This document shows, in pieces, positions 1-64,000 of a stretch of DNA of 64,000 nt; the stretch's first letter is position 1; every line of letters starts with the position of its first letter. The notes beneath the pieces are model-generated. The model was not told the origin of the DNA. It made no database searches and was given only the letters and a program-made list of their open reading frames with translations. The DNA is taken from the NCBI RefSeq assembly GCF_015999335.1, contig NZ_JAEACP010000001.1:186001-250000 (forward strand), in the 5' to 3' direction. A program made the position numbers and the translations under genes. Source of the DNA: Tabrizicola soli (GTDB lineage: Bacteria > Pseudomonadota > Alphaproteobacteria > Rhodobacterales > Rhodobacteraceae).

Positions 1-1107
1 TGGTGGGGCAAGGACCTGGCCGTGAACCGGGGCCAGTGGAACTTCGACAGGATCCGCTACGACTATTACTCGAACCCGGTCGCGGTCTTCGAATCGGTCA
101 AGACCGGCGCGATCTCGGCCTATCGCGAGGACAACATCGCGAAATGGGCCAGCCGCTACGACTTTCCCGCGCTCGCCTCGGGCGAGATGGTGAAGCTCGA
201 GGTGCCGCACGACCGGCCCTCGGGGATCATCGGGCTGGTGATGAACAGCCGCAAGCCGCAGTTCCAGGACTGGCGCGTGCGCGAGGCGATGATCGAACTG
301 TTCAACTTCGACTTCATCAACCAGACCGTGACCGGCGGCGCCGCGCCCCGCATCACCTCGTATTTCGCCAACAGCGCCTTCGCGATGACCCCCGGCGCCC
401 CGGCCGAGGGCGCGGTCCTGTCGCTGCTGGACCCCTACAAGGCCGACCTCCTGCCCAGCACGCTGGAGGGCTACGCCCTGCCCCAGCCCGACGGCACGCC
501 GCAGAACCGCGCCGGCCTGCGCCGGGCGATCAAGCTCCTGGACGAGGCGGGCTGGACCGTGGGCGAGGATGGCATCCTGAAGAACGCCGAGGGCACGCCC
601 TTCGCCTTCGAGATCCTCCTGACCATCGGCCAGGACGAGGTCGCCAGCGTCGCCGCGATCTATGTCGAGGCGCTGAAGGATGTCGGCATCGACGCCCGGG
701 TCACCATGCTGGACAGCGCGCAGATGAAGGCGCGAACCGACAGCTTCGACTTCGACATGACCTATATCATCCGCACCATGTCGCTTTCCCCGGGGAACGA
801 GCAAAGCCTCTACTGGTCCTCGGCCGCCGCCGACACCGAGGGCTCGCGCAACTGGATGGGCGTGAAGTCGCCCGCGATCGACGCGGTCATCGCCGCGATG
901 CTCGCCGCCCGCAGCCAGGAGGAGGCCGCCACCGCCGCCCAGGCGCTGGACCGGCTTCTGACCGCCGGGCGCTATGTCGTGCCCTTCTGGTTCTCCGACC
1001 GCAACCTGATCGTCCACAAGGCCGAACTGAAGCACCCCGAGCGGGTCCAGCTTTACGGCGACTGGGGGACGTCCTATCTTCCCGCGCTGTGGTGGTACGA
1101 AGAATGA
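1..1107 (+). CDS. ABC transporter substrate-binding protein, family 5, YejA-like (5' truncated)
   Basis: C-terminal part of a periplasmic oligopeptide-type solute-binding protein. The frame is open from base 1, so the start lies outside the window; the internal ATG at 22 is not the true start. The stretch FNFDFINQTV followed by TSYFANSAF matches the YejA (microcin C / peptide) branch of the SBP_bac_5 fold, where this segment lines the ligand site. The end is a normal family C-terminus (WWYEE). Its permease and ATPase genes would be expected upstream or elsewhere, because none follow here. Family assignment is firm; substrate is inferred. Confidence 0.85.
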   Translation, partial: WWGKDLAVNRGQWNFDRIRYDYYSNPVAVFESVKTGAISAYREDNIAKWASRYDFPALASGEMVKLEVPHDRPSGIIGLVMNSRKPQFQDWRVREAMIELFNFDFINQTVTGGAAPRITSYFANSAFAMTPGAPAEGAVLSLLDPYKADLLPSTLEGYALPQPDGTPQNRAGLRRAIKLLDEAGWTVGEDGILKNAEGTPFAFEILLTIGQDEVASVAAIYVEALKDVGIDARVTMLDSAQMKARTDSFDFDMTYIIRTMSLSPGNEQSLYWSSAAADTEGSRNWMGVKSPAIDAVIAAMLAARSQEEAATAAQALDRLLTAGRYVVPFWFSDRNLIVHKAELKHPERVQLYGDWGTSYLPALWWYEE

Positions 1108-1136
1108 CCGCCCGGCAGCAACGTACAGGTGGACCG

Positions 1137-1250
1137 ATGCGCAAACTCGCCCTTATCGCAACCCTGCTGGCGCTGGCCGGCTGCAACACCGTCGCCGGCG
1201 TGGGCGAGGATGTCTCGGCCGGGGCGCGCACCGTGCAGGACATGTTCTGA
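1137..1250 (+). CDS. Entericidin A/B-like small lipoprotein
   Basis: A 37-residue protein beginning MRKLALIATLLALAGC, a textbook lipoprotein signal with lipobox LAGC, followed by NTVAGVGEDVSAGA as in the entericidin EcnA/EcnB family. The mature lipopeptide would be about 21 residues, anchored to a membrane. Entericidins are bacteriolytic or envelope-stress lipoproteins in enterobacteria; in alphaproteobacteria the role is unclear. The ATG lies 30 bases after the preceding stop. No second entericidin is adjacent, so no toxin/antidote pair is visible. Confidence 0.8.
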   Translation: MRKLALIATLLALAGCNTVAGVGEDVSAGARTVQDMF

Positions 1251-1253
1251 CGC

Positions 1254-2663
1254 TCAGGCGGCGGCGCGCTCCTCGGGCAGACGGATCACGGTGACCGAGC
1301 ATCGCGCCTCGGCCACCACCTTGGCCGAGACCGACCCCAGATAGCGCCGCGTGGTCGAATAGCCGCGCGCGCCCATCATGATGTGGTCGACATGGTTGGC
1401 GGTGGCATAGTCGATGATCGCAAGCCCCGGATCGGGGCCTTCCAGCACGGTATAGGTCAGCCGGTGGTCGGGCAGTTCGATCCCCTCGGCCCAGGCCTTC
1501 AGCTGCACCAGCCGCATCACATGCAGGTTGTTGCCCTGGTCGTCGGTGCCCTGGTCGATGCCGATCCGCGCGGTCTTGATCACGTTCACGCAGGCGATGC
1601 GGGCGTCGGGCTCGATCGTCAGCATCCGCTTGACCGCCGCCCGCAACACCTCGGCCAGGCGCTCGCCTTCGGGGGAAAGGTCCACCGCGACCACGATGAT
1701 CGGCACCGACGCCAGCTGCGCCGCGACCGAGACCGGCGCGTCGAAGCGGCGGAGCTTCCGCATCACGCGCCAGCGGTCCCAGACCTGCAGCCAGCCGTCG
1801 CGCCGCGTCTTCAGCGCCCGCGCGGTCAACGTCACCTGCTGCGGATGCGCCAGGTCGAAGGCCAGCTGCGCCGCCGTCTGATAGCGCCGCATCGGATCGA
1901 CCGACAAGGCCCGCAGGATGATCTCCTGCAGCCATTCCGGGATCTCGGGCCGGATCGCGCGCGGCGGCTCGGGGTCGCGCCAGAGCCGCTTTCTCACCCC
2001 GCGCAATCTTTGCGGCGTGCCCCAGGGATTGCGCCCCGTCGCCAGCGCGTAAAGCATCGCCCCCAGGGCAAAGAGGTCCGAGCGCGGATCGTCGCGGCAG
2101 CGCAGGTATTGCTCGGGCGCGATGAAGGGATAGGTGCCCATCGGAATGGTGAATTCCTCGGCCAGAAGGTCCGGCAGCTGGTCGTGGCGGCTGAGGCCGT
2201 AATCCACCAGCACCATCTCGCCGGTCTTGCGCTGCAGGAAGTTCTCGGGCTTCAGGTCCAGGTGGATCACATGCTGGCGGTGCAGGTCCGCCACCGCCGC
2301 CACCATCCGCGCCCCGATCTCGATCACGTCCGACAGGGGCAGCGGGGCCTGCTGGAACACCGCCAGGAAACTGCCGCCCTCGATCTTCTCGGTCACGATA
2401 TAGGGCATCACGTCGAAACCGCCGATCCCGATCACCTTCGGCACATGCGGCCCGGAGAGGCGCGGCATGATCATCTGCTCGACCTCGAAGCCCACGATCG
2501 TCGGCCCGTCGTCGCCGTCCAGGATCGTGGGCACCTTCATCACCATGTGCAGGTCCTGGTCGGGATGCGTCACCTCCCAGATCGTCGCAAAGCCGCCGGT
2601 ATGCAGCTTCTCGCCCAGGGTGAAACCGTCGATCTCCAAACCGGTATGCGGCCGCACTGGCAT
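1254..2663 (-). CDS. Serine/threonine protein kinase fused to universal stress protein domain
   Basis: 469-residue two-domain protein. Residues about 13-275 are a eukaryotic-type kinase: glycine loop near 17-29, ATP-binding Lys43 (VMKVP), catalytic loop HLDLKPEN at 134-141, DYG at 154-156 in place of DFG, and APE at 182-184. Residues about 318-462 are a UspA fold, starting PIIVVAVDLSPEGE and ending with a GARG/GS nucleotide-loop-like motif near 431-444. No membrane segment is present, so it is probably cytosolic. The start ATG has GGGAG 8 bases upstream. It lies 4 bases after the metallophosphoesterase stop and is probably co-transcribed with it. Substrates are unknown. Confidence 0.88.
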   Translation of the reverse strand: MPVRPHTGLEIDGFTLGEKLHTGGFATIWEVTHPDQDLHMVMKVPTILDGDDGPTIVGFEVEQMIMPRLSGPHVPKVIGIGGFDVMPYIVTEKIEGGSFLAVFQQAPLPLSDVIEIGARMVAAVADLHRQHVIHLDLKPENFLQRKTGEMVLVDYGLSRHDQLPDLLAEEFTIPMGTYPFIAPEQYLRCRDDPRSDLFALGAMLYALATGRNPWGTPQRLRGVRKRLWRDPEPPRAIRPEIPEWLQEIILRALSVDPMRRYQTAAQLAFDLAHPQQVTLTARALKTRRDGWLQVWDRWRVMRKLRRFDAPVSVAAQLASVPIIVVAVDLSPEGERLAEVLRAAVKRMLTIEPDARIACVNVIKTARIGIDQGTDDQGNNLHVMRLVQLKAWAEGIELPDHRLTYTVLEGPDPGLAIIDYATANHVDHIMMGARGYSTTRRYLGSVSAKVVAEARCSVTVIRLPEERAAA

Positions 2664-2667
2664 TCAC

Positions 2668-3408
2668 TCAACTCCCTGTCAACAAACGCGCCGCCAACTC
2701 CTCGGGCAGGCCCTCGGCGCGGATCTTCCGGGCCGTGCCGGCGACATCATAGGGCGTGCGGCGGAACGTCAGTTCGTTCGCCTCGGTGTCCAGAAGCGCC
2801 CATCCCGCCTGCGCCACCCCGTCGCGCGGCTGCCCGACCGATCCTACCACCGCAAGCCACCTCCGGCTGCGCAGAAGCGGGATCGGCAGGTTCGCCTTGA
2901 ACTCCTGCTGCCGCACCACGCCGCCCGGATCCCGGCTGGCCAGCAGCGGCACATGCGTATGCCCACAGAAGATGAGCCGCGCGCCCGTCGCCCGGAACGA
3001 GGGCGCGGCGCGCGTGTCCGAGGTGATGTAGCTGAACGCCTCTGGATTGCTGGCCGAGGCATGGACGAAAAGCGCATCCCCCTCCTCCGCCACCAGCGGC
3101 AGGCGGCCCAGGAAGGCGCGCTGGTCCTCGCTCAGCCGCGCCTTCGTCCAGTCCATCGCGCGCCTCGCCAGGGGCGACATCGGCTCGGGCGCGCCGGCGG
3201 CGGCGTTGTCGTGGTTGCCCCGGACACAGATCGCGCCCCGCCCCTGCAACTCGGCCACCTTGTCGCAGCACCAGCCCGGATCGGGCCCATAGCCCACCAC
3301 ATCGCCCAGCACCACGATCCGCCCCGCCCCACGCGTGGCCGCATCCTCCAGCACCGCCGCGAAGGCCTCGCGGTTGGCGTGGATGTCCGTCAGGATCGCA
3401 AACCTCAC
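2668..3408 (-). CDS. Metallophosphoesterase family protein
   Basis: Calcineurin-like phosphoesterase of 246 residues. Metal-binding signatures appear in order: DIHAN, GDVVGYGPDP, GNHDN and GHTH. GTG at 3408 is chosen because it opens directly into VRFAILTDIHAN and has GGAGG just upstream; a longer frame to 3522 adds a low-complexity, non-family N-terminus. It is immediately followed by the kinase-USP gene with 4 bases between them, suggesting one transcript and perhaps paired phosphorylation and dephosphorylation, which is inference. Substrate (protein, nucleotide or other phosphoester) cannot be read from the sequence. Confidence 0.85.
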   Translation of the reverse strand: MRFAILTDIHANREAFAAVLEDAATRGAGRIVVLGDVVGYGPDPGWCCDKVAELQGRGAICVRGNHDNAAAGAPEPMSPLARRAMDWTKARLSEDQRAFLGRLPLVAEEGDALFVHASASNPEAFSYITSDTRAAPSFRATGARLIFCGHTHVPLLASRDPGGVVRQQEFKANLPIPLLRSRRWLAVVGSVGQPRDGVAQAGWALLDTEANELTFRRTPYDVAGTARKIRAEGLPEELAARLLTGS

Positions 3409-3487
3409 CCGCTTCCTCCCCGAAGCCTTGCCCTGCCCTAGGACCCGCCTGAAACCGCCGCCATGAGGCAGATCAAACCAGCCCCAA

Positions 3488-4102
3488 TCAAACCAGCGAG
3501 GTGACCCAGAGCACCGTCGCATCCTCGTCCGACAGGCTGATCACGTTGTGCCCCATCGCCGCGTCGTAATAGGCGCTGTCGCCCCGGCGCAGGTCCACGG
3601 GTTCGTAGAATTCGGTGTAAAGCCGGACGATCCCGGTCAGGACATACAGGAACTCCTCGCCGTCATGCCGGACCCAGCCGTCGAATTCCTCGAACGAGCG
3701 CGCCCGGATCGTGGCGCGGTAGGGCAGCATCTGCTTGCGGCTCAGGTTCGGGGCCAGAAGCTCGTGCTCATAGGTCGCGGTCGCCTGCGTCAGGCCCTCG
3801 GTGGCCTTGGTCACCGCCATCCGGCCCAGGACCTGCGTCCTCGACGGCGGGGTGAAAAGCTGCGGGACGCTGATCGCCAGCCCCTGCGCCAGCTTCTTCA
3901 GCGCGTCATAGGTCGGGCTCATCTGCCCGTTCTCGATCTTCGAGAGCGTGGATCGCGCCAGCCCCGCCCGGCTTGCCGCCTCCTCCAGCGTCCAGCCGAG
4001 CGAGCGGCGCAGCTCGCGCACCCTCGGGCCAAGGTTCACCGGCTCGACATGCGCCTCGCCCCCGGCTTCGCGGGCGACGCGGATCATCGTCTTGGGGTCC
4101 AT
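3488..4102 (-). CDS. XRE-family transcriptional regulator with C-terminal cupin domain
   Basis: DNA-binding helix-turn-helix near residues 26-80 (LGWTLEEAASRAGLARSTLS, KIENGQMSPTYDALKKLAQG) followed by a cupin sensor domain at about 110-200 (HDGEEFLYVLTG, LRRGDSAYYDA). Such proteins typically repress a neighbouring catabolic or efflux operon until a small ligand binds the cupin. The ATG at 4102 is preferred because GGAAGGA lies 8 bases upstream; an ATG at 4111 would sit directly against that ribosome site. It is divergent from the acyl-CoA synthetase operon, 74 bases away, which is the likely target. Confidence 0.85.
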   Translation of the reverse strand: MDPKTMIRVAREAGGEAHVEPVNLGPRVRELRRSLGWTLEEAASRAGLARSTLSKIENGQMSPTYDALKKLAQGLAISVPQLFTPPSRTQVLGRMAVTKATEGLTQATATYEHELLAPNLSRKQMLPYRATIRARSFEEFDGWVRHDGEEFLYVLTGIVRLYTEFYEPVDLRRGDSAYYDAAMGHNVISLSDEDATVLWVTSLV

Positions 4103-4176
4103 CGGCTGCATCCTTCCCGGATAGTCCAGCCGCCCCCCGCTTGCAACCGCGCCGCGCAAATGCCACCCCTTGGCCC

Positions 4177-5679
4177 ATGCTTTCCGTCGTCGACACCCGC
4201 CCCCATCCGGCCGCCCCGCCCGCCTTCAACCTGGCGGGCCATGTCCTGGCCCGCGCCGCTGCGCTGGGAGAGAAACCCGCCCTCATCCTGCTGCACCCCG
4301 AAGGCGACGCGACCATCACCTATGCCCGCCTGCGTTCCCTGGTCCTTGGCTGCGCCACGCATCTTCTGGCGCAGGGTCATCGTCCGGGCGACCGGGTGCT
4401 GATGCGGCTGGGCAACGGCCCGGCTTTCCCGATCATCTACCTGGGCGCCATCGCCGCCGACCTCGTCCCCGTCCCGACCTCCGCCGCCCTGACCGCGGCC
4501 GAGATCACGAAGCTGGCGACCCTCGTCGCCCCCCGCCTGATCCTCGCCGATCCCGGCATCCCCCTGCCCGAGGGCGAGACCCCGGTCACGGCTCCGGACT
4601 TTGCCTTGTGGGAAAGCCTGCCGCCGCACGACCCCACCCCCGGCGACCCCGGCCGTGAGGCCTATGTGATCTTCACCTCGGGCACCTCCGGCCGCCCCTC
4701 CGCCGTCAGCCATGCGCACCGCGCGATCCTGGCGCGCAAGGCGATGCATGGCGCCTGGGAGGGGCTGGGACCCGATGACCGCCTCCTCCATGCCGGGGCG
4801 ATGAACTGGACCTATACGCTGGGCACCGGGCTGCTCGACCCCTGGACCCTGGGCGCGACCGCGCTGATCCCGGCCCCCGGCACGCCCGCGACCGCCCTGC
4901 CCGGCCTTCTCTCCCGCGCCCGCGCCACGATCTTCGCCGCCGCGCCGGGCGTCTTCCGCCAGATGCTGCGCGCGCCCTTCCCCGCGCTTCCCGACCTCCG
5001 ACACGCGCTTTCCGCCGGCGAGGCCCTGCCCGAAGCGACCCGCGCCGCATGGGAAGCCGCGACCTGCACCCAGGTGCACGAGGCGCTGGGGATGACCGAG
5101 ATCTCCACCTACATCTCCGGCTCGCCCACCCATCCCGCCCCGTCGGGAACCGCCGGCTATGTCCAGCCCGGCCGCCATGTCGCTCTGCTGGACGACGACG
5201 GCCAACCCGTCCCCCGCGGCCGGCCCGGAGAGCTTTCCGTCGCCACCACCGATCCCGGCCTCATGCGCCGCTATCTGGGCGAGGACCCGCTGCCGGGCCC
5301 CTGGTTCCGCACCGGCGACATGGCCCTGATGGCCGCGGATGGCGCGATCACCCATCTCGGCCGCCGCGACGACCTGCTGAACGCCGGCGGCTTCCGCGTC
5401 TCGCCGACCGAGGTCGAGGCCGCCTTCGAGGGCCTTCCCGGCCTTCACGCCGCCGCCGCCGCCGAGGTCGAACCCGGTCCCGGCACCCGGATCATCGCGC
5501 TCTTCTACGAAGGACCTTGCGCCTTGGACGAGGCGGTTCTGCGCCAGCGCGCGGAACTCGCCCTTGCCCGCTGGAAGCAGCCGCGCCACTACCAGCATAT
5601 CGACACCCTGCCCCGCACCGCGAACGGCAAACTGCTCCGCCGCGCGCTGGCCGCGCACTACCACAGGTCAAACCCATGA
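4177..5679 (+). CDS. AMP-dependent acyl-CoA synthetase/ligase
   Basis: 500-residue adenylate-forming enzyme (ANL superfamily). It would activate a carboxylic acid with ATP and join it to CoA. Signatures: phosphate loop TSGTSGRPSAV, GMTEI, hinge and ribose-binding WFRTGDMALM, GRRDDLLNAGGFRVSP, and the catalytic lysine motif PRTANGKLLR near the C-terminus. The length is slightly short but complete for benzoate-CoA-ligase-like members. The next gene starts inside its stop codon (ATGA), so the two are translationally coupled. The regulator at 3488-4102 is divergent and probably controls it. Substrate unknown. Confidence 0.85.
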   Translation: MLSVVDTRPHPAAPPAFNLAGHVLARAAALGEKPALILLHPEGDATITYARLRSLVLGCATHLLAQGHRPGDRVLMRLGNGPAFPIIYLGAIAADLVPVPTSAALTAAEITKLATLVAPRLILADPGIPLPEGETPVTAPDFALWESLPPHDPTPGDPGREAYVIFTSGTSGRPSAVSHAHRAILARKAMHGAWEGLGPDDRLLHAGAMNWTYTLGTGLLDPWTLGATALIPAPGTPATALPGLLSRARATIFAAAPGVFRQMLRAPFPALPDLRHALSAGEALPEATRAAWEAATCTQVHEALGMTEISTYISGSPTHPAPSGTAGYVQPGRHVALLDDDGQPVPRGRPGELSVATTDPGLMRRYLGEDPLPGPWFRTGDMALMAADGAITHLGRRDDLLNAGGFRVSPTEVEAAFEGLPGLHAAAAAEVEPGPGTRIIALFYEGPCALDEAVLRQRAELALARWKQPRHYQHIDTLPRTANGKLLRRALAAHYHRSNP

Positions 5680-6311
5680 TCCGCCTCGACATCTTCTCCG
5701 ATCCCGTCTGCCCCTGGTGCTATCTCGGCAAGGCCAACCTGGACCGGGCGCTTGCCGCCAACCCAGCGCATCCGTTCCAGATCCAGTGGCATCCGTTCCA
5801 GCTGAACCCCGACATGCCGCCCGAAGGCGTCGCCAAGCGCGCCTGGCTCGAGGAAAAGTTCGGCGGCAAGGCCCGCGTCGATGCCGTGCACGAGCGCCTG
5901 CGCGAGGTCGCCCGCGCGGCCGGGGTCGAGATCGACCCGGACAAGCCGCAGCGGATGCCGAACACGCTGAACGCCCACCGCCTGATCCACTGGGCCGGGA
6001 TCGAGGGCCGCCAGGACGCCGTCGTCGCCGCCCTCATGCGCGCCTATTGGGTAGAGGGTCGCGACATCGGCGATGCCGAGACCCTCGCCGCCATCGCGGC
6101 CGAGACGGGGATGGACCACGAGGCCACCCTGCGCCTCCTGAATTCCGACGCCGATGCTTCCGACATCGCCGCCCGCGATGCCGATGCCCGCGCCAAGGGG
6201 GTGAACTCGGTCCCGACCTTCCTCGTCGCGCAGCAATATGTCGTCACCGGCGCCCAGCCGCCCGAGCTTTGGGGCCAGGTGATCGAGGAACTGGCCGGGC
6301 ACGGGAATTGA
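5676..6311 (+). CDS. DsbA-family oxidoreductase (FrnE-like)
   Basis: 211-residue thioredoxin-fold protein beginning MIRLDIFSDPVCPWCYLGK. The CPWC redox pair is at residues 11-14 and the cis-proline motif NSVPTF lies near 180. There is no signal peptide, so it is cytosolic, as for FrnE and polyketide-type DsbA oxidoreductases or 2-hydroxychromene-2-carboxylate isomerase relatives. It overlaps the synthetase stop by four bases (ATGA) and the following MFS start (TTGA), placing it in the middle of a coupled three-gene operon. The physiological substrate is not evident. Confidence 0.88.
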   Translation: MIRLDIFSDPVCPWCYLGKANLDRALAANPAHPFQIQWHPFQLNPDMPPEGVAKRAWLEEKFGGKARVDAVHERLREVARAAGVEIDPDKPQRMPNTLNAHRLIHWAGIEGRQDAVVAALMRAYWVEGRDIGDAETLAAIAAETGMDHEATLRLLNSDADASDIAARDADARAKGVNSVPTFLVAQQYVVTGAQPPELWGQVIEELAGHGN

Positions 6312-7503
6312 CCGACAAACCCCTGTCGCAGACCGAATTCGTCGCGTTGATGGCGATGCTCTTCGCCACCATCGCGCTGTCGATCGACGCGATGCTGCCC
6401 GCCCTGCCCCGGATCGCCGCCACGCTCTCGCCCGGCGCGCCCAACGCCGCGCAACTGGTCATCACCAGCTTCGTCCTCGGCATGGGGATGGGCACGCTGT
6501 TCACCGGCCCGCTCTCCGACCGTTTCGGGCGCAAGCCCGTGATCATGGCCGGCGCGGGCGTCTTCGCGCTGGCCGGGGTGGCCTGCTACCTCGCGCCCAC
6601 GCTGGAGAGCCTGCTTGTCGCCCGCCTGGTCCAGGGCATCGGCGCCGCCGCCCCCCGGACCGTCTCGCTTGCCATGATCCGCGACCTCTTCGCCGGGCGC
6701 GAGATGGCGCGGCTGATGAGCTTCGTGATGATGGTCTTCACCGCCGTCCCCGCCATAGCCCCGCTGATGGGCCAGGGCATCATCGCTCTGGCCGGCTGGC
6801 AGGCGATCTTCCTCGCCCTCATCGCATTCGCCGGCTTCACCATGCTCTGGCTCGGCCTGCGCCAACCCGAGACGCTGCCCCCCGCCCGCCGCCGGGCGCT
6901 GCATCTCGGCAGCCTGGTCGCCGCAACGCGTGAGCTTGGCCGCCACCGTATCGTCCTCGTCTCGATCCTCCTCCAGGCCCTGACGCTGGGCGCGCTTTTC
7001 GCCACGCTCTCCTCGATCCAGCCGATCTTCGAGACCGTGCACCACCGCGCCGACAGTTTCCCGCTCTGGTTCGCGCTGATCGCCGTCGCCTCGATGTCCG
7101 GCAGTTTCCTGAACAGCCGGGTCGTGATGAGCCTCGGCATGCGCCGTGTGGTCCGGGCCACCTATGCAGCCCAACTGGGCCTCACGCTCGCGGCGCTGGT
7201 GCTGCTCGGCATGCTTGACGGCAATCTCGCCTTCGCCGTGCAAGTGGCTTGGGCGATTGGCCTTTTCGCGATGATGGGCCTGACCATGGGCAACCTGAAC
7301 GCCCTGGCGATGGAGCCGGTAGGCCATATCGCCGGCCTCGCCGCCTCGGTCATCTCGGCGCTTGGGACGGTCGGCTCCGTTCTCCTGGCGATCCCGGTCG
7401 GGCTGGCCTTCGACGGCAGCGCCGTCCCGCTTCTGGTCGGCGTGGCGGTACTGATCGGGCTGGCCTTGCTCCTGTCGCTGAAAGCCCTGGGCGAGGCGCG
7501 GGA

Positions 7504-7507
<4 letters not shown>
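6308..7507 (+). CDS. MFS multidrug efflux transporter, Bcr/CflA-like
   Basis: 399-residue integral membrane protein with about 12 hydrophobic segments. The MFS signature GPLSDRFGRKPV lies in the loop after helix 2, and the DAMLPALPRIA segment is typical of drug:proton antiporters of the Bcr/CflA group. The start is read as TTG at 6308, overlapping the preceding stop as TTGA, because the protein begins TDKPLSQTEFVALMAML at the expected family N-terminus and no ATG lies near. Its stop overlaps the convergent mfd stop within CTAG. The operon position suggests it exports a product or stressor handled by the two upstream enzymes. Confidence 0.85.
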
Positions 7508-14669
<7,162 letters not shown>

Positions 14670-14714
14670 CACATACCTCTCGCCGTCCTGTCCCGCGACA
14701 ATCGGCGAAAACGG

Positions 14715-14731
14715 GTTAACCAAAGCTTAAC
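14715..14731 (-). promoter_or_regulatory. CtrA-type binding box upstream of cckA
   Basis: GTTAACCAAAGCTTAAC matches TTAA-N7-TTAAC on both strands. It lies 46-62 bases before the preferred cckA start GTG at 14669. A CtrA box at the -35 position would put transcription start about 15-25 bases before that codon. It implies feedback of CtrA on its own activating kinase gene. The match is seen; regulation is inferred. Confidence 0.6.
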
Positions 14732-14779
14732 CGGAGCATGGTGAGTGGCGGATTTCCCGTCAAGGTTGTGGCGACAGAG

Positions 14780-15925
14780 TCAGGATCGCCGGAAAAGCGC
14801 GAGATGGAAGCCGTCGCCGCCCTCCAGCGGGGTGAAGGAGCGTTCCGTCTCCAGCCGCCAGCCGGGATGCCGTCCCAGGAACGCCTGCGCCTGATCGCCG
14901 TTCTCCACCCGCAGCAGCGAACAGGTCGCATAGCCGAGCCACCCCCCCGGCGCGACCATCGGCGCGACCCGGTCCAGGATCGCCGCCTGGATTCCGACCA
15001 GTTCCGCCAGCCGCGCCGGGGTCAGCCGCCACTTGCCCTCGGGATCGCGCCGCCAGCTGCCCGAGCCGGAACAGGGCGCATCGACCAGCGCCAGATCGTA
15101 AGGCGCGCTCGCCTCGGGCCGCTCGGTCAGCGTCACCTTCACCCCGGCCCGCTTCGCCCGCTCGGGCAGGTCGGCCATCCGCCTTGGCGCGGCATCATGC
15201 GCCCAAAGCCGCAGCTTCGCCCGCGCCGCCATTGCCAGAGTCTTGCCGCCCCCGCCCGCGCAATGGTCCAGCACCCGCATCCCCTCCGCCAGCGGCAGCC
15301 CCGCCACCACGGCCTGCGAGGAGGCATCCTGCAACTCGACCAGCCCCGCCCGGTAAGCGTCGGAGACCTGCACCCGCCGCGCGCCCTCCACCACCTCCAG
15401 CGCGGTGTCGGCCAGAGGGTGCGGGCGGGTCACGATCCCCTCCCCCGCCAGCGCCGCCTGCGCCCCCGCCGCCGTCCCTCGCGCAAGGTTCACCCGCAGG
15501 AACACCGGCGCCCGCGCCCGCAGCGCCTCGGCCACCGGGGCCAGCCTCTCGCCCAGCGACCGCTCCAGCTCCGGCACAAGCCAGTCCGGCAGGTCCAGCG
15601 CCTCGGCCCCGACAGGCTCCCTTCCCGCCTCGCTCGCCGCGGGCGGGGCGGGCGCATGACCCTCGCCCGAGAACAGGGCCTCCTGCCCGTTGGCGCGCAT
15701 CAGGCCCAGCACCAGCCCGCGCCCCGCCTCGCCCCCGCCAAGCGCAGCGGCCGAGCGTCGCTGCCGCAGCGCGTCATAGACCAGATCGCGCACCGCCGCC
15801 CGATCGCCGGAGCCGGCAAAGCGGCTGGCCCGGCCCCAGTTGGTCAGCGCCTTCTCGGCCGCCTCGCCCGCCAGCACCCGGTCCAGCACCCCGATCGCCG
15901 CGGCCGCCCGCGCCCCCGGCGTCAT
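14780..15925 (-). CDS. RsmB-family 16S rRNA (cytosine-C5) methyltransferase
   Basis: 381-residue SAM-dependent RNA m5C methyltransferase. An N-terminal NusB-like/PUA-type region is followed by the Rossmann domain with SAM motif VLDHCAGGGGKTLAMAA. The two catalytic cysteines are in DAPCSGSGSWRRDPEGKW and YATCSLLRVEN. It matches the RsmB/Sun group but is shorter than E. coli RsmB (about 430 residues), so exact position specificity is not certain. Its ATG overlaps the stop of the upstream GntR regulator gene (ATGA at 15922-15925), an odd pairing that suggests read-through from the regulator promoter. Confidence 0.85.
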   Translation of the reverse strand: MTPGARAAAAIGVLDRVLAGEAAEKALTNWGRASRFAGSGDRAAVRDLVYDALRQRRSAAALGGGEAGRGLVLGLMRANGQEALFSGEGHAPAPPAASEAGREPVGAEALDLPDWLVPELERSLGERLAPVAEALRARAPVFLRVNLARGTAAGAQAALAGEGIVTRPHPLADTALEVVEGARRVQVSDAYRAGLVELQDASSQAVVAGLPLAEGMRVLDHCAGGGGKTLAMAARAKLRLWAHDAAPRRMADLPERAKRAGVKVTLTERPEASAPYDLALVDAPCSGSGSWRRDPEGKWRLTPARLAELVGIQAAILDRVAPMVAPGGWLGYATCSLLRVENGDQAQAFLGRHPGWRLETERSFTPLEGGDGFHLALFRRS

Positions 15926-16632
15926 GCGCCGGCCCCCAGCGGCACGGCCTGCAGATGGTTCTCCTGCATGAAGCGCAGGAAATTGTCGCGGAACTGGCGG
16001 GTATGGGAATGGGCCAGCGCATCGGCCCGGTCCACGTCGCGCTCGCGGATCGCCTCCAGCATCAGCCGATGCTCGTCGGTCAGAAGGTAGCCGTCGTTCG
16101 TCCGCTCCAGATAGTCGAAATGCAGATGCAGCATCCGCCGCCCCTGATCCAGAAGCCGCTCGTAGAACGCCGCCAGATAGGGGTTCCGCCCTGCCACCGC
16201 GATGGCCATGTGGAAGGCCTTGTTCGCCCCCGACATCGCCAGATGGTCGCCCGTCGCCACCGCCGCCTCGAACTCCGCCTGCCGCGCCGCGATGGCCTGC
16301 AGGTCGGCCTCGGAGCGCAGTTCCGCCGCGAGCCGCGTGTTCATCCGCTGCGCCACGTCCAGCGCCTCGACATATTTCGGAAAGGCCTGCACGTCGATCG
16401 GCGCCACGATGGTCGAGCGGTTGGGCAGCATCACCACCAGATCCTCGCCCGCCAGCCGGATCAGCGCCTCGCGCACCGGCGAGCGCGACATGGCGAACCG
16501 CTCCGCCAGCGTGGTCTCGTCCAGGAGCTGCCCCGGTTGCAGCACCAGCGACAGGATCTCGTGCCTGAGCGTGTCATGGCACAGCCGCGACCCCATCCCC
16601 CGCACCCGCCTGCCTTCGCCGTCCTCGTCCAT
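15922..16632 (-). CDS. GntR/FCD-family transcriptional regulator of the hydroxyproline-type cluster
   Basis: 236 residues. The N-terminal winged helix (LRHEILSLVLQPGQLLDETT, LAERFAMSRSPVREALIRLA) is typical of FadR-subfamily GntR regulators, followed by an all-helical FCD ligand domain with its conserved Arg/His metal-site residues (HMAIAVAGRNPYL, DEHRLMLEAI). ATG at 16632 is set by AAGGAG seven bases upstream. It is divergent from the 16774-19918 catabolic operon, with repeated TGTCGACA motifs between them, so it most likely represses that operon and itself in the absence of substrate. The ligand is inferred to be a hydroxyproline-pathway compound. Confidence 0.88.
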   Translation of the reverse strand: MDEDGEGRRVRGMGSRLCHDTLRHEILSLVLQPGQLLDETTLAERFAMSRSPVREALIRLAGEDLVVMLPNRSTIVAPIDVQAFPKYVEALDVAQRMNTRLAAELRSEADLQAIAARQAEFEAAVATGDHLAMSGANKAFHMAIAVAGRNPYLAAFYERLLDQGRRMLHLHFDYLERTNDGYLLTDEHRLMLEAIRERDVDRADALAHSHTRQFRDNFLRFMQENHLQAVPLGAGA

Positions 16633-16678
16633 CGCCCGCTCCTTCGCCTTGCACCTGCCTAGACCCCGGCGCCGATCT

Positions 16679-16736
16679 TGTCGACAGATTGTTCTTCTTG
16701 ACCTGTCGCCAGGGTGTCGGCACAATCCTGTCGACA
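16679..16736. promoter_or_regulatory. Promoter and three candidate GntR operators
   Basis: Two exact TGTCGACA palindromes lie at 16679-16686 and 16729-16736, and a one-mismatch copy TGTCGGCA at 16715-16722. A plausible promoter for the plus-strand operon is TTGACC (16698-16703), 17-base spacer, CACAAT (16721-16726). The operators therefore bracket and overlap the promoter, as expected for repression. The ribosome site AAGGAGG at 16761-16767 serves the gene at 16774. Confidence 0.6.
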
Positions 16737-16773
16737 ACCTGACGACATAACGATTCCCTGAAGGAGGCCCCGC

Positions 16774-17655
16774 ATGAAACTGTCCGGCGTGATGCCCGCA
16801 CTCGTCACCCCCTTCGATGCCGAAGGGAAGATCGACTTCTCCGCCTTCGAGCGGCACCTGACCATGCTGCGCGCCGCAGGGGTCTCGGGCTGGGTGCCCT
16901 GCGGCTCGTCGGGCGAATACAACCTGATGGACGATGACGAACGCGACCAGGTCCTGCGCTTCGTCAAGGACTTCGCCAAACCGGGCGAGACCCTGATCGC
17001 CGGGACCAACGCGCCGTCCACCGCCGGGGTGATCGCCAACACGCAGCGGGCGAAGGATATGGGCTACCACGCCGTCCTCCTCGCCGTGCCCTTCTACACC
17101 AAGCCCACCCAGGCCGAGATCATCCGCCATTTCAACGCGGTGATCGAGGCGACCGACATGAACCTCGTGCTCTATTCCTACCCCGGCAAGGACGGGGTCG
17201 AGATCGAATACGAGGCACTGGATGCGCTGGCCGACAATCCCCGCGTGATCGGGATCAAGGAAAGCTCGGGCGTGATGCAGCGCGCCATCGGCATCTCCAC
17301 CCGTTACGCGGGCAGGATCCAACTCGTCTCCGGCTCGGACGACATCGCCTGGGACTTCATGCACTGGGGTGCGGACAGCTGGATTTGCGGCCCGGCCAAC
17401 TGCATGGCAAAGCCGGTCTGCGAGATGGACGCCGCCTTCCGCAAGGGCGACCACGCCCGCGCGAAAGAGATCATGCAGGCGCTCTGGCCGGCGATGAACG
17501 TGCTGGAATCGGGCAAGTTCGTGCAGAAGCTGAAGTATGGTTGCGAGTTGCAGGGCAATCCGGTGGGGGACTGCCGGATGCCCTTCGGCCCGCTGACCGA
17601 GGCCGAGAAGGCCGAGTTCGCCACCGCGATGCAGCCGATCCTGAACTGGAAATAG
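16774..17655 (+). CDS. DapA-family lyase/deaminase (likely pyrroline-4-hydroxy-2-carboxylate deaminase)
   Basis: 293-residue (beta/alpha)8 class I aldolase-type protein of the dihydrodipicolinate synthase superfamily. The Schiff-base lysine is in VIGIKESSG, the catalytic tyrosine in LYSYPGKDG, and the carboxylate-binding loop in PCGSSGEYN. Adjacency to a D-amino-acid-dehydrogenase-like enzyme and a proline-racemase-superfamily enzyme is the known gene set for 4-hydroxyproline breakdown, where this step deaminates Pyr4H2C to alpha-ketoglutarate semialdehyde. AAGGAGG precedes the ATG. Family is certain; the specific reaction is from context. Confidence 0.85.
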   Translation: MKLSGVMPALVTPFDAEGKIDFSAFERHLTMLRAAGVSGWVPCGSSGEYNLMDDDERDQVLRFVKDFAKPGETLIAGTNAPSTAGVIANTQRAKDMGYHAVLLAVPFYTKPTQAEIIRHFNAVIEATDMNLVLYSYPGKDGVEIEYEALDALADNPRVIGIKESSGVMQRAIGISTRYAGRIQLVSGSDDIAWDFMHWGADSWICGPANCMAKPVCEMDAAFRKGDHARAKEIMQALWPAMNVLESGKFVQKLKYGCELQGNPVGDCRMPFGPLTEAEKAEFATAMQPILNWK

Positions 17656-17658
17656 GCC

Positions 17659-18891
17659 ATGGTCACGGTGGTTGTCGGCGCGGGAATCATCGGCACCGCC
17701 ATCGCGCATGACCTGCAAAAGCGCGGCCGTCAGGTGGTGCTGGTGGACCGCGATACGCCGGGCATGGGCGCATCCTTCGGCAACATGGCTTCTATCGCGG
17801 TGACGGAGTTCATGCCCGCCTCGCGCCCCTCGGTCTGGAAGCAGATCCCCGGCTGGATGCTCGACCCCGAAGGCCCGGTCCGCATCCGCCCCTCCTACAT
17901 GCCGCGCCTCGTGCCCTGGTTCCTGCGCTTCATCGCCGCCTCTCGGCCCTCGAAGCTGCGGGAACTGGAGGCGCAGGGGGCCGCCCTCTGCGCCCGCGCG
18001 CTGGACGATACGCTGGCCCTCCTGCGCGAGACCGGCCTTGAAGACCAGATCAGCCAGGAAGGCTGCCTCTCCCTCTATACCGACGAGGCCGAGTTCAAGG
18101 CCGACCGCGACCATATCGAAATCCTCGAACGCTTCGGTTTCCCGCATGAGGTCATCGGCCGACAGGCCATCAAGGCGCTGGAGCCGGAACTGTCGGACAG
18201 GATCGGCCTCGCCGTCCTCTTCCCGCAGAACCGCTCGCTTAAGGACCCCTACAAGCTGGTCCTCGCCCTCGCCGACCGCTTCACCGCGCTTGGCGGAAGG
18301 ATCGTGCGGGGCGAGGTCGCCGGCTTCACCTGCTCGGACCGGATCCGCGAGGTGGTGCTGAAGGACGCCCCGCCCCTGCCCGCCGACGAGGTGGCGATCT
18401 GCGCCGGGGCCTTCTCGGCCCGGCTGGCCAGCGCCCTGGGCGAGCCGATCCCGCTCGAGACCGAGCGCGGCTATCACACCCAGATCATGGCGCCGGGCAT
18501 CTCGATGAAACATTCGATCATCTGGCCCGCCCGCGCCTTCATGGTGACGCCGACCGCCGGCGGCATCCGCGTCGGCGGCACGGTCGAGATGGCCGGCCTC
18601 GACGCAGCCCCCGACTACCGCCGCGCGAAGATCACCGTGAAGCGCGCGAAGGAGGCCCTGCCCAACCTCAAGTGCGAGGACTTCACCGAATGGATGGGCC
18701 ACCGCCCTGCCCTGCCCGACACGGTACCGATCCTTTCCGCCAGCGCCCGCACGCCGGGCCTGTTCTACGCCACCGGACACGGGCATCTTGGCGTCACCTA
18801 TGCCGCCACCACCGCCCGGCTGATGGGAGAGCTGATCACCGGCGCAAGGCCCGCCGTCGATCTCGCGCCCTACCGGGTCAACAGGTTCTAA
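17659..18891 (+). CDS. FAD-dependent D-amino acid (hydroxyproline) dehydrogenase, DadA-like
   Basis: 410-residue DAO-fold flavoprotein. The dinucleotide-binding motif VVVGAGIIGTAIAHDLQKRG is at the N-terminus and the C-terminal FAD contact TGHGHLGVTYAATTARLM fits the DadA/LhpB type. In the hydroxyproline route this enzyme oxidises cis-4-hydroxy-D-proline to Pyr4H2C, passing electrons to the respiratory chain. It starts 3 bases after the preceding stop and is followed after 10 bases by the racemase-family gene, so all three form one operon. Substrate is inferred from the neighbourhood. Confidence 0.85.
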   Translation: MVTVVVGAGIIGTAIAHDLQKRGRQVVLVDRDTPGMGASFGNMASIAVTEFMPASRPSVWKQIPGWMLDPEGPVRIRPSYMPRLVPWFLRFIAASRPSKLRELEAQGAALCARALDDTLALLRETGLEDQISQEGCLSLYTDEAEFKADRDHIEILERFGFPHEVIGRQAIKALEPELSDRIGLAVLFPQNRSLKDPYKLVLALADRFTALGGRIVRGEVAGFTCSDRIREVVLKDAPPLPADEVAICAGAFSARLASALGEPIPLETERGYHTQIMAPGISMKHSIIWPARAFMVTPTAGGIRVGGTVEMAGLDAAPDYRRAKITVKRAKEALPNLKCEDFTEWMGHRPALPDTVPILSASARTPGLFYATGHGHLGVTYAATTARLMGELITGARPAVDLAPYRVNRF

Positions 18892-18901
18892 GGGGGATAC
18901 C

Positions 18902-19918
18902 ATGCGTTTCAGCCGCACCATCCAGACCATCGACGTCCACTGCGAAGGCGAGATCGGCCGCGTCATCACCGGGGGCGTGCTGAACATCCCCGGCGCGACC
19001 ATGGCCGGGAAGCTGGACCACCTGAACCGGATCGACGATTCGCTGCGCCGCTGGCTCTGCTCGGAACCGCGCTCGGGCCCGGCCGGGTCCTTCTGCCTCC
19101 TGACCCCCGCCTGCGACCCGGCAGCCGATGTGGGCTTCATCGTGCTGCAGCCCGACCAGGCCCACGCCATGTCCGGCTCGAACGCCATGTGCGCCACCAC
19201 CGCGCTTCTGGAAACCGGAATGCTGCCGATGGTCGAGCCGGAAAGCGTGGTCACCTTCGACACCGCCGCCGGGCTGGTGCGGGCCACCGCCACCTGCCAG
19301 GGCGGCAAGGTGGTCAAGGTCACGCTCGACATGCCGCCCGCCTTCGTCGCGAAACCGGGCGCGGTGATCGACACGCCCGAATGGGGCGCCGTGCCCTATG
19401 ACCTGTGCTTCGGCGGCGTCTTCTACGCGTTGATCGACGCGGACCGCATCGGCCTGGCCATCGCGCCGGAAAACGCCCGCCAGCTCGCCACCATCGGGGT
19501 CGACCTGCGCAACCGCATCGCCGAGGTAGAGCCCGCGCTGCACCCGACCACTCCGGCGCTGAACGGCCTCTCCTACGTCATGTTCCGCGCCGAGGAGCCC
19601 GACGGCGCGCTGCGCACCTGCACCACGCTGCGCCCCGGCCGCGCCGACCGCTCGCCCTGCGGCACCGGATCGAATTCCAACATGGCCACCCGCCACGCCC
19701 GCGGTCTGGCGAAACCCGGCGACAAGGTCATCTCGCGCTCGATCATCGGGGGCGAGTTCGTGACCGAATTCGTCGAGGAAACCCGTGTCGGCCCCTACAA
19801 GGCCACCCGCAACCGCGTCTCGGGACAAGGCTGGATCTACGGCATCAGCCAGATCGGCCTCGACCCGACCGACCCCTTCCCGCTCGGCTTCACCCTCTCG
19901 GATACCTGGGGCGGGTGA
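18902..19918 (+). CDS. Proline racemase superfamily: hydroxyproline 2-epimerase or trans-3-hydroxyproline dehydratase
   Basis: 338 residues. The second catalytic motif DRSPCGTGS is intact with its Cys. At the first site, where epimerases have MCGHG, this protein reads MSGSN, so the general base is Ser rather than Cys. This Ser/Cys arrangement and the N-terminal HCEGEIGRVITGG fit the clade containing trans-3-hydroxy-L-proline dehydratases, whereas the operon (dehydrogenase plus Pyr4H2C-type deaminase) argues for a 4-hydroxyproline epimerase step. GGGGGA lies just before the ATG. The superfamily is firm; the reaction is unresolved. Confidence 0.85.
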   Translation: MRFSRTIQTIDVHCEGEIGRVITGGVLNIPGATMAGKLDHLNRIDDSLRRWLCSEPRSGPAGSFCLLTPACDPAADVGFIVLQPDQAHAMSGSNAMCATTALLETGMLPMVEPESVVTFDTAAGLVRATATCQGGKVVKVTLDMPPAFVAKPGAVIDTPEWGAVPYDLCFGGVFYALIDADRIGLAIAPENARQLATIGVDLRNRIAEVEPALHPTTPALNGLSYVMFRAEEPDGALRTCTTLRPGRADRSPCGTGSNSNMATRHARGLAKPGDKVISRSIIGGEFVTEFVEETRVGPYKATRNRVSGQGWIYGISQIGLDPTDPFPLGFTLSDTWGG

Positions 19919-20408
19919 GGGCAGGACGTCCACCTCATCGCGTTAGTGGCTCAGCGGCACGTCGCGTCGACAATGCCCCCGGCTTTACCCTCCCGGACAC
20001 CCCGGGGCGGATCGCCGAAGTCCGCTTGAGCTTCCCCGCCGCCGCTCCGTAAACATTCCGCGAGACAATTCCGCATCCTTGACTGCCGGAGGCGTCGTCA
20101 TCGAAGAAGCCGTCGAAGTCATACCCGCGCGTCCGGCCTCGTCGATCGACCCGCTCCCCCTGCCGCTTCCGGGTCGTGGTCATCGCGCTGGTTGCGAATG
20201 GCGGCGACGAACCCTGCAAGGCAAGCATCTGCCGGCAGATCCCACCGCGCCGGACTGGAACTCTGTCGCGACCGCATCCTCCCGCGCTGGCCGTCCGCTC
20301 CGGCCCCGCCAGCGCCGCGCCCTCTGCGCCGATCCGGCCAGCGGCTGGATCGGGCCACTGCGGGCCGAGCCTGGAGCGATCCTCGCCGGACCCGAGCAGG
20401 CTTCCCGC
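19919..20408. other. 490-base intergenic region without a recognisable gene
   Basis: Lies between the racemase-family stop and the guaB stop. Short frames on both strands have no start with a good ribosome site and no recognisable product. A 31-base segment near 19978-20009 resembles the last codons of the preceding gene (GFTLSDTWGG against GFTLPDTPG in translation), possibly a decayed duplicate. I see no tRNA, clear terminator or repeat array. Confidence 0.5.
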
Positions 20409-21965
<1,557 letters not shown>

Positions 21966-21992
21966 TTACCCCCGTCAGTCCGAAGGATCCCC

Positions 21993-22691
21993 ATGCGCGT
22001 CGCCATCATCGAGAACACCAGGATCACCCACCACGGCCAGCTCGGCGTCGCGCTGCACGAAGCGGCGGCGCTGATCGACCTCTGCAAACCCTGGTCCGGC
22101 CAGCCGCTGCCGGACCGGATCGAGGCCGACGCCCTTGTCGTCTTCGGCGGCGAGCAGGCCGCAACCGACGACCACACCCATCCCTACCTGCCGCAACTCG
22201 CCGACCTCATGGCTGCCTTCAGCCAGGCCGACAAGCCGGTCCTCGGCATCTGCCTCGGCTCCCAGCTCCTCGCCCGCGCCTTCGGCGGCGAGAACCACCT
22301 CGGCATCGCGCCCGAATTCGGCTGGACCGACGTCACCCTGACCGAGGCCGGGCGCGCCGACCCGGTCCTCTCCGCCGTGCCCCTGACCTTCCCGATCTTC
22401 CAGTGGCACTCGGACACCTTCACCCTGCCCCAGGACGCGGTGCATCTTGCGACCAGCCGGGTCGCCCCGCACCAGGCCTTCCGCCTCGGCCGCGCGACCT
22501 ATGGCACCCAGTTCCATTTCGAGGCCAGCCGCAGCGTGGTCCGCGACTGGTCGCGCACCTTCCCGGACCTCGTCGAGAAGAACTCCCCCGGCTGGGCCGC
22601 CCGCCACGACGCGCTTGCCGCCACCCGCGGCGCGGAAGCCGACGCGCATGGCCTCGCCCTCGCCCGCGCCTGGGTCGGCCTGATCGCCTGA
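21993..22691 (+). CDS. Class I glutamine amidotransferase-like protein
   Basis: 232 residues with the GATase1 triad: nucleophile Cys in GICLGSQLLA, and the His of QFHFEAS with a following Glu. It resembles the GuaA-like stand-alone amidotransferases (YfeJ type) that hydrolyse gamma-glutamyl bonds or supply ammonia, but no synthetase domain is attached. The ATG at 21993 follows AAGGA. It lies divergent from guaB, so a role near purine metabolism is possible but unproven. It converges on the membrane-protein gene at 22760 with a hairpin between them. Confidence 0.8.
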   Translation: MRVAIIENTRITHHGQLGVALHEAAALIDLCKPWSGQPLPDRIEADALVVFGGEQAATDDHTHPYLPQLADLMAAFSQADKPVLGICLGSQLLARAFGGENHLGIAPEFGWTDVTLTEAGRADPVLSAVPLTFPIFQWHSDTFTLPQDAVHLATSRVAPHQAFRLGRATYGTQFHFEASRSVVRDWSRTFPDLVEKNSPGWAARHDALAATRGAEADAHGLALARAWVGLIA

Positions 22692-22729
22692 AACTCCCCC
22701 GTTCCTCTTGGGACAAATACTCTGGGGGT

Positions 22730-22748
22730 CCGGGGGTGAAACCCCCGG
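22730..22748. terminator. Hairpin between convergent genes
   Basis: Perfect 8-base stem CCGGGGGT / ACCCCCGG with loop GAA, between the convergent stops at 22691 and 22760. There is no long T run, so it may be a two-way, factor-assisted terminator. The preceding GGGACAAATACTCTGGGGGT resembles a repeated intergenic motif of this bacterial family. Confidence 0.55.
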
Positions 22749-22759
22749 CGGCCCGCCCC

Positions 22760-23767
22760 TCAGGCCTCGGCCGCGTTCGTCGCCGCCGCCAACCTGCCGC
22801 CCGGCCAGCGTTTCAACACCCACCAGGCGATCAGGGGAATGACCACCAGCCCCAGGGCCGTCAGCAGAAGCCCCGGCCAGAACCAGACCCCGCCATTGAC
22901 CATCAGCGCCGTCGCAAGCGCGGCAAGCGGGAAGGTGAAGGCGCCCCAGAAGGCCGAGACCCCCGCCTCCAGAAGCCAGCGTCCCGCGACCGCAAGCAGG
23001 ATGGCGTAGACCGCCCCAAGTCCGGCGAAGAGGACGCCGAGGTCCGGCCTGGCCAGCAGGCCCGCGACCGATCCGAGCAGCGCCGCCGGGGCCAGATGGA
23101 TCGCCAGCAGCGGCCGCAGCGGCGCCGGCGGCGCGGCCGCCATGAACTGCCGCAGGCTCAGCGCCCAGATCGCGACCGCGATGGGCAGGGCCACCCAGAA
23201 CAGCGTCTCCGCCAGCCAGCCCCAGCCGACCGCCAGCGCCGGCGCGGCGCCCACGATGACGCCCACCAGGCTCAGGTGCAGCGTCGGGTTCACCGCCCGC
23301 GCCTCGGGCGGCAGGCCCAGCAGAAGGCGCAGGAGGAGGACGGCCAGCATCCCATGCCCGACCAGCGCCAGCACCAGGAGGACCGCCGCCGCCGGCACGC
23401 TGTAGGCCGCGACCAGCCCCGCGGCGACCATACCCCCCATGGTCAGCGCCGCCAGCCCCGAGCGTCCCGGCAGGATCCGCAGGTCTTCCACGACCACCCC
23501 CGGCCGCCGCGCGAGCTTCACGCCATAGGCGAAAGCGGCAAAGGCCCAGAGCGCCACCGCACCCCCTGCCAGCAGGTCCCCCGGCCCCGGATCCCAGCCC
23601 AGCCGCCCCAGGGCCAGCCGCACCGCGCCCGCCAGGCCCAGCAGTCCCAGAAGCGAGGGGAACACCGCCGGCGGCATCCGCGCGAACAGCGCCGGGCGGC
23701 GCGGCGGGAACTGCGGCGGCGGATAGCGTTTCGGCCGGGCTTCGGCACGGAATTCGGGCTGGGTCAT
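22760..23767 (-). CDS. SLAC1/TehA-like tellurite-resistance/dicarboxylate transporter family membrane protein
   Basis: 335 residues with about ten hydrophobic helices and a short, proline-rich cytosolic N-terminus (RPKRYPPPQFPPRRP). The pattern GGMVAAGLVAAYSVP, VSAFWGAFTFPLAALATALM near the C-terminal third is typical of the TDT/SLAC1 anion channel group. ATG at 23767 has GGAG eight bases upstream. Substrate (tellurite, malate or another anion) cannot be told. It stands alone, with a region of short repeats upstream. Confidence 0.7.
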   Translation of the reverse strand: MTQPEFRAEARPKRYPPPQFPPRRPALFARMPPAVFPSLLGLLGLAGAVRLALGRLGWDPGPGDLLAGGAVALWAFAAFAYGVKLARRPGVVVEDLRILPGRSGLAALTMGGMVAAGLVAAYSVPAAAVLLVLALVGHGMLAVLLLRLLLGLPPEARAVNPTLHLSLVGVIVGAAPALAVGWGWLAETLFWVALPIAVAIWALSLRQFMAAAPPAPLRPLLAIHLAPAALLGSVAGLLARPDLGVLFAGLGAVYAILLAVAGRWLLEAGVSAFWGAFTFPLAALATALMVNGGVWFWPGLLLTALGLVVIPLIAWWVLKRWPGGRLAAATNAAEA

Positions 23768-23855
23768 GCGGTCATCTCCTGCCCTGTCATAGCAACCGCC
23801 CCCGACCGGCAACAGCCCCCGCTTCCAAAGGCCGCGCCCGCTGGAAAGCCTGCCT

Positions 23856-23873
23856 GCCTCAGGCGGGGATATT
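23856..23873 (+). repeat. Dispersed intergenic repeat, copy 1
   Basis: GCCTCAGGCGGGGATATT, one of three copies in this window of a motif close to GCCTCCGGCGGGGATATTT (others at 23994-24012 minus and 43496-43514 plus). It is intergenic. The 286-base gap 23768-24053 holds two of the copies and a hairpin CCGTGGC/GCCACGG at 23893-23915, and no gene. Confidence 0.6.
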
Positions 23874-23993
23874 CAACCAGCATGAAAGGACTCCGTGGCC
23901 ATTTCGCAGCCACGGTGCAGGCGAGAACGCGATGACTGTCCGGTGCGCCATCGGGCCCGAGGTGGGGCCAGTTCCCTCATGTCATGCTGGCGC

Positions 23994-24012
23994 AAATATC
24001 CCCGCCGGAGGC
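23994..24012 (-). repeat. Dispersed intergenic repeat, copy 2
   Basis: Read on the minus strand this is GCCTCCGGCGGGGATATTT, identical over 19 bases to the copy at 43496-43514. It lies about 40 bases downstream of the PhyH gene stop. Confidence 0.65.
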
Positions 24013-24053
24013 TCCCGCAGGCTCGGCCCGCACCACCGGGCAGGAGCGCGATT

Positions 24054-24842
24054 TCAGCCCGCGCGCAGCACCGGGAACCAGTCCTCGCGCAGCCGCTCGC
24101 CGCCTTTCATCCCATGCCCCGGGAAGGGCGGCGAGGTCGGCCCCGGCCGCTCGACATAGCGCGCATCCTCGCCCACCAGCCGCAAGGAGAACGCCCGCCG
24201 CCGGGTGGCTGCGGTGTTGCCGCGCGCGCCATGCAGGGTGCGGAAGTTGAAGGCCACCGCGTCGCCCGGCTCCATCTCCCATTCCAGGATCTTCATCCCC
24301 TCGACCTCCGGGTCCGGCACCGGCATGTAGTCGTCCTCGCCCGGATAGAAATTCGTCTCCGACATCCAGCGCGTCGGCAGCACGTCCTTCTCCCACAGAT
24401 GCGATCCCGCGACGCAGCGCAGCGCGGCCTCCCTCACCGGGTCCAAGGGCGACCAGAAGCTGACCGTCTGCCTCCCCTCGACGAAGTAATAGGGCCCGTC
24501 GGTATGCCAGGGCGTCGGCTTCGTCGTGCCCGGCTCCTTCACCAGCACATGGTCGTGGAACATCTGCACCCGGTCCGAGCCCATGAGCTTCGCCGCCACC
24601 TCGGCCACCCCGGACTGCCGGATCACCGCCGCGAATTCGGGGACCTTCTGCCAGTTGCAGTAGTCGTCGAAGAAATAGCCCGGCTCGCCCGGCTTCAGCG
24701 TCGCCATCTGGTGCGTAGGGTTCGCCATGTTGCGCGCGATTCCGGCGCGCAGCATCTCGACCCAGTCGCGCCAAAGCCCCTTGACCAGCACCACCCCGTC
24801 GCGCTGGTAGGCCGCGACCATCTCCTCCGTCACCGTGACCAT
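24054..24842 (-). CDS. Phytanoyl-CoA dioxygenase (PhyH) family protein
   Basis: 262-residue non-haem Fe(II)/2-oxoglutarate-dependent oxygenase. The iron ligands fit His and Asp in WHTDGPYYF with the distal His in TLHGARGN; the 2-oxoglutarate Arg is in RRRAFSLRLVG. Members hydroxylate varied small molecules; no substrate is indicated. ATG at 24842 follows GGAGG with a 6-base gap. The upstream gene on the same strand (24885) ends 42 bases away, so the two may share a transcript. Confidence 0.85.
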   Translation of the reverse strand: MVTVTEEMVAAYQRDGVVLVKGLWRDWVEMLRAGIARNMANPTHQMATLKPGEPGYFFDDYCNWQKVPEFAAVIRQSGVAEVAAKLMGSDRVQMFHDHVLVKEPGTTKPTPWHTDGPYYFVEGRQTVSFWSPLDPVREAALRCVAGSHLWEKDVLPTRWMSETNFYPGEDDYMPVPDPEVEGMKILEWEMEPGDAVAFNFRTLHGARGNTAATRRRAFSLRLVGEDARYVERPGPTSPPFPGHGMKGGERLREDWFPVLRAG

Positions 24843-24884
24843 GGCAATCCTCCCGTTTCGCGCCACCCTGCCCCGGCGATTGCG

Positions 24885-25664
24885 TCACGGCAAGACCAGC
24901 ATCGTCGCCCCCAGCCGCTTCAACGCCGCTCCGGTGCCCAGCTTGAACCGCGCCAGCCCCGGCGCGGCTTCGGTATCCACCGTCCCCAGGTCAAGCCAGC
25001 GCACCCCCTCCGCCGCCAGCGCCTCGGCCGCGCGCATCAGCATCACCCCGTGCACTCCCGCCGCCCGCCCTTCCGGCGAGGTCCAGCCGAGGTGATAGGT
25101 CGCCGACTTCCCATGCACCACGAAACACATCGCCGCCCTGCCCGGCCAGTCCCAGATCCGCAGCGCGCCGGGATCAAGCGCAAGCGTGAAGGCCGCGGGC
25201 AGCGCGCGATAGCCCCGCGCGCGCCGCTGGACCGCCTCGGCCGCGATCAGCCGCTCCAGCGCCGCCCGCCCGGCCCTCCGTACCTTGACCGAAGCCTCGG
25301 CCCGCACCAGCCGGTTGCGCCACTTGCCCGCCAGCCCCGCCCGCAGGTCGCCGGACAGATCCCACAGCGCATGGTGCATCGGCGTCACCAGCGGCACCAG
25401 GCCGAAGCCCGCCACCTCCTCCCCGGCGGTGACCAGCGTCATCCCCGGCCAGCGCGCCAGGCGGCGGATCGCGCGCCGCCGCTCCGCCGCGCCGGGCTCC
25501 CCCTCCCAGACCGGCCCGCGCGAGACCAGGCGCAGGGGGCCGCGTTCGACCGCCAGCGCGCGGCCGCAGCCGAGCTCAAGCCAGCGGGCCCGCGCGCCGC
25601 AGGCCGATGCCGCCGCCGCATAGGCCGGGCCTTGCTGGAAAGGTTCGAATCCCATGGCGGCCAT
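24885..25664 (-). CDS. FemAB/GNAT-like acyltransferase
   Basis: 259 residues, mostly Ala/Arg rich. The C-terminal half has the GNAT-type features of FemAB-like proteins: AAMCFVVHGKSATYHLGWTS, then GVHGVMLMRAAEALAAEGVR and WLDLGTVDTEAAPGLARFKL. Such proteins transfer amino-acyl or acyl groups, often to cell-envelope precursors, but the exact acceptor is not visible. ATG at 25664 or the second ATG three codons in could be used. It is probably cotranscribed with the PhyH gene. Confidence 0.7.
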   Translation of the reverse strand: MAAMGFEPFQQGPAYAAAASACGARARWLELGCGRALAVERGPLRLVSRGPVWEGEPGAAERRRAIRRLARWPGMTLVTAGEEVAGFGLVPLVTPMHHALWDLSGDLRAGLAGKWRNRLVRAEASVKVRRAGRAALERLIAAEAVQRRARGYRALPAAFTLALDPGALRIWDWPGRAAMCFVVHGKSATYHLGWTSPEGRAAGVHGVMLMRAAEALAAEGVRWLDLGTVDTEAAPGLARFKLGTGAALKRLGATMLVLP

Positions 25665-25702
25665 TAACGGGCGGGAAAGCTTTCCATGCCCTTAATGCGA
25701 GC

Positions 25703-25822
25703 ATGAAACGGACCCCGCGCCACGCCGCCCCGACGCCGCGCCTCACCCTCTGGGTGCCGGTGCTCCTCGCCTTCGGCCTCTGCCTCTTCTGGCTCGGCCT
25801 CGCGGCCCTCGTTCACCGATAA
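25703..25822 (+). CDS. Small single-pass membrane protein, unknown function
   Basis: 39 residues: a basic, proline-rich N-terminus (MKRTPRHAAPTPRL) followed by one hydrophobic helix (LWVPVLLAFGLCLFWLGLAA) and a short tail. The frame overlaps the stop of the convergent aglK gene by ten bases. There is no clear ribosome site beyond GCGAGC, so expression is uncertain, but the composition is that of a real membrane microprotein. Confidence 0.45.
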   Translation: MKRTPRHAAPTPRLTLWVPVLLAFGLCLFWLGLAALVHR

Positions 25823-26898
25823 AGCAGCGACCGCCCGCCGGCGAAAAGATGCACCTTCGCCGGGTCCGCCGACAGCTGCACCCGCCGGTGCCGCAGTCCG
25901 GCCCGGATTCCCGGCAGCTTGGCCACCACCGCCGTCCGCTCGCCTGACGGGCGGAAATGCAGAAGCGTCACCTCCCCCAGCGCCTCGGTCACCGCCACCG
26001 CGCCCGCATGGATCGCCTCGCCCTCGGTCTCGTGGAAATCCTCGGGGCGCACGCCGACATTCACCTTCAGCCCCAGATCCGCCGCCGCCGTCGGCACCGC
26101 CGAGCGGGCGACCCCGCCACCCTCCAGCCGCACCAGGGTCTCCGTCCCGGTGGCGGCCACCTCGCCCGGCAAGAGGTTCATCGCCGGGCTGCCGATGAAC
26201 TGCGCCACGAACTCGGTCTCCGGGCGCTCGTACAGCTCCAGCGGGCTGCCGACCTGCGCGATCCCGCCGCCGGCCAGCACGACGATCCGGCTGGCCAGCG
26301 TCATCGCCTCGACCTGGTCATGCGTCACATAGATCATCGTCGACTGCGGCATCGCCTCCTTCAGCTGGGCGATCTCGATCCGCGTCGCCACCCGCAGCGC
26401 GGCATCCAGGTTCGAGAGCGGCTCGTCGAACAGATAGACCTTCGGGTCGCGCACGATCGCCCGCCCGATCGCCACCCGCTGCCGCTGCCCGCCCGACAGG
26501 GCCTTGGGCAGCCGGTCGAGATAGGGCGTCAGCTGCAGGATCCGTGCCGCCCGCTCCACCGCCGCCGCGATCTCGGCCCGGGGCTTCTTCGCCAGCGCCA
26601 GGGCAAAGCCCATGTTGTCGCGCACCGTCATATGCGGATAAAGCGCATAGGACTGGAACACCATGGCGATGCCGCGCTGTGCCGGGGGAACATCGTTCAT
26701 CCGCACCCCGTCGATCAGAAGATCGCCGCCGCTGATCCGCTCCAGCCCCGCGATCATCCGCAGCAGCGTGGACTTGCCGCAGCCCGAGGGGCCGACGAAG
26801 ACGATCAGCTCCCCCGTCCTGATGTCGAGGTCGATGTCCTGCAACACCCGGATCTCGCCATAGCTCTTGGCGACCTTCCTCAGGACCAGATCGGCCAT
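25813..26898 (-). CDS. aglK: Alpha-glucoside ABC transporter ATP-binding protein
   Basis: 361-residue MalK/UgpC-type ATPase driving sugar import. Walker A GPSGCGKST, Q-loop VFQSYALYPHM, signature LSGGQRQRVAIGRA, Walker B VYLFDEPLSNLDA, H-loop VTHDQ, then a C-terminal TOBE regulatory region from about residue 240 (GVRPEDFH). ATG at 26898 is directly preceded by AGGGGGGCAGG. It is the last gene of the aglEFGAK transcript and begins 10 bases after aglA. This ATPase class may energise several sugar importers. Confidence 0.93.
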   Translation of the reverse strand: MADLVLRKVAKSYGEIRVLQDIDLDIRTGELIVFVGPSGCGKSTLLRMIAGLERISGGDLLIDGVRMNDVPPAQRGIAMVFQSYALYPHMTVRDNMGFALALAKKPRAEIAAAVERAARILQLTPYLDRLPKALSGGQRQRVAIGRAIVRDPKVYLFDEPLSNLDAALRVATRIEIAQLKEAMPQSTMIYVTHDQVEAMTLASRIVVLAGGGIAQVGSPLELYERPETEFVAQFIGSPAMNLLPGEVAATGTETLVRLEGGGVARSAVPTAAADLGLKVNVGVRPEDFHETEGEAIHAGAVAVTEALGEVTLLHFRPSGERTAVVAKLPGIRAGLRHRRVQLSADPAKVHLFAGGRSLLYR

Positions 26899-26908
26899 CC
26901 TGCCCCCC

Positions 26909-28552
26909 CTAGGCCCGCTGCACCAGCACGACACCCCAGGGCGGCAGGCTGACCCGCCCGCCGCTGGCTGGCTGGCTGCCCAGTTCCGCCCCGACCCGAC
27001 GCCAGTCGCCGGGCGGCAGCGCGACCTCGGCCGCCGCGTCGCCCAGGTTGAAGCCGCAGAACAGCTCCTCCGCGCCGCGCCGCAGGAAGCTTGCCACCTC
27101 GCCCTCGGCCCGGATCGCCTCCATCGCGCCCGTCCGCAGCACGGGATGCGCCCGGCGGAAGGCCAGCGCCCGGCGGTAATGCAGCAGAAGCGAACCCCCG
27201 TCCCGCTCCTGCGCCGCGACCGACAGCGGCAGGTGCGGCGGCTTGACCGGCAGCCAGGGGCGGCCCCGGCTGAAGCCGCCGTTGCCATTGTCCGTCACCC
27301 AGACCATCGGCGTCCGCGCGCCATCCCGTCCCTTGAACTCGGGCCAGAAGCGGATGCCATAGGGATCGCGCAGCTCCTCGAGGCCCAGCTCCGCCTCGGG
27401 CAGGCCCAGTTCCTCGCCCTGGTACAGGCAGATCGAGCCGCGCAGACAGGCCAGCAGCGTGGCATAGGTCCGCGCCGCCGCGCCCGGCAGGTTCCATCGC
27501 GTGACATGGCGCACCGTGTCATGGTTCGAGAACGACCAGCAGGGCCAGGCATCGGGCGCGGCCGCGCGCATCCGGGCGAAGGTCTCCTCCAGCCGGGAGG
27601 CGGTCAGGCGCGCGGGCTGCAGCATCTCGAACGGATAGCACATCTGCACCTTGTCGCCACCGCTGGTATATTCCGCCATGATCTCCAGCCCGCGCTGGGC
27701 ATCGCCGACCTCGCCCACGGCGGCGGCGCCGAACGGGTCAAGGACGGCACGGAATTTCCGCAGGAATTCAAGGTTTTCCGGCTGGTTCTTGTCGTGGATG
27801 TGCCGCTGGTGGTTATAGGGGTTCACCCTCGGCGCGATACTGTCATTGCGCTCCTCCTCCGGCAGGGGCGGGTTGTCGCGCAAGTGCGGGTCGGCGAAAT
27901 AGAAGTTGATCGTGTCCAGCCGGAACCCGTCCACCCCCCGCTTCAGCCAGAAACGCGCCACATCCAGCAGCGCCGCCTGCACCGGCTCGTGATGGAAGTT
28001 CAGGTCGGGCTGGCTGGCCAGGAAGTTGTGCAGGTAATACTGCTCGCGGCGACCGTCCCATTCCCAGGCCGGTCCGCCGAAGATCGACAGCCAGTTGTTC
28101 GGCGGCGTGCCGTCCGGCTTCGGATCGGCCCAGACATACCAGTCCGCCCGCGGATTGCCGCGGTTCTGCCGGCTTTCGCGGAACCAGGCGTGCTGGTCCG
28201 ACGTATGGCTGAGGACGAGGTCGATCATCACCCGCAGCCCCAGCCCATGTGCCCGCGCCACCAGCGCGTCGAAATCGGCAAGGCTCCCGAACAGCGGATC
28301 GACACCGCAATAATCGCTCACGTCATAGCCGAAATCCTGCATGGGCGAGGTGAAGAACGGGCTGATCCAGATCGCATCCGCGCCCAGGTCGGCCACATGG
28401 CCGAGGCGCGCGGTGATCCCGGCCAGATCGCCGACCCCGTCGCCGTTGCTGTCCTGGAAGCTGCGCGGATAGATCTGGTAGATCACCGCGCCGCGCCACC
28501 AGTCCGGGTCCACCGCCAGCACCATCCGCCCCTTGCCTTCCATCACCGTCAT
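26909..28552 (-). CDS. aglA: Alpha-glucosidase, GH13
   Basis: 547-residue cytosolic glycoside hydrolase that cleaves imported alpha-glucosides (sucrose, maltose, trehalulose type). It starts with the family motif GAVIYQIYPRSFQDSNGDG. The catalytic nucleophile Asp is in DGFRLDTINF, the acid/base Glu in GAAAVGEVGD, and the third Asp in FSNHDT. No signal peptide. ATG at 28552 overlaps the aglG stop (ATGA); an ATG three codons later is an alternative. Order E-F-G-A-K is that of the Sinorhizobium agl operon. Confidence 0.93.
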   Translation of the reverse strand: MTVMEGKGRMVLAVDPDWWRGAVIYQIYPRSFQDSNGDGVGDLAGITARLGHVADLGADAIWISPFFTSPMQDFGYDVSDYCGVDPLFGSLADFDALVARAHGLGLRVMIDLVLSHTSDQHAWFRESRQNRGNPRADWYVWADPKPDGTPPNNWLSIFGGPAWEWDGRREQYYLHNFLASQPDLNFHHEPVQAALLDVARFWLKRGVDGFRLDTINFYFADPHLRDNPPLPEEERNDSIAPRVNPYNHQRHIHDKNQPENLEFLRKFRAVLDPFGAAAVGEVGDAQRGLEIMAEYTSGGDKVQMCYPFEMLQPARLTASRLEETFARMRAAAPDAWPCWSFSNHDTVRHVTRWNLPGAAARTYATLLACLRGSICLYQGEELGLPEAELGLEELRDPYGIRFWPEFKGRDGARTPMVWVTDNGNGGFSRGRPWLPVKPPHLPLSVAAQERDGGSLLLHYRRALAFRRAHPVLRTGAMEAIRAEGEVASFLRRGAEELFCGFNLGDAAAEVALPPGDWRRVGAELGSQPASGGRVSLPPWGVVLVQRA

Positions 28553-29685
28553 TTCACCGACCCCGCCAGCAGGCCCCGCACCAGAAAGCGCTGCATCGAG
28601 AAGAACACCACCAGCGGCACCGCGATCGAGACGAAGGCCGAGGCCGACAGGATCTCCCAGTCGCCGCCACGCGAGCCCATCAGGTTCACGATATTGCCGG
28701 TCAGCACCTGCTGGTCGTTCGAGGTTCCCAGGAACACCAGCGCCACCAGAAGATCGTTCCAGGTCCAGAGGAACTGGAAGATCGCAAAGCTCGCCAGCGC
28801 CGGAAAGGACAGCGGGAGGACGATCCGGGTGAAGATCTGGAACTCGGTCGCCCCGTCCACCCGCGCGTTCTCGATGATGTCGCGCGGCAGGCCGACCATG
28901 TAGTTGCGCAAGAGATAGATCGCCAGCGGCAGGCCGAACCCGGTATGGGCCAGCCAGATGCCGAGATAGCCCTTGCCGATCCCCAGCGCGTTGTGGACCT
29001 GCAACAGCGGGATCAGCGCCAGTTGCAGCGGCACAACCAGAAGCCCGACCACCGCCGCCACCAGAAGCGCCCGGCCCGGAAACTCCATCCAGGCCAGGGC
29101 ATAGGCGGCAAAGGCCGCGACCAGGATCGGGATCACCGTCGCCGGGATCGCCACCGTCGCGGTGTTCAGGAAGGCCTGCAGGATCGACTGCCCGGCCATC
29201 GGGCTGAACAGCACCATCCGGTAGTTCGCCAGCGTGAACTCGGGCGGGGTCGCCGCCGTGGTGAAGATGCGCGGCAGCCGCGTCCCCTCGGTCGTCCTGG
29301 CCGAGGTCAGGACATAGAAGCCGTCGCCCTCCACCCTCAGGCCCATCCCCTCGCCCAGGTCCGCCGTCGCCCCCGGAGCATATGCGGCAGGCTCGCGCGA
29401 GGAGGTGCCCCAGGCGCTCACCCTTGCCGCGCCCGGAAAAAGCCGCCCCTCGATCACGAAGACCCCGTCCCGCGCCACCTCCTCGCCCGCCACCCGGATC
29501 GGCGACAGCTGGCTCTCCTGCGTGAACAGCGCCTGCCACCAGCCCGAGGAGACGATCTGGTCGCCCGACCGGAAGGACGAGACCAGAAGCCCCAGCGTCG
29601 GGATCACCCAGAGCAGGACCAGCAGCCCCACCGACAGATGCACGGTCCAGGTCAGCGCTGGTTTCCTGCCGGCGACGTGGGTCAT
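28549..29685 (-). CDS. aglG: Alpha-glucoside ABC transporter permease
   Basis: 378-residue inner-membrane permease (MalG/AglG type). The first helix is at about 15-36; a long periplasmic segment follows to about 150 (REPAAYAPGATADLGEGMGL), as known in AglG; then five helices. The EAA loop that contacts the ATPase is ENARVDGATEFQIFTRIVLP. One base separates its start from the aglF stop, and its stop overlaps aglA. It would form a heterodimer with AglF. Confidence 0.92.
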   Translation of the reverse strand: MTHVAGRKPALTWTVHLSVGLLVLLWVIPTLGLLVSSFRSGDQIVSSGWWQALFTQESQLSPIRVAGEEVARDGVFVIEGRLFPGAARVSAWGTSSREPAAYAPGATADLGEGMGLRVEGDGFYVLTSARTTEGTRLPRIFTTAATPPEFTLANYRMVLFSPMAGQSILQAFLNTATVAIPATVIPILVAAFAAYALAWMEFPGRALLVAAVVGLLVVPLQLALIPLLQVHNALGIGKGYLGIWLAHTGFGLPLAIYLLRNYMVGLPRDIIENARVDGATEFQIFTRIVLPLSFPALASFAIFQFLWTWNDLLVALVFLGTSNDQQVLTGNIVNLMGSRGGDWEILSASAFVSIAVPLVVFFSMQRFLVRGLLAGSVK

Positions 29686-29686
29686 G

Positions 29687-30910
29687 TCAGCGCATCTCCC
29701 GCCGCGCGGTCCAGACGTTCCAGACCAGGATCGGCGTGACCAGCGCCAGGATCACCATGGCAGCGGCCGAGCCGACGCCCCAGTCCACCGCGACGAAAAG
29801 CTTGTCGTACATGTAGTTGGCCAGCACCTGCGTCTCCTGCTGGCCGCCGGTCATCGCCCGCACGATGTCGAAGACCTTCAGCACGGTGATCGTGATCGTG
29901 GTCCAGACCACGACGATCGTGCCCATGATCTGCGGCACCTTGATGCGGAAGAAGATCTGGAACGGATTGGCCCCGTCCAGGATCGCGGCCTCGACCGTTT
30001 CCTCCGGCACGCCGCGCAGCGCGGCCGAGAGGATGACCATGGCAAAGCCGGTCTGCAGCCAGACCAGCACCGCCATCAGGAAGAAGTTGTTCCAGAACGG
30101 GATCTGCAACCAGAACTGCGGCTGGCCATAGGGCAACTGCGCCGTCGCCGCGCCCCAGGCCCAGGACAGCGCGACCCAGACCAGCCAGGCCCCCAGCGCC
30201 ATGCCCGGCCCCCGCAGCACCCTGCCCGCCAGCCTCGCCCGCGCCAGCGCCCCGACCTGCCCCCAAAGCAGCCAGGCCAGCACGCCCGCGAGACCCAGCA
30301 GCAGCAGCGCCGGCAACGCGCGCAGCAGGATCGTCGACCAGACCCCGCCCTCGAACCGCAGCCAGAGCGCGTTCAGAAGCCCGATCTGCGCCTGCCCCGC
30401 CTCGCGCGTGTCGTAGATCAGCTTCCAGATCACGCTCGCGCCCACGAAGGAGATCGCCATCGGCATGAAGATCAGCGATTTCGCAAGGTTTCCCCAGCGG
30501 ATCCGGTCGGTCAGCTGCGCCACCATGAGGCCGAGGCCGGTGGACAGCGCCGGGACCACGACCAGCCACAGCAGGTTGTTGCGCAGGCTCTCGCGGAACT
30601 TCGCCTCGGCGAACATCGCGCGGTAATTGTCCAGGCCGACGAAGGCCAGCTCGCCCCCCGTGTTCCGGTTCAGCGACAGCCAGGCGGTCGCGAAGACCGG
30701 ATAGGCCAGGTAAAGCCCCAGCGCGAGGAGGGCGGGCAGCAGGAACAGCCAGGGCCGCAGCATGTTGGCGCGGCTGGTGTTCTGCCCCGCCTTCGGCCCG
30801 CGCGCCGGAAAGATCACCCGGTCCAGCACAAGGTTCGACGCCCAGAAATAGCCGACGCAGCCGCCGACGCCGATCACGATGGTCGCGAGCGCGGGGAACA
30901 CCTGCTCCAT
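29687..30910 (-). CDS. aglF: Alpha-glucoside ABC transporter permease, with extra two-helix insertion
   Basis: 407-residue inner-membrane permease. The EAA loop is VEAAILDGANPFQIFFRIKV near residues 306-325. It is longer than the roughly 330-340 residues I expect for AglF. The excess is residues about 188-262, between LLNALW and QPQFWLQIPFWNN, and contains two hydrophobic stretches (LLRALPALLLLGLAGVLAWL and MALGAWLVWVALSWAWG). The flanks match AglF closely, so this is an in-frame insertion rather than a fusion at an end. It starts 26 bases after aglE. Confidence 0.9.
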   Translation of the reverse strand: MEQVFPALATIVIGVGGCVGYFWASNLVLDRVIFPARGPKAGQNTSRANMLRPWLFLLPALLALGLYLAYPVFATAWLSLNRNTGGELAFVGLDNYRAMFAEAKFRESLRNNLLWLVVVPALSTGLGLMVAQLTDRIRWGNLAKSLIFMPMAISFVGASVIWKLIYDTREAGQAQIGLLNALWLRFEGGVWSTILLRALPALLLLGLAGVLAWLLWGQVGALARARLAGRVLRGPGMALGAWLVWVALSWAWGAATAQLPYGQPQFWLQIPFWNNFFLMAVLVWLQTGFAMVILSAALRGVPEETVEAAILDGANPFQIFFRIKVPQIMGTIVVVWTTITITVLKVFDIVRAMTGGQQETQVLANYMYDKLFVAVDWGVGSAAAMVILALVTPILVWNVWTARREMR

Positions 30911-30936
30911 TCAGCCCTCCGCCCGCGTCTTGCGCC

Positions 30937-32283
30937 TCACTTCGGCCAGCTCGCCTGCACCGCCGCCGCGACCTCCCCGGCCGATTTGCCGCCGACGTAA
31001 TCGACCATCGCGGTCCAGAACGACCCCGCCCCCACCGCGCCCGGCATCAGGTCGGACCCGTCGAAGCGGAAGGTGGTGGCATTGGCCAGGATCTCGCCCT
31101 GCTTCTTCAGCGCGGCCGAGCCGTAGAGATCGGTATTCACCGCCTTGTACGGGGTGACGAAACCGCTTTGCGCCATCCAGATCTCATGCGCGATCGGGGT
31201 CTTCAGCCAGTCGATGAAGGCCCGCGCCGCCGCGCCGTCGCGCATGATGAAGGCCAGCGTCCCCGCGCCCAGCACTGGCTGGCCCAGGTCCCTGTCGGCA
31301 TAGGCCGGGAAGTAGAAGAAATCCGCATCCGTGCCCAGTTCCGTGCCCTCGGGGAAGAACGAGGGGATGAAGCTTGCCTGCCGGTGCATGTAGCAGCCGG
31401 GAGGCGAGGCGAAGAGGCCCTTGGGGCTGTCGCGGAAATCGGTCGAGGCCACCGCCGCCGCCCCGCCCTGCACGAAGGCGTCGTTCCGGGCGAACCAGCC
31501 GAATTCCTCGATCGCGCCGATGACCTCGGGGCTGTCGAAGGGCAGCGCGTTCGTCACCCACCGATCATAGACCTCGGGCGGCTGCGTGCGCAGCATCAGG
31601 TCCTCGACCCAGTCGGTCGCGGGCCAGCCCGTCGCCCCGCCCGAGGCCAGGCCGATGCACCAGGGCGTGCCGCCATCGGCCACGATCTTCTCGGTCAGCG
31701 CCTTCAGCTCCTCCATCGTGGCCGGGACCTCATAGCCCGCATCCTCGAAATTCTCGGGCACATACCAGACCAGCGACTTCACATCCGCCTTGTAGGGAAA
31801 GGCGAAGAACGCATCCGCACCGTCCTTGCCCCTGTAGGTCCCCAGCGCCGCCCAGGATTCCCCCGCGCCGTAATTCCCGACCAGCCAGGCCCGCGCCTCC
31901 TCGCCCAGCGGCAGGATATGCCCCTTCGCCGCCAGGTCCGCGATCAGCCCCGGCTGCGGCAGGATCGCCACATCGGGGGGCGAGCCCGCCTCGGCGTCGA
32001 TGATGATCTGCTGCTCATAGCCCTCGGACGAGGAATAGTTCACCTCGACACCCGAGGCCGCCTCGAAATAGGCCAGCATGGATTCGACCAGCACTTGGTC
32101 CTCGCCGCGCCAGGGCCCGAAGATCGTCAGGGTCTGGCCGTCAAGGTCCGTGGCCGCGTCATAGGCCCGGTAGCTCTCCCAGTCGAACGCCCCCTCGCCC
32201 ACCGGGAACTTCAGCTCCTGCGCCACCGCGCCGCCGGCCGAAAGCGCCAGCGCCGCCGCGCCGGCAAGAAGGTCCGTCCTCAT
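30937..32283 (-). CDS. aglE: Alpha-glucoside ABC transporter substrate-binding protein
   Basis: 448-residue periplasmic binding protein. The signal peptide MRTDLLAGAAALALSAGGAV ends before AQELKFP. The body is the family 1 (MalE-type) solute-binding fold with DLDGQTLTIFGPWRGEDQV near the N-terminus and YSSSEGYEQQI typical of AglE. ATG at 32283 is preferred over ATG 32289 because GGAGGG lies six bases before it but abuts the other. First gene of the minus-strand operon, divergent from aglR, with LacI-type operator sequences between. Confidence 0.93.
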   Translation of the reverse strand: MRTDLLAGAAALALSAGGAVAQELKFPVGEGAFDWESYRAYDAATDLDGQTLTIFGPWRGEDQVLVESMLAYFEAASGVEVNYSSSEGYEQQIIIDAEAGSPPDVAILPQPGLIADLAAKGHILPLGEEARAWLVGNYGAGESWAALGTYRGKDGADAFFAFPYKADVKSLVWYVPENFEDAGYEVPATMEELKALTEKIVADGGTPWCIGLASGGATGWPATDWVEDLMLRTQPPEVYDRWVTNALPFDSPEVIGAIEEFGWFARNDAFVQGGAAAVASTDFRDSPKGLFASPPGCYMHRQASFIPSFFPEGTELGTDADFFYFPAYADRDLGQPVLGAGTLAFIMRDGAAARAFIDWLKTPIAHEIWMAQSGFVTPYKAVNTDLYGSAALKKQGEILANATTFRFDGSDLMPGAVGAGSFWTAMVDYVGGKSAGEVAAAVQASWPK

Positions 32284-32346
32284 CTGCATCCCTCCCGATT
32301 GCCCGCGGCTCCGGCGGGCGCCTGCCAGGACCGGCCGGAATCGCCT

Positions 32347-32358
32347 CAAACCGCTTTG
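32347..32358. promoter_or_regulatory. LacI-type operator, aglE side
   Basis: CAAACCGCTTTG, an almost perfect inverted repeat around CG, 64 bases upstream of the aglE start. It pairs with the related site at 32479-32490; such AAACCG-TTT sequences are typical LacI-family targets. A half-like CAAAGCG lies at 32398-32404. Confidence 0.55.
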
Positions 32359-32478
32359 GGTATGTCACCCTCACCGATCCCACCCCGCAAGTCAATCCAA
32401 AGCGCCTTCGGATCCGCCACCAGGCAGCGTTAACCTTTTGACCTCCCCCGCCCCGACCGGCTACTCTCTCCCGCGATT

Positions 32479-32490
32479 GAAACCGTTTTG
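32479..32490. promoter_or_regulatory. LacI-type operator, aglR side
   Basis: GAAACCGTTTTG, 12 bases before the aglR ATG. A site so close to the start suggests AglR represses its own gene and, through both sites, the divergent operon. No clear ribosome site lies between it and the ATG. Confidence 0.55.
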
Positions 32491-32501
32491 GACCCGCGCC
32501 G

Positions 32502-33584
32502 ATGAACCTCAAGGAACTCGCCACCCGGCTGGGGCTCTCGCCCACCACGGTGTCGCGCGCGCTGAACGGCTACCCCGAGGTGAACGAGGCCACCCGCGAA
32601 CGCGTCATCGCCGCGGCCCGGCGGCACGACTACCACCCCAACACCCGCGCCATCCGCCTGGCCACCGGCCGCGCCATGGCCGTGGGCCATGTCATCCCGA
32701 TCGCCACGAGGCATGAGATCGTGAACCCCGTCTTCGCCGATTTCATCGCCGGCGCGGGCGAGGTCTACACCCGCAACGGCCATGACATGCTGCTCTCCAT
32801 CGTCCCGGACGAGGACGAGGAAGCCACCTACCGCGCGCTGAAATCCAAGGGCAACGTCGACGGCGTCATCGTCCACGCCCCCCGGCTGGACGATCCCCGC
32901 ATCCCGCTCCTGCACCAGATCGGCCTGCCCTTCGTCGTCCACGGCCGCGCCACCGGCGCGACCCAGGCCTATTCCTGGCTTGACGTGAACAACCGCCGCG
33001 CCTTCCAGCGCGCCACCGAATTCCTGCTGGACCTCGGCCATGCCCGGATCGGCCTGATCAACGGGCTGGAGTTCATGGACTTCGCCATCCGCCGCCGCAC
33101 CGGCTATCTCGACGCGCTGGCCGCGCGCGGCATCGCCCCCGACCCCGCGCTGATGTCCTCGGGCGAGATGACCGAGATCGCGGGCTTCCGCGCCGCGCAG
33201 GCCATGCTCGCCCTGCCCCGGCCGCCGACCGCGCTCCTCTGCTCCTCGATGCTGTCCGGCATGGGCGCCCGCCGCGCGGTGGAAAGCGCGGGCCTCGTCA
33301 TGGGCCGCGACGTCTCGATCATCATCCATGACGACGACCTCAGCTACCTGAAGAACGGCGAGGAGGTGCCGATCTTCACCGCCACCCGATCTTCGGTGCG
33401 CGAGGCCGGACGGCTGGCCGCCGAGATGCTGCTCGGCCTCATCGCCCGCCCCGGGACCGGCCCGCAGGAGCGCCTGCTCGAGGCCGAACTGATCATCGGC
33501 CAGTCCACCGGCCCCGCGCTACTGGCGCAGCGCCGGCAATCCCCCTATCACCAAGGGGCGCAGACCTCCGGGGGACCGCTCTGA
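32502..33584 (+). CDS. aglR: LacI-family transcriptional regulator of the agl locus
   Basis: 360 residues. The N-terminal LacI helix-turn-helix and hinge helix read MNLKELATRLGLSPTTVSRA, LNGYPEVNEATRERV; the periplasmic-binding-protein-like sensor domain follows (GHVIPIATRHEIVNPVF, IIIHDDDLSYL). It is divergent from aglEFGAK and upstream of glk, the arrangement of the rhizobial aglR. Its stop overlaps the glk start by one base (TGATG), so regulator and glucokinase are coupled. Inducer is probably an alpha-glucoside. Confidence 0.92.
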   Translation: MNLKELATRLGLSPTTVSRALNGYPEVNEATRERVIAAARRHDYHPNTRAIRLATGRAMAVGHVIPIATRHEIVNPVFADFIAGAGEVYTRNGHDMLLSIVPDEDEEATYRALKSKGNVDGVIVHAPRLDDPRIPLLHQIGLPFVVHGRATGATQAYSWLDVNNRRAFQRATEFLLDLGHARIGLINGLEFMDFAIRRRTGYLDALAARGIAPDPALMSSGEMTEIAGFRAAQAMLALPRPPTALLCSSMLSGMGARRAVESAGLVMGRDVSIIIHDDDLSYLKNGEEVPIFTATRSSVREAGRLAAEMLLGLIARPGTGPQERLLEAELIIGQSTGPALLAQRRQSPYHQGAQTSGGPL

Positions 33585-34555
33585 TGACGCTTGCCATCCT
33601 TGCCGACATCGGCGGCACCAATACCCGCGTTGCCCTGGCCGAGGGGCGGCAGGTCCGCCTCGACTCGATCCGCCGTTTCCCGAATGGCGATTATCAGGCG
33701 CGCGGGCAGGACATTGCCCATGTCCTGCGCGACTATCTCGACCAGACCGGCGCCAAGGTGAGCGGAGTCTGCGTCGCCGCCGCCGGGCCGGTGCAGGACG
33801 GCGTCGCGACGATGACCAATCTCGACTGGGTGATCGACGCGGACAAGCTCGCCCGCGCGACCGGCGCCTCGCGCGTCGCGATCCTGAACGACCTGCAGGC
33901 CCAGGGCCAGGCGCTTGGCCATCTCCAGCCCGAAAAGCTGCGCTGCGTCATCCCCGGCCCCGCCGATACCGGCCCGAGGCTGGTGGTCGGCCTCGGTACC
34001 GGCGTCAATGCCGCCCCCGTCCACCCCGGACCGCAGGGCCGCGTCGTGCCGCCCTCGGAATGTGGCCATGTCAACATGCCCGTCCGCACCGAGGAGGACT
34101 TCCTCCTCGCCCGCTTCGTCGAGGCGAAGCTGCGCGCCGGGGGCGAGGCCCCCCATGCCGGGGTCGAGGAGGTCCTTGCCGGGCGCGGGCTTGCCAACCT
34201 GCACGCCTTCGCCGCCCATGCCGCCGGCCATCCTTCCAGCCTCTCCTCGGCCGAGGTGCTGGCCGCGCTTGATGAGGGCGACGCCATCGCCGCCCATGCC
34301 GCCCGCCTCTACGTCCATATCCTTGGCCAGATGCTTGCCGATCTGGCGCTGATCCACCTGCCCTATGGCGGCATCTACCTGATCGGCGGCATGTCTCGCG
34401 CCATGAGCCCGCATTTCCCCCGCTTCGGCCTGGAACAGCATTTCCGCGAACCGCGCCGCGTCGACCTTCTGATGTCGGATTTCTCCGTGACCGTGGTCGA
34501 GGACGACTATGCCGCCCTCACCGGCTGCGCGGCCTATCTCGCGGCCGCCAGCTAG
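33584..34555 (+). CDS. glk: Glucokinase
   Basis: 323-residue ATP-dependent glucokinase (Glk group, not ROK), phosphorylating glucose released by AglA. The phosphate-1 motif ADIGGTNTRVAL is at the N-terminus, the glucose-binding region AILNDLQAQG near 105, LVVGLGTGVNAA, and ECGHVNMP. GGGGGA precedes the ATG, which overlaps the aglR stop. Its stop overlaps the convergent gene at 34552 by four bases. Together with agl genes this completes uptake and entry into sugar catabolism. Confidence 0.93.
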   Translation: MTLAILADIGGTNTRVALAEGRQVRLDSIRRFPNGDYQARGQDIAHVLRDYLDQTGAKVSGVCVAAAGPVQDGVATMTNLDWVIDADKLARATGASRVAILNDLQAQGQALGHLQPEKLRCVIPGPADTGPRLVVGLGTGVNAAPVHPGPQGRVVPPSECGHVNMPVRTEEDFLLARFVEAKLRAGGEAPHAGVEEVLAGRGLANLHAFAAHAAGHPSSLSSAEVLAALDEGDAIAAHAARLYVHILGQMLADLALIHLPYGGIYLIGGMSRAMSPHFPRFGLEQHFREPRRVDLLMSDFSVTVVEDDYAALTGCAAYLAAAS

Positions 34556-35025
34556 GGACAGGGCACCGGGCGCAGCAGGAAGCTGCGGTCGTCACCCCGG
34601 TCGCGCTCCAGCGTGACGAAGCCCGCCTCGTTCTCCAGCCCGATGCCCCGGCTGCCGGTGGTGACCAGCACCGCCTTGCCCTTGCCCGGCTCGATGCTGA
34701 AGGCCCCGGCATCGCCCTCCATCGTGCAGTAAAGCGTATCTTCGATGTTCTCGCAGGCGGCCAGCGCCTCGAATCTGCCGCCCGGCGCGCCGCGCAGGGT
34801 CGCGGTCAGCCAGAGGCCAAGGAAGGGCGCGGCCGCCTGCCGGTCGGGGCGCAGGACCATCGCCGTCACCCTTTGCGCAGGATGCCTGGCCAGATGCTCG
34901 GCCGTGTAACTCCGCGCATAGCAGCGCGCATCGCTGGGGAACATCAGGTCGGTCGGGCTTTTCGCCAGCGCGGGCCCGGCGAGGCACATCAGGATAAAGG
35001 CTGACGCCCTTGCACCACCTACCAT
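34552..35025 (-). CDS. Secreted protein of unknown function
   Basis: 157 residues with a clear signal peptide MVGGARASAFILMCLAGPAL and cleavage after ALA. Four cysteines in the mature part (RCYAR, AACEN, LYCTM, PVPCP) may form disulfides in the periplasm. I do not recognise a domain. The ATG at 35025 lies within the end of the upstream TPM gene (7-base overlap), so the two are translationally coupled, which suggests a shared envelope task. Confidence 0.6.
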   Translation of the reverse strand: MVGGARASAFILMCLAGPALAKSPTDLMFPSDARCYARSYTAEHLARHPAQRVTAMVLRPDRQAAAPFLGLWLTATLRGAPGGRFEALAACENIEDTLYCTMEGDAGAFSIEPGKGKAVLVTTGSRGIGLENEAGFVTLERDRGDDRSFLLRPVPCP

Positions 35026-35909
35026 TTCCCGCTCGCACCCCCGCCCGAGGAGCGCCCGCCGCCAAAGCCGCCGCTGCGCCCGCCGCCGCTGCCGCCGCGG
35101 CCTCCGCCGCTGCGCCTCGACCTGTCCCGCGAGGTGGCGCGGATCGTGAAGGTCTGCCGGTCGGTGAAGCCGCAACTGTCGCAGATCATGTGCTCGATCC
35201 CGCTGCCCGAGGACAGCCGTGACGACGGCGTGATCACCTCGCGGGTCCGGGTCAGGGTCTGCTCGCCGCATTTCGGACAGGTCCGCCGCGCGCGCGCCCG
35301 CCAAAGGACCAGCGAGAGCAGGCCGCCGATCCCGGCCGCACCGGCGGCCCAGGGGGCGATGGTGCCGAACGCGCCGCCCTCGGGCTCGAACCCCTCGGTC
35401 AGGGTGACCGGGCGCCCCGCCTGGAAGGGCACCACCAGCCGCTCGCGGGCCGAGGCGATCCCGGCCTCGATCCCGCCCGCCAGGCGGCCCGCGCGGAACT
35501 CCGGCAGGACGGCGGTGGTCAGGACCCGCGCCGCGCGCCCGTCATAGACGGCGTCATAGCCCGCCCCCAGCGCGATCCGCGCCTCGCGCGGGCCGGTGAC
35601 GACCAGCATCAGGATGCCGTCGTTGCGCTGCGCATCGCCCACGCCCCAGGCGTTGAACAGCGCCTTGGCGTAATCCTCCAGCCGCCGCCCCGCGCCGCCA
35701 TGCTCGTCCAGCGTCGCCATGGTCACGACGACCATATGCACCCCGGTCTCGTCCCGCAGCGCCTGCAGCGCCCGGTCGATCCGCCCCTCCTCCGTCGCGT
35801 CCAGCACGCCCGCGAAATCCGAGACCTTGTCGCTCAGCGGCTGCGGCATCTCCTGCGCAACAGCACTCGCGGCCAGGCCGATCCAGAGGAAAAGGGCACG
35901 GAGAATCAT
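35019..35909 (-). CDS. TPM domain protein with C-terminal zinc ribbon and Gly-rich tail
   Basis: 296 residues. Signal peptide MILRALFLWIGLAASAVAQ; TPM (Psb32/YgcG) domain at about 28-150 (VSDFAGVLDATEEGRIDRAL, GDAQRNDGILMLVV); one membrane helix about 185-205 (APWAAGAAGIGGLLSLVLW); then a four-cysteine ribbon CPKCGEQ...CDSCGF and a tail rich in GGGRGGSGGGRSGG. TPM proteins act in membrane-protein quality control or photosystem repair in some organisms. Its ATG overlaps the decarboxylase stop (ATGA). Confidence 0.83.
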   Translation of the reverse strand: MILRALFLWIGLAASAVAQEMPQPLSDKVSDFAGVLDATEEGRIDRALQALRDETGVHMVVVTMATLDEHGGAGRRLEDYAKALFNAWGVGDAQRNDGILMLVVTGPREARIALGAGYDAVYDGRAARVLTTAVLPEFRAGRLAGGIEAGIASARERLVVPFQAGRPVTLTEGFEPEGGAFGTIAPWAAGAAGIGGLLSLVLWRARARRTCPKCGEQTLTRTREVITPSSRLSSGSGIEHMICDSCGFTDRQTFTIRATSRDRSRRSGGGRGGSGGGRSGGFGGGRSSGGGASGKW

Positions 35910-37291
35910 CTGGCAAGCAACTCGTTGACGACCTTTGCGATCAGCATGACATCTTCGCGCGTGCAGTCAAACGATCCCACCTGCACCCGGATCGCAAACC
36001 GCCCGTCGACCCGGGTCTGGGTCAGGTATATCCGCCCGTCATCGTTGATCCGGGCCAGCAGCGCCTCGGTCGCCGCATCCTCCCCCAGCGCGAAACTGAA
36101 GAGCGACAGCCGCGGCTCGGTCACGATCTCCACGCCCGGCAGCGCCGCCAGCTGGTCGCGCGCCTCTGCTGCCCAGGCGACATGGTTGCGGATCCGCGCG
36201 CGCAAACCCTCCAGCCCATAGGCCCGCAGCACGAACCACAGCTTCAGCGCGCGGAACCGCCGGCCCAGCGGCACGGTCCATTCGTTGAAATTGACGATCT
36301 CCTCGCGCCCCGCCGTCTCCAGATAGGTCGGCCGCAGGCCCAGGGTGCGCACCTGCGCCCCCGGATCGCGCATGAACTGGACCGAGCAGTCGAACTGCAC
36401 CCCCAGCCACTTGTGCGGGTTCAGCACCACCGAATCCGCGCCCTCGATCCCGGCCCACAACTCGCGGAACTCCGGGCAGATCATCGCCGACCCCGACCAG
36501 GCCGCATCGACATGGCTGGGCACCCCCTCCTCGCGGCAGACCGCCAGGCAGTCGGCGATCCGGTCGAAGGCCCCGACACTCGTCCCGCCCGCGCAGAGGA
36601 TCACCCCGGCGGGCAGCATCCCGGCCTCGCGATCCGCCCGGATCGCCGCGCGCAAGGCCGCGCCGGTCATCGCCCGCGCGCCGTCGGTCGCCACCTTCAC
36701 CAGGTTGCGCTGCCCGATCCCCGCCACCCGGATCGCCTTGTCCACGCTCGAATGCGTCTCGGCGCTGGCGTAGAAGCGCAACACCGGCCCGCCCGCCAGC
36801 CCCTCCTCCAGCCCCTTCCAGCCCAGGGCCCGCTCGCGCATCGTCAGCACCGCCGACAGCGTCGCCACCGTCGCCGAGTCATGGATCGTGCCGACGAACC
36901 CCTCCGGCAGGCCCACCGCCTGGCGCAGCCAGTCCATCATCACCTGCTCGACTTCGGTCGCGGCCGGAGAGGTCTGCCAGATCAGCGCATTGCAGCCCAT
37001 CGCATTGACCAGCTGCTCGGCCAGCATCGAGGCCGGCGCGGCATTGGCCGGGAAATAGGCGAAGAACCCCGGATGCTGCCAATGCGTCATGCCGCCCGGC
37101 ACGATCCGCTCGAAATCGGCCCAGATCGCCGCCATCGGCTCGGCCGCCTCGGGCGGGGCGCCCGGCAGCTGCCGCGCCACCGCACCCGGCACCAGCGGCG
37201 CGCGCACGGGACGGTCGCGCAGACCGGCGTGGTAATCCGCCGCCCAGTCCGCCGCCCGCTTCGACCACAACCGCAGGTCCTCGTGATCCAT
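35906..37291 (-). CDS. PLP-dependent amino acid decarboxylase (group II)
   Basis: 461-residue fold type I decarboxylase of the aromatic-L-amino-acid / glutamate decarboxylase group. The cofactor lysine is in VLNPHKWLGVQFDC; the PLP-stacking His is in ASAETHSSVDKA; HVDAAWSGSAMICPE supplies the cofactor Asp. It would remove CO2 from an amino acid to give an amine; substrate choice cannot be read. ATG at 37291 has GGGGAA six bases upstream; the further-upstream ATGs lack this. It heads a coupled three-gene run with the TPM protein and the secreted protein. Confidence 0.87.
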   Translation of the reverse strand: MDHEDLRLWSKRAADWAADYHAGLRDRPVRAPLVPGAVARQLPGAPPEAAEPMAAIWADFERIVPGGMTHWQHPGFFAYFPANAAPASMLAEQLVNAMGCNALIWQTSPAATEVEQVMMDWLRQAVGLPEGFVGTIHDSATVATLSAVLTMRERALGWKGLEEGLAGGPVLRFYASAETHSSVDKAIRVAGIGQRNLVKVATDGARAMTGAALRAAIRADREAGMLPAGVILCAGGTSVGAFDRIADCLAVCREEGVPSHVDAAWSGSAMICPEFRELWAGIEGADSVVLNPHKWLGVQFDCSVQFMRDPGAQVRTLGLRPTYLETAGREEIVNFNEWTVPLGRRFRALKLWFVLRAYGLEGLRARIRNHVAWAAEARDQLAALPGVEIVTEPRLSLFSFALGEDAATEALLARINDDGRIYLTQTRVDGRFAIRVQVGSFDCTREDVMLIAKVVNELLAR

Positions 37292-37444
37292 CTCGTCTTC
37301 CCCCATTTGCGCGCAACAAGGCATGATCACGGCAAAACCGCAACCGCCTGCCTGATCCCGACACGCCGCCTCCTTGTTGCGGCCATTGTCCTTTCTTAAG
37401 GATCGGCGCGCATGATCGTCGAATCCGCCAGTAAGAGGTTGCCC

Positions 37445-38059
37445 ATGATCGTCACCCGCCGCTTCGCCCTCTTCGGGGCCGCCGGACTTCTACTTTCCGC
37501 CTGCGTGGGCGCCAGCTTCAGGACCGACTACGACCCGCTGCCCGCAAGCCTGGCCCAGGCCTGGCGCCTCGCCGATGTCCGCGTCAGCGTGCCGCGCTCG
37601 CTTTCGGTCAGCGAGGCGAAGACCCTCCTGCCCGATGCCGACATCGTCTGGCGCGAGGATCCGATGGGCGACCGCCATGCCCAGGTGGCCGCGATCATCG
37701 ACACCGCCGTCACCCGTGGCGCCCAGGGCCTGCGCGGCAAGCGGCCGGTCCGCATCGACATCACCGTGACCCGCTTCCACGCCCTCACCTTCGAGGCCGA
37801 GACCCGCGGCCAGGATTGGGGCGTCCACAACATCGACTTCACCGCCCGGGTCACCGATGCCGCCACCGGCGAGGTGCTGGTTCCCCCCACCCCGATCCGG
37901 GCCGAGCTTCCCGCCCTCGCAGGCCAGGCGATGCGCCAGGCGCGGCAGAAGGGCATCACCCAGAAGTCGATGATCACCGACCATGTCGCGCGCACCGTGG
38001 CGGGCTGGCTGGGCATCGGTCCCGACAACCGCGGCGAATTCAACCGCCAGGGCAACTGA
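37445..38059 (+). CDS. Lipoprotein of unknown function
   Basis: 204 residues with a lipoprotein signal MIVTRRFALFGAAGLLLSAC (lipobox LLSAC) and a conserved-looking body: VRVSVPRSLSVSEAKTLLPD, DIVWREDPMGDRHAQV, DWGVHNIDFTARVTDAATGE. It is probably anchored to the outer or inner membrane facing the periplasm. I think it belongs to a Rhodobacteraceae-restricted DUF (DUF6778-like), from memory only. ATG 37445 is chosen because AAGAGG lies seven bases upstream; the ATG at 37412 is weaker. A 9-base inverted repeat GCAACAAGG/CCTTGTTGC lies upstream at 37313-37380. Confidence 0.7.
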   Translation: MIVTRRFALFGAAGLLLSACVGASFRTDYDPLPASLAQAWRLADVRVSVPRSLSVSEAKTLLPDADIVWREDPMGDRHAQVAAIIDTAVTRGAQGLRGKRPVRIDITVTRFHALTFEAETRGQDWGVHNIDFTARVTDAATGEVLVPPTPIRAELPALAGQAMRQARQKGITQKSMITDHVARTVAGWLGIGPDNRGEFNRQGN

Positions 38060-38122
38060 TCCCTGCCCGCCTGCCCTCCGTCCGGCTTGCGCGCCGCTGC
38101 CCGGCCGTGCTAGGCCCGGCGC

Positions 38123-38167
38123 ATGACGACGTTGCAGAACCTCCGCATCTGCTGCATTACCCGCTGA
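38123..38167 (+). CDS. Putative cysteine leader peptide upstream of cysS
   Basis: A 14-codon frame encoding MTTLQNLRICCITR, with two adjacent Cys codons (TGC TGC at 38150-38155) four to five codons before its TGA. It lies 80 bases before the cysS start. There is no ribosome site before its ATG; a -35-like TTGCGC (38087-38092) and a TGCTAG element (38108-38113) would place transcription start near the ATG, so it may be leaderless. Downstream, GGCGCGGG (38174-38181) pairs perfectly with CCCGCGCC (38211-38218). A ribosome slowed at the Cys codons could control cysS; this is inference. Confidence 0.5.
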   Translation: MTTLQNLRICCITR

Positions 38168-38246
38168 CCCAAGGGCGCGGGCGCTTCGTCATTCCCATGG
38201 ATGAGTGAACCCCGCGCCAAGGGCCGCGCGTTCAGGGACGACTGAC

Positions 38247-39641
38247 ATGGTGACCATCCGCCTGACCAATTCGAAGACCCGCCGGAAGGAGGATTTCGTT
38301 CCGATCGACGACCGGGACGTGCGGATGTATGTCTGCGGCCCCACCGTCTATGACCGGGCACATCTGGGCAACGCCCGCCCCGTCGTGGTCTTCGACACCC
38401 TGTACCGGCTTCTCCGCCACGTCTACAGGCCGGAGCATGTGACCTATGTCCGCAACTTCACCGACGTCGACGACAAGATCAACGCCGAGGCCTTGCGCCG
38501 CCAGCAGGCCGGCGCGCCGGGAACGCTGGAAGAGCTGATCCACCAGCGGACCGAGGAGACCATCGCCTGGTACCACGCCGACATGGACGCGCTCGGCGCG
38601 CTGCGCCCCAACCACGAGCCGCGGGCGACGGAATTCATCGGCCAGATGATCGCGATGACCGAGGGCCTGATCGCCTCCGGCCATGCCTATGCCGTCGAGG
38701 GGCATGTGTTGTTCCGGGTGCGGTCCTACGAGGATTACGGCAAGCTCTCCGGCCGCTCGGTCGACGACATGATCGCGGGCGCAAGGGTCGAGGTCGCGCC
38801 GTTCAAGGAAGACCCGATGGATTTCGTCCTCTGGAAACCCTCCAGCGGCCAGGAACCCGGCTGGGCCTCGCCCTGGGGCAAGGGCCGCCCCGGCTGGCAC
38901 ATCGAATGCTCGGCCATGAGCCATGAACTGCTGGGCGAGAGCTTCGACATCCACGGCGGCGGTCTCGACCTGCAGTTCCCGCACCACGAGAACGAGATCG
39001 CCCAAAGCGCCTGCGCCCATCCCCACGGCGACTTCGCGCATTACTGGCTGCACAACGAAATGCTGCAGGTCGAGGGCAAGAAGATGTCCAAGTCCCTGGG
39101 CAATTTCTTCACCGTGCGGGATCTGCTGGACCAGGGCATCCCGGGCGAGGTGATCCGCTTCGTCTTCCTGATGACGCATTACCGCAGCCCGATGGACTGG
39201 ACCGCCGAGAAGGCGCGGCAGGCCGAGACGACGTTGCGGAAGTGGCGTGCGGCGACGGCTTCGGTCGCGCCCTCCGCGCCGCTCGCGGGCGTTGTGGAGG
39301 CGCTGGCTGACGACCTGAACACCGCCGGCGCTCTGGCGGCTCTGCATGCCGCCGCAGGCGAGGGAGATTGGCCGGGGGTGAAGGCTTCCGCCGCGCTTCT
39401 CGGCCTGCTGACCGCAGGAATGGGCGATTGGGCCATGGCGCCGCAGGTCGACCTGTCGGCGCAAACCGAGCGGCTGTCCGATCTCCGCGCCGCCGCCATG
39501 GCCTCCAAGGACTTCTCCGTCGTCGACGCCCTGAAATCCGCCCTGGTCGCCGCCGGGGTCGAGGTGCGCATGTCCAAGGCCGGGGTCGAGCTCGTCCCCG
39601 GCCCCGACTTCGACCCGGCAAAACTGGAGGCGCTCCAGTGA
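38247..39641 (+). CDS. cysS: Cysteinyl-tRNA synthetase
   Basis: 464-residue class I aminoacyl-tRNA synthetase charging tRNA-Cys. Zinc and active-site residues are in [20 protein letters not shown] (first Cys and HIGH-like HLGN) and the later GWHIECSAM with [10 protein letters not shown]; the KMSKS motif appears as [13 protein letters not shown] at 38247 is preceded by AGGGACGA. The 5' region holds the Cys-Cys leader frame described separately; the 3' side has two tandem perfect palindromes. Confidence 0.96.
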
Positions 39642-39656
39642 CCCTCCGCGCGCGCC

Positions 39657-39698
39657 AAATTTCTTCGAAGAAATTTGCAAAATCCTTCGAAGGATTTT
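39657..39698. repeat. Tandem perfect palindromes / terminator after cysS
   Basis: Two adjacent 20-base perfect palindromes: AAATTTCTTCGAAGAAATTT (39657-39676) and AAAATCCTTCGAAGGATTTT (39679-39698), separated by GC and sharing the core CTTCGAAG. They are strikingly AT-rich for this genome. The second, ending in TTTT, can act as an intrinsic terminator for cysS. I recall similar elements as frequent in Rhodobacteraceae intergenic DNA. Confidence 0.7.
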
Positions 39699-39718
39699 GT
39701 CCCCCGGCCACAACCGTG

Positions 39719-39735
39719 GTTAAGCCCGCGTTAAC
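39719..39735. promoter_or_regulatory. CtrA-type binding box upstream of cimA
   Basis: GTTAAGCCCGCGTTAAC, a perfect TTAA-N7-TTAAC on both strands, 61 bases before the cimA start. The inner CCGCGTTAACGCGG (39726-39739) is also a perfect 14-base palindrome, so another factor could use it. The CtrA assignment rests on motif match alone. Confidence 0.45.
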
Positions 39736-39795
39736 GCGGCCCCGCAACCCGTTGAATTCCCTCACTCCGAATTCTGTCCACGCGTGGCGTCTCCC

Positions 39796-41418
39796 ATGAC
39801 CAAAGACCGTCTCCACCTCTACGACACCACCCTGCGCGACGGCCAGCAGACCCAGGGCGTCCAGTTTTCCACCCCCGAGAAAGTCCAGATCGCCCGCGCG
39901 CTCGACGCTCTCGGGGTCGATCATATCGAGGGCGGCTGGCCCGGCGCGAACCCGACCGACAGCGACTTCTTCGCCGCCCCCCCGGAGACGAAGGCGACCC
40001 TCACCGCCTTCGGCATGACCCGCCGGGTCGGCCGCTCGGCCGAGAACGACGACGTCCTCGCCGCCGTCCTGAATGCCGGCACCCCCGCCGTCTGCCTGGT
40101 CGGCAAGACCCACGATTTCCACGTCACCACCGCCCTCGGCGTGACCCTCGATGAAAACCGCGAGGCCATCGCCTCCTCGATCCGCCACCTCGCTGCGAAA
40201 GGCCGCGAACCCCTGTTCGACGCCGAGCACTTCTTCGACGGCTACCGCGCCAACCCCGGCTACGCCCTCTCCTGCCTGCAGGCCGCCCTGGACGCGGGCG
40301 CCCGCTGGGTCGTCCTCTGCGACACCAACGGCGGCACGCTCCCCGCCGAGGTCGGCCGCGTGACGGCAGAGGTCATCGCCGCCGGCATCCCCGGCGAAAG
40401 ACTCGGCATCCATTGCCACGACGACACCGGCAATGCCGTCGCCAACTCCCTGGCCGCCGTCGAGGCCGGCGCCCGCCAGATCCAGGGCACGCTGAACGGG
40501 CTGGGGGAACGCTGCGGCAACGCCAACCTGACGACGCTGATCCCGACGCTCCTCCTCAAGGAGCCCTACGCCAGCCGCTTCCAGACCGGCGTCACCCGCG
40601 AGGCGCTGCAGAGCCTCCTCAAGACCTCGCGGATGCTGGACGACATCCTGAACCGCGTCCCCCTGCGCTCGGCCCCCTATGTCGGGGCCTCGGCCTTCGC
40701 CCACAAGGCGGGCCTGCATGCCAGCGCGATCCTGAAGGACCCGACCACCTACGAACACATCGACCCGGCGCTGGTCGGCAACGAGCGCGTCATCCCGATG
40801 TCGAACCAGGCGGGCCTGTCGAACCTGCGCGCCCGGCTGGCCGCCGCCGGGATCGAGGCCGATCCGAAGGACCCGCGCCTCGGCCGGATCATCGAGACGA
40901 TCAAGGCGCGCGAGGACCAGGGCTATGCCTATGACGGCGCGCAGGCGAGCTTCGAGCTGGTCGCGCGGCACGAGCTGGGCCTCTGCCCCGAGTTCTTCGA
41001 AGTCAAGCGCTACCGGGTCACGGTGGAGCGGCGGAAGAACAAGTACGACCGGATGATCTCGCTCTCCGAGGCGGTGGTGGTGGTCAAGATCGGCGAGCGC
41101 AAGAACATGTCGGTCTCCGACAGCATGGACGAGGACGGCCACGACCGGGGCCCGGTCAACGCGCTGGCGAAGGCGCTGGCCAAGGACCTCGGCCCCTACC
41201 AGGCCTGCATCGACGACATGAAGCTGGTGGATTTCAAGGTCCGCATCACCAATGGCGGGACCGAGGCCGTAACCCGCGTCATCATCGACAGCGAGGACGG
41301 CCAGGGCCGGCGCTGGTCGACGGTCGGGGTCAGCGCCAACATCGTCGACGCCTCGTTCGAGGCGCTGCTCGATGCGATCCAATGGAAGCTGATCCGCGAC
41401 ATCGGAACCCCGGCATGA
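39796..41418 (+). CDS. cimA: Citramalate synthase
   Basis: 540-residue enzyme making (R)-citramalate from pyruvate and acetyl-CoA, entry to threonine-independent isoleucine synthesis. It has the alpha-isopropylmalate synthase fold: LYDTTLRDGQQTQGVQFS with catalytic Arg/Asp, metal ligands in GIHCHDDTGNAVANSL, GLGERCGNANL, and a C-terminal LeuA-dimer allosteric domain (about 400-535). ATG 39796 is used; GTG 39784 is an alternative and neither has a strong ribosome site. Its stop overlaps the next start (ATGA). Confidence 0.93.
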   Translation: MTKDRLHLYDTTLRDGQQTQGVQFSTPEKVQIARALDALGVDHIEGGWPGANPTDSDFFAAPPETKATLTAFGMTRRVGRSAENDDVLAAVLNAGTPAVCLVGKTHDFHVTTALGVTLDENREAIASSIRHLAAKGREPLFDAEHFFDGYRANPGYALSCLQAALDAGARWVVLCDTNGGTLPAEVGRVTAEVIAAGIPGERLGIHCHDDTGNAVANSLAAVEAGARQIQGTLNGLGERCGNANLTTLIPTLLLKEPYASRFQTGVTREALQSLLKTSRMLDDILNRVPLRSAPYVGASAFAHKAGLHASAILKDPTTYEHIDPALVGNERVIPMSNQAGLSNLRARLAAAGIEADPKDPRLGRIIETIKAREDQGYAYDGAQASFELVARHELGLCPEFFEVKRYRVTVERRKNKYDRMISLSEAVVVVKIGERKNMSVSDSMDEDGHDRGPVNALAKALAKDLGPYQACIDDMKLVDFKVRITNGGTEAVTRVIIDSEDGQGRRWSTVGVSANIVDASFEALLDAIQWKLIRDIGTPA

Positions 41419-42167
41419 GCATCGAGGCCTGCGCGGGACTGGTGCAACGCGGCGATCCCGACCGCTTCCTGGCGGTGATGGCCGCCCCCCTTGATGCCCG
41501 CGCGCAGCTTCTGCCGCTGTATGCCTTCAACCTGGAGGTCGCCCGCGCGCCCTGGGTGACGCAGGAGCCGCTGATCGCCGAGATGCGGCTGCAATGGTGG
41601 CGCGACGTGGTGGAGAATGCGGCCTCGGGTGCCGCGCAGGCGCATGAGGTGGCGGGGCCGCTGCACGAGCTGATCCGGGATTTCGGTCTGCCCGTGGCGG
41701 CGCTGGACCGGCTGATCGCCGCCCGGCGCTGGGACATCCACCGCGACCCGCATGCGGGCCCGGAGGCGCTGGCGGAATATCTGGAGGATACCGGCGCCGG
41801 GCTGATGTGGCTGGCGGCGCGGGCGCTGGGCGCGCCGGACGGGGCCGAGACCGCGGTCCGGGCCTATGGCTGGGCCTCGGCGGCGGCAGGCTATCTGCGG
41901 GCGGTCCCGGAACTGGAGGCGCGCGGGCGGCAGCCCTTGCCGCAGGGGATGGGCGCGCAGGATCTGGCGCGGCTGGGTCTGGAACGGCTGGCCGAGGCGC
42001 GGGCCGCGCGGCGGGCGGTGCCGAAGGCCATTGCCCCGGCGCTGCTGGCGGGGTGGCAGGCGGAAGGGTTGTTGCGTCAGGTGGTTGCGGGGCGAAGCGC
42101 ACCCGAGCTGTCCGAGGCGCAGCGGCGCTGGCGGCTTCTGTGGCAGGCCTTCACCGGCCGCTGGTAG
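41415..42167 (+). CDS. NDUFAF6-like squalene/phytoene-synthase-fold protein
   Basis: 250 residues of the trans-isoprenyl-synthase fold. The first aspartate-rich motif of true squalene/phytoene synthases (YxFCRxxDD) is replaced by LYAFNLEVARAPW, and no second DxxxD is evident. The segment LIAEMRLQWWRDVVENA closely resembles human NDUFAF6, a respiratory complex I assembly factor. I therefore read it as a non-catalytic or divergent relative rather than a carotenoid enzyme. It is coupled to cimA by ATGA and followed by an intergenic repeat. Confidence 0.8.
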   Translation: MSIEACAGLVQRGDPDRFLAVMAAPLDARAQLLPLYAFNLEVARAPWVTQEPLIAEMRLQWWRDVVENAASGAAQAHEVAGPLHELIRDFGLPVAALDRLIAARRWDIHRDPHAGPEALAEYLEDTGAGLMWLAARALGAPDGAETAVRAYGWASAAAGYLRAVPELEARGRQPLPQGMGAQDLARLGLERLAEARAARRAVPKAIAPALLAGWQAEGLLRQVVAGRSAPELSEAQRRWRLLWQAFTGRW

Positions 42168-42169
42168 CT

Positions 42170-42230
42170 GCTCCTCGTGCGACTTCGTCGTCTCGTCGCG
42201 GCGACGAGCGCATGAAATGCGACGAGGAGC
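42170..42230. repeat. Nested-hairpin intergenic repeat, copy A
   Basis: Outer arms GCTCCTCGT (42170-42178) and ACGAGGAGC (42222-42230) enclose an inner perfect hairpin CTCGTCG-CGG-CGACGAG (42192-42208) and the string GCATGAAATGC. A related element lies at 49654-49720. It sits between the convergent stops at 42167 and 42237 and could fold as a terminator in both directions. Confidence 0.65.
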
Positions 42231-42236
42231 GGTGCC

Positions 42237-43445
42237 TCAGGCCCGGCGCGATTCCTGCGGGCGCAGCCAGAGCCAGATCAGCGCCCCGCCGGCGAGGATC
42301 AGGAAGGGCAGCATCGCCAGGTTGACCATCTGCCAGCCGGCCTGAACCGAGCCGCCGGAGCAGTTCATCAGCCCGCCCGAGGAGAACGAGGCCAGCGTGA
42401 CGCCGCCGAAGACCACGAGGTCGTTGAGCCCCTGCAGGCGGCCGCGCTCCTCGGGGCGCTGGGCGGTGGTCAGCATGGTCGTGGCCCCGATGAAGCCGAA
42501 GTTCCAGCCCAGGCCGAGGAGCATCAGCGCGATGAAGAAGTTCTCCAGCTGCACCCCCGCCATGGCGACGGCCCCCGCCGCGGCCAGGATCGTCAGGCCG
42601 AGGGCGATGATCCGCTCGGTCCCGAAACGGGCGATCAGGTGGCCGGTGAAGAACGAGGGCGCATACATCGCCAGCACATGCGCGGTCACCACGTCGGCGG
42701 CGTCGCCCTTGTCGAAGCCGCAGCCGACCACGGCCAGCGGCGAGGAGGTCATCACCAGGTTCATCAGCGCATAGGAGACGGTGGCGCAGATCATCGCGAC
42801 CAGGATCGTCGGATTGCGGATCAGCTCGCCCCGGCTGCGACCGAGCGGGCTGCCCTGGGCGGCGGGCTTCGGCTTCGGGATGTCGAGCGCGAGGAACAGG
42901 AAGGAGCCGAAGATGTTCAGCGCGATGACGGCGAGGTAGGAGCCGAGGAAGGTCACGGCCATCGCATCGGCGGTGACTTTCACCAGCTGCGGGCCGACGA
43001 CGGCGGACAGGAGCCCCCCCGCCATGACCCAGCTGATCGCCTTGGGCCGGAAGGCCTCTGAGGCGGTGTCGACGGCGGCAAAGCGGTAAAACCCGTTTGC
43101 CGACATGTAGATGCCCGAAAGAAGCGCGCCGATGTTGAACAGAAGGAAGCTGCTGGTCGCAAGCCCCCAGGCGCCGATCACCGCGCCTGCCGCCCCGCCT
43201 GCCGCACCGAAGAAGAACCCGGCCCGCCTTCCGTAGCGCTGCATCAGGGCCGAGATCGGAGTGGCGGTCAGCATCGAGCCCACGACCATCATCGTCACCG
43301 GCAGCGTGGCCCAGCAGATGTTCGGGGCAAGGCTGGAGCCTGCGAGCCCGGCGATGGTGAAGATCATCGGCAGCTGCGCGCCGAGGATCGCCTGGGCGGC
43401 GACGAGGACGAGGACATTGCGGCGGGCGGTGGAGTCGCTGGTCAT
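42237..43445 (-). CDS. MFS transporter
   Basis: 402-residue membrane protein with about 12 helices. The family loop appears as ISALMQRYGRRAGFFFGA between helices 2 and 3, and a repeat of it (LIARFGTERIIALG) between helices 8 and 9. Substrate not evident; the sequence resembles the YfmO/Rv-type efflux-like MFS group with a large central loop (DIPKPKPAAQGSPLGRSRGE). ATG at 43445 directly begins the protein. It is monocistronic, converging on cimA's partner and divergent from the glycosylase gene. Confidence 0.82.
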   Translation of the reverse strand: MTSDSTARRNVLVLVAAQAILGAQLPMIFTIAGLAGSSLAPNICWATLPVTMMVVGSMLTATPISALMQRYGRRAGFFFGAAGGAAGAVIGAWGLATSSFLLFNIGALLSGIYMSANGFYRFAAVDTASEAFRPKAISWVMAGGLLSAVVGPQLVKVTADAMAVTFLGSYLAVIALNIFGSFLFLALDIPKPKPAAQGSPLGRSRGELIRNPTILVAMICATVSYALMNLVMTSSPLAVVGCGFDKGDAADVVTAHVLAMYAPSFFTGHLIARFGTERIIALGLTILAAAGAVAMAGVQLENFFIALMLLGLGWNFGFIGATTMLTTAQRPEERGRLQGLNDLVVFGGVTLASFSSGGLMNCSGGSVQAGWQMVNLAMLPFLILAGGALIWLWLRPQESRRA

Positions 43446-43495
43446 GGGCTATCGGTAGAACTGCCTACCGGGATCGGCAAGGGGAAAGGGCGGTT

Positions 43496-43514
43496 GCCTC
43501 CGGCGGGGATATTT
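43496..43514 (+). repeat. Dispersed intergenic repeat, copy 3
   Basis: GCCTCCGGCGGGGATATTT ending 13 bases before the ATG of the glycosylase gene, so it would form part of its mRNA leader. Identical over 19 bases to the minus-strand copy at 23994-24012. Confidence 0.65.
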
Positions 43515-43527
43515 GGGAACAGAAGAA

Positions 43528-44157
43528 ATGGTGGGTCGGATCATCACATCGCTGGATTGCGTTGCCGAAGGGGCGGAGTGGCTTGCGTGCCGGGAGCCGC
43601 GCTTTGCCGCAGCCCTGCCGCTGGTCGGTGACTTGCCGCTGCGGCGCGAGGCGGACGGCTTCGCGGCGCTTCTGCGGGCCATCGTCGGGCAGCAGGTCTC
43701 GGTCGCCTCGGCCCGGGCGATCTGGGGGCGGCTGGAAGGGCTGGGGCTGACCGAGGCGGCGGCGATGGCGACGGCCACCGACGAGGACCTGCGGGCGGCG
43801 GGACTGAGCCGGCAGAAGGCGCGTTATGGCCGGGCTCTGGCGCAGGCCGGTATTGATTTCAACGCATTGCGCGGCGTTCCTGATGCGGATGTGGTGAAGA
43901 CTTTGGTCGCCGTGCCGGGGATCGGGGTCTGGACGGCGGAGATTTACGCCATGTTCGCGCTGGGGCGTGCGGATGTCTTCGCGCCAGGGGACCTGGCCTT
44001 GCAGGAAGCAGCACGGATGCTGTTCGGGCTGGAGGCGCGACCCTCGGACAAGGCGCTGCGGAAGATGGCGGAGGACTGGTCGCCTTGGCGGTCGGTTGCG
44101 GCGCGCATCCTCTGGGCCTACTACCGGGTGGCGAAGGAACGCGAAGGAGTGATGTGA
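43528..44157 (+). CDS. DNA-3-methyladenine glycosylase II (AlkA/HhH-GPD family)
   Basis: 209-residue base-excision glycosylase removing alkylated bases. The helix-hairpin-helix is VAVPGIGVWTAEIYAMFALG and the catalytic Asp lies in FAPGDLALQEAARM. AIVGQQVSVASARAIW is the conserved helix of the superfamily. It lacks the N-terminal domain of E. coli AlkA, as is common in this family. ATG at 43528 has only a weak AGAAGA upstream. The next gene starts at its stop (TGATG). Confidence 0.9.
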   Translation: MVGRIITSLDCVAEGAEWLACREPRFAAALPLVGDLPLRREADGFAALLRAIVGQQVSVASARAIWGRLEGLGLTEAAAMATATDEDLRAAGLSRQKARYGRALAQAGIDFNALRGVPDADVVKTLVAVPGIGVWTAEIYAMFALGRADVFAPGDLALQEAARMLFGLEARPSDKALRKMAEDWSPWRSVAARILWAYYRVAKEREGVM

Positions 44158-44813
44158 TGCGGGAATTGCGGTTCGGACGGAAGGGTGTCGCGAAGGGGCA
44201 GGCGAAGAATCTGCTTGTCTTCCTGCATGGTTACGGGGCAGACGGGGCCGATCTTCTGGGCCTTGCCGATGTGCTGGAGCCGCATCTTCCGGGCACGGCC
44301 TTCGTCGCCCCCGACGCGCCGGAGCCCTGCCGGGGCGGCGGGTTCGGCTGCCAGTGGTTCCCGATCCCCTGGATCGACGGATCGAGCGAGGTGGAGGCCG
44401 GGGCCGGGCTGGCCGCGGCGGCGGATGACCTGAACGGGTTTCTGGATGCAAGGCTGGCAGAGGAAGGGCTGACGGCGGACCGGCTGGTGCTGGTGGGCTT
44501 CAGCCAGGGCGCGATGATGAGCCTGCATGTCGCGCCGCGCCGTGACAAGGAAGTGGCTGGGATCGTTGCGATTTCCGGGCGGTTGCTGCGGCCCGAGGCG
44601 CTGGCGGCGGAGACGAGGGTGAAGCCGCCGGTGCTGCTGATCCATGGCGACCAGGACCCGGTGGTGCCGTTCTCGGATATGGCGAAGGCAGGGGATGCGC
44701 TGGTGGCGGCGGGGTTCCGGACCTATGGCCATGTCATGCAGGGCACCGGCCACGGGATCGCGCCCGACGGGCTGGGCGCGGCGCTGCAGTTCATCCGCGA
44801 GCGGCTGGCGTAA
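44157..44813 (+). CDS. Alpha/beta hydrolase, carboxylesterase/phospholipase family
   Basis: 218 residues of the YpfH/acyl-protein thioesterase-like group. The oxyanion region is LVFLHGYGADGADLLG, the nucleophile Ser in VGFSQGAMMS, the catalytic Asp in HGDQDPVVPF and the His in GTGHGI. It would hydrolyse carboxylic or thio-esters in the cytosol. ATG overlaps the glycosylase stop by one base and AAGGAG is 8-13 bases upstream, so the two form an operon. It ends in a hairpin shared with the convergent barrel gene. Confidence 0.87.
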   Translation: MRELRFGRKGVAKGQAKNLLVFLHGYGADGADLLGLADVLEPHLPGTAFVAPDAPEPCRGGGFGCQWFPIPWIDGSSEVEAGAGLAAAADDLNGFLDARLAEEGLTADRLVLVGFSQGAMMSLHVAPRRDKEVAGIVAISGRLLRPEALAAETRVKPPVLLIHGDQDPVVPFSDMAKAGDALVAAGFRTYGHVMQGTGHGIAPDGLGAALQFIRERLA

Positions 44814-44819
44814 TGAAAA

Positions 44820-44844
44820 GGGCCGCCCCCGGCGGGAGCGGCCC
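44820..44844. terminator. Bidirectional terminator hairpin
   Basis: Stem GGGCCGC (44820-44826) / GCGGCCC (44838-44844) between convergent genes. On the minus strand it is followed by CTTTTC, which favours termination of the outer-membrane protein transcript. Confidence 0.65.
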
Positions 44845-44864
44845 CTGATGCGGTGCCGGATGGC

Positions 44865-45464
44865 TTAGAAGCGCATCGAGACCTTGGCTTGCAGCGTGTT
44901 CACGTCGAAGTCGGTGCCCGTGCCATCGAAGTCGTCGAACTGGTGATGCAGGAACTCGGCGCCGACGGTCCAGCGGTCGGAGACCGCATAGTCAAGCCCG
45001 GCGCCCAGGAACCAGCCAGTGTCCGACAGGTCCACACCCGCCGCATCCGTCGCGCTGGCATGGGCTGCGCCGAGCGCACCGTAAACCAGGCTGCGGCCCA
45101 TCTCGGTACCGACAAGCAGCTTCAGGCGGGTCATGTCGTCCAGCGTGCTGCCGGCGGCGCCCAGGTCGATGTCGGCCGAGTCATAGCTGACTTCCGCACC
45201 GGCAACCACGTTGCCGAAGTCCCAGAGGTAGCCGCCGTGGATGCCGCCGAGGAAACCGTTGCCGTCAAGGCCGCCGCCGTTCGAGTCGATATCGGCATAG
45301 CCCAGCTGGACACCGGCATAGGCGCCCGACCAGTCGATGCCGGGGGCGACGACCGGCGTCACCACCGGAGCCACGGTGGGCTCGGGCTCGACGGCGATGG
45401 GGCCGCCGGCGAGGGCGGGTGAAGCGATGGCAACGGTGGCCAGAAGTGCTGCGATAGATCTCAT
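44865..45464 (-). CDS. Outer-membrane beta-barrel protein
   Basis: 199 residues. Signal peptide MRSIAALLATVAIASPALA; a short valine/proline linker; then alternating hydrophobic/polar strands (DWSGAYAGVQLGYADIDSNG, WFLGAGLDYAVSDRWTVGAE) ending in VSMRF, a terminal Phe typical for BAM-inserted barrels. It matches the Omp25/OmpW-like small barrel (about 8 strands) group. Upstream, GTTGAA (45564-45569) and TTCAAC (45578-45583) form an inverted repeat that may be an operator. Function as porin or adhesin unknown. Confidence 0.82.
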   Translation of the reverse strand: MRSIAALLATVAIASPALAGGPIAVEPEPTVAPVVTPVVAPGIDWSGAYAGVQLGYADIDSNGGGLDGNGFLGGIHGGYLWDFGNVVAGAEVSYDSADIDLGAAGSTLDDMTRLKLLVGTEMGRSLVYGALGAAHASATDAAGVDLSDTGWFLGAGLDYAVSDRWTVGAEFLHHQFDDFDGTGTDFDVNTLQAKVSMRF

Positions 45465-45645
45465 CTTTGTCTCCTTGTTCCGGCGGTCCGGGCGATGAAG
45501 TCCGGACGGCTCGCGCAGGATGTGGGACGTCGGGCGGTCGAGAACAATCCCCGTTCACGCGGCGTTGAAGTCCCTTATTCAACTTGCGCGGGTTATGGCG
45601 CATCGGTCCGGGGAGTGTCGGCCGGTTCCCGCCGGTTTCCCGGCC

Positions 45646-47451
45646 TCAGGCCCGGTCGGCGAGATCCAGCCACTCGCTTTCGGCCGTCTCCAGCGCGGTC
45701 TGGCGCTCGGCCAGGACCTCGGTCGCCTTGCGGAACTTGACCGGCTCGCGGCTGAAAAGCTCGGGGTCGGCCAGGAGGGTCGAGAGCTTGCCGATCTCGC
45801 CCTCCAGCCGCTCGATCAGCGCGGGAAGCTCTTCCAGCCGCTTGCGCTCGGTGAAGGTCAGGCCCTGGGGCCTTGCCGCCCCGGGCTTCGTTGCGGGCTC
45901 CGGGCGCGCTGCGGGGCGGTCGGGCGTGGCGGCGGGCGCAGGCGCGGGGCGCTGCGCGGTATAGTCCGACCAGCCGCCGGGGTAGACCGTCGCCCTGCCC
46001 TGCCCTTCGAGCGCCACGGTGGTGGTCGCCACCCGGTCGATGAAATCGCGGTCGTGGCTGACCAGGAGCACCGTCCCGTCATAGTCGCCGAGGATGTCCT
46101 GCAAGAGGTCCAGCGTTTCCACGTCCAGGTCGTTCGTGGGTTCGTCCAGGATCAGAAGGTTCGAGGGCTGCGCCATCAGCTTGGCCAGGAGGAGCCGCGC
46201 CTTCTCGCCCCCCGAGAGGCTGCGGACCGGGGCGCGGGCCTGGATATCGTCGAAGAGGAAGTCCTTGAGATAGCCCACCACATGCCGGGGCTGGCCGCGC
46301 ACCATGACCTGATCCGCCGCGCCGGAGACGCGCATCAGGGGGTCGCCGGTCAGGTTGTCCCAGAGGCTGGCCTCGGGGTCGAGGCGGGCGCGGGTCTGGT
46401 CGAAGACCGCGATCTCCAGGTTGGTGCCCAGGGTGACGCGGCCCTGATCCGGTTGAATTTCGCCCGTCAATAGCTTGAGAAGCGTGGTCTTTCCCACGCC
46501 GTTAGGCCCGACGAAGGCCACCCGGTCGCCGCGCAGGATGCGCAAGGAGAAGTCGCGGATGATGGTCTTGTCGCCATAGGTCTTCCAGATCCCCTCGGCC
46601 TCGATCACCTTCTTGCCCGATACGGTGCCCGCGTCGAAGGCCAGGGCCGCCGTGCCCTGCCGCCGGATCTGCGCCGCCCGGTCGGCGCGCAGCTGTTGCA
46701 GGGCGCGGACCCGGCCCATGTTGCGCTTGCGCCGCGCGCTGATGCCCTCGACCGCCCAGCGGGCCTCGGCCTTGATCTTGCGGTCGAGCTTGTGGCGGGC
46801 CTCGTCCTCTTCGGCCCAGACGGTCTCGCGCCAGTCCTCGAAGCCCTGGAACCCGGCCTCGCGCCGGCGCAGCACCCCCCGGTCGAGCCAGAGCGTCGCC
46901 TTCGTCAGCGCGCGCAGGAAGGCGCGGTCGTGGCTGATCAGGACGAAGGCTGCGCGGGTGTCGCGCAGTTCCGCCTCCAGCCATTCGATCGCCTGGATGT
47001 CGAGATGGTTGGTCGGCTCGTCCAGGAGCATCAGTTCCGGCGCCTCGGCCAGCAGCTTGGCCAGCGCGGCGCGGCGGCGTTCCCCGCCCGAGGCGGTGGC
47101 GACGGGGGTGGCGGGGTCGAACTTCAATCCCTCGGCCACCACGGCCAGCCGGTACTCCTGGCCGTCCGGCAGGGCCGAGGCGGCGAAATCGCCGAGCGTG
47201 GCGAAGCGCGACAGATCGGGATCCTGCTCCATGTAGCCCACGGTCACGCCGGGCGGGATCGTGCGCTGGCCCTGGTCGGGATCGACCAGCCCCGCCATCA
47301 GCTTCATCAGCGTCGACTTTCCGCTGCCGTTACGCCCGACCAGCGCCAGCCGGTCGCCGGGCTGCACGGTCAGCGAGACCTGATCCAGCAGGGGATTGCC
47401 GCCGAAGGTCAGCGAGACGGAGTTCAGTTGCAGAAGCGGTGCGCGTGCCAT
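45646..47451 (-). CDS. uup: ABC-F family ATPase (Uup-like)
   Basis: 601-residue soluble protein with two ABC ATPase domains. Walker A motifs are GRNGSGKST and GPNGVGKTT; signatures LSGGEKARLLLA and ASGGERRRAALA; Walker B motifs MLLDEPTNHLD and LILDEPTNDLD. The inter-domain linker (about 230-310) is charged, and a C-terminal coiled-coil DNA/ribosome-binding segment (RKRLEELPALIERLEGEIGK) marks the Uup branch. ABC-F proteins act on ribosomes or, for Uup, affect genome stability. ATG at 47451 gives the family N-terminus. Confidence 0.88.
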   Translation of the reverse strand: MARAPLLQLNSVSLTFGGNPLLDQVSLTVQPGDRLALVGRNGSGKSTLMKLMAGLVDPDQGQRTIPPGVTVGYMEQDPDLSRFATLGDFAASALPDGQEYRLAVVAEGLKFDPATPVATASGGERRRAALAKLLAEAPELMLLDEPTNHLDIQAIEWLEAELRDTRAAFVLISHDRAFLRALTKATLWLDRGVLRRREAGFQGFEDWRETVWAEEDEARHKLDRKIKAEARWAVEGISARRKRNMGRVRALQQLRADRAAQIRRQGTAALAFDAGTVSGKKVIEAEGIWKTYGDKTIIRDFSLRILRGDRVAFVGPNGVGKTTLLKLLTGEIQPDQGRVTLGTNLEIAVFDQTRARLDPEASLWDNLTGDPLMRVSGAADQVMVRGQPRHVVGYLKDFLFDDIQARAPVRSLSGGEKARLLLAKLMAQPSNLLILDEPTNDLDVETLDLLQDILGDYDGTVLLVSHDRDFIDRVATTTVALEGQGRATVYPGGWSDYTAQRPAPAPAATPDRPAARPEPATKPGAARPQGLTFTERKRLEELPALIERLEGEIGKLSTLLADPELFSREPVKFRKATEVLAERQTALETAESEWLDLADRA

Positions 47452-47588
47452 GGGCGCGAGGTAGAGGGCCGCGCGCCCCGCGTCAACGACTTGCCGTGCC
47501 GGATTAGGTGCCGGACCTGCCGCTTCCGGTCCTTGCATCCGGCCCGCCCCGGTTTACAACCGGCTGGCGCTAGCAGACGGGGCCCGAA

Positions 47589-49637
47589 ATGACTGCCGAG
47601 ACGAACGACGCACTGGTGATCTTCACGCCTTCGGGCAAGCGGGGCCGTTTCGCCCTGGGCACTCCGGTCCTGACGGCCGCGCGGCAGCTGGGCGTGGACC
47701 TGGATTCGGTCTGCGGCGGTCGCGGCATCTGCTCGAAATGCCAGATCACGCCGGGCTATGGCGAGTTTCCCAAGCATGGCGTCACGGTGTCCGAGGACGC
47801 GCTTTCCGACTGGAACGCGGTCGAGGACCGCTACAAGCGCATCCGCGGGTTGATCGACGGCCGCCGGCTGGGCTGCCAGGCCAAGGTGATGGGCGACGTG
47901 GTGATCGACGTGCCGCCGGAAAGCCAGGTCCACAAGCAGGTGATCCGCAAGTCGGCGACCGAGCGGGTCATGGTCATGGACCCCGCCACCCGCGCCGTCT
48001 ATGTCGAGGTCGAAGAGCCCGACATGCACGAGCCGACCGGGGATTTCGAGCGTCTGGCCCGCGCGCTGGCCGCGCAATGGCAGGTGGAGGGGATCGAGGC
48101 CGACCTGTCCGTCCTGCGCCGCCTGCAACCCGTGCTGCGCAAGGGCGAGTTCAAGGTGACGGTCGTCCTGCACAAGGGCAACCACGACAGCGTGACGCGC
48201 GTGCTGGACATCTTCCCCGGCTTCCACGAGGGGCCGCTCCTGGGCATGGCGGTCGACCTCGGCTCGACCACCATCGCGGCGCATCTGTGCGACCTGACCG
48301 ACGGGCGGGTGCTGGCCTCCAGCGGGTTGATGAACCCGCAGATCCGCTTCGGCGAGGACCTGATGAGCCGGGTCTCCTATGCGATGATGAACCCCGGCGG
48401 CGACATCGAGATGACCCGCGTCGTGCGCGAGGCGATCAACACGCTGGCGCAGGCGGTCGCCGGTGAGGCGGGCGTCGATCCGGCCTCGATCTACGAGATG
48501 GTCATCGTCTTCAACCCGGTCATGCACCACCTGTTCCTGGGCGTCGATCCGGTCGAGCTGGGCCAGGCCCCCTTCGCGCTGGCGACCAGCGGAAGCCTGT
48601 CGCTGGATGCGCGCGACCTGGACCTCACGAACCTGAACCGCACCGCCCGGGTCTATGTCCTGCCCTGCATCGCGGGCCATGTCGGCGCGGATGCGGCGGC
48701 GGTGGCCTTGTCGGAAGAACCGAACAAGTCCAAGGACATGGTGCTGATCGTCGACGTGGGCACCAATGCCGAGATCCTGCTTGGCAACGAAACCCGCGTG
48801 CTCGCCTGTTCCTCGCCCACCGGCCCGGCCTTCGAGGGCGCGCAGATCTCCAGCGGCCAGCGCGCGGCGCCGGGCGCGATCGAGCGGGTCGAGATCGACC
48901 CCGTGACCAAGGAGCCGCGCTTCCGGGTGATCGGGTCCGAGGTCTGGTCCGACGATCCCGCCTTTGCCGAGGCCACCAAGGCGGCCGGCGTCACCGGCAT
49001 CTGCGGCTCGGGCATCATCGAGGCGGTGGCCGAGATGCGGATGGCGGGGCTGGTCGATCCCGGCGGGCTGATCGGCGGCCCGGACCAGACCGGCAGCGCG
49101 CGCTGCGAGCCGCATGGCCGGACCTTCGGCTACCTCCTGCACGACGGCAGCGCCGAGGGGGGGCCGCGGATCAGCGTGCTGCAGGGCGACATCCGGGCGA
49201 TCCAGCTGGCCAAGTCCGCGCTCTATGCCGGCGCACGGCTGCTGATGGACGAGATGGGCGTCGAGACCGTGGACCGGGTGACGCTTGCGGGCGCCTTCGG
49301 CGCGCATATCAGCCCGAAACACGCGATGATCCTGGGCATGATCCCCGACGTGCCGCTGGAGAAGGTGACGAGCGCGGGCAACGCGGCCGGGACCGGGGCG
49401 CGGATCGCGCTTTGCAGCGTCGCGGCGCGCGACCAGATCGAGGCGACCGTGCACGATATCCACAAGGTCGAGACCGCGATCGAGCCGCGCTTCCAGGAGC
49501 ATTTCGTCAATGCCAACGCGATCCCGCACGCGGTGGACCCGTTCCCGAACCTGAACGGCATCGTCACCCTGCCCGAGGTCAGCTTCAACCCGAAGTCCGG
49601 TGGCGACGAGGGCGGGCGCAGGCGGCGGCGCGGCTGA
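47589..49637 (+). CDS. RamA-like corrinoid activation protein (ASKHA domain, 2Fe-2S ferredoxin)
   Basis: 682 residues. An N-terminal ferredoxin with cysteines in VCGGRGICSKC and LGCQAK (about residues 40-97), a linker, then the ASKHA ATPase-like domain (GMAVDLGSTTIAAHLCDL, LIVDVGTNAEILLGN, GAFGAHISPKHAMILGM). These proteins reductively reactivate Co(II) corrinoid proteins for B12-dependent methyltransferases. It is unusual that no methyltransferase or corrinoid-protein gene is adjacent. The tail is strongly basic (GGRRRRRG). Start ATG 47589 follows the upstream divergent gene by 137 bases. Confidence 0.88.
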   Translation: MTAETNDALVIFTPSGKRGRFALGTPVLTAARQLGVDLDSVCGGRGICSKCQITPGYGEFPKHGVTVSEDALSDWNAVEDRYKRIRGLIDGRRLGCQAKVMGDVVIDVPPESQVHKQVIRKSATERVMVMDPATRAVYVEVEEPDMHEPTGDFERLARALAAQWQVEGIEADLSVLRRLQPVLRKGEFKVTVVLHKGNHDSVTRVLDIFPGFHEGPLLGMAVDLGSTTIAAHLCDLTDGRVLASSGLMNPQIRFGEDLMSRVSYAMMNPGGDIEMTRVVREAINTLAQAVAGEAGVDPASIYEMVIVFNPVMHHLFLGVDPVELGQAPFALATSGSLSLDARDLDLTNLNRTARVYVLPCIAGHVGADAAAVALSEEPNKSKDMVLIVDVGTNAEILLGNETRVLACSSPTGPAFEGAQISSGQRAAPGAIERVEIDPVTKEPRFRVIGSEVWSDDPAFAEATKAAGVTGICGSGIIEAVAEMRMAGLVDPGGLIGGPDQTGSARCEPHGRTFGYLLHDGSAEGGPRISVLQGDIRAIQLAKSALYAGARLLMDEMGVETVDRVTLAGAFGAHISPKHAMILGMIPDVPLEKVTSAGNAAGTGARIALCSVAARDQIEATVHDIHKVETAIEPRFQEHFVNANAIPHAVDPFPNLNGIVTLPEVSFNPKSGGDEGGRRRRRG

Positions 49638-49653
49638 TCCCTCCTCGTTCGCC

Positions 49654-49720
49654 CTCCTCGTTCGACTGCGTCTCCTCGTCGGCGGGCCCCGGCGAGGAGT
49701 GCATGGAATGCATCGACGAG
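49654..49720. repeat. Nested-hairpin intergenic repeat, copy B
   Basis: Related to the element at 42170-42230: both share CTCCTCGT-CGACT-CGTC, CTCGTCG, and GCATG-AATGC followed by CGACGAG. It starts 17 bases after the RamA-like stop. The inner part GGCGGGCCCCGGCGAGGAG differs, so the copies are diverged. Confidence 0.6.
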
Positions 49721-49773
49721 CCTTGGCCCGAACCAGGCCTTGCGCCACGGGCCAGAACCCGTAACCTCTCGGC

Positions 49774-50235
49774 ATGGATGATCCTGTCGCCGAGTTGACC
49801 GCAACCGCGCCGCCGCCGACCCTGCGCCCGAAGCGCGGCCTGCCGCTCCTGCGCCGGCTTTCCGGCATGGCCGTCGCCATCGTCCTGGTGCTTGCCGCGC
49901 TGGTGACGCTGGGCCCTCCCGACCGGCTGCCGGTCGCGATCCTGGCCACCGCCGACAACCGCCTCGCCTATGAGGTGACAAGCCTTGGCGACACGCTGCA
50001 TGTCGCGCGGGTGGCGGGGGTCCCGGCGGTCGAGGGCCAGGTGCACGAGCTTTGGCTGATCGCCCCCGGCGAGGCGCCGGTCTCGCTGGGCCTGTTGCAG
50101 GACGCGCCGCTCGTCGTCTCCTCGCCGGCGCCCCCGGCGGGCTGGATGCTGGCCGTCTCGGTCGAGCCCGCGGGCGGCTCGCCCACCGCGCATCCGACCG
50201 GCCCGGTGATCCTGACCGTGAAGATCGGGGCCTGA
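49774..50235 (+). CDS. Anti-sigma-K-like (RskA C-terminal domain) protein, lacking the sigma-binding domain
   Basis: 153 residues: a 30-residue cytosolic N-terminus, one membrane helix (GMAVAIVLVLAALVTLG, about 31-47), and a periplasmic RskA-type domain (VHELWLIAPGEAPVSLGLL, LAVSVEPAGGSPTAHPTGPV). Full-length anti-sigma factors of this type carry about 90 more N-terminal residues that bind an ECF sigma factor; these are missing and no sigma gene is adjacent. It may be a decayed remnant or a stand-alone sensor domain. ATG 49774 follows repeat copy B by 53 bases. Confidence 0.7.
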   Translation: MDDPVAELTATAPPPTLRPKRGLPLLRRLSGMAVAIVLVLAALVTLGPPDRLPVAILATADNRLAYEVTSLGDTLHVARVAGVPAVEGQVHELWLIAPGEAPVSLGLLQDAPLVVSSPAPPAGWMLAVSVEPAGGSPTAHPTGPVILTVKIGA

Positions 50236-50353
50236 TGCAATCCCCGCCCCTCCGGACGCCGGGCGGCCACCAGGCCCCCCGCTTCTTCCCTGCCGTTGCC
50301 CGCCGCAACCGCCTTGACCTCGCCCCGCGCTTCGCTTAGGTCAGGGCCAACGC

Positions 50354-50427
50354 GCGGGTGTAGCTCAATGGTAGAGCAGAAGCTTCCCAAGCTTACGACG
50401 AGGGTTCGATTCCCTTCACCCGCTCCA
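50354..50427 (+). tRNA. tRNA-Gly (anticodon CCC)
   Basis: Full cloverleaf of 74 bases including encoded CCA. Acceptor GCGGGTG pairs with CACCCGC; D arm GCTC/GAGC; anticodon loop TTCCCAA with CCC at 50386-50388; T loop TTCGATT. The outermost anticodon-stem pair is a G/A mismatch. It reads GGG codons. It is followed immediately by a strong terminator and stands alone. Confidence 0.95.
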
Positions 50428-50465
50428 ACGAAACCGCCGCCCCCTCCGGGCGGCGGTTTCGTTTT
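50428..50465 (+). terminator. Rho-independent terminator of tRNA-Gly
   Basis: 15-base perfect stem from 50428-50442 to 50448-50462, five-base loop CCTCC, then TTTTCC. One of the strongest terminators in the window; it also faces the stop of the convergent epmA gene. Confidence 0.88.
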
Positions 50466-50473
50466 CCGGGGGT

Positions 50474-51514
50474 TTACGGCACCGGGGTCCAGAGCACATC
50501 GTCGATCCGGGACGCGCCGGTGGCCAGCATAACCACCCGGTCGAAGCCCATTGCGATCCCGGCGGCGGGCGGCATCAGGGCCAGGGCGTCCAGGAAGTCC
50601 TCGTCCAGCGGATAGGTCTCGCCATAGACCCGCGCCTTTTCCGCCATCTCGGCCTGGAAGCGCAGGCGCTGTTCGGCCGGGTCGGTCAACTCGCCGAAGC
50701 CGTTCGCCAGTTCCACCCCGCAGGCATAGACCTCGAAACGCTCGGCCACCTGCGCGTCGCCCGGCACCTTGCGCGCCAGTGCCGCCTCGGCCGAGGGGTA
50801 GTGGTCCAGGATCGTCACCCTGCCCTGCCCGAGCTTCGGCTCGACCTTCTCGGACAGGACCCGGCTCAGCATGTCGGACCAGGTGTCGTCCGGGGCACGG
50901 CGGAGGCCGATCCGGTCCAGTTCCTGCCCCAGACCGGCGGCATCGGTGGTGCCGTCGGCGCGGATCGAGGCCATGAGGTCCACGCCGGCATGGATCCGGA
51001 ACGCCTCGGCCACCGAAAGGCGCTCGGGCTCGGCGAAGGGATCGCAGCTCCGGTCGCGGAAGCGGAGGAGACCGGCCCCCGCCTCGCGCAAGGCGAGGCG
51101 CAGGAAGGCCAGGGTGTCGGCCATCAGCACCTCGTAGCCCTCGCCCACCCGGTACCACTCCAGCATCGTGAACTCGGGGGAATGCAGCGGACCCCGTTCC
51201 CGGTTGCGCCAGACATGCGAGAAGGCATGGATCCGGGTCTCGCCGGCCGCGAGGAGCTTCTTCATCGCGAATTCGGGCGAGGTATGCAGATACATCGGCC
51301 GGGGCCGGCCGTCGTTGCCGATCGCCTGGGTGGCGAAGCCGTGCAGATGCGCCTCGTTGCCGGGACTGGTGGCAAGGGCGGCGGGGTCGACCTCGGTGAA
51401 ACCCTCGCCCGCCAGCCAGACCCGGATCGCGGACTGGATGCGGTTGCGGGTCACCAGAAGCGGGCGGCGGTCGGCGTGGAAGGCGGGGCTCCACCAGCGG
51501 GACGAGGGATTCAT
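50474..51514 (-). CDS. epmA: EF-P lysine ligase (EpmA/GenX-like)
   Basis: 346-residue truncated class II lysyl-tRNA synthetase homologue lacking the tRNA anticodon-binding domain. Motif 2 HVWRNRERGPLHSPEFTMLE and motif 3 GIAMGFDRVVMLATG are present. EpmA attaches beta-lysine to EF-P. Its gene is divergent from efp, 85 bases apart, supporting the pairing. EpmB (lysine 2,3-aminomutase), needed for the beta-lysine donor, is not in the window. Confidence 0.93.
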   Translation of the reverse strand: MNPSSRWWSPAFHADRRPLLVTRNRIQSAIRVWLAGEGFTEVDPAALATSPGNEAHLHGFATQAIGNDGRPRPMYLHTSPEFAMKKLLAAGETRIHAFSHVWRNRERGPLHSPEFTMLEWYRVGEGYEVLMADTLAFLRLALREAGAGLLRFRDRSCDPFAEPERLSVAEAFRIHAGVDLMASIRADGTTDAAGLGQELDRIGLRRAPDDTWSDMLSRVLSEKVEPKLGQGRVTILDHYPSAEAALARKVPGDAQVAERFEVYACGVELANGFGELTDPAEQRLRFQAEMAEKARVYGETYPLDEDFLDALALMPPAAGIAMGFDRVVMLATGASRIDDVLWTPVP

Positions 51515-51599
51515 CTGGAAATTCCGGTCTGGATGGGTTAGGGCGCGCGGGCAAAGGCCGGTCTAGGGGACCGGACCACCGATCACAAGGACCAGACCT

Positions 51600-52166
51600 T
51601 TGAAAGTCATCGCCTCCTCGCTTCGCAAGGGCAACGTCGTCGAGATGGACGGCAGGCTCTATGTCGTGCTGACCGCCTCGAACTTCCACCCCGGCAAGGG
51701 CACGCCCACCACCAGCGTCGACATGCGCCGGATCTCGGACGGGGTGAAGGTCTCGGAACGCTGGCGGACGACCGAGATGGTCGAGAAGGCCACCGTCGAC
51801 GAGCGCGAATATGACTACCTCTACGAGGATGGCGAGGGGTTCCACTTCATGGAACCGAACACCTACGAGCAGGTCGTCGTCACCGAGGACGTGATGGGGG
51901 CGAACAAGCCCTACCTGCAGGAAGGCATGCGCTGCTACGTGAAGACCTTCGAGGGGGTTCCGATCGCGCTGGAAGTGCCGCAGAAGATCACCGTTGAGAT
52001 CACCGAGACCGAGCCGGTGGTGAAGGGGCAGACGGCCTCGTCCTCCTACAAGCCGGCGATGACCTCGAACGGGCTCAGGGTCATGGTGCCGCCCCATATC
52101 GGGCCGGGCACGCGGATCATCATCAACACCGATGATGACACCTATGTCGAGCGGGCGAAGGACTGA
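51600..52166 (+). CDS. efp: Translation elongation factor P
   Basis: 188-residue EF-P that relieves ribosome stalling at polyproline. It begins [16 protein letters not shown]; the modified lysine is in the loop [10 protein letters not shown] (about residue 33). Domain II and III regions follow ([40 protein letters not shown]). The start codon is read as TTG at 51600, with AAGGA eight bases upstream; no ATG or GTG lies near the family N-terminus. The adjacent divergent epmA encodes its modifying enzyme. Confidence 0.95.
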
Positions 52167-52167
52167 T

Positions 52168-52183
52168 CGTCCACGCGTGGACG
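52168..52183. repeat. Palindrome CGTCCACGCGTGGACG
   Basis: Perfect 16-base palindrome starting two bases after the efp stop. A shorter copy of its core, CCACGCGTGG, lies at 39778-39787 just before cimA. It might be a protein-binding site or a dispersed repeat. Confidence 0.5.
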
Positions 52184-52246
52184 CCCCGGCCCCCTGAAGC
52201 ATATCAAGGGGTTGGCTCCGGGCGTTAAGAAAGTCGAAAGCTTTGG

Positions 52247-52280
52247 AAGGCACGCCGCGGGGGCGTGCCTTTTCGCTTTT
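52247..52280 (+). terminator. Rho-independent terminator
   Basis: Perfect 10-base stem AAGGCACGCC (52247-52256) / GGCGTGCCTT (52262-52271), loop GCGGG, then TTCGCTTTT. It ends the efp transcript before the FNT gene. Confidence 0.8.
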
Positions 52281-52325
52281 CCGGCGTCCGCAAGCGGCTA
52301 TTCTGACGCCGCAGGGAGGGCCATC

Positions 52326-53108
52326 ATGCCGTCAGACACCCATGACGCCTACAAGCCCGCCGAGATCGCGGCGCTGATCGAGACGGCGGGGGTCGCCAAG
52401 GCCGCCCTGCCCCTGCACCGGATGGCCATGCTGGCGCTGCTGGCGGGGGCCTTCATCGGCTTTGGTGCGGCCTTCTGGTGCATGGCGGGGGTGGGCGCGG
52501 ACCCCGGCTTCGGGCCGCAGCGGGTGCTGGGCGGCATGGTCTTTGCGCTGGGGCTGATCCTGGTCGTGGTCGGAGGGGCGGAGCTTTTCACCGGCAATGC
52601 GTTGATGGTGATGGCGGCGGTGGACCGGCGGATCACGCTGGGGGCCCTCTTGCGCAACTGGGGGATCGTCTGGCTTGGCAACCTGGCCGGCGCCCTGGGG
52701 CTCGCCCTGGCCTTCGGGCTTTCCGGGCTGCTGGACGGGCCGATGGGCGGGGTCGCGGCGAAGGCGGCGACGGCAAAGGCATCGCTGCCGGCGATGGAGG
52801 CCTTCGTCCGGGGGGCCCTGTGCAATGCGCTCGTCTGCCTTGCGGTCTGGCTGAGCTTCGCGGCGCGCTCGGCGACGGACAAGATCCTGGGCGTCCTCTG
52901 GCCCGTCGCGGCTTTCGTGGCGCTGGGGCTGGAGCATTCGGTGGCGAACATGTTCCTGTTTCCGGCGGGACTCTGGGCCGGATCGGATGCGGGCACGGCG
53001 GGGGTGCTGGGGAACCTTTTCTGGGTGACGCTGGGCAATGTGGCCGGCGGCGCGGGCGGCGTCGCGCTGGCCTATCGCTATGCCTATGGGGCGATGCGGG
53101 AAACGTAG
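52326..53108 (+). CDS. Formate/nitrite transporter (FNT) family protein
   Basis: 260-residue inner-membrane channel with about six helices. FNT pattern: early AFIGFGAAFWCMAG, then GMVFALGLILVVVGGAELFT (family motif GAELFTGN), and LFWVTLGNVAGGAGG near the C-terminus. Members carry formate, nitrite or hydrosulfide. Here no nitrite reductase or formate enzyme is adjacent, so the substrate is undetermined. ATG 52326 follows GGGAGGG. A 20-base palindrome sits immediately after its stop. Confidence 0.85.
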   Translation: MPSDTHDAYKPAEIAALIETAGVAKAALPLHRMAMLALLAGAFIGFGAAFWCMAGVGADPGFGPQRVLGGMVFALGLILVVVGGAELFTGNALMVMAAVDRRITLGALLRNWGIVWLGNLAGALGLALAFGLSGLLDGPMGGVAAKAATAKASLPAMEAFVRGALCNALVCLAVWLSFAARSATDKILGVLWPVAAFVALGLEHSVANMFLFPAGLWAGSDAGTAGVLGNLFWVTLGNVAGGAGGVALAYRYAYGAMRET

Positions 53109-53128
53109 GGTGGGCAATATTGCCCACC
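53109..53128. repeat. Palindrome directly after the FNT gene stop
   Basis: GGTGGGCAATATTGCCCACC, a perfect 20-base palindrome starting at the base after the TAG stop; the flanking bases extend it imperfectly on each side (GTA...TAC). It could terminate transcription as a hairpin, and I recall similar sequences as common in Rhodobacteraceae. Confidence 0.6.
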
Positions 53129-53231
53129 TTACGCCTGCTCTCCGAACGGCGGTCGGTGGCGGATTGCGCATGGTTTCGGCAACAGCACTTTTCCCCTTCG
53201 GCAACTTGCGTCGCAGCCGGAAACCTCCATT

Positions 53232-54395
53232 GTGGCAAAGCAACTGGAGTCAGGATCCTTGACCATCACGCTCCCCGACCCGGTGACAGGAGAAACGGCA
53301 CCGGCCGGGACCGCCGGGGCGGCCCATTCGGCCTATGCCGCCCGGTCGCGCTTTGGCAGCCTGGACGGGTTGCGCTGCCTGTGCATCCTGGCGGTCATCT
53401 GGCACCACAGCCCCTGGTGGACCGGGATCGCGGGGCGGCCGCGACTTCTGGAGCGTGGCTTTGTCGGGGTGGATTTCTTCTTCGTCCTGAGCGGATTCCT
53501 GATCACGACCCTCTTGCTGCGCGAGGCTGGCCGCAAGGGCCGTTTCTCCCTGGCCGGATTCTATTGGCGGCGGGCGCTGCGTATCCTGCCGGTCTACTAT
53601 TTCGTCGTCACCTTCGTGGCGGCCTATCTGTACTTCGTCTCGGGACGGGCGGAGATCCTGCCGCTGCTGCCCTGTTATTATGCCTTCCTGTCCAACTTCC
53701 TGGTGGAGCAGATACCGCTCCTGTCCCCGACCTGGTCGCTTGCGGTGGAGGAGCAATATTACCTGATCTGGCCGCTGGCCCTGCTGATCCTGCCCCGGCG
53801 GCTGGTGCTTCCCGTGCTGGCGCTTGTCATCGGCGCCAACGTATTGGGGGCGAGCGGGGTGTTCGGCCTGTCGCCGGCCACGCTGGGTCCGCTTCGCTTC
53901 AGCCTGCCGAGCGCGACCTATGCGCCGATCCTGATCGGATCGGCACTGGCGCTGCTGCTGGACCGGGGGCCGGTCTTCGCCGCGCTCTGGCCGGTGCTCG
54001 GGCGGCGGGGTGCCGCACCGCTGGCCTTTGCGGCGATCCTCGTTCTCTTGCAGAGCCTGCCCGATGATCTGCGCGGCCTGCCGAACCTGGTCCTGCACCT
54101 TGCCATGGCGGTTGCGCTGGCCGCCCTGGTCATGCGCGAGGACCATATGCTCGCCGCGCCGTTGCGCTGGCGGCCGATCGCCCGGATCGGCGAGATCAGC
54201 TATGGCATCTACCTGTATCACCTGCTGGCCCTGCATGCGGCCGGTCTCGTGCTTGAAAGACTGGGACTTGCCTCGGGACCCGTCGTCCTGGTCGCCTACC
54301 TGGCCCTTTCGATCCTGATCGCCGAGATCAGCGACCGGACCCTGGAAAGCTTTTTCCGCAAGTTCCGCAACCGGGGACCCGGGGCCGGGGCCTGA
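53232..54395 (+). CDS. Acyltransferase 3 (OafA/YrhL-like) family protein
   Basis: 387-residue membrane protein with about ten helices. Family features: RFGSLDGLRCLCILAVIWHH, FVGVDFFFVLSGFLITTLLL, RRALRILPVYYFV, and PTWSLAVEEQYYLIWPL. The conserved His of the first motif is the likely acyl-transfer residue. Members O-acetylate lipopolysaccharide or exopolysaccharide. Starts: GTG 53232 or TTG 53259, the latter with AGGA upstream. No glycan-synthesis genes lie next to it. Confidence 0.87.
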   Translation: MAKQLESGSLTITLPDPVTGETAPAGTAGAAHSAYAARSRFGSLDGLRCLCILAVIWHHSPWWTGIAGRPRLLERGFVGVDFFFVLSGFLITTLLLREAGRKGRFSLAGFYWRRALRILPVYYFVVTFVAAYLYFVSGRAEILPLLPCYYAFLSNFLVEQIPLLSPTWSLAVEEQYYLIWPLALLILPRRLVLPVLALVIGANVLGASGVFGLSPATLGPLRFSLPSATYAPILIGSALALLLDRGPVFAALWPVLGRRGAAPLAFAAILVLLQSLPDDLRGLPNLVLHLAMAVALAALVMREDHMLAAPLRWRPIARIGEISYGIYLYHLLALHAAGLVLERLGLASGPVVLVAYLALSILIAEISDRTLESFFRKFRNRGPGAGA

Positions 54396-54486
54396 ATCCG
54401 GTCGGGATCTCTCGGGACGCATGGCGATCGGCCGGCTCTGCGCGCCGGCCCCGCTGGTCGCCGGGCCGGCAGTCCTTCAGCGGCGT

Positions 54487-55227
54487 TCAGGGGGCCAGTT
54501 CGCCCGCCTCGATGCGGAAGGGCAGGATGTTTCCGGGGGGCGGCAGCGGGCAGATGGCGAAGTCGGTGAAGGCGCAGGGCGGCGAGATGGCGCGGTTGAA
54601 GTCAAGCGTGATCTCGGTTTCGCTCGGATCCTCGCCGAAGAGGAAGCGGCAGGCCGGGTAGGTCTCGCCCGCCGTGCGGTCGCGGAAGACGAACATCGGC
54701 TTGCCGGATTTCCAGTGCGTAGGCATCAGACTGAAGGTCTGCCCGTCATGGAGGAAGTTGGCGCGATGAGTGAGGGAAACCTCGGCCTTCGAGCCGTCTT
54801 TCATCGTGATTTCCGTGGGCTGCGCCTCGATCTTCTCCCACCGGGCGCGGATATTCCAGGCCGGGGCATCGGGGAAGTGGCGCAGCGTGGCGGCCGGCCG
54901 GAGGGTCAGGTCGCGGACGCGCAGCGCAGGCGTGCCGTCGACGGTATGGATCTCCAGCAGGAAGGGATCGACCCGCAGTTGCGGGAAAGCGTCGGGGACG
55001 GGCTGGAAAGGCCGCGGCGCCTCGCCCGGACGGGCGAAGATGGCGTCGGTGCCGGTGAGGTCGAGCGTGCCGAGGAGGTCGGGACCGGAGGGCAGCCGCA
55101 CCTCCTGCCCCGCGCCGACGAGATGGCGGCCGGGGGCCAGGTCGATGCGGGCGACGAGGTTCAGCCAGCCGTCGGGCGCGGTCAGCGCGGCAAGGCGGGC
55201 GGCGCGGTGGTCTGACAGGGACAGCAT
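54487..55227 (-). CDS. DUF1684 domain protein
   Basis: 246 residues with the DUF1684 hallmark near the C-terminus: GETYPACRFLF, ITLDFNRAISPPCAFTDFAI and CPLPPPGNILPFRIEAGE. No signal peptide. Function unknown; the invariant FNRAxxPPCAF motif suggests a conserved ligand or metal site. The ATG at 55227 overlaps the murI stop (TGATG), so it is coupled to glutamate racemase. A G/C hairpin without T run (54430-54450) lies beyond its stop. Confidence 0.83.
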   Translation of the reverse strand: MLSLSDHRAARLAALTAPDGWLNLVARIDLAPGRHLVGAGQEVRLPSGPDLLGTLDLTGTDAIFARPGEAPRPFQPVPDAFPQLRVDPFLLEIHTVDGTPALRVRDLTLRPAATLRHFPDAPAWNIRARWEKIEAQPTEITMKDGSKAEVSLTHRANFLHDGQTFSLMPTHWKSGKPMFVFRDRTAGETYPACRFLFGEDPSETEITLDFNRAISPPCAFTDFAICPLPPPGNILPFRIEAGELAP

Positions 55228-56039
55228 CACGCGGCCTCGAAGGTGATCTTCCGGCGCAGGAACTGGGTCGCCTTGTTCGAGACATAGGCCGGGTCGCCGG
55301 TGGTGAGGAACCGGGACTGGGCGCCGGACCCGCGGAACTCGGGGCGGCGCTGCAGGTAGTCAGCAAGGCTTTCGGCGACGAGGTTGGCCTGGGAGTAGAC
55401 CTTGACCTCGGGACCCAGCGCCTCCTGGAAGATCTTTTCCATCAGGGGGTAATGGGTGCAGCCAAGGATCGCGGCCTCGGGGTCGGGCATCCTGCGTTTC
55501 AGGGCCTCGACATGGGAGCGGACGAGGGCCTCGGCCAGGATCTCGTCGCCCTGTTCGATGGCGTCGACCACGCCGCCGCAGGGCTGGGCCTCGACATCGA
55601 CGCCGATGGCGCGGAAGGCGAGTTCCCGCTGGAAGGCGCGGGAGGCGACGGTGGCGGGGGTGGCGAAGAGGGCGACGTGTTTCACCGAGACCTCGCGCGG
55701 GGGGGTGTTGTCGCCCCACTGGCGCTCGGTCAGCGCCTCGATCAGGGGCACGAAGACGCCGAGGACGCGCTTTTCCGGCGGCACCCAGGTTTCCTGCATC
55801 CGCTTCAGCGCGGCGGCGGAGGCGGTGTTGCAGGCGAGGATCACCAGATCGCAACCCTCGGCCCACAGGCGTTCGGTGGCGGCGCAGGTCAGGTTGAAGA
55901 TGTCGTCGGCCGTGCGGACGCCGTAGGGGGCGTGGGCATTGTCGCCGAAATAGACGAAGGGGACTTCGGGCAGGCGCTTTGTCAATGCGTCAAGGACAGT
56001 GAGCCCGCCAAGGCCCGAATCGAAGACTCCAACCGCCAT
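55227..56039 (-). CDS. murI: Glutamate racemase
   Basis: 270-residue cofactor-independent racemase supplying D-glutamate for peptidoglycan. The two catalytic cysteines are in [12 protein letters not shown] and [10 protein letters not shown]; substrate-binding [10 protein letters not shown] and [11 protein letters not shown] are intact. ATG at 56039 is preceded by GGGACAGG; a longer frame to 56096 adds non-family residues. It is divergent from the LysR gene. Confidence 0.95.
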
Positions 56040-56177
56040 GCCTGTCCCTTTCCCCGGCGCGGAAACCCCCGCGCGGCCTGCCTTTCGGGGGATCATAGGG
56101 CGCTCGGGCCGGGGGCGAAAGGGCCAAGCGGCGGGGTGGCGGGTCGGGGTGCCCAGGGTTTACTTGCGTTCGGGTTT

Positions 56178-56204
56178 CCCTATGTAGGATCGGATATGAT
56201 AGGG
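56178..56204. promoter_or_regulatory. Inverted repeat before the LysR gene
   Basis: CCCTAT (56178-56183) and ATAGGG (56199-56204), 15 bases apart, enclosing TAGGAT (56185-56190) and just beyond it TATGAT (56195-56200), possible -10 elements. It may be an autoregulatory site. Motif seen; role inferred. Confidence 0.35.
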
Positions 56205-56233
56205 TGGCCGACGATTTCCGGAAAGGATTGCGC

Positions 56234-57139
56234 ATGGATTGGGACAAGCTGAGGATCTTTCACGCCGTGGCGGAGAAAGGCAGCCTGACCCATGCGGGCG
56301 ACGTGCTGCACCTGTCGCAATCGGCCGTCAGCCGCCAGATCCGGGCGCTGGAGGAAAGCCTGAACGTCACGCTCTTCCACCGCCATGCGCGGGGGCTGAT
56401 CCTGACCGAACAGGGGGAGCTTCTGTTCGACGCCACGCAGGCCATGGTCAAGCGGCTGGACGCCACCGCCGCGCGGATCCGCGACAGCGAGGACGAGGTC
56501 TTCGGCGAGCTTCGGGTCACGACGACGATGGGCTTCGGGACCTTGTGGCTCGCCCCGCGTCTGGCGCGGCTTTACGAGAAGTATCCGGCGCTGAAGATCG
56601 ACCTGATGCTGGAGGAGCGCGTCCTGGATTTGCCGATGCGCGAGGCGGATGTGGCGATAAGGATGAAGGAGCCGTCGCAGGCCGACCTGATCCGCAAGCG
56701 GCTGATGAACATCCGCATGCAGCTTTTCGCGACGCCGGAATACCTGGCCAAGCATGGCACGCCGGAGACGATGGACGACTTCAGCTCGCACCGGCTGATC
56801 AGCCAGCACGCCGGCACGCCGCAGGTGGCGGCCGGGGCGCTCTTGGTGCAGGACCTGATGACGCATGACATCCCCTCGACCCTGACGGTGAACAACTATT
56901 TCGGCGTGCTACAGGCGGTGTTGAATCATCTCGGGATCGGGGTGCTGCCGGATTACCTGACCGACGACTTTCCCAATCTGGTCCGCGTCCTGCCCGATGT
57001 GGAAAGCGCCGAGGTGCCGGTCTTTCTGGCCTATCCCGAGGAATTGCGCCATTCCAAGCGGGTCGCGGCCTTCCGCGATTTCGTGACCGAGGAGATCATG
57101 ACCTTCCGCCGCCGCCATGCCGAGGAAGCGGCCGCCTGA
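56234..57139 (+). CDS. LysR-family transcriptional regulator
   Basis: 301 residues. N-terminal winged helix-turn-helix ([37 protein letters not shown]) and a two-lobed effector domain ([40 protein letters not shown]). ATG 56234 follows AAGGA with a seven-base gap. Its target is unknown: it faces murI on one side, and a candidate sRNA and purL on the other. A perfect hairpin TTGCTGC-CAT-GCAGCAA (57150-57166) lies just after its stop. Confidence 0.88.
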
Positions 57140-57240
57140 GCGGGCGGAATTGCTGCCATGCAGCAAGTGCATATCGGGATTGCCGAATTTGCGGGCACCC
57201 TGCCCTTGTCTGCAGCACCATTGGGGCCTATCTGCATCCC

Positions 57241-57319
57241 AGAAGCGGCGATGAGCGTGCTCTTGCCCCTTCTACCTCCCTGTTGGACTTGGCCGAGCGG
57301 AAGCTCGGCCTTTTTTTTT
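57241..57319 (+). ncRNA. Candidate small RNA, MmgR/suhB (alpha-r8)-like
   Basis: A stretch of about 79 bases ending in a very strong intrinsic terminator (57291-57319). It contains CTTCTACCTCCCTGTTGGAC at 57269-57288, a C-rich anti-Shine-Dalgarno-like segment that I recall as characteristic of the alphaproteobacterial suhB/MmgR sRNA family. A possible promoter is TTGTCT (57206-57211) with TATCTG (57229-57234). The 5' end is a guess. It lies between the LysR gene and purL and has no coding potential of note. Confidence 0.55.
57291..57319 (+). terminator. Strong rho-independent terminator
   Basis: Perfect 8-base stem GGCCGAGC / GCTCGGCC with loop GGAA, followed by nine T residues (57311-57319), the longest T run I noticed in the window. 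It closes the candidate sRNA and also insulates purL. Confidence 0.92.
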
Positions 57320-57438
57320 GGCAGCCGCCCCCGGCGGCCGGACAATTCCGTGAAAAAGTGGCGATGGGGCCCTGCGGGGCCTTTGCCCTTCGGCGGGCTT
57401 TCCCTTATGAGGCGGGCCAAGCCGCCAGAGGGGATGCC

Positions 57439-59600
<2,162 letters not shown>

Positions 59601-59601
<1 letters not shown>

Positions 59602-60092
59602 TGCTGCGTCCGGCAGCGGCGGGGGATTTCGCCTTCATCCGGGGGCTGGCCCGCCGTCCCGACTATGCGCCCTTCATCACCGATGAGGACGAAGCGGCGC
59701 TGGCGGCCTATCTGGCCGATCCGGCCGCGCGCCTGCTGATCTGGGAGGTCGGGAGCCAGCCGGCCGGCTTCGCGCTGTTCTGCCAGGCGGGGCCCGTGGT
59801 CGAGCTGCGGCGGCTGGCGCTGGCCGAGGCGGGCCAGGGCCGGGGCCGGGCCTTCGTGCGGGCGCTGGTCGATCATGGCTTCGGCGCGATGGGGGCGGAG
59901 CGGCTGTGGCTTGATGCCTCGGGCGAGAATGCGCGGGCGCAGGCGCTTTACCAGCGCATTGGCTTCACGCTGGAGGGGCGGATGCGCAGGCACTGGTTCC
60001 GTCCGGCGCTGGGGCGGGTGGTCGACCTGGTGCTTTACGGCATGTTGCGGGACGAGTGGGAGGGCCTTGAACCCCTTCCGGCGCGGGCCTAG
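59601..60092 (+). CDS. GNAT family N-acetyltransferase
   Basis: 163-residue GNAT-fold acetyltransferase. Central beta-strand ELRRLALAEAGQGRGRAFVR contains the acetyl-CoA pyrophosphate loop (GQGRGR), and LDASGENARAQALYQRIGF is the family C-terminal half. Acceptor unknown (antibiotic, amine or protein N-terminus). It is coupled to purL by a one-base overlap, although no metabolic link is evident. Confidence 0.87.
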
Positions 60093-60119
60093 TCTAAAGG
60101 GATTGTTCAGGAGACCCCG

Positions 60120-60356
60120 ATGCCAGTCGAAGCCAGCGATATCGAAGCCCTGCTGCGGGAAAGCTTTCCCAACGCGAAGATCACGGTGCAGGGCGACGAC
60201 GGCGCGCATTTCGCGGCCGAGGTGATCGACGAATCGTTCCGCGGCCTGAACCGGGTGCAGCAGCAGCGCGCGGTCTATGCGGCGCTGAAAGGCAGGATGG
60301 ACGGGCCGAACGGCGCGCTGCACGCGCTGGCGCTGACGACGAAGGCACCCGACTGA
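60120..60356 (+). CDS. BolA family protein
   Basis: 78-residue BolA fold: IEALLRESFPNAKITVQGDD and the conserved FRGLNRVQQQRAVYAAL helix with LHALALTTKAP. BolA/IbaG proteins bind monothiol CGFS glutaredoxins and share a [2Fe-2S] cluster; such a glutaredoxin is encoded 590 bases downstream on the same strand. The invariant C-terminal His is in ALHALAL. The transcript probably runs from purL to grxD, and 27 bases separate it from the GNAT gene. Confidence 0.92.
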   Translation: MPVEASDIEALLRESFPNAKITVQGDDGAHFAAEVIDESFRGLNRVQQQRAVYAALKGRMDGPNGALHALALTTKAPD

Positions 60357-60367
60357 CGGAGGCGGCC

Positions 60368-60679
60368 ATGGCGGCGGACAAGGCAAGGCAGGAGCGACTT
60401 GGCGTCACGGTCCTGTCGATCGGCGCCTTGTTCCTGGCGGCGATGGGCATTCTCGACCGGCCGGAACCGGGCGAGATCGCCGAGGAACTGCCGGCCTGGT
60501 ACATGAACTTCAAGGCGGTGCTGCATGGCGCGATGGTGATCTTCCTGCTGGTCGGTCTTGCGCGGCTGCAGGGGATGACCGCCGACCGCCCTGCCCTGCG
60601 CCTGCCGCTGCTTCTGCTGATGCTTGCAGGAGTGCTTGGGGCCGCCTATGTGCTGGGACAGGATCTGGGGCTGGTCTAG
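60368..60679 (+). CDS. Small membrane protein of unknown function
   Basis: 103 residues with three hydrophobic segments: LGVTVLSIGALFLAAMGILD, MNFKAVLHGAMVIFLLVGLA and RLPLLLLMLAGVLGAAYVLG. No family recognised. It lies between bolA (11 bases upstream) and the next small gene, in what looks like one operon ending with grxD, so a link to iron-sulfur or redox handling is possible. ATG 60368 follows GGAGG. Confidence 0.65.
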   Translation: MAADKARQERLGVTVLSIGALFLAAMGILDRPEPGEIAEELPAWYMNFKAVLHGAMVIFLLVGLARLQGMTADRPALRLPLLLLMLAGVLGAAYVLGQDLGLV

Positions 60680-60699
60680 GTCCGGCAAGGAGTGGACGG

Positions 60700-60948
60700 A
60701 TGGCAACGGCAGGCGGCTTCGGGGCGCTGATCCCGGTGGCGATGACGCTGGCGGGGATCGTGTCGATGGCAAGGGCCAGATCCCGGCGGCGGCGGGGCGA
60801 AGCGCCCCCGGCGGACAAGGATTTCGAGCGGCGCCAGGCGGCCGCGGCGGAAATGGAACGGCGCATGGCCTCGTATCTGGCGGGGCGCAGCGCGGGGGGC
60901 TGGGACGAGGCCCCCGCTGAGGACCGGAAACAGGAGACCGAAAGATGA
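60700..60948 (+). CDS. Small protein of unknown function
   Basis: 82 residues: one short hydrophobic helix ([19 protein letters not shown]) then a highly charged, basic tail ([20 protein letters not shown]). It looks like a membrane-attached peptide. Its stop overlaps the grxD start (ATGA at 60945-60948), so production is tied to glutaredoxin. No known domain. Confidence 0.6.
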
Positions 60949-61304
60949 GCGCGCAGGATCAGATCCGCGAGACGATCGAGAAGAACGACGTGGTGCTGTT
61001 CATGAAGGGCACCAAGATGATGCCGCAATGCGGGTTCTCGTCCCGCGTGGCGGGGGTCCTGAACTTCATGGGGATCGACTACCAGGACGTGAACGTGCTG
61101 GCCGACGCCGAGATCCGCCAAGGGATCAAGGACTTCAGCGAATGGCCGACGATCCCGCAACTGTACGTCAAGGGCGAATTCGTCGGCGGCTGCGACATCG
61201 TCACCGAGATGACGCTCTCGGGCGAGCTGGACCAGCTCCTGGAAGCCAAGGGCGTGGCCTTCGACAAGGAAGCGGCGGACAAGATCCGCGAAGCCAACGC
61301 CTGA
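60945..61304 (+). CDS. grxD: Monothiol CGFS glutaredoxin (Grx4-type)
   Basis: 119-residue Grx4 protein carrying the CGFS active site in [17 protein letters not shown], with [20 protein letters not shown] as the glutathione-binding region. These proteins hold [2Fe-2S] clusters with glutathione and deliver them, often with BolA; the bolA gene lies upstream in the same run. A hairpin follows its stop. Confidence 0.94.
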
Positions 61305-61323
61305 GATCCGGCGAGGATCGCAA

Positions 61324-61345
61324 GGCCTGCCGGGACCGGCGGGCC
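61324..61345 (+). terminator. Hairpin after grxD
   Basis: GGCCTGCCGG (61324-61333) pairs with CCGGCGGGCC (61336-61345) with one G-U pair and a minimal loop. Downstream is TATTGCCTT, so it may be a weak or factor-assisted terminator. Confidence 0.5.
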
Positions 61346-61353
61346 TATTGCCT

Positions 61354-61652
61354 TCATGCCCCGGTCAGCATCGAGTCGACCGCGCGGATGCTCCGGTCAC
61401 GCTCATGCGCAAGGCTGAGGACGAAGGTTCCCGGTTCGGCAACGGTCAGGGTCGCGACGACATGCGGCACGATCCGCAACCGGACATCCCCGGCCGTCAG
61501 GACGGGCGAGAGGGCGGCGAAGCCGCGGACTTGCCGGCTTTCCGGCGCCGCCGGGCAGACGGTTCGGGTGTCGAGATCTTCCAGCAGGTCCGATTGCAGG
61601 ACAACCACGAAATCGCCGTCTGCGATGCGGTAAGGTCGAACCGGCGGGCCAT
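61354..61652 (-). pseudogene. CcdB-like toxin gene, frameshifted
   Basis: From ATG 61652 the frame reads MARRFDL, then a one-base loss near 61632-61636 moves the reading into the frame YRIADGDFVVVLQSDLLEDL, DTRTVCPAAPESRQVRGFAA and on to DRSIRAVDSMLTGA. Joined, the product would be about 99 residues with the CcdB layout (MxRxFDxYRxxDGDxVVVLQSDLL). CcdB poisons DNA gyrase; this copy cannot be made as it stands. The ATG overlaps the ccdA-like stop by one base. A sequencing error is not excluded. Confidence 0.7.
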
Positions 61653-61809
61653 CAGACCTTGCGGAACCGGCACAGCGGCATGCCGTTCTCCTTGACCCAT
61701 TTGTGGCAGTCGGCGACGGCCTCGGCGTTCTCTGCCTTCCAGCGCCGGGCCCGGGCGGCGCGGACCTGGGCGAGGATGCCGTCAGGATCGAGGTGGAACG
61801 GCGGGTCAT
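61652..61809 (-). pseudogene. CcdA-like antitoxin remnant, frameshifted
   Basis: ATG at 61809 has AAGGAGG seven bases upstream, but the frame it opens is nonsense. One base out of frame the sequence reads DPPFHLDPDGILAQVRAARA, RRWKAENAEAVADCHKWVKE, NGMPLCRFRKV and stops at 61652. That ending resembles the toxin-binding C-terminus of CcdA. A one-base loss just after the start codon would explain both. The N-terminal ribbon-helix-helix part is missing or very short, so the gene is also truncated relative to CcdA. Confidence 0.6.
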
Positions 61810-61845
61810 CGGCCGACCTCCTTCACGACAAGGATAACCGCAAGA

Positions 61846-61868
61846 CATACCGCATCGGAAGCGGTATG
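61846..61868 (-). terminator. Hairpin after the MliC-like gene
   Basis: Perfect 8-base stem CATACCGC (61846-61853) / GCGGTATG (61861-61868) with loop ATCGGAA, four bases beyond the stop of the minus-strand gene at 61872. On that strand it is followed by TCTTGCGG, giving a weak T tail. Confidence 0.5.
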
Positions 61869-61871
61869 CCC

Positions 61872-62189
61872 CTACCCTGCCCGGCAGGTCAGGAGCGGGA
61901 CCTCGTCCGCGGGCGTCTTCCAGTAGAGCGTCGCCTCGTCGCCCTTGGTCCACCAGACATAGCCCGACCCGTCCGAGGGCCAGCCGTAGCGCGCGCCGGA
62001 GGCGGCGGGTTCGTTCACCAACGTGATCTGGCGGCCCTCGACCTGGATCACCACCAGGCTGAGGTCCGGCCCGTTGACATAGGTCGCAGGCACCACGACG
62101 CCACGGTCGCAGGCATAGCTGTCGGTCGCGAAGTCCTGCGCGGCAGCGGCCTGCGGCAGGAACGCCGCCAGAAGGGCGAGGCGCTTCAT
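61872..62189 (-). CDS. MliC-like secreted protein (lysozyme inhibitor family)
   Basis: 105 residues. Signal peptide MKRLALLAAFLPQAAA before AQDFATD. The mature part has the MliC layout: first Cys in SYACDRG, central strand region QITLVNEPAASGARYGWPSD, GDEATLYWK, and second Cys in LLTCRAG, likely disulfide-bonded. MliC proteins inhibit c-type lysozyme in the periplasm. It lacks a lipobox. Its ATG overlaps the zapA stop (ATGA), an unusual coupling with a division gene. Confidence 0.75.
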   Translation of the reverse strand: MKRLALLAAFLPQAAAAQDFATDSYACDRGVVVPATYVNGPDLSLVVIQVEGRQITLVNEPAASGARYGWPSDGSGYVWWTKGDEATLYWKTPADEVPLLTCRAG

Positions 62190-62551
62190 CCGCCGACCTG
62201 CTCCTCGACGCGGGCGGCCATGGCCTCGGCCCGGGCGGCGATCTCGGCCAGGGTCTCGAAGACCCGGGGCGGGACCACGGCCACGTCGCGGGTGGCGACG
62301 GGGCGGGCCTCCAGCTCGGCCACACGGGCGCGCAGGGTGCGGTTCTCGTCCTCGACCGCGGCGGTCTTGTCGGCCAGCATCAGCCCGGCCATCAGAAGCA
62401 TCCGCACCTCGGGCAGGCGGCCAAGCTGGGCGACCAGGGGTGCCGCCTCGGCGTCCAGCATGGCGGCGGCGGTCTGGAGGAAGTGCTCCTCACCCGCCTG
62501 GCAGGTGACCTGGAAACCGCGGCCGCCGATCATCACTTCAAGTTCGGGCAT
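62186..62551 (-). CDS. zapA: Cell division protein ZapA
   Basis: 121 residues. The N-terminal ZapA domain (VMIGGRGFQVTCQAGEEHFL, AAAMLDAEAAP) binds and bundles FtsZ; the C-terminal half (ADKTAAVEDENRTLRARVAE, LAEIAARAEAMAARVEEQV) is a coiled coil for tetramer formation. ATG 62551 overlaps the stop of the upstream coiled-coil gene (TGATG). Placement next to transketolase is typical of Rhodobacterales in my memory. Confidence 0.88.
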   Translation of the reverse strand: MPELEVMIGGRGFQVTCQAGEEHFLQTAAAMLDAEAAPLVAQLGRLPEVRMLLMAGLMLADKTAAVEDENRTLRARVAELEARPVATRDVAVVPPRVFETLAEIAARAEAMAARVEEQVGG

Positions 62552-63048
62552 CAGCGGGCCTCCGTCAGATGGGGTTCGAGGGCGGCGAGAATCTCGTCCA
62601 TCTCGGCGATCTCGGTCAGGCGCAGGGCGCGGAAGGCGTCCAGCTCGGCCGCCATCGCCTTGTTGATCTGCTGCGGCTCGGTCAGGCCGGAGTCCTGCGC
62701 GGCACGCAGCGCGGCGAGCTGTTCGCGCAGGGCAAGGTTGGTGCGGCGCATCCGCTGCAGCTCCAGCCCCTGCACGTCGAGCTGGTGGGTCAGCTTGTCC
62801 AGCTTCTGCTGCAGGTCGCCCTTCGACTCGCGCTCCTTCAGGCTGCGCAGGCGTTCCTGGAGCTGGGCGGTGAGGGCTTTCTCCTCTTCCAGCTGGGCGC
62901 GCAGGGCGGCATCGGCGGGCGCGGCGGGCACCGGCGCCGGGCGTGCGGGCGGCGGCGCCGGCGGCGCGGCGGCAAGCCGGTCCACCCCCTTGCCGATCCG
63001 CTCCAGCGCCGCGGTTATCCGCTGTTCCAGCCGGGAGATTTCCTGCAT
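62551..63048 (-). CDS. Coiled-coil protein encoded upstream of zapA
   Basis: 165 residues: short N-terminal helix (QEISRLEQRITAALERIG), an Ala/Pro linker (APPAPPPARPAPVPAAPA), then a long coiled coil (LRAQLEEEKALTAQLQERLR through LRRTNLALREQLAALRA) and a C-terminal helix (LTEIAEMDEILAALEPHL). ATG at 63048 follows AAAGGGG. It is translationally coupled to zapA, so a role with ZapA at the division ring (ZapB-like in logic, not in sequence) is a fair guess. No known domain. Confidence 0.7.
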   Translation of the reverse strand: MQEISRLEQRITAALERIGKGVDRLAAAPPAPPPARPAPVPAAPADAALRAQLEEEKALTAQLQERLRSLKERESKGDLQQKLDKLTHQLDVQGLELQRMRRTNLALREQLAALRAAQDSGLTEPQQINKAMAAELDAFRALRLTEIAEMDEILAALEPHLTEAR

Positions 63049-63276
63049 CGCCACCCCTTTCGCCCGCATCCTGCCTGTCCGGGCGCGGCCTGACGCACCC
63101 GGCCCGTCCAGTGTCCGAATCGCACCGGGCGGGTCAAGGGCGATCTTAGCCCGAATCCCGGCGAAGGGGACGGGCCTTTCTTCCCAAGCACTTGGGCACC
63201 AAGCTTGATCTTGCCGGGTGCGGCCGTTAGGAGGCTGGGGCAAATTCCCCCTCTCCTTGCCGAAGGAAGCCGCTCC

Positions 63277-64000
63277 GTGGACATCCAGACCCTCCGCCAG
63301 ACGCACCCCGATCACTGGATGCGCGCGACCGCGATCCGCGCCCTGACGCTGGATGCGGTGGCGGCCGCGAATTCCGGCCATTCGGGGATGCCGATGGGCA
63401 TGGCCGACGTGGCGACGGTGCTGTTCGAGAAGCACCTGAAGTTCGACCCCAAGGCCCCGCGCTGGCCGGACCGCGACCGCTTCATCCTGTCGGCGGGGCA
63501 TGGATCGATGCTGATCTATTCGCTCCTGTACCTGACCGGCTACGAGGACATGACGCTGGACCAGATCAGGAATTTCCGCCAGTGGGGCGCGATCACCGCC
63601 GGTCATCCGGAATACGGCCATGTCGCGGGAGTGGAGACGACGACCGGGCCCCTGGGCCAGGGGATCTCGAACGCGGTCGGCTTCGCCATCGCCGAGGAAA
63701 GCCTGCGGGCGCGCTGGGGCGCGAAGGTGCAGGACCACCACACCTGGGTCATCGCGGGCGACGGCTGCCTGATGGAGGGCGTCAGCCAGGAGGCGATCGG
63801 CCTGGCCGGTCGGCAGCAGCTGGGCCGGCTGATCGTGCTGTGGGACAACAATGGCATCACCATCGACGGCAAGGTCTCGCTGTCGGACGTGACCGACCAG
63901 AAGGCGCGGTTCGCGGCCTCGGGCTGGGACGTGTTCGAATGCGACGGGCATGACCCGGTAGAGATCGACCGGGCGCTGACGGCGGCCAAGGCCTCGCCCC
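63277..64000 (+). CDS. tkt: Transketolase (3' truncated by window end)
   Basis: First 241 codons of transketolase, the thiamin-diphosphate enzyme of the pentose phosphate and Calvin cycles. Start GTG 63277 has AAGGAAG seven bases upstream. ThDP/metal motifs are [39 protein letters not shown] and [13 protein letters not shown]...WDNNGITID. The frame is open to base 64000. The 228 bases before it hold a small hairpin CCCAAG-CA-CTTGGG (63183-63196) and a possible promoter TTGATC (63205-63210). Confidence 0.95.

Follow-up and report, generated by a model that had tools for sequence, protein, structure and literature searches.

The leader of cysS, the cysteinyl-tRNA synthetase gene of Tabrizicola soli, is probably a ribosome-mediated, cysteine-responsive attenuator, and cysS would very probably be upregulated when Cys-charged tRNA is scarce. 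The leader element is real and conserved across Rhodobacteraceae, as judged from sequence comparisons, and is of the same kind as an already described motif, uORFC-8-2. The locus lies within a 64,000-nucleotide stretch of contig NZ_JAEACP010000001.1, hereafter the window, and its parts are collected in Table 1. A first-pass annotation of this DNA had proposed a leaderless, cysteine-sensing leader peptide before cysS with an alternative pairing downstream. All of the elements on which it was built (the 14-codon frame, two Cys codons, the 8-base stem, TCGTC, GACGA, CCCGC and GCGGG) hold in the sequence, and the proposal is well supported by conservation.

Table 1. Features of the cysS leader in the window
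Feature	Position	Strand	Basis
-35 box CTTGCG of predicted promoter P1, -37 to -32 from the AUG	38086..38091	+	window sequence and consensus of 149 copies
-10 box GCTAG of predicted promoter P1, -14 to -10, with TA at -12/-11 from the AUG	38109..38113	+	
uORF, ATG to TGA, encoding MTTLQNLRICCITR and stop, predicted leaderless	38123..38167	+	window sequence; 149 distinct copies
TGC TGC, tandem Cys codons 10 and 11 of 14, -5/-4 from the stop	38150..38155	+	
Arm A, CCCGC, within the last uORF codons	38160..38164	+	A:B swap test and tree co-changes at the inner stem
Arm B, GGCGCGGG, core GCGGG at 38177-38181; partner A or C	38174..38181	+	
Pyrimidine-rich tract, weak in the window, mostly U-rich in relatives	38182..38199	+	
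Arm C, CCCGCGCC, partner B	38211..38218	+	alignment, swap test, tree co-changes
AGGGA, likely cysS ribosome site, 8 nt 5' of the ATG at 38247	38234..38238	+	inferred from sequence
cysS, cysteinyl-tRNA synthetase	38247..39641	+	TIGR00435, E 4.9e-121, above the curated cut-off

Distribution of the leader and its uORF

A degenerate pattern for the end of the peptide, ICCITR followed by a stop, was found in 7 of 198 family genomes, the window's own included, compared with 0 of 198 for the reversed pattern, and all seven sites are followed by a CysS-like start within about 110 nt, as judged by eye. A covariance model (R1), built on 59 rows with the window among them, matches 237 of 295 Rhodobacteraceae genomes. 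It finds a single clear site in the window's own genome, which supplied one of the training rows (E 2.5e-9, next best 1.03), and among the matches listed with both positions it ends 19-51 nt 5' of the CysS match, on the same strand, in 24 of 24 genomes. The first-pass annotation had suggested looking for the peptide and its Cys codons upstream of cysS in relatives, and both are found there: besides the R1 matches, 146 of 149 copies, which were selected in part for Cys, carry a Cys codon in at least one of positions -4 and -5. An Rfam search of window positions 37900-38500 (E up to 5) returned two matches, both far below the gathering score. A frame arisen by chance and without function would agree with the shortness of the uORF, its GC-rich leader and the unremarkable fold of the window's 138-nt leader stretch alone (z -0.64, not above chance), yet this explanation is hardly credible in view of the number of family genomes matched, the promoter geometry and the pair co-changes.

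Across a sample of 385 alphaproteobacterial genomes, for which the share belonging to the window's family is not shown, R1 matches 10, and the strong matches are five, all from that family. The remaining five (E 0.0009-0.008) were taken as chance, with no such leader visible by eye in the stretch of each that was inspected. Short Cys-rich ORFs precede cysS in 16 of 29 usable family loci versus 2.1 in shuffles, and in 3 of 28 usable loci from other families of the class versus 1.4 in shuffles, one locus in the family and two in the others being unusable. Among the best 80 CysS loci, in which nearly all named matches are Rhodobacterales judging by name, the full motif, meaning an ATG frame that includes Cys plus both arm B and arm C, is present in 57. 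The closest CysS match in this set is Gemmobacter straminiformis (L001), at 78%. A similar leader, MKTAFAIIGCCIIR, is seen in a Neomegalonema MAG (L055, 1260-1520), with a longer and different downstream region in which a long hairpin is apparent by eye. From this locus, the cysteine sensor may be older than the switch formed by arms A, B and C.

The comparisons below draw on 180 scanned loci, of which 149 distinct copies were kept, 26 lacked the full motif and, by subtraction, five were identical copies. Twenty-three of the 26 fall within the best 80 CysS loci; of these, L022, L031, L044, L047 and L055 do have a uORF with Cys when scanned less strictly, and L032 and L080 start close to cysS. 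L179, L180 and L191 are R1 matches that the motif scan missed. Because the scan that yielded the 149 copies required arm B, arm C and one or more Cys among the last nine residues, counts of these three features are partly so by construction; the promoter boxes, pair co-changes and second promoter-like element (P2) lie outside the selection. The cysS start was located in 135 of the 149, and where several ATGs fitted, the one giving a length nearest 14 codons was chosen.

The uORF is preceded by conserved promoter-like boxes. Positions -36 to -31 from the AUG read C/T-T-G/T-G-C/G-C across the 149 copies (T at -35 in 90%, G at -33 in 68%), and positions -14 to -11 read G-C/T-T/A-A (G at -14 in 64%, T in 62% or A in 36% at -12, A at -11 in 71%), with C at -1 in 83%. 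The boxes stand at -35 and -12 relative to the start codon, so transcription from P1 is predicted to begin on the A of the AUG and the uORF to be leaderless. The uORF is 13 or 14 codons long in 139 of 149 copies and ends in TGA in 139 and TAA in 10. Tandem Cys codons are present in 120 copies, with Cys at -4 in 117, at -5 in 123, at -1 in 73, at -6 in 42, at -9 in 30 and at -10 in 19; it occupies at least one of -1, -4 and -5 in 148. Given the size of a ribosome footprint, a ribosome stalled with Cys at -1, -4 or -5 should cover arm A; with the codon at -5 or -4 in its A site it should extend roughly as far as the end of this arm and thereby hinder A:B. The codons at -9 and -10 would leave it free and count against an attenuator.

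An alternative reading of the same frame is that it encodes a sequence-specific arrest peptide, or senses another signal such as isoleucine supply or redox state. In favour of this, the frame is Ile-rich, and 143 of 149 copies use ATT for the Ile codon at -3. However, the gene downstream encodes the enzyme that makes Cys-tRNA, the N-terminal half of the uORF is variable, and the Cys codons (406 TGC and 26 TGT in the last ten codons) differ between copies in how many there are and where they stand, which fits codon sensing. These features make an arrest peptide or another signal improbable. As a further observation on isoleucine, the -3 codon lies at 38156-38158 in the window, and positions -6 to -8 mix ATT and ATC.

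Competing pairings and the level of control

Sequence comparisons support competition between the end of the uORF (arm A) and arm C for arm B. In the window, arms B and C are exact reverse complements, and 79 nt separate the uORF stop from the cysS ATG; across the 149 copies arm C lies 34-48 nt after arm B, mostly 43-45. When each arm was scored against partners swapped among the 149 loci, none of 2000 swaps was as good as the native set for A:B (z -11.0) or B:C (z -8.9), compared with 12 of 2000 for the A:C control (z -2.5); these swaps, like the shuffles below, retain the relatedness among loci. In the alignment of 59, 84.5% of B:C cells and 82.3% of A:B cells are paired, and none of 500 shuffles reaches the native covariation score or the native number of paired cells in either helix. 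Further pair types are not above shuffles in this alignment (280 of 500 for B:C, 424 of 500 for A:B), nor are pairs with both sides changed for A:B (426 of 500 as good); the corresponding value for B:C, 21 of 500, was likewise counted as not above shuffles.

Changes at individual pairs were also placed on a tree of CysS with 60 tips. Both sides of stop+3:B-5 changed on 12 branches, six of them from pair to pair, versus 1-8 branches and 0-1 pair-to-pair changes in six slid controls. Both sides of B-1:C+5 changed on seven branches, four from pair to pair, versus 0-6 branches in its slid controls, with pair-to-pair counts of 0, 0, 0, 0, 3 and 0. The pair stop+1:B-3 changed on both sides on four branches (three pair to pair) and B-2:C+6 on five (one pair to pair), the latter being paired in 27 of 60 tips; stop0:B-2 is paired in only 28 of 60. 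Pair-to-pair co-change was not found on this tree for the A:B core pairs, since arm B hardly varies, and in the 149 copies the constancy of its core is by construction because the scan required GCGGG, GTGGG or GCGGC, along with an arm C core.

The CCCGC:GCGGG pairing, put forward in the first-pass annotation as an alternative, is the conserved one, and its hairpin overlaps the uORF stop. Folded by itself, the window's leader stretch forms a small stem holding the Cys codons; the pairings supported across copies are A:B and B:C. Mutually exclusive, conserved pairings of this sort are what a ribosome-mediated amino acid attenuator has, and they are present here. In the window, A:B scores -10.8, weaker than the -13.7 obtained with partners from other loci, and B:C scores -19.5, stronger than the corresponding -17.8. 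At equilibrium the full RNA of the window is predicted to form B:C at 0.99 and A:B at 0.01, compared with means of 0.18 and 0.51 over 135 loci. With B:C so favoured at equilibrium, A:B in the window could work only while the RNA is still being made.

The uORF, its Cys codons, the promoter geometry and the competing pairings thus have the support of comparative sequence evidence, and they suggest the following course of events. Transcription from P1 would begin with the A of the uORF start codon, and ribosomes would load directly onto this 5' AUG. With ample Cys-tRNA the ribosome would reach the stop and leave, and arm A, formed by the last codons and the stop, would pair with arm B; the resulting hairpin, which most relatives extend with a U-rich tract, would lower cysS expression, most simply through transcription termination. 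With scarce Cys-tRNA the ribosome would pause while its A site holds the Cys codon at -5, -4 or -1, covering arm A wholly or partly, so that arm B would be free to pair with arm C and cysS would be expressed. In this scheme we infer the translation and stalling, the reach of the footprint, the direction of the response and the level of control.

Evidence on the level of control is divided. A standard scan for intrinsic terminators found none in the window and none in L007; a small terminator-like site in L045 is not the A:B stem and is unrelated to it. At least five T in 8 nt follow GCGGG in 55 of 149 copies when counted from a start 0-2 nt after it and in 98 when counted from 0-5 nt, compared with three and four T, respectively, in the window, where the longest T run in the pyrimidine tract is TT and no 8 nt hold more than four T. 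In 145 of the 149 copies the segment between the A:B stem and P2 could be summarized as 55% T, 5% A and 10% G, and this T-rich segment is plausible as an imperfect terminator tail. Part of the conservation of the U run is, however, explained by P2. Because its A:B duplex is weaker and its U tract poor, termination in the window may be leaky or replaced by translational control; with no standard terminator found there, both levels of control remain candidates.

Under translational control, formation of A:B would leave arm C free to pair with the region of the cysS ribosome site and block initiation, and a ribosome stalled on arm A would let arm B take arm C and open the site. Besides the window's lack of a standard terminator, predicted openness of the ribosome site agrees with this: it averages 0.47 with arm A covered versus 0.36 with arm B taken over 135 loci, is higher with arm A covered by more than 0.05 in 77 and lower in 13 (Wilcoxon p 1.6e-12), and in the window is 0.64 versus 0.29. 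The difference is nevertheless partly built in, because removing arm B leaves a GC-rich arm free. Arm C also scores better than swapped partners with the ribosome site (z -4.8) and with the region downstream (z -4.9, 0 of 2000 in each case), although relatedness may inflate swap scores, as the A:C control indicates. In the window itself the arm C duplex with the ribosome site (-7.4) is weaker than with swapped partners (-10.0), and that with the downstream region (-14.9) is stronger (-11.1). Pairing of the ribosome site with arm B (z 1.0) or arm A (z 4.8, worse than swapped) received no support. Translational control would also leave the U-rich tract unexplained; it is the less likely reading but a serious alternative to termination.

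A different route to the ribosome site had been proposed in the first-pass annotation, in which TCGTC (38186-38190), in the loop after arm B, would mask GACGA (38237-38241) at the cysS ribosome site. The complementarity is literal in the window and in L083, and the whole B-C loop pairs with the ribosome site better than swapped partners do (z -3.0, 2 of 2000 as good; -14.1 for the window's own pair, -10.3 on average when it is combined with other loci). As a shared feature of the leader, the masking did not stand: the two motifs occur together in 2 of 135 loci, L086 from the window's own genus keeps TCGTC without GACGA, the U-rich tract alone is unexceptional (z -1.3, 210 of 2000 swapped pairs as good), and the loop and ribosome site share perfect matches of much the same length when pairs are swapped. 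Masking by TCGTC is thus a very unlikely basis for the control of cysS.

A second promoter-like element

In relatives of the window, for example L007 and L010, a second promoter-like element sits between arms B and C. This element, P2, consists of TTTYC, 17 nt and GCTA; the TT at C-27 and the GCTA at C-6 are conserved, the spacer between them is not, and the two boxes are the same distance apart as those of P1. Its -35 sequence, TTTYC, is unlike that of P1 (CTTGGC). In 95 of 149 copies this single site holds the best P1-type -10 box found 3' of the uORF, and the pattern TT-N19-GNTA occurs between the uORF and cysS in 129 of 149 versus 7.0 in shuffles. Of 21 related loci that lack the full motif, 17 also carry it ahead of cysS (1.2 in shuffles), some of these loci, L001 and L056 among them, being without any Cys uORF; in other families of the class it occurs in 3 of 28 loci. 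Because P2 is kept where the hairpins are not, it is more likely to act as a promoter than as an element of the RNA. On inspection of the sequences, P2 is absent from the window (38182-38210), L086 and L083.

These distributions lean, if only somewhat, towards an arrangement of cysS in Rhodobacterales in which two stacked promoters share the attenuator sequence. P1 would give a leaderless transcript that senses cysteine, and P2, whose -35 box lies within the U tract and whose -10 box adjoins arm C, a short transcript beyond the reach of the sensor. The window's lineage would have lost P2 and retained the sensor only, and the nearest relative outside the genus on the CysS tree, Gemmobacter straminiformis, would have P2 without the uORF. 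If this arrangement is correct, part of the apparent terminator U run is a promoter box, P2 transcripts could hide a cysteine response in reporters unless P1 and P2 are separated, and the relatives of the window that lack P2 would be the cleanest test case. In Gemmobacter straminiformis P2 is kept and the scan found no Cys uORF, the mirror image of the window.

Relation to described attenuators

The first-pass annotation knew of no described attenuator with this peptide; one is, however, in the literature. Brewer et al. (2021, PMC8632094) predicted computationally the motif uORFC-8-2, with 145 examples exclusively upstream of cysS in Rhodobacterales, comprising a uORF in which Cys codons stand in tandem, two stems, the first of which holds these codons, and a U run, and proposed that stalling at the Cys codons permits read-through; the available text calls its own proposed functions speculative until tested. 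A literature search on the name uORFC-8-2 returned this paper alone. As described there, the motif shares with the window its place directly upstream of cysS, the order, the AUG-initiated uORF, tandem Cys codons with UGC dominant, predicted stems and the proposed attenuation under scarce Cys-tRNA. It differs in that its Cys codons are usually codons 14 and 15, as opposed to 10 and 11 of 14, and in the intrinsic terminator and U run postulated for it. Because the window has no terminator-like site and at most four T in 8 nt, it is not a terminator-type member; by homology and position it is a divergent relative of uORFC-8-2. The word leaderless is absent from the available text of that paper and a second promoter is unmentioned in it. 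The predicted leaderless start, the arm competition followed on a tree, the likely internal promoter and its absence from the window are what the present sequence analysis adds.

The present analysis provides independent support and mechanistic detail for a motif so far offered only as a computational prediction, which would provide an essential enzyme with a cysteine sensor throughout a large family of bacteria. A leaderless start and a probable internal promoter would change how the motif should be tested. Among described systems, the trpL attenuator resembles the cysS leader in its alternative hairpins and in a short leader ORF that carries codons of the cognate amino acid, and differs from it in its Trp codons, its biosynthesis operon and its canonical terminator. 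Attenuators of the trpL type in Alphaproteobacteria are represented by Sinorhizobium peTrpL (PMC7298713). Leaderless polycysteine short ORFs are described from mycobacteria (Canestrari et al. 2020, as cited in PMC9031893 and PMC13236596). In these accounts they resemble what is predicted for the window's leader in their leaderless start, contiguous Cys codons and cysteine-responsive attenuation of genes downstream; they belong to another phylum and precede other genes, for example cysA2 (PMC4633059, a forerunner).

At the other end of the gene, two adjoining palindromes, AAATTTCTTCGAAGAAATTT and AAAATCCTTCGAAGGATTTT, were noticed by eye 3' of cysS (39657-39698). They are A/T-rich amid a GC-rich stretch and are perhaps a terminator or a repeat element.
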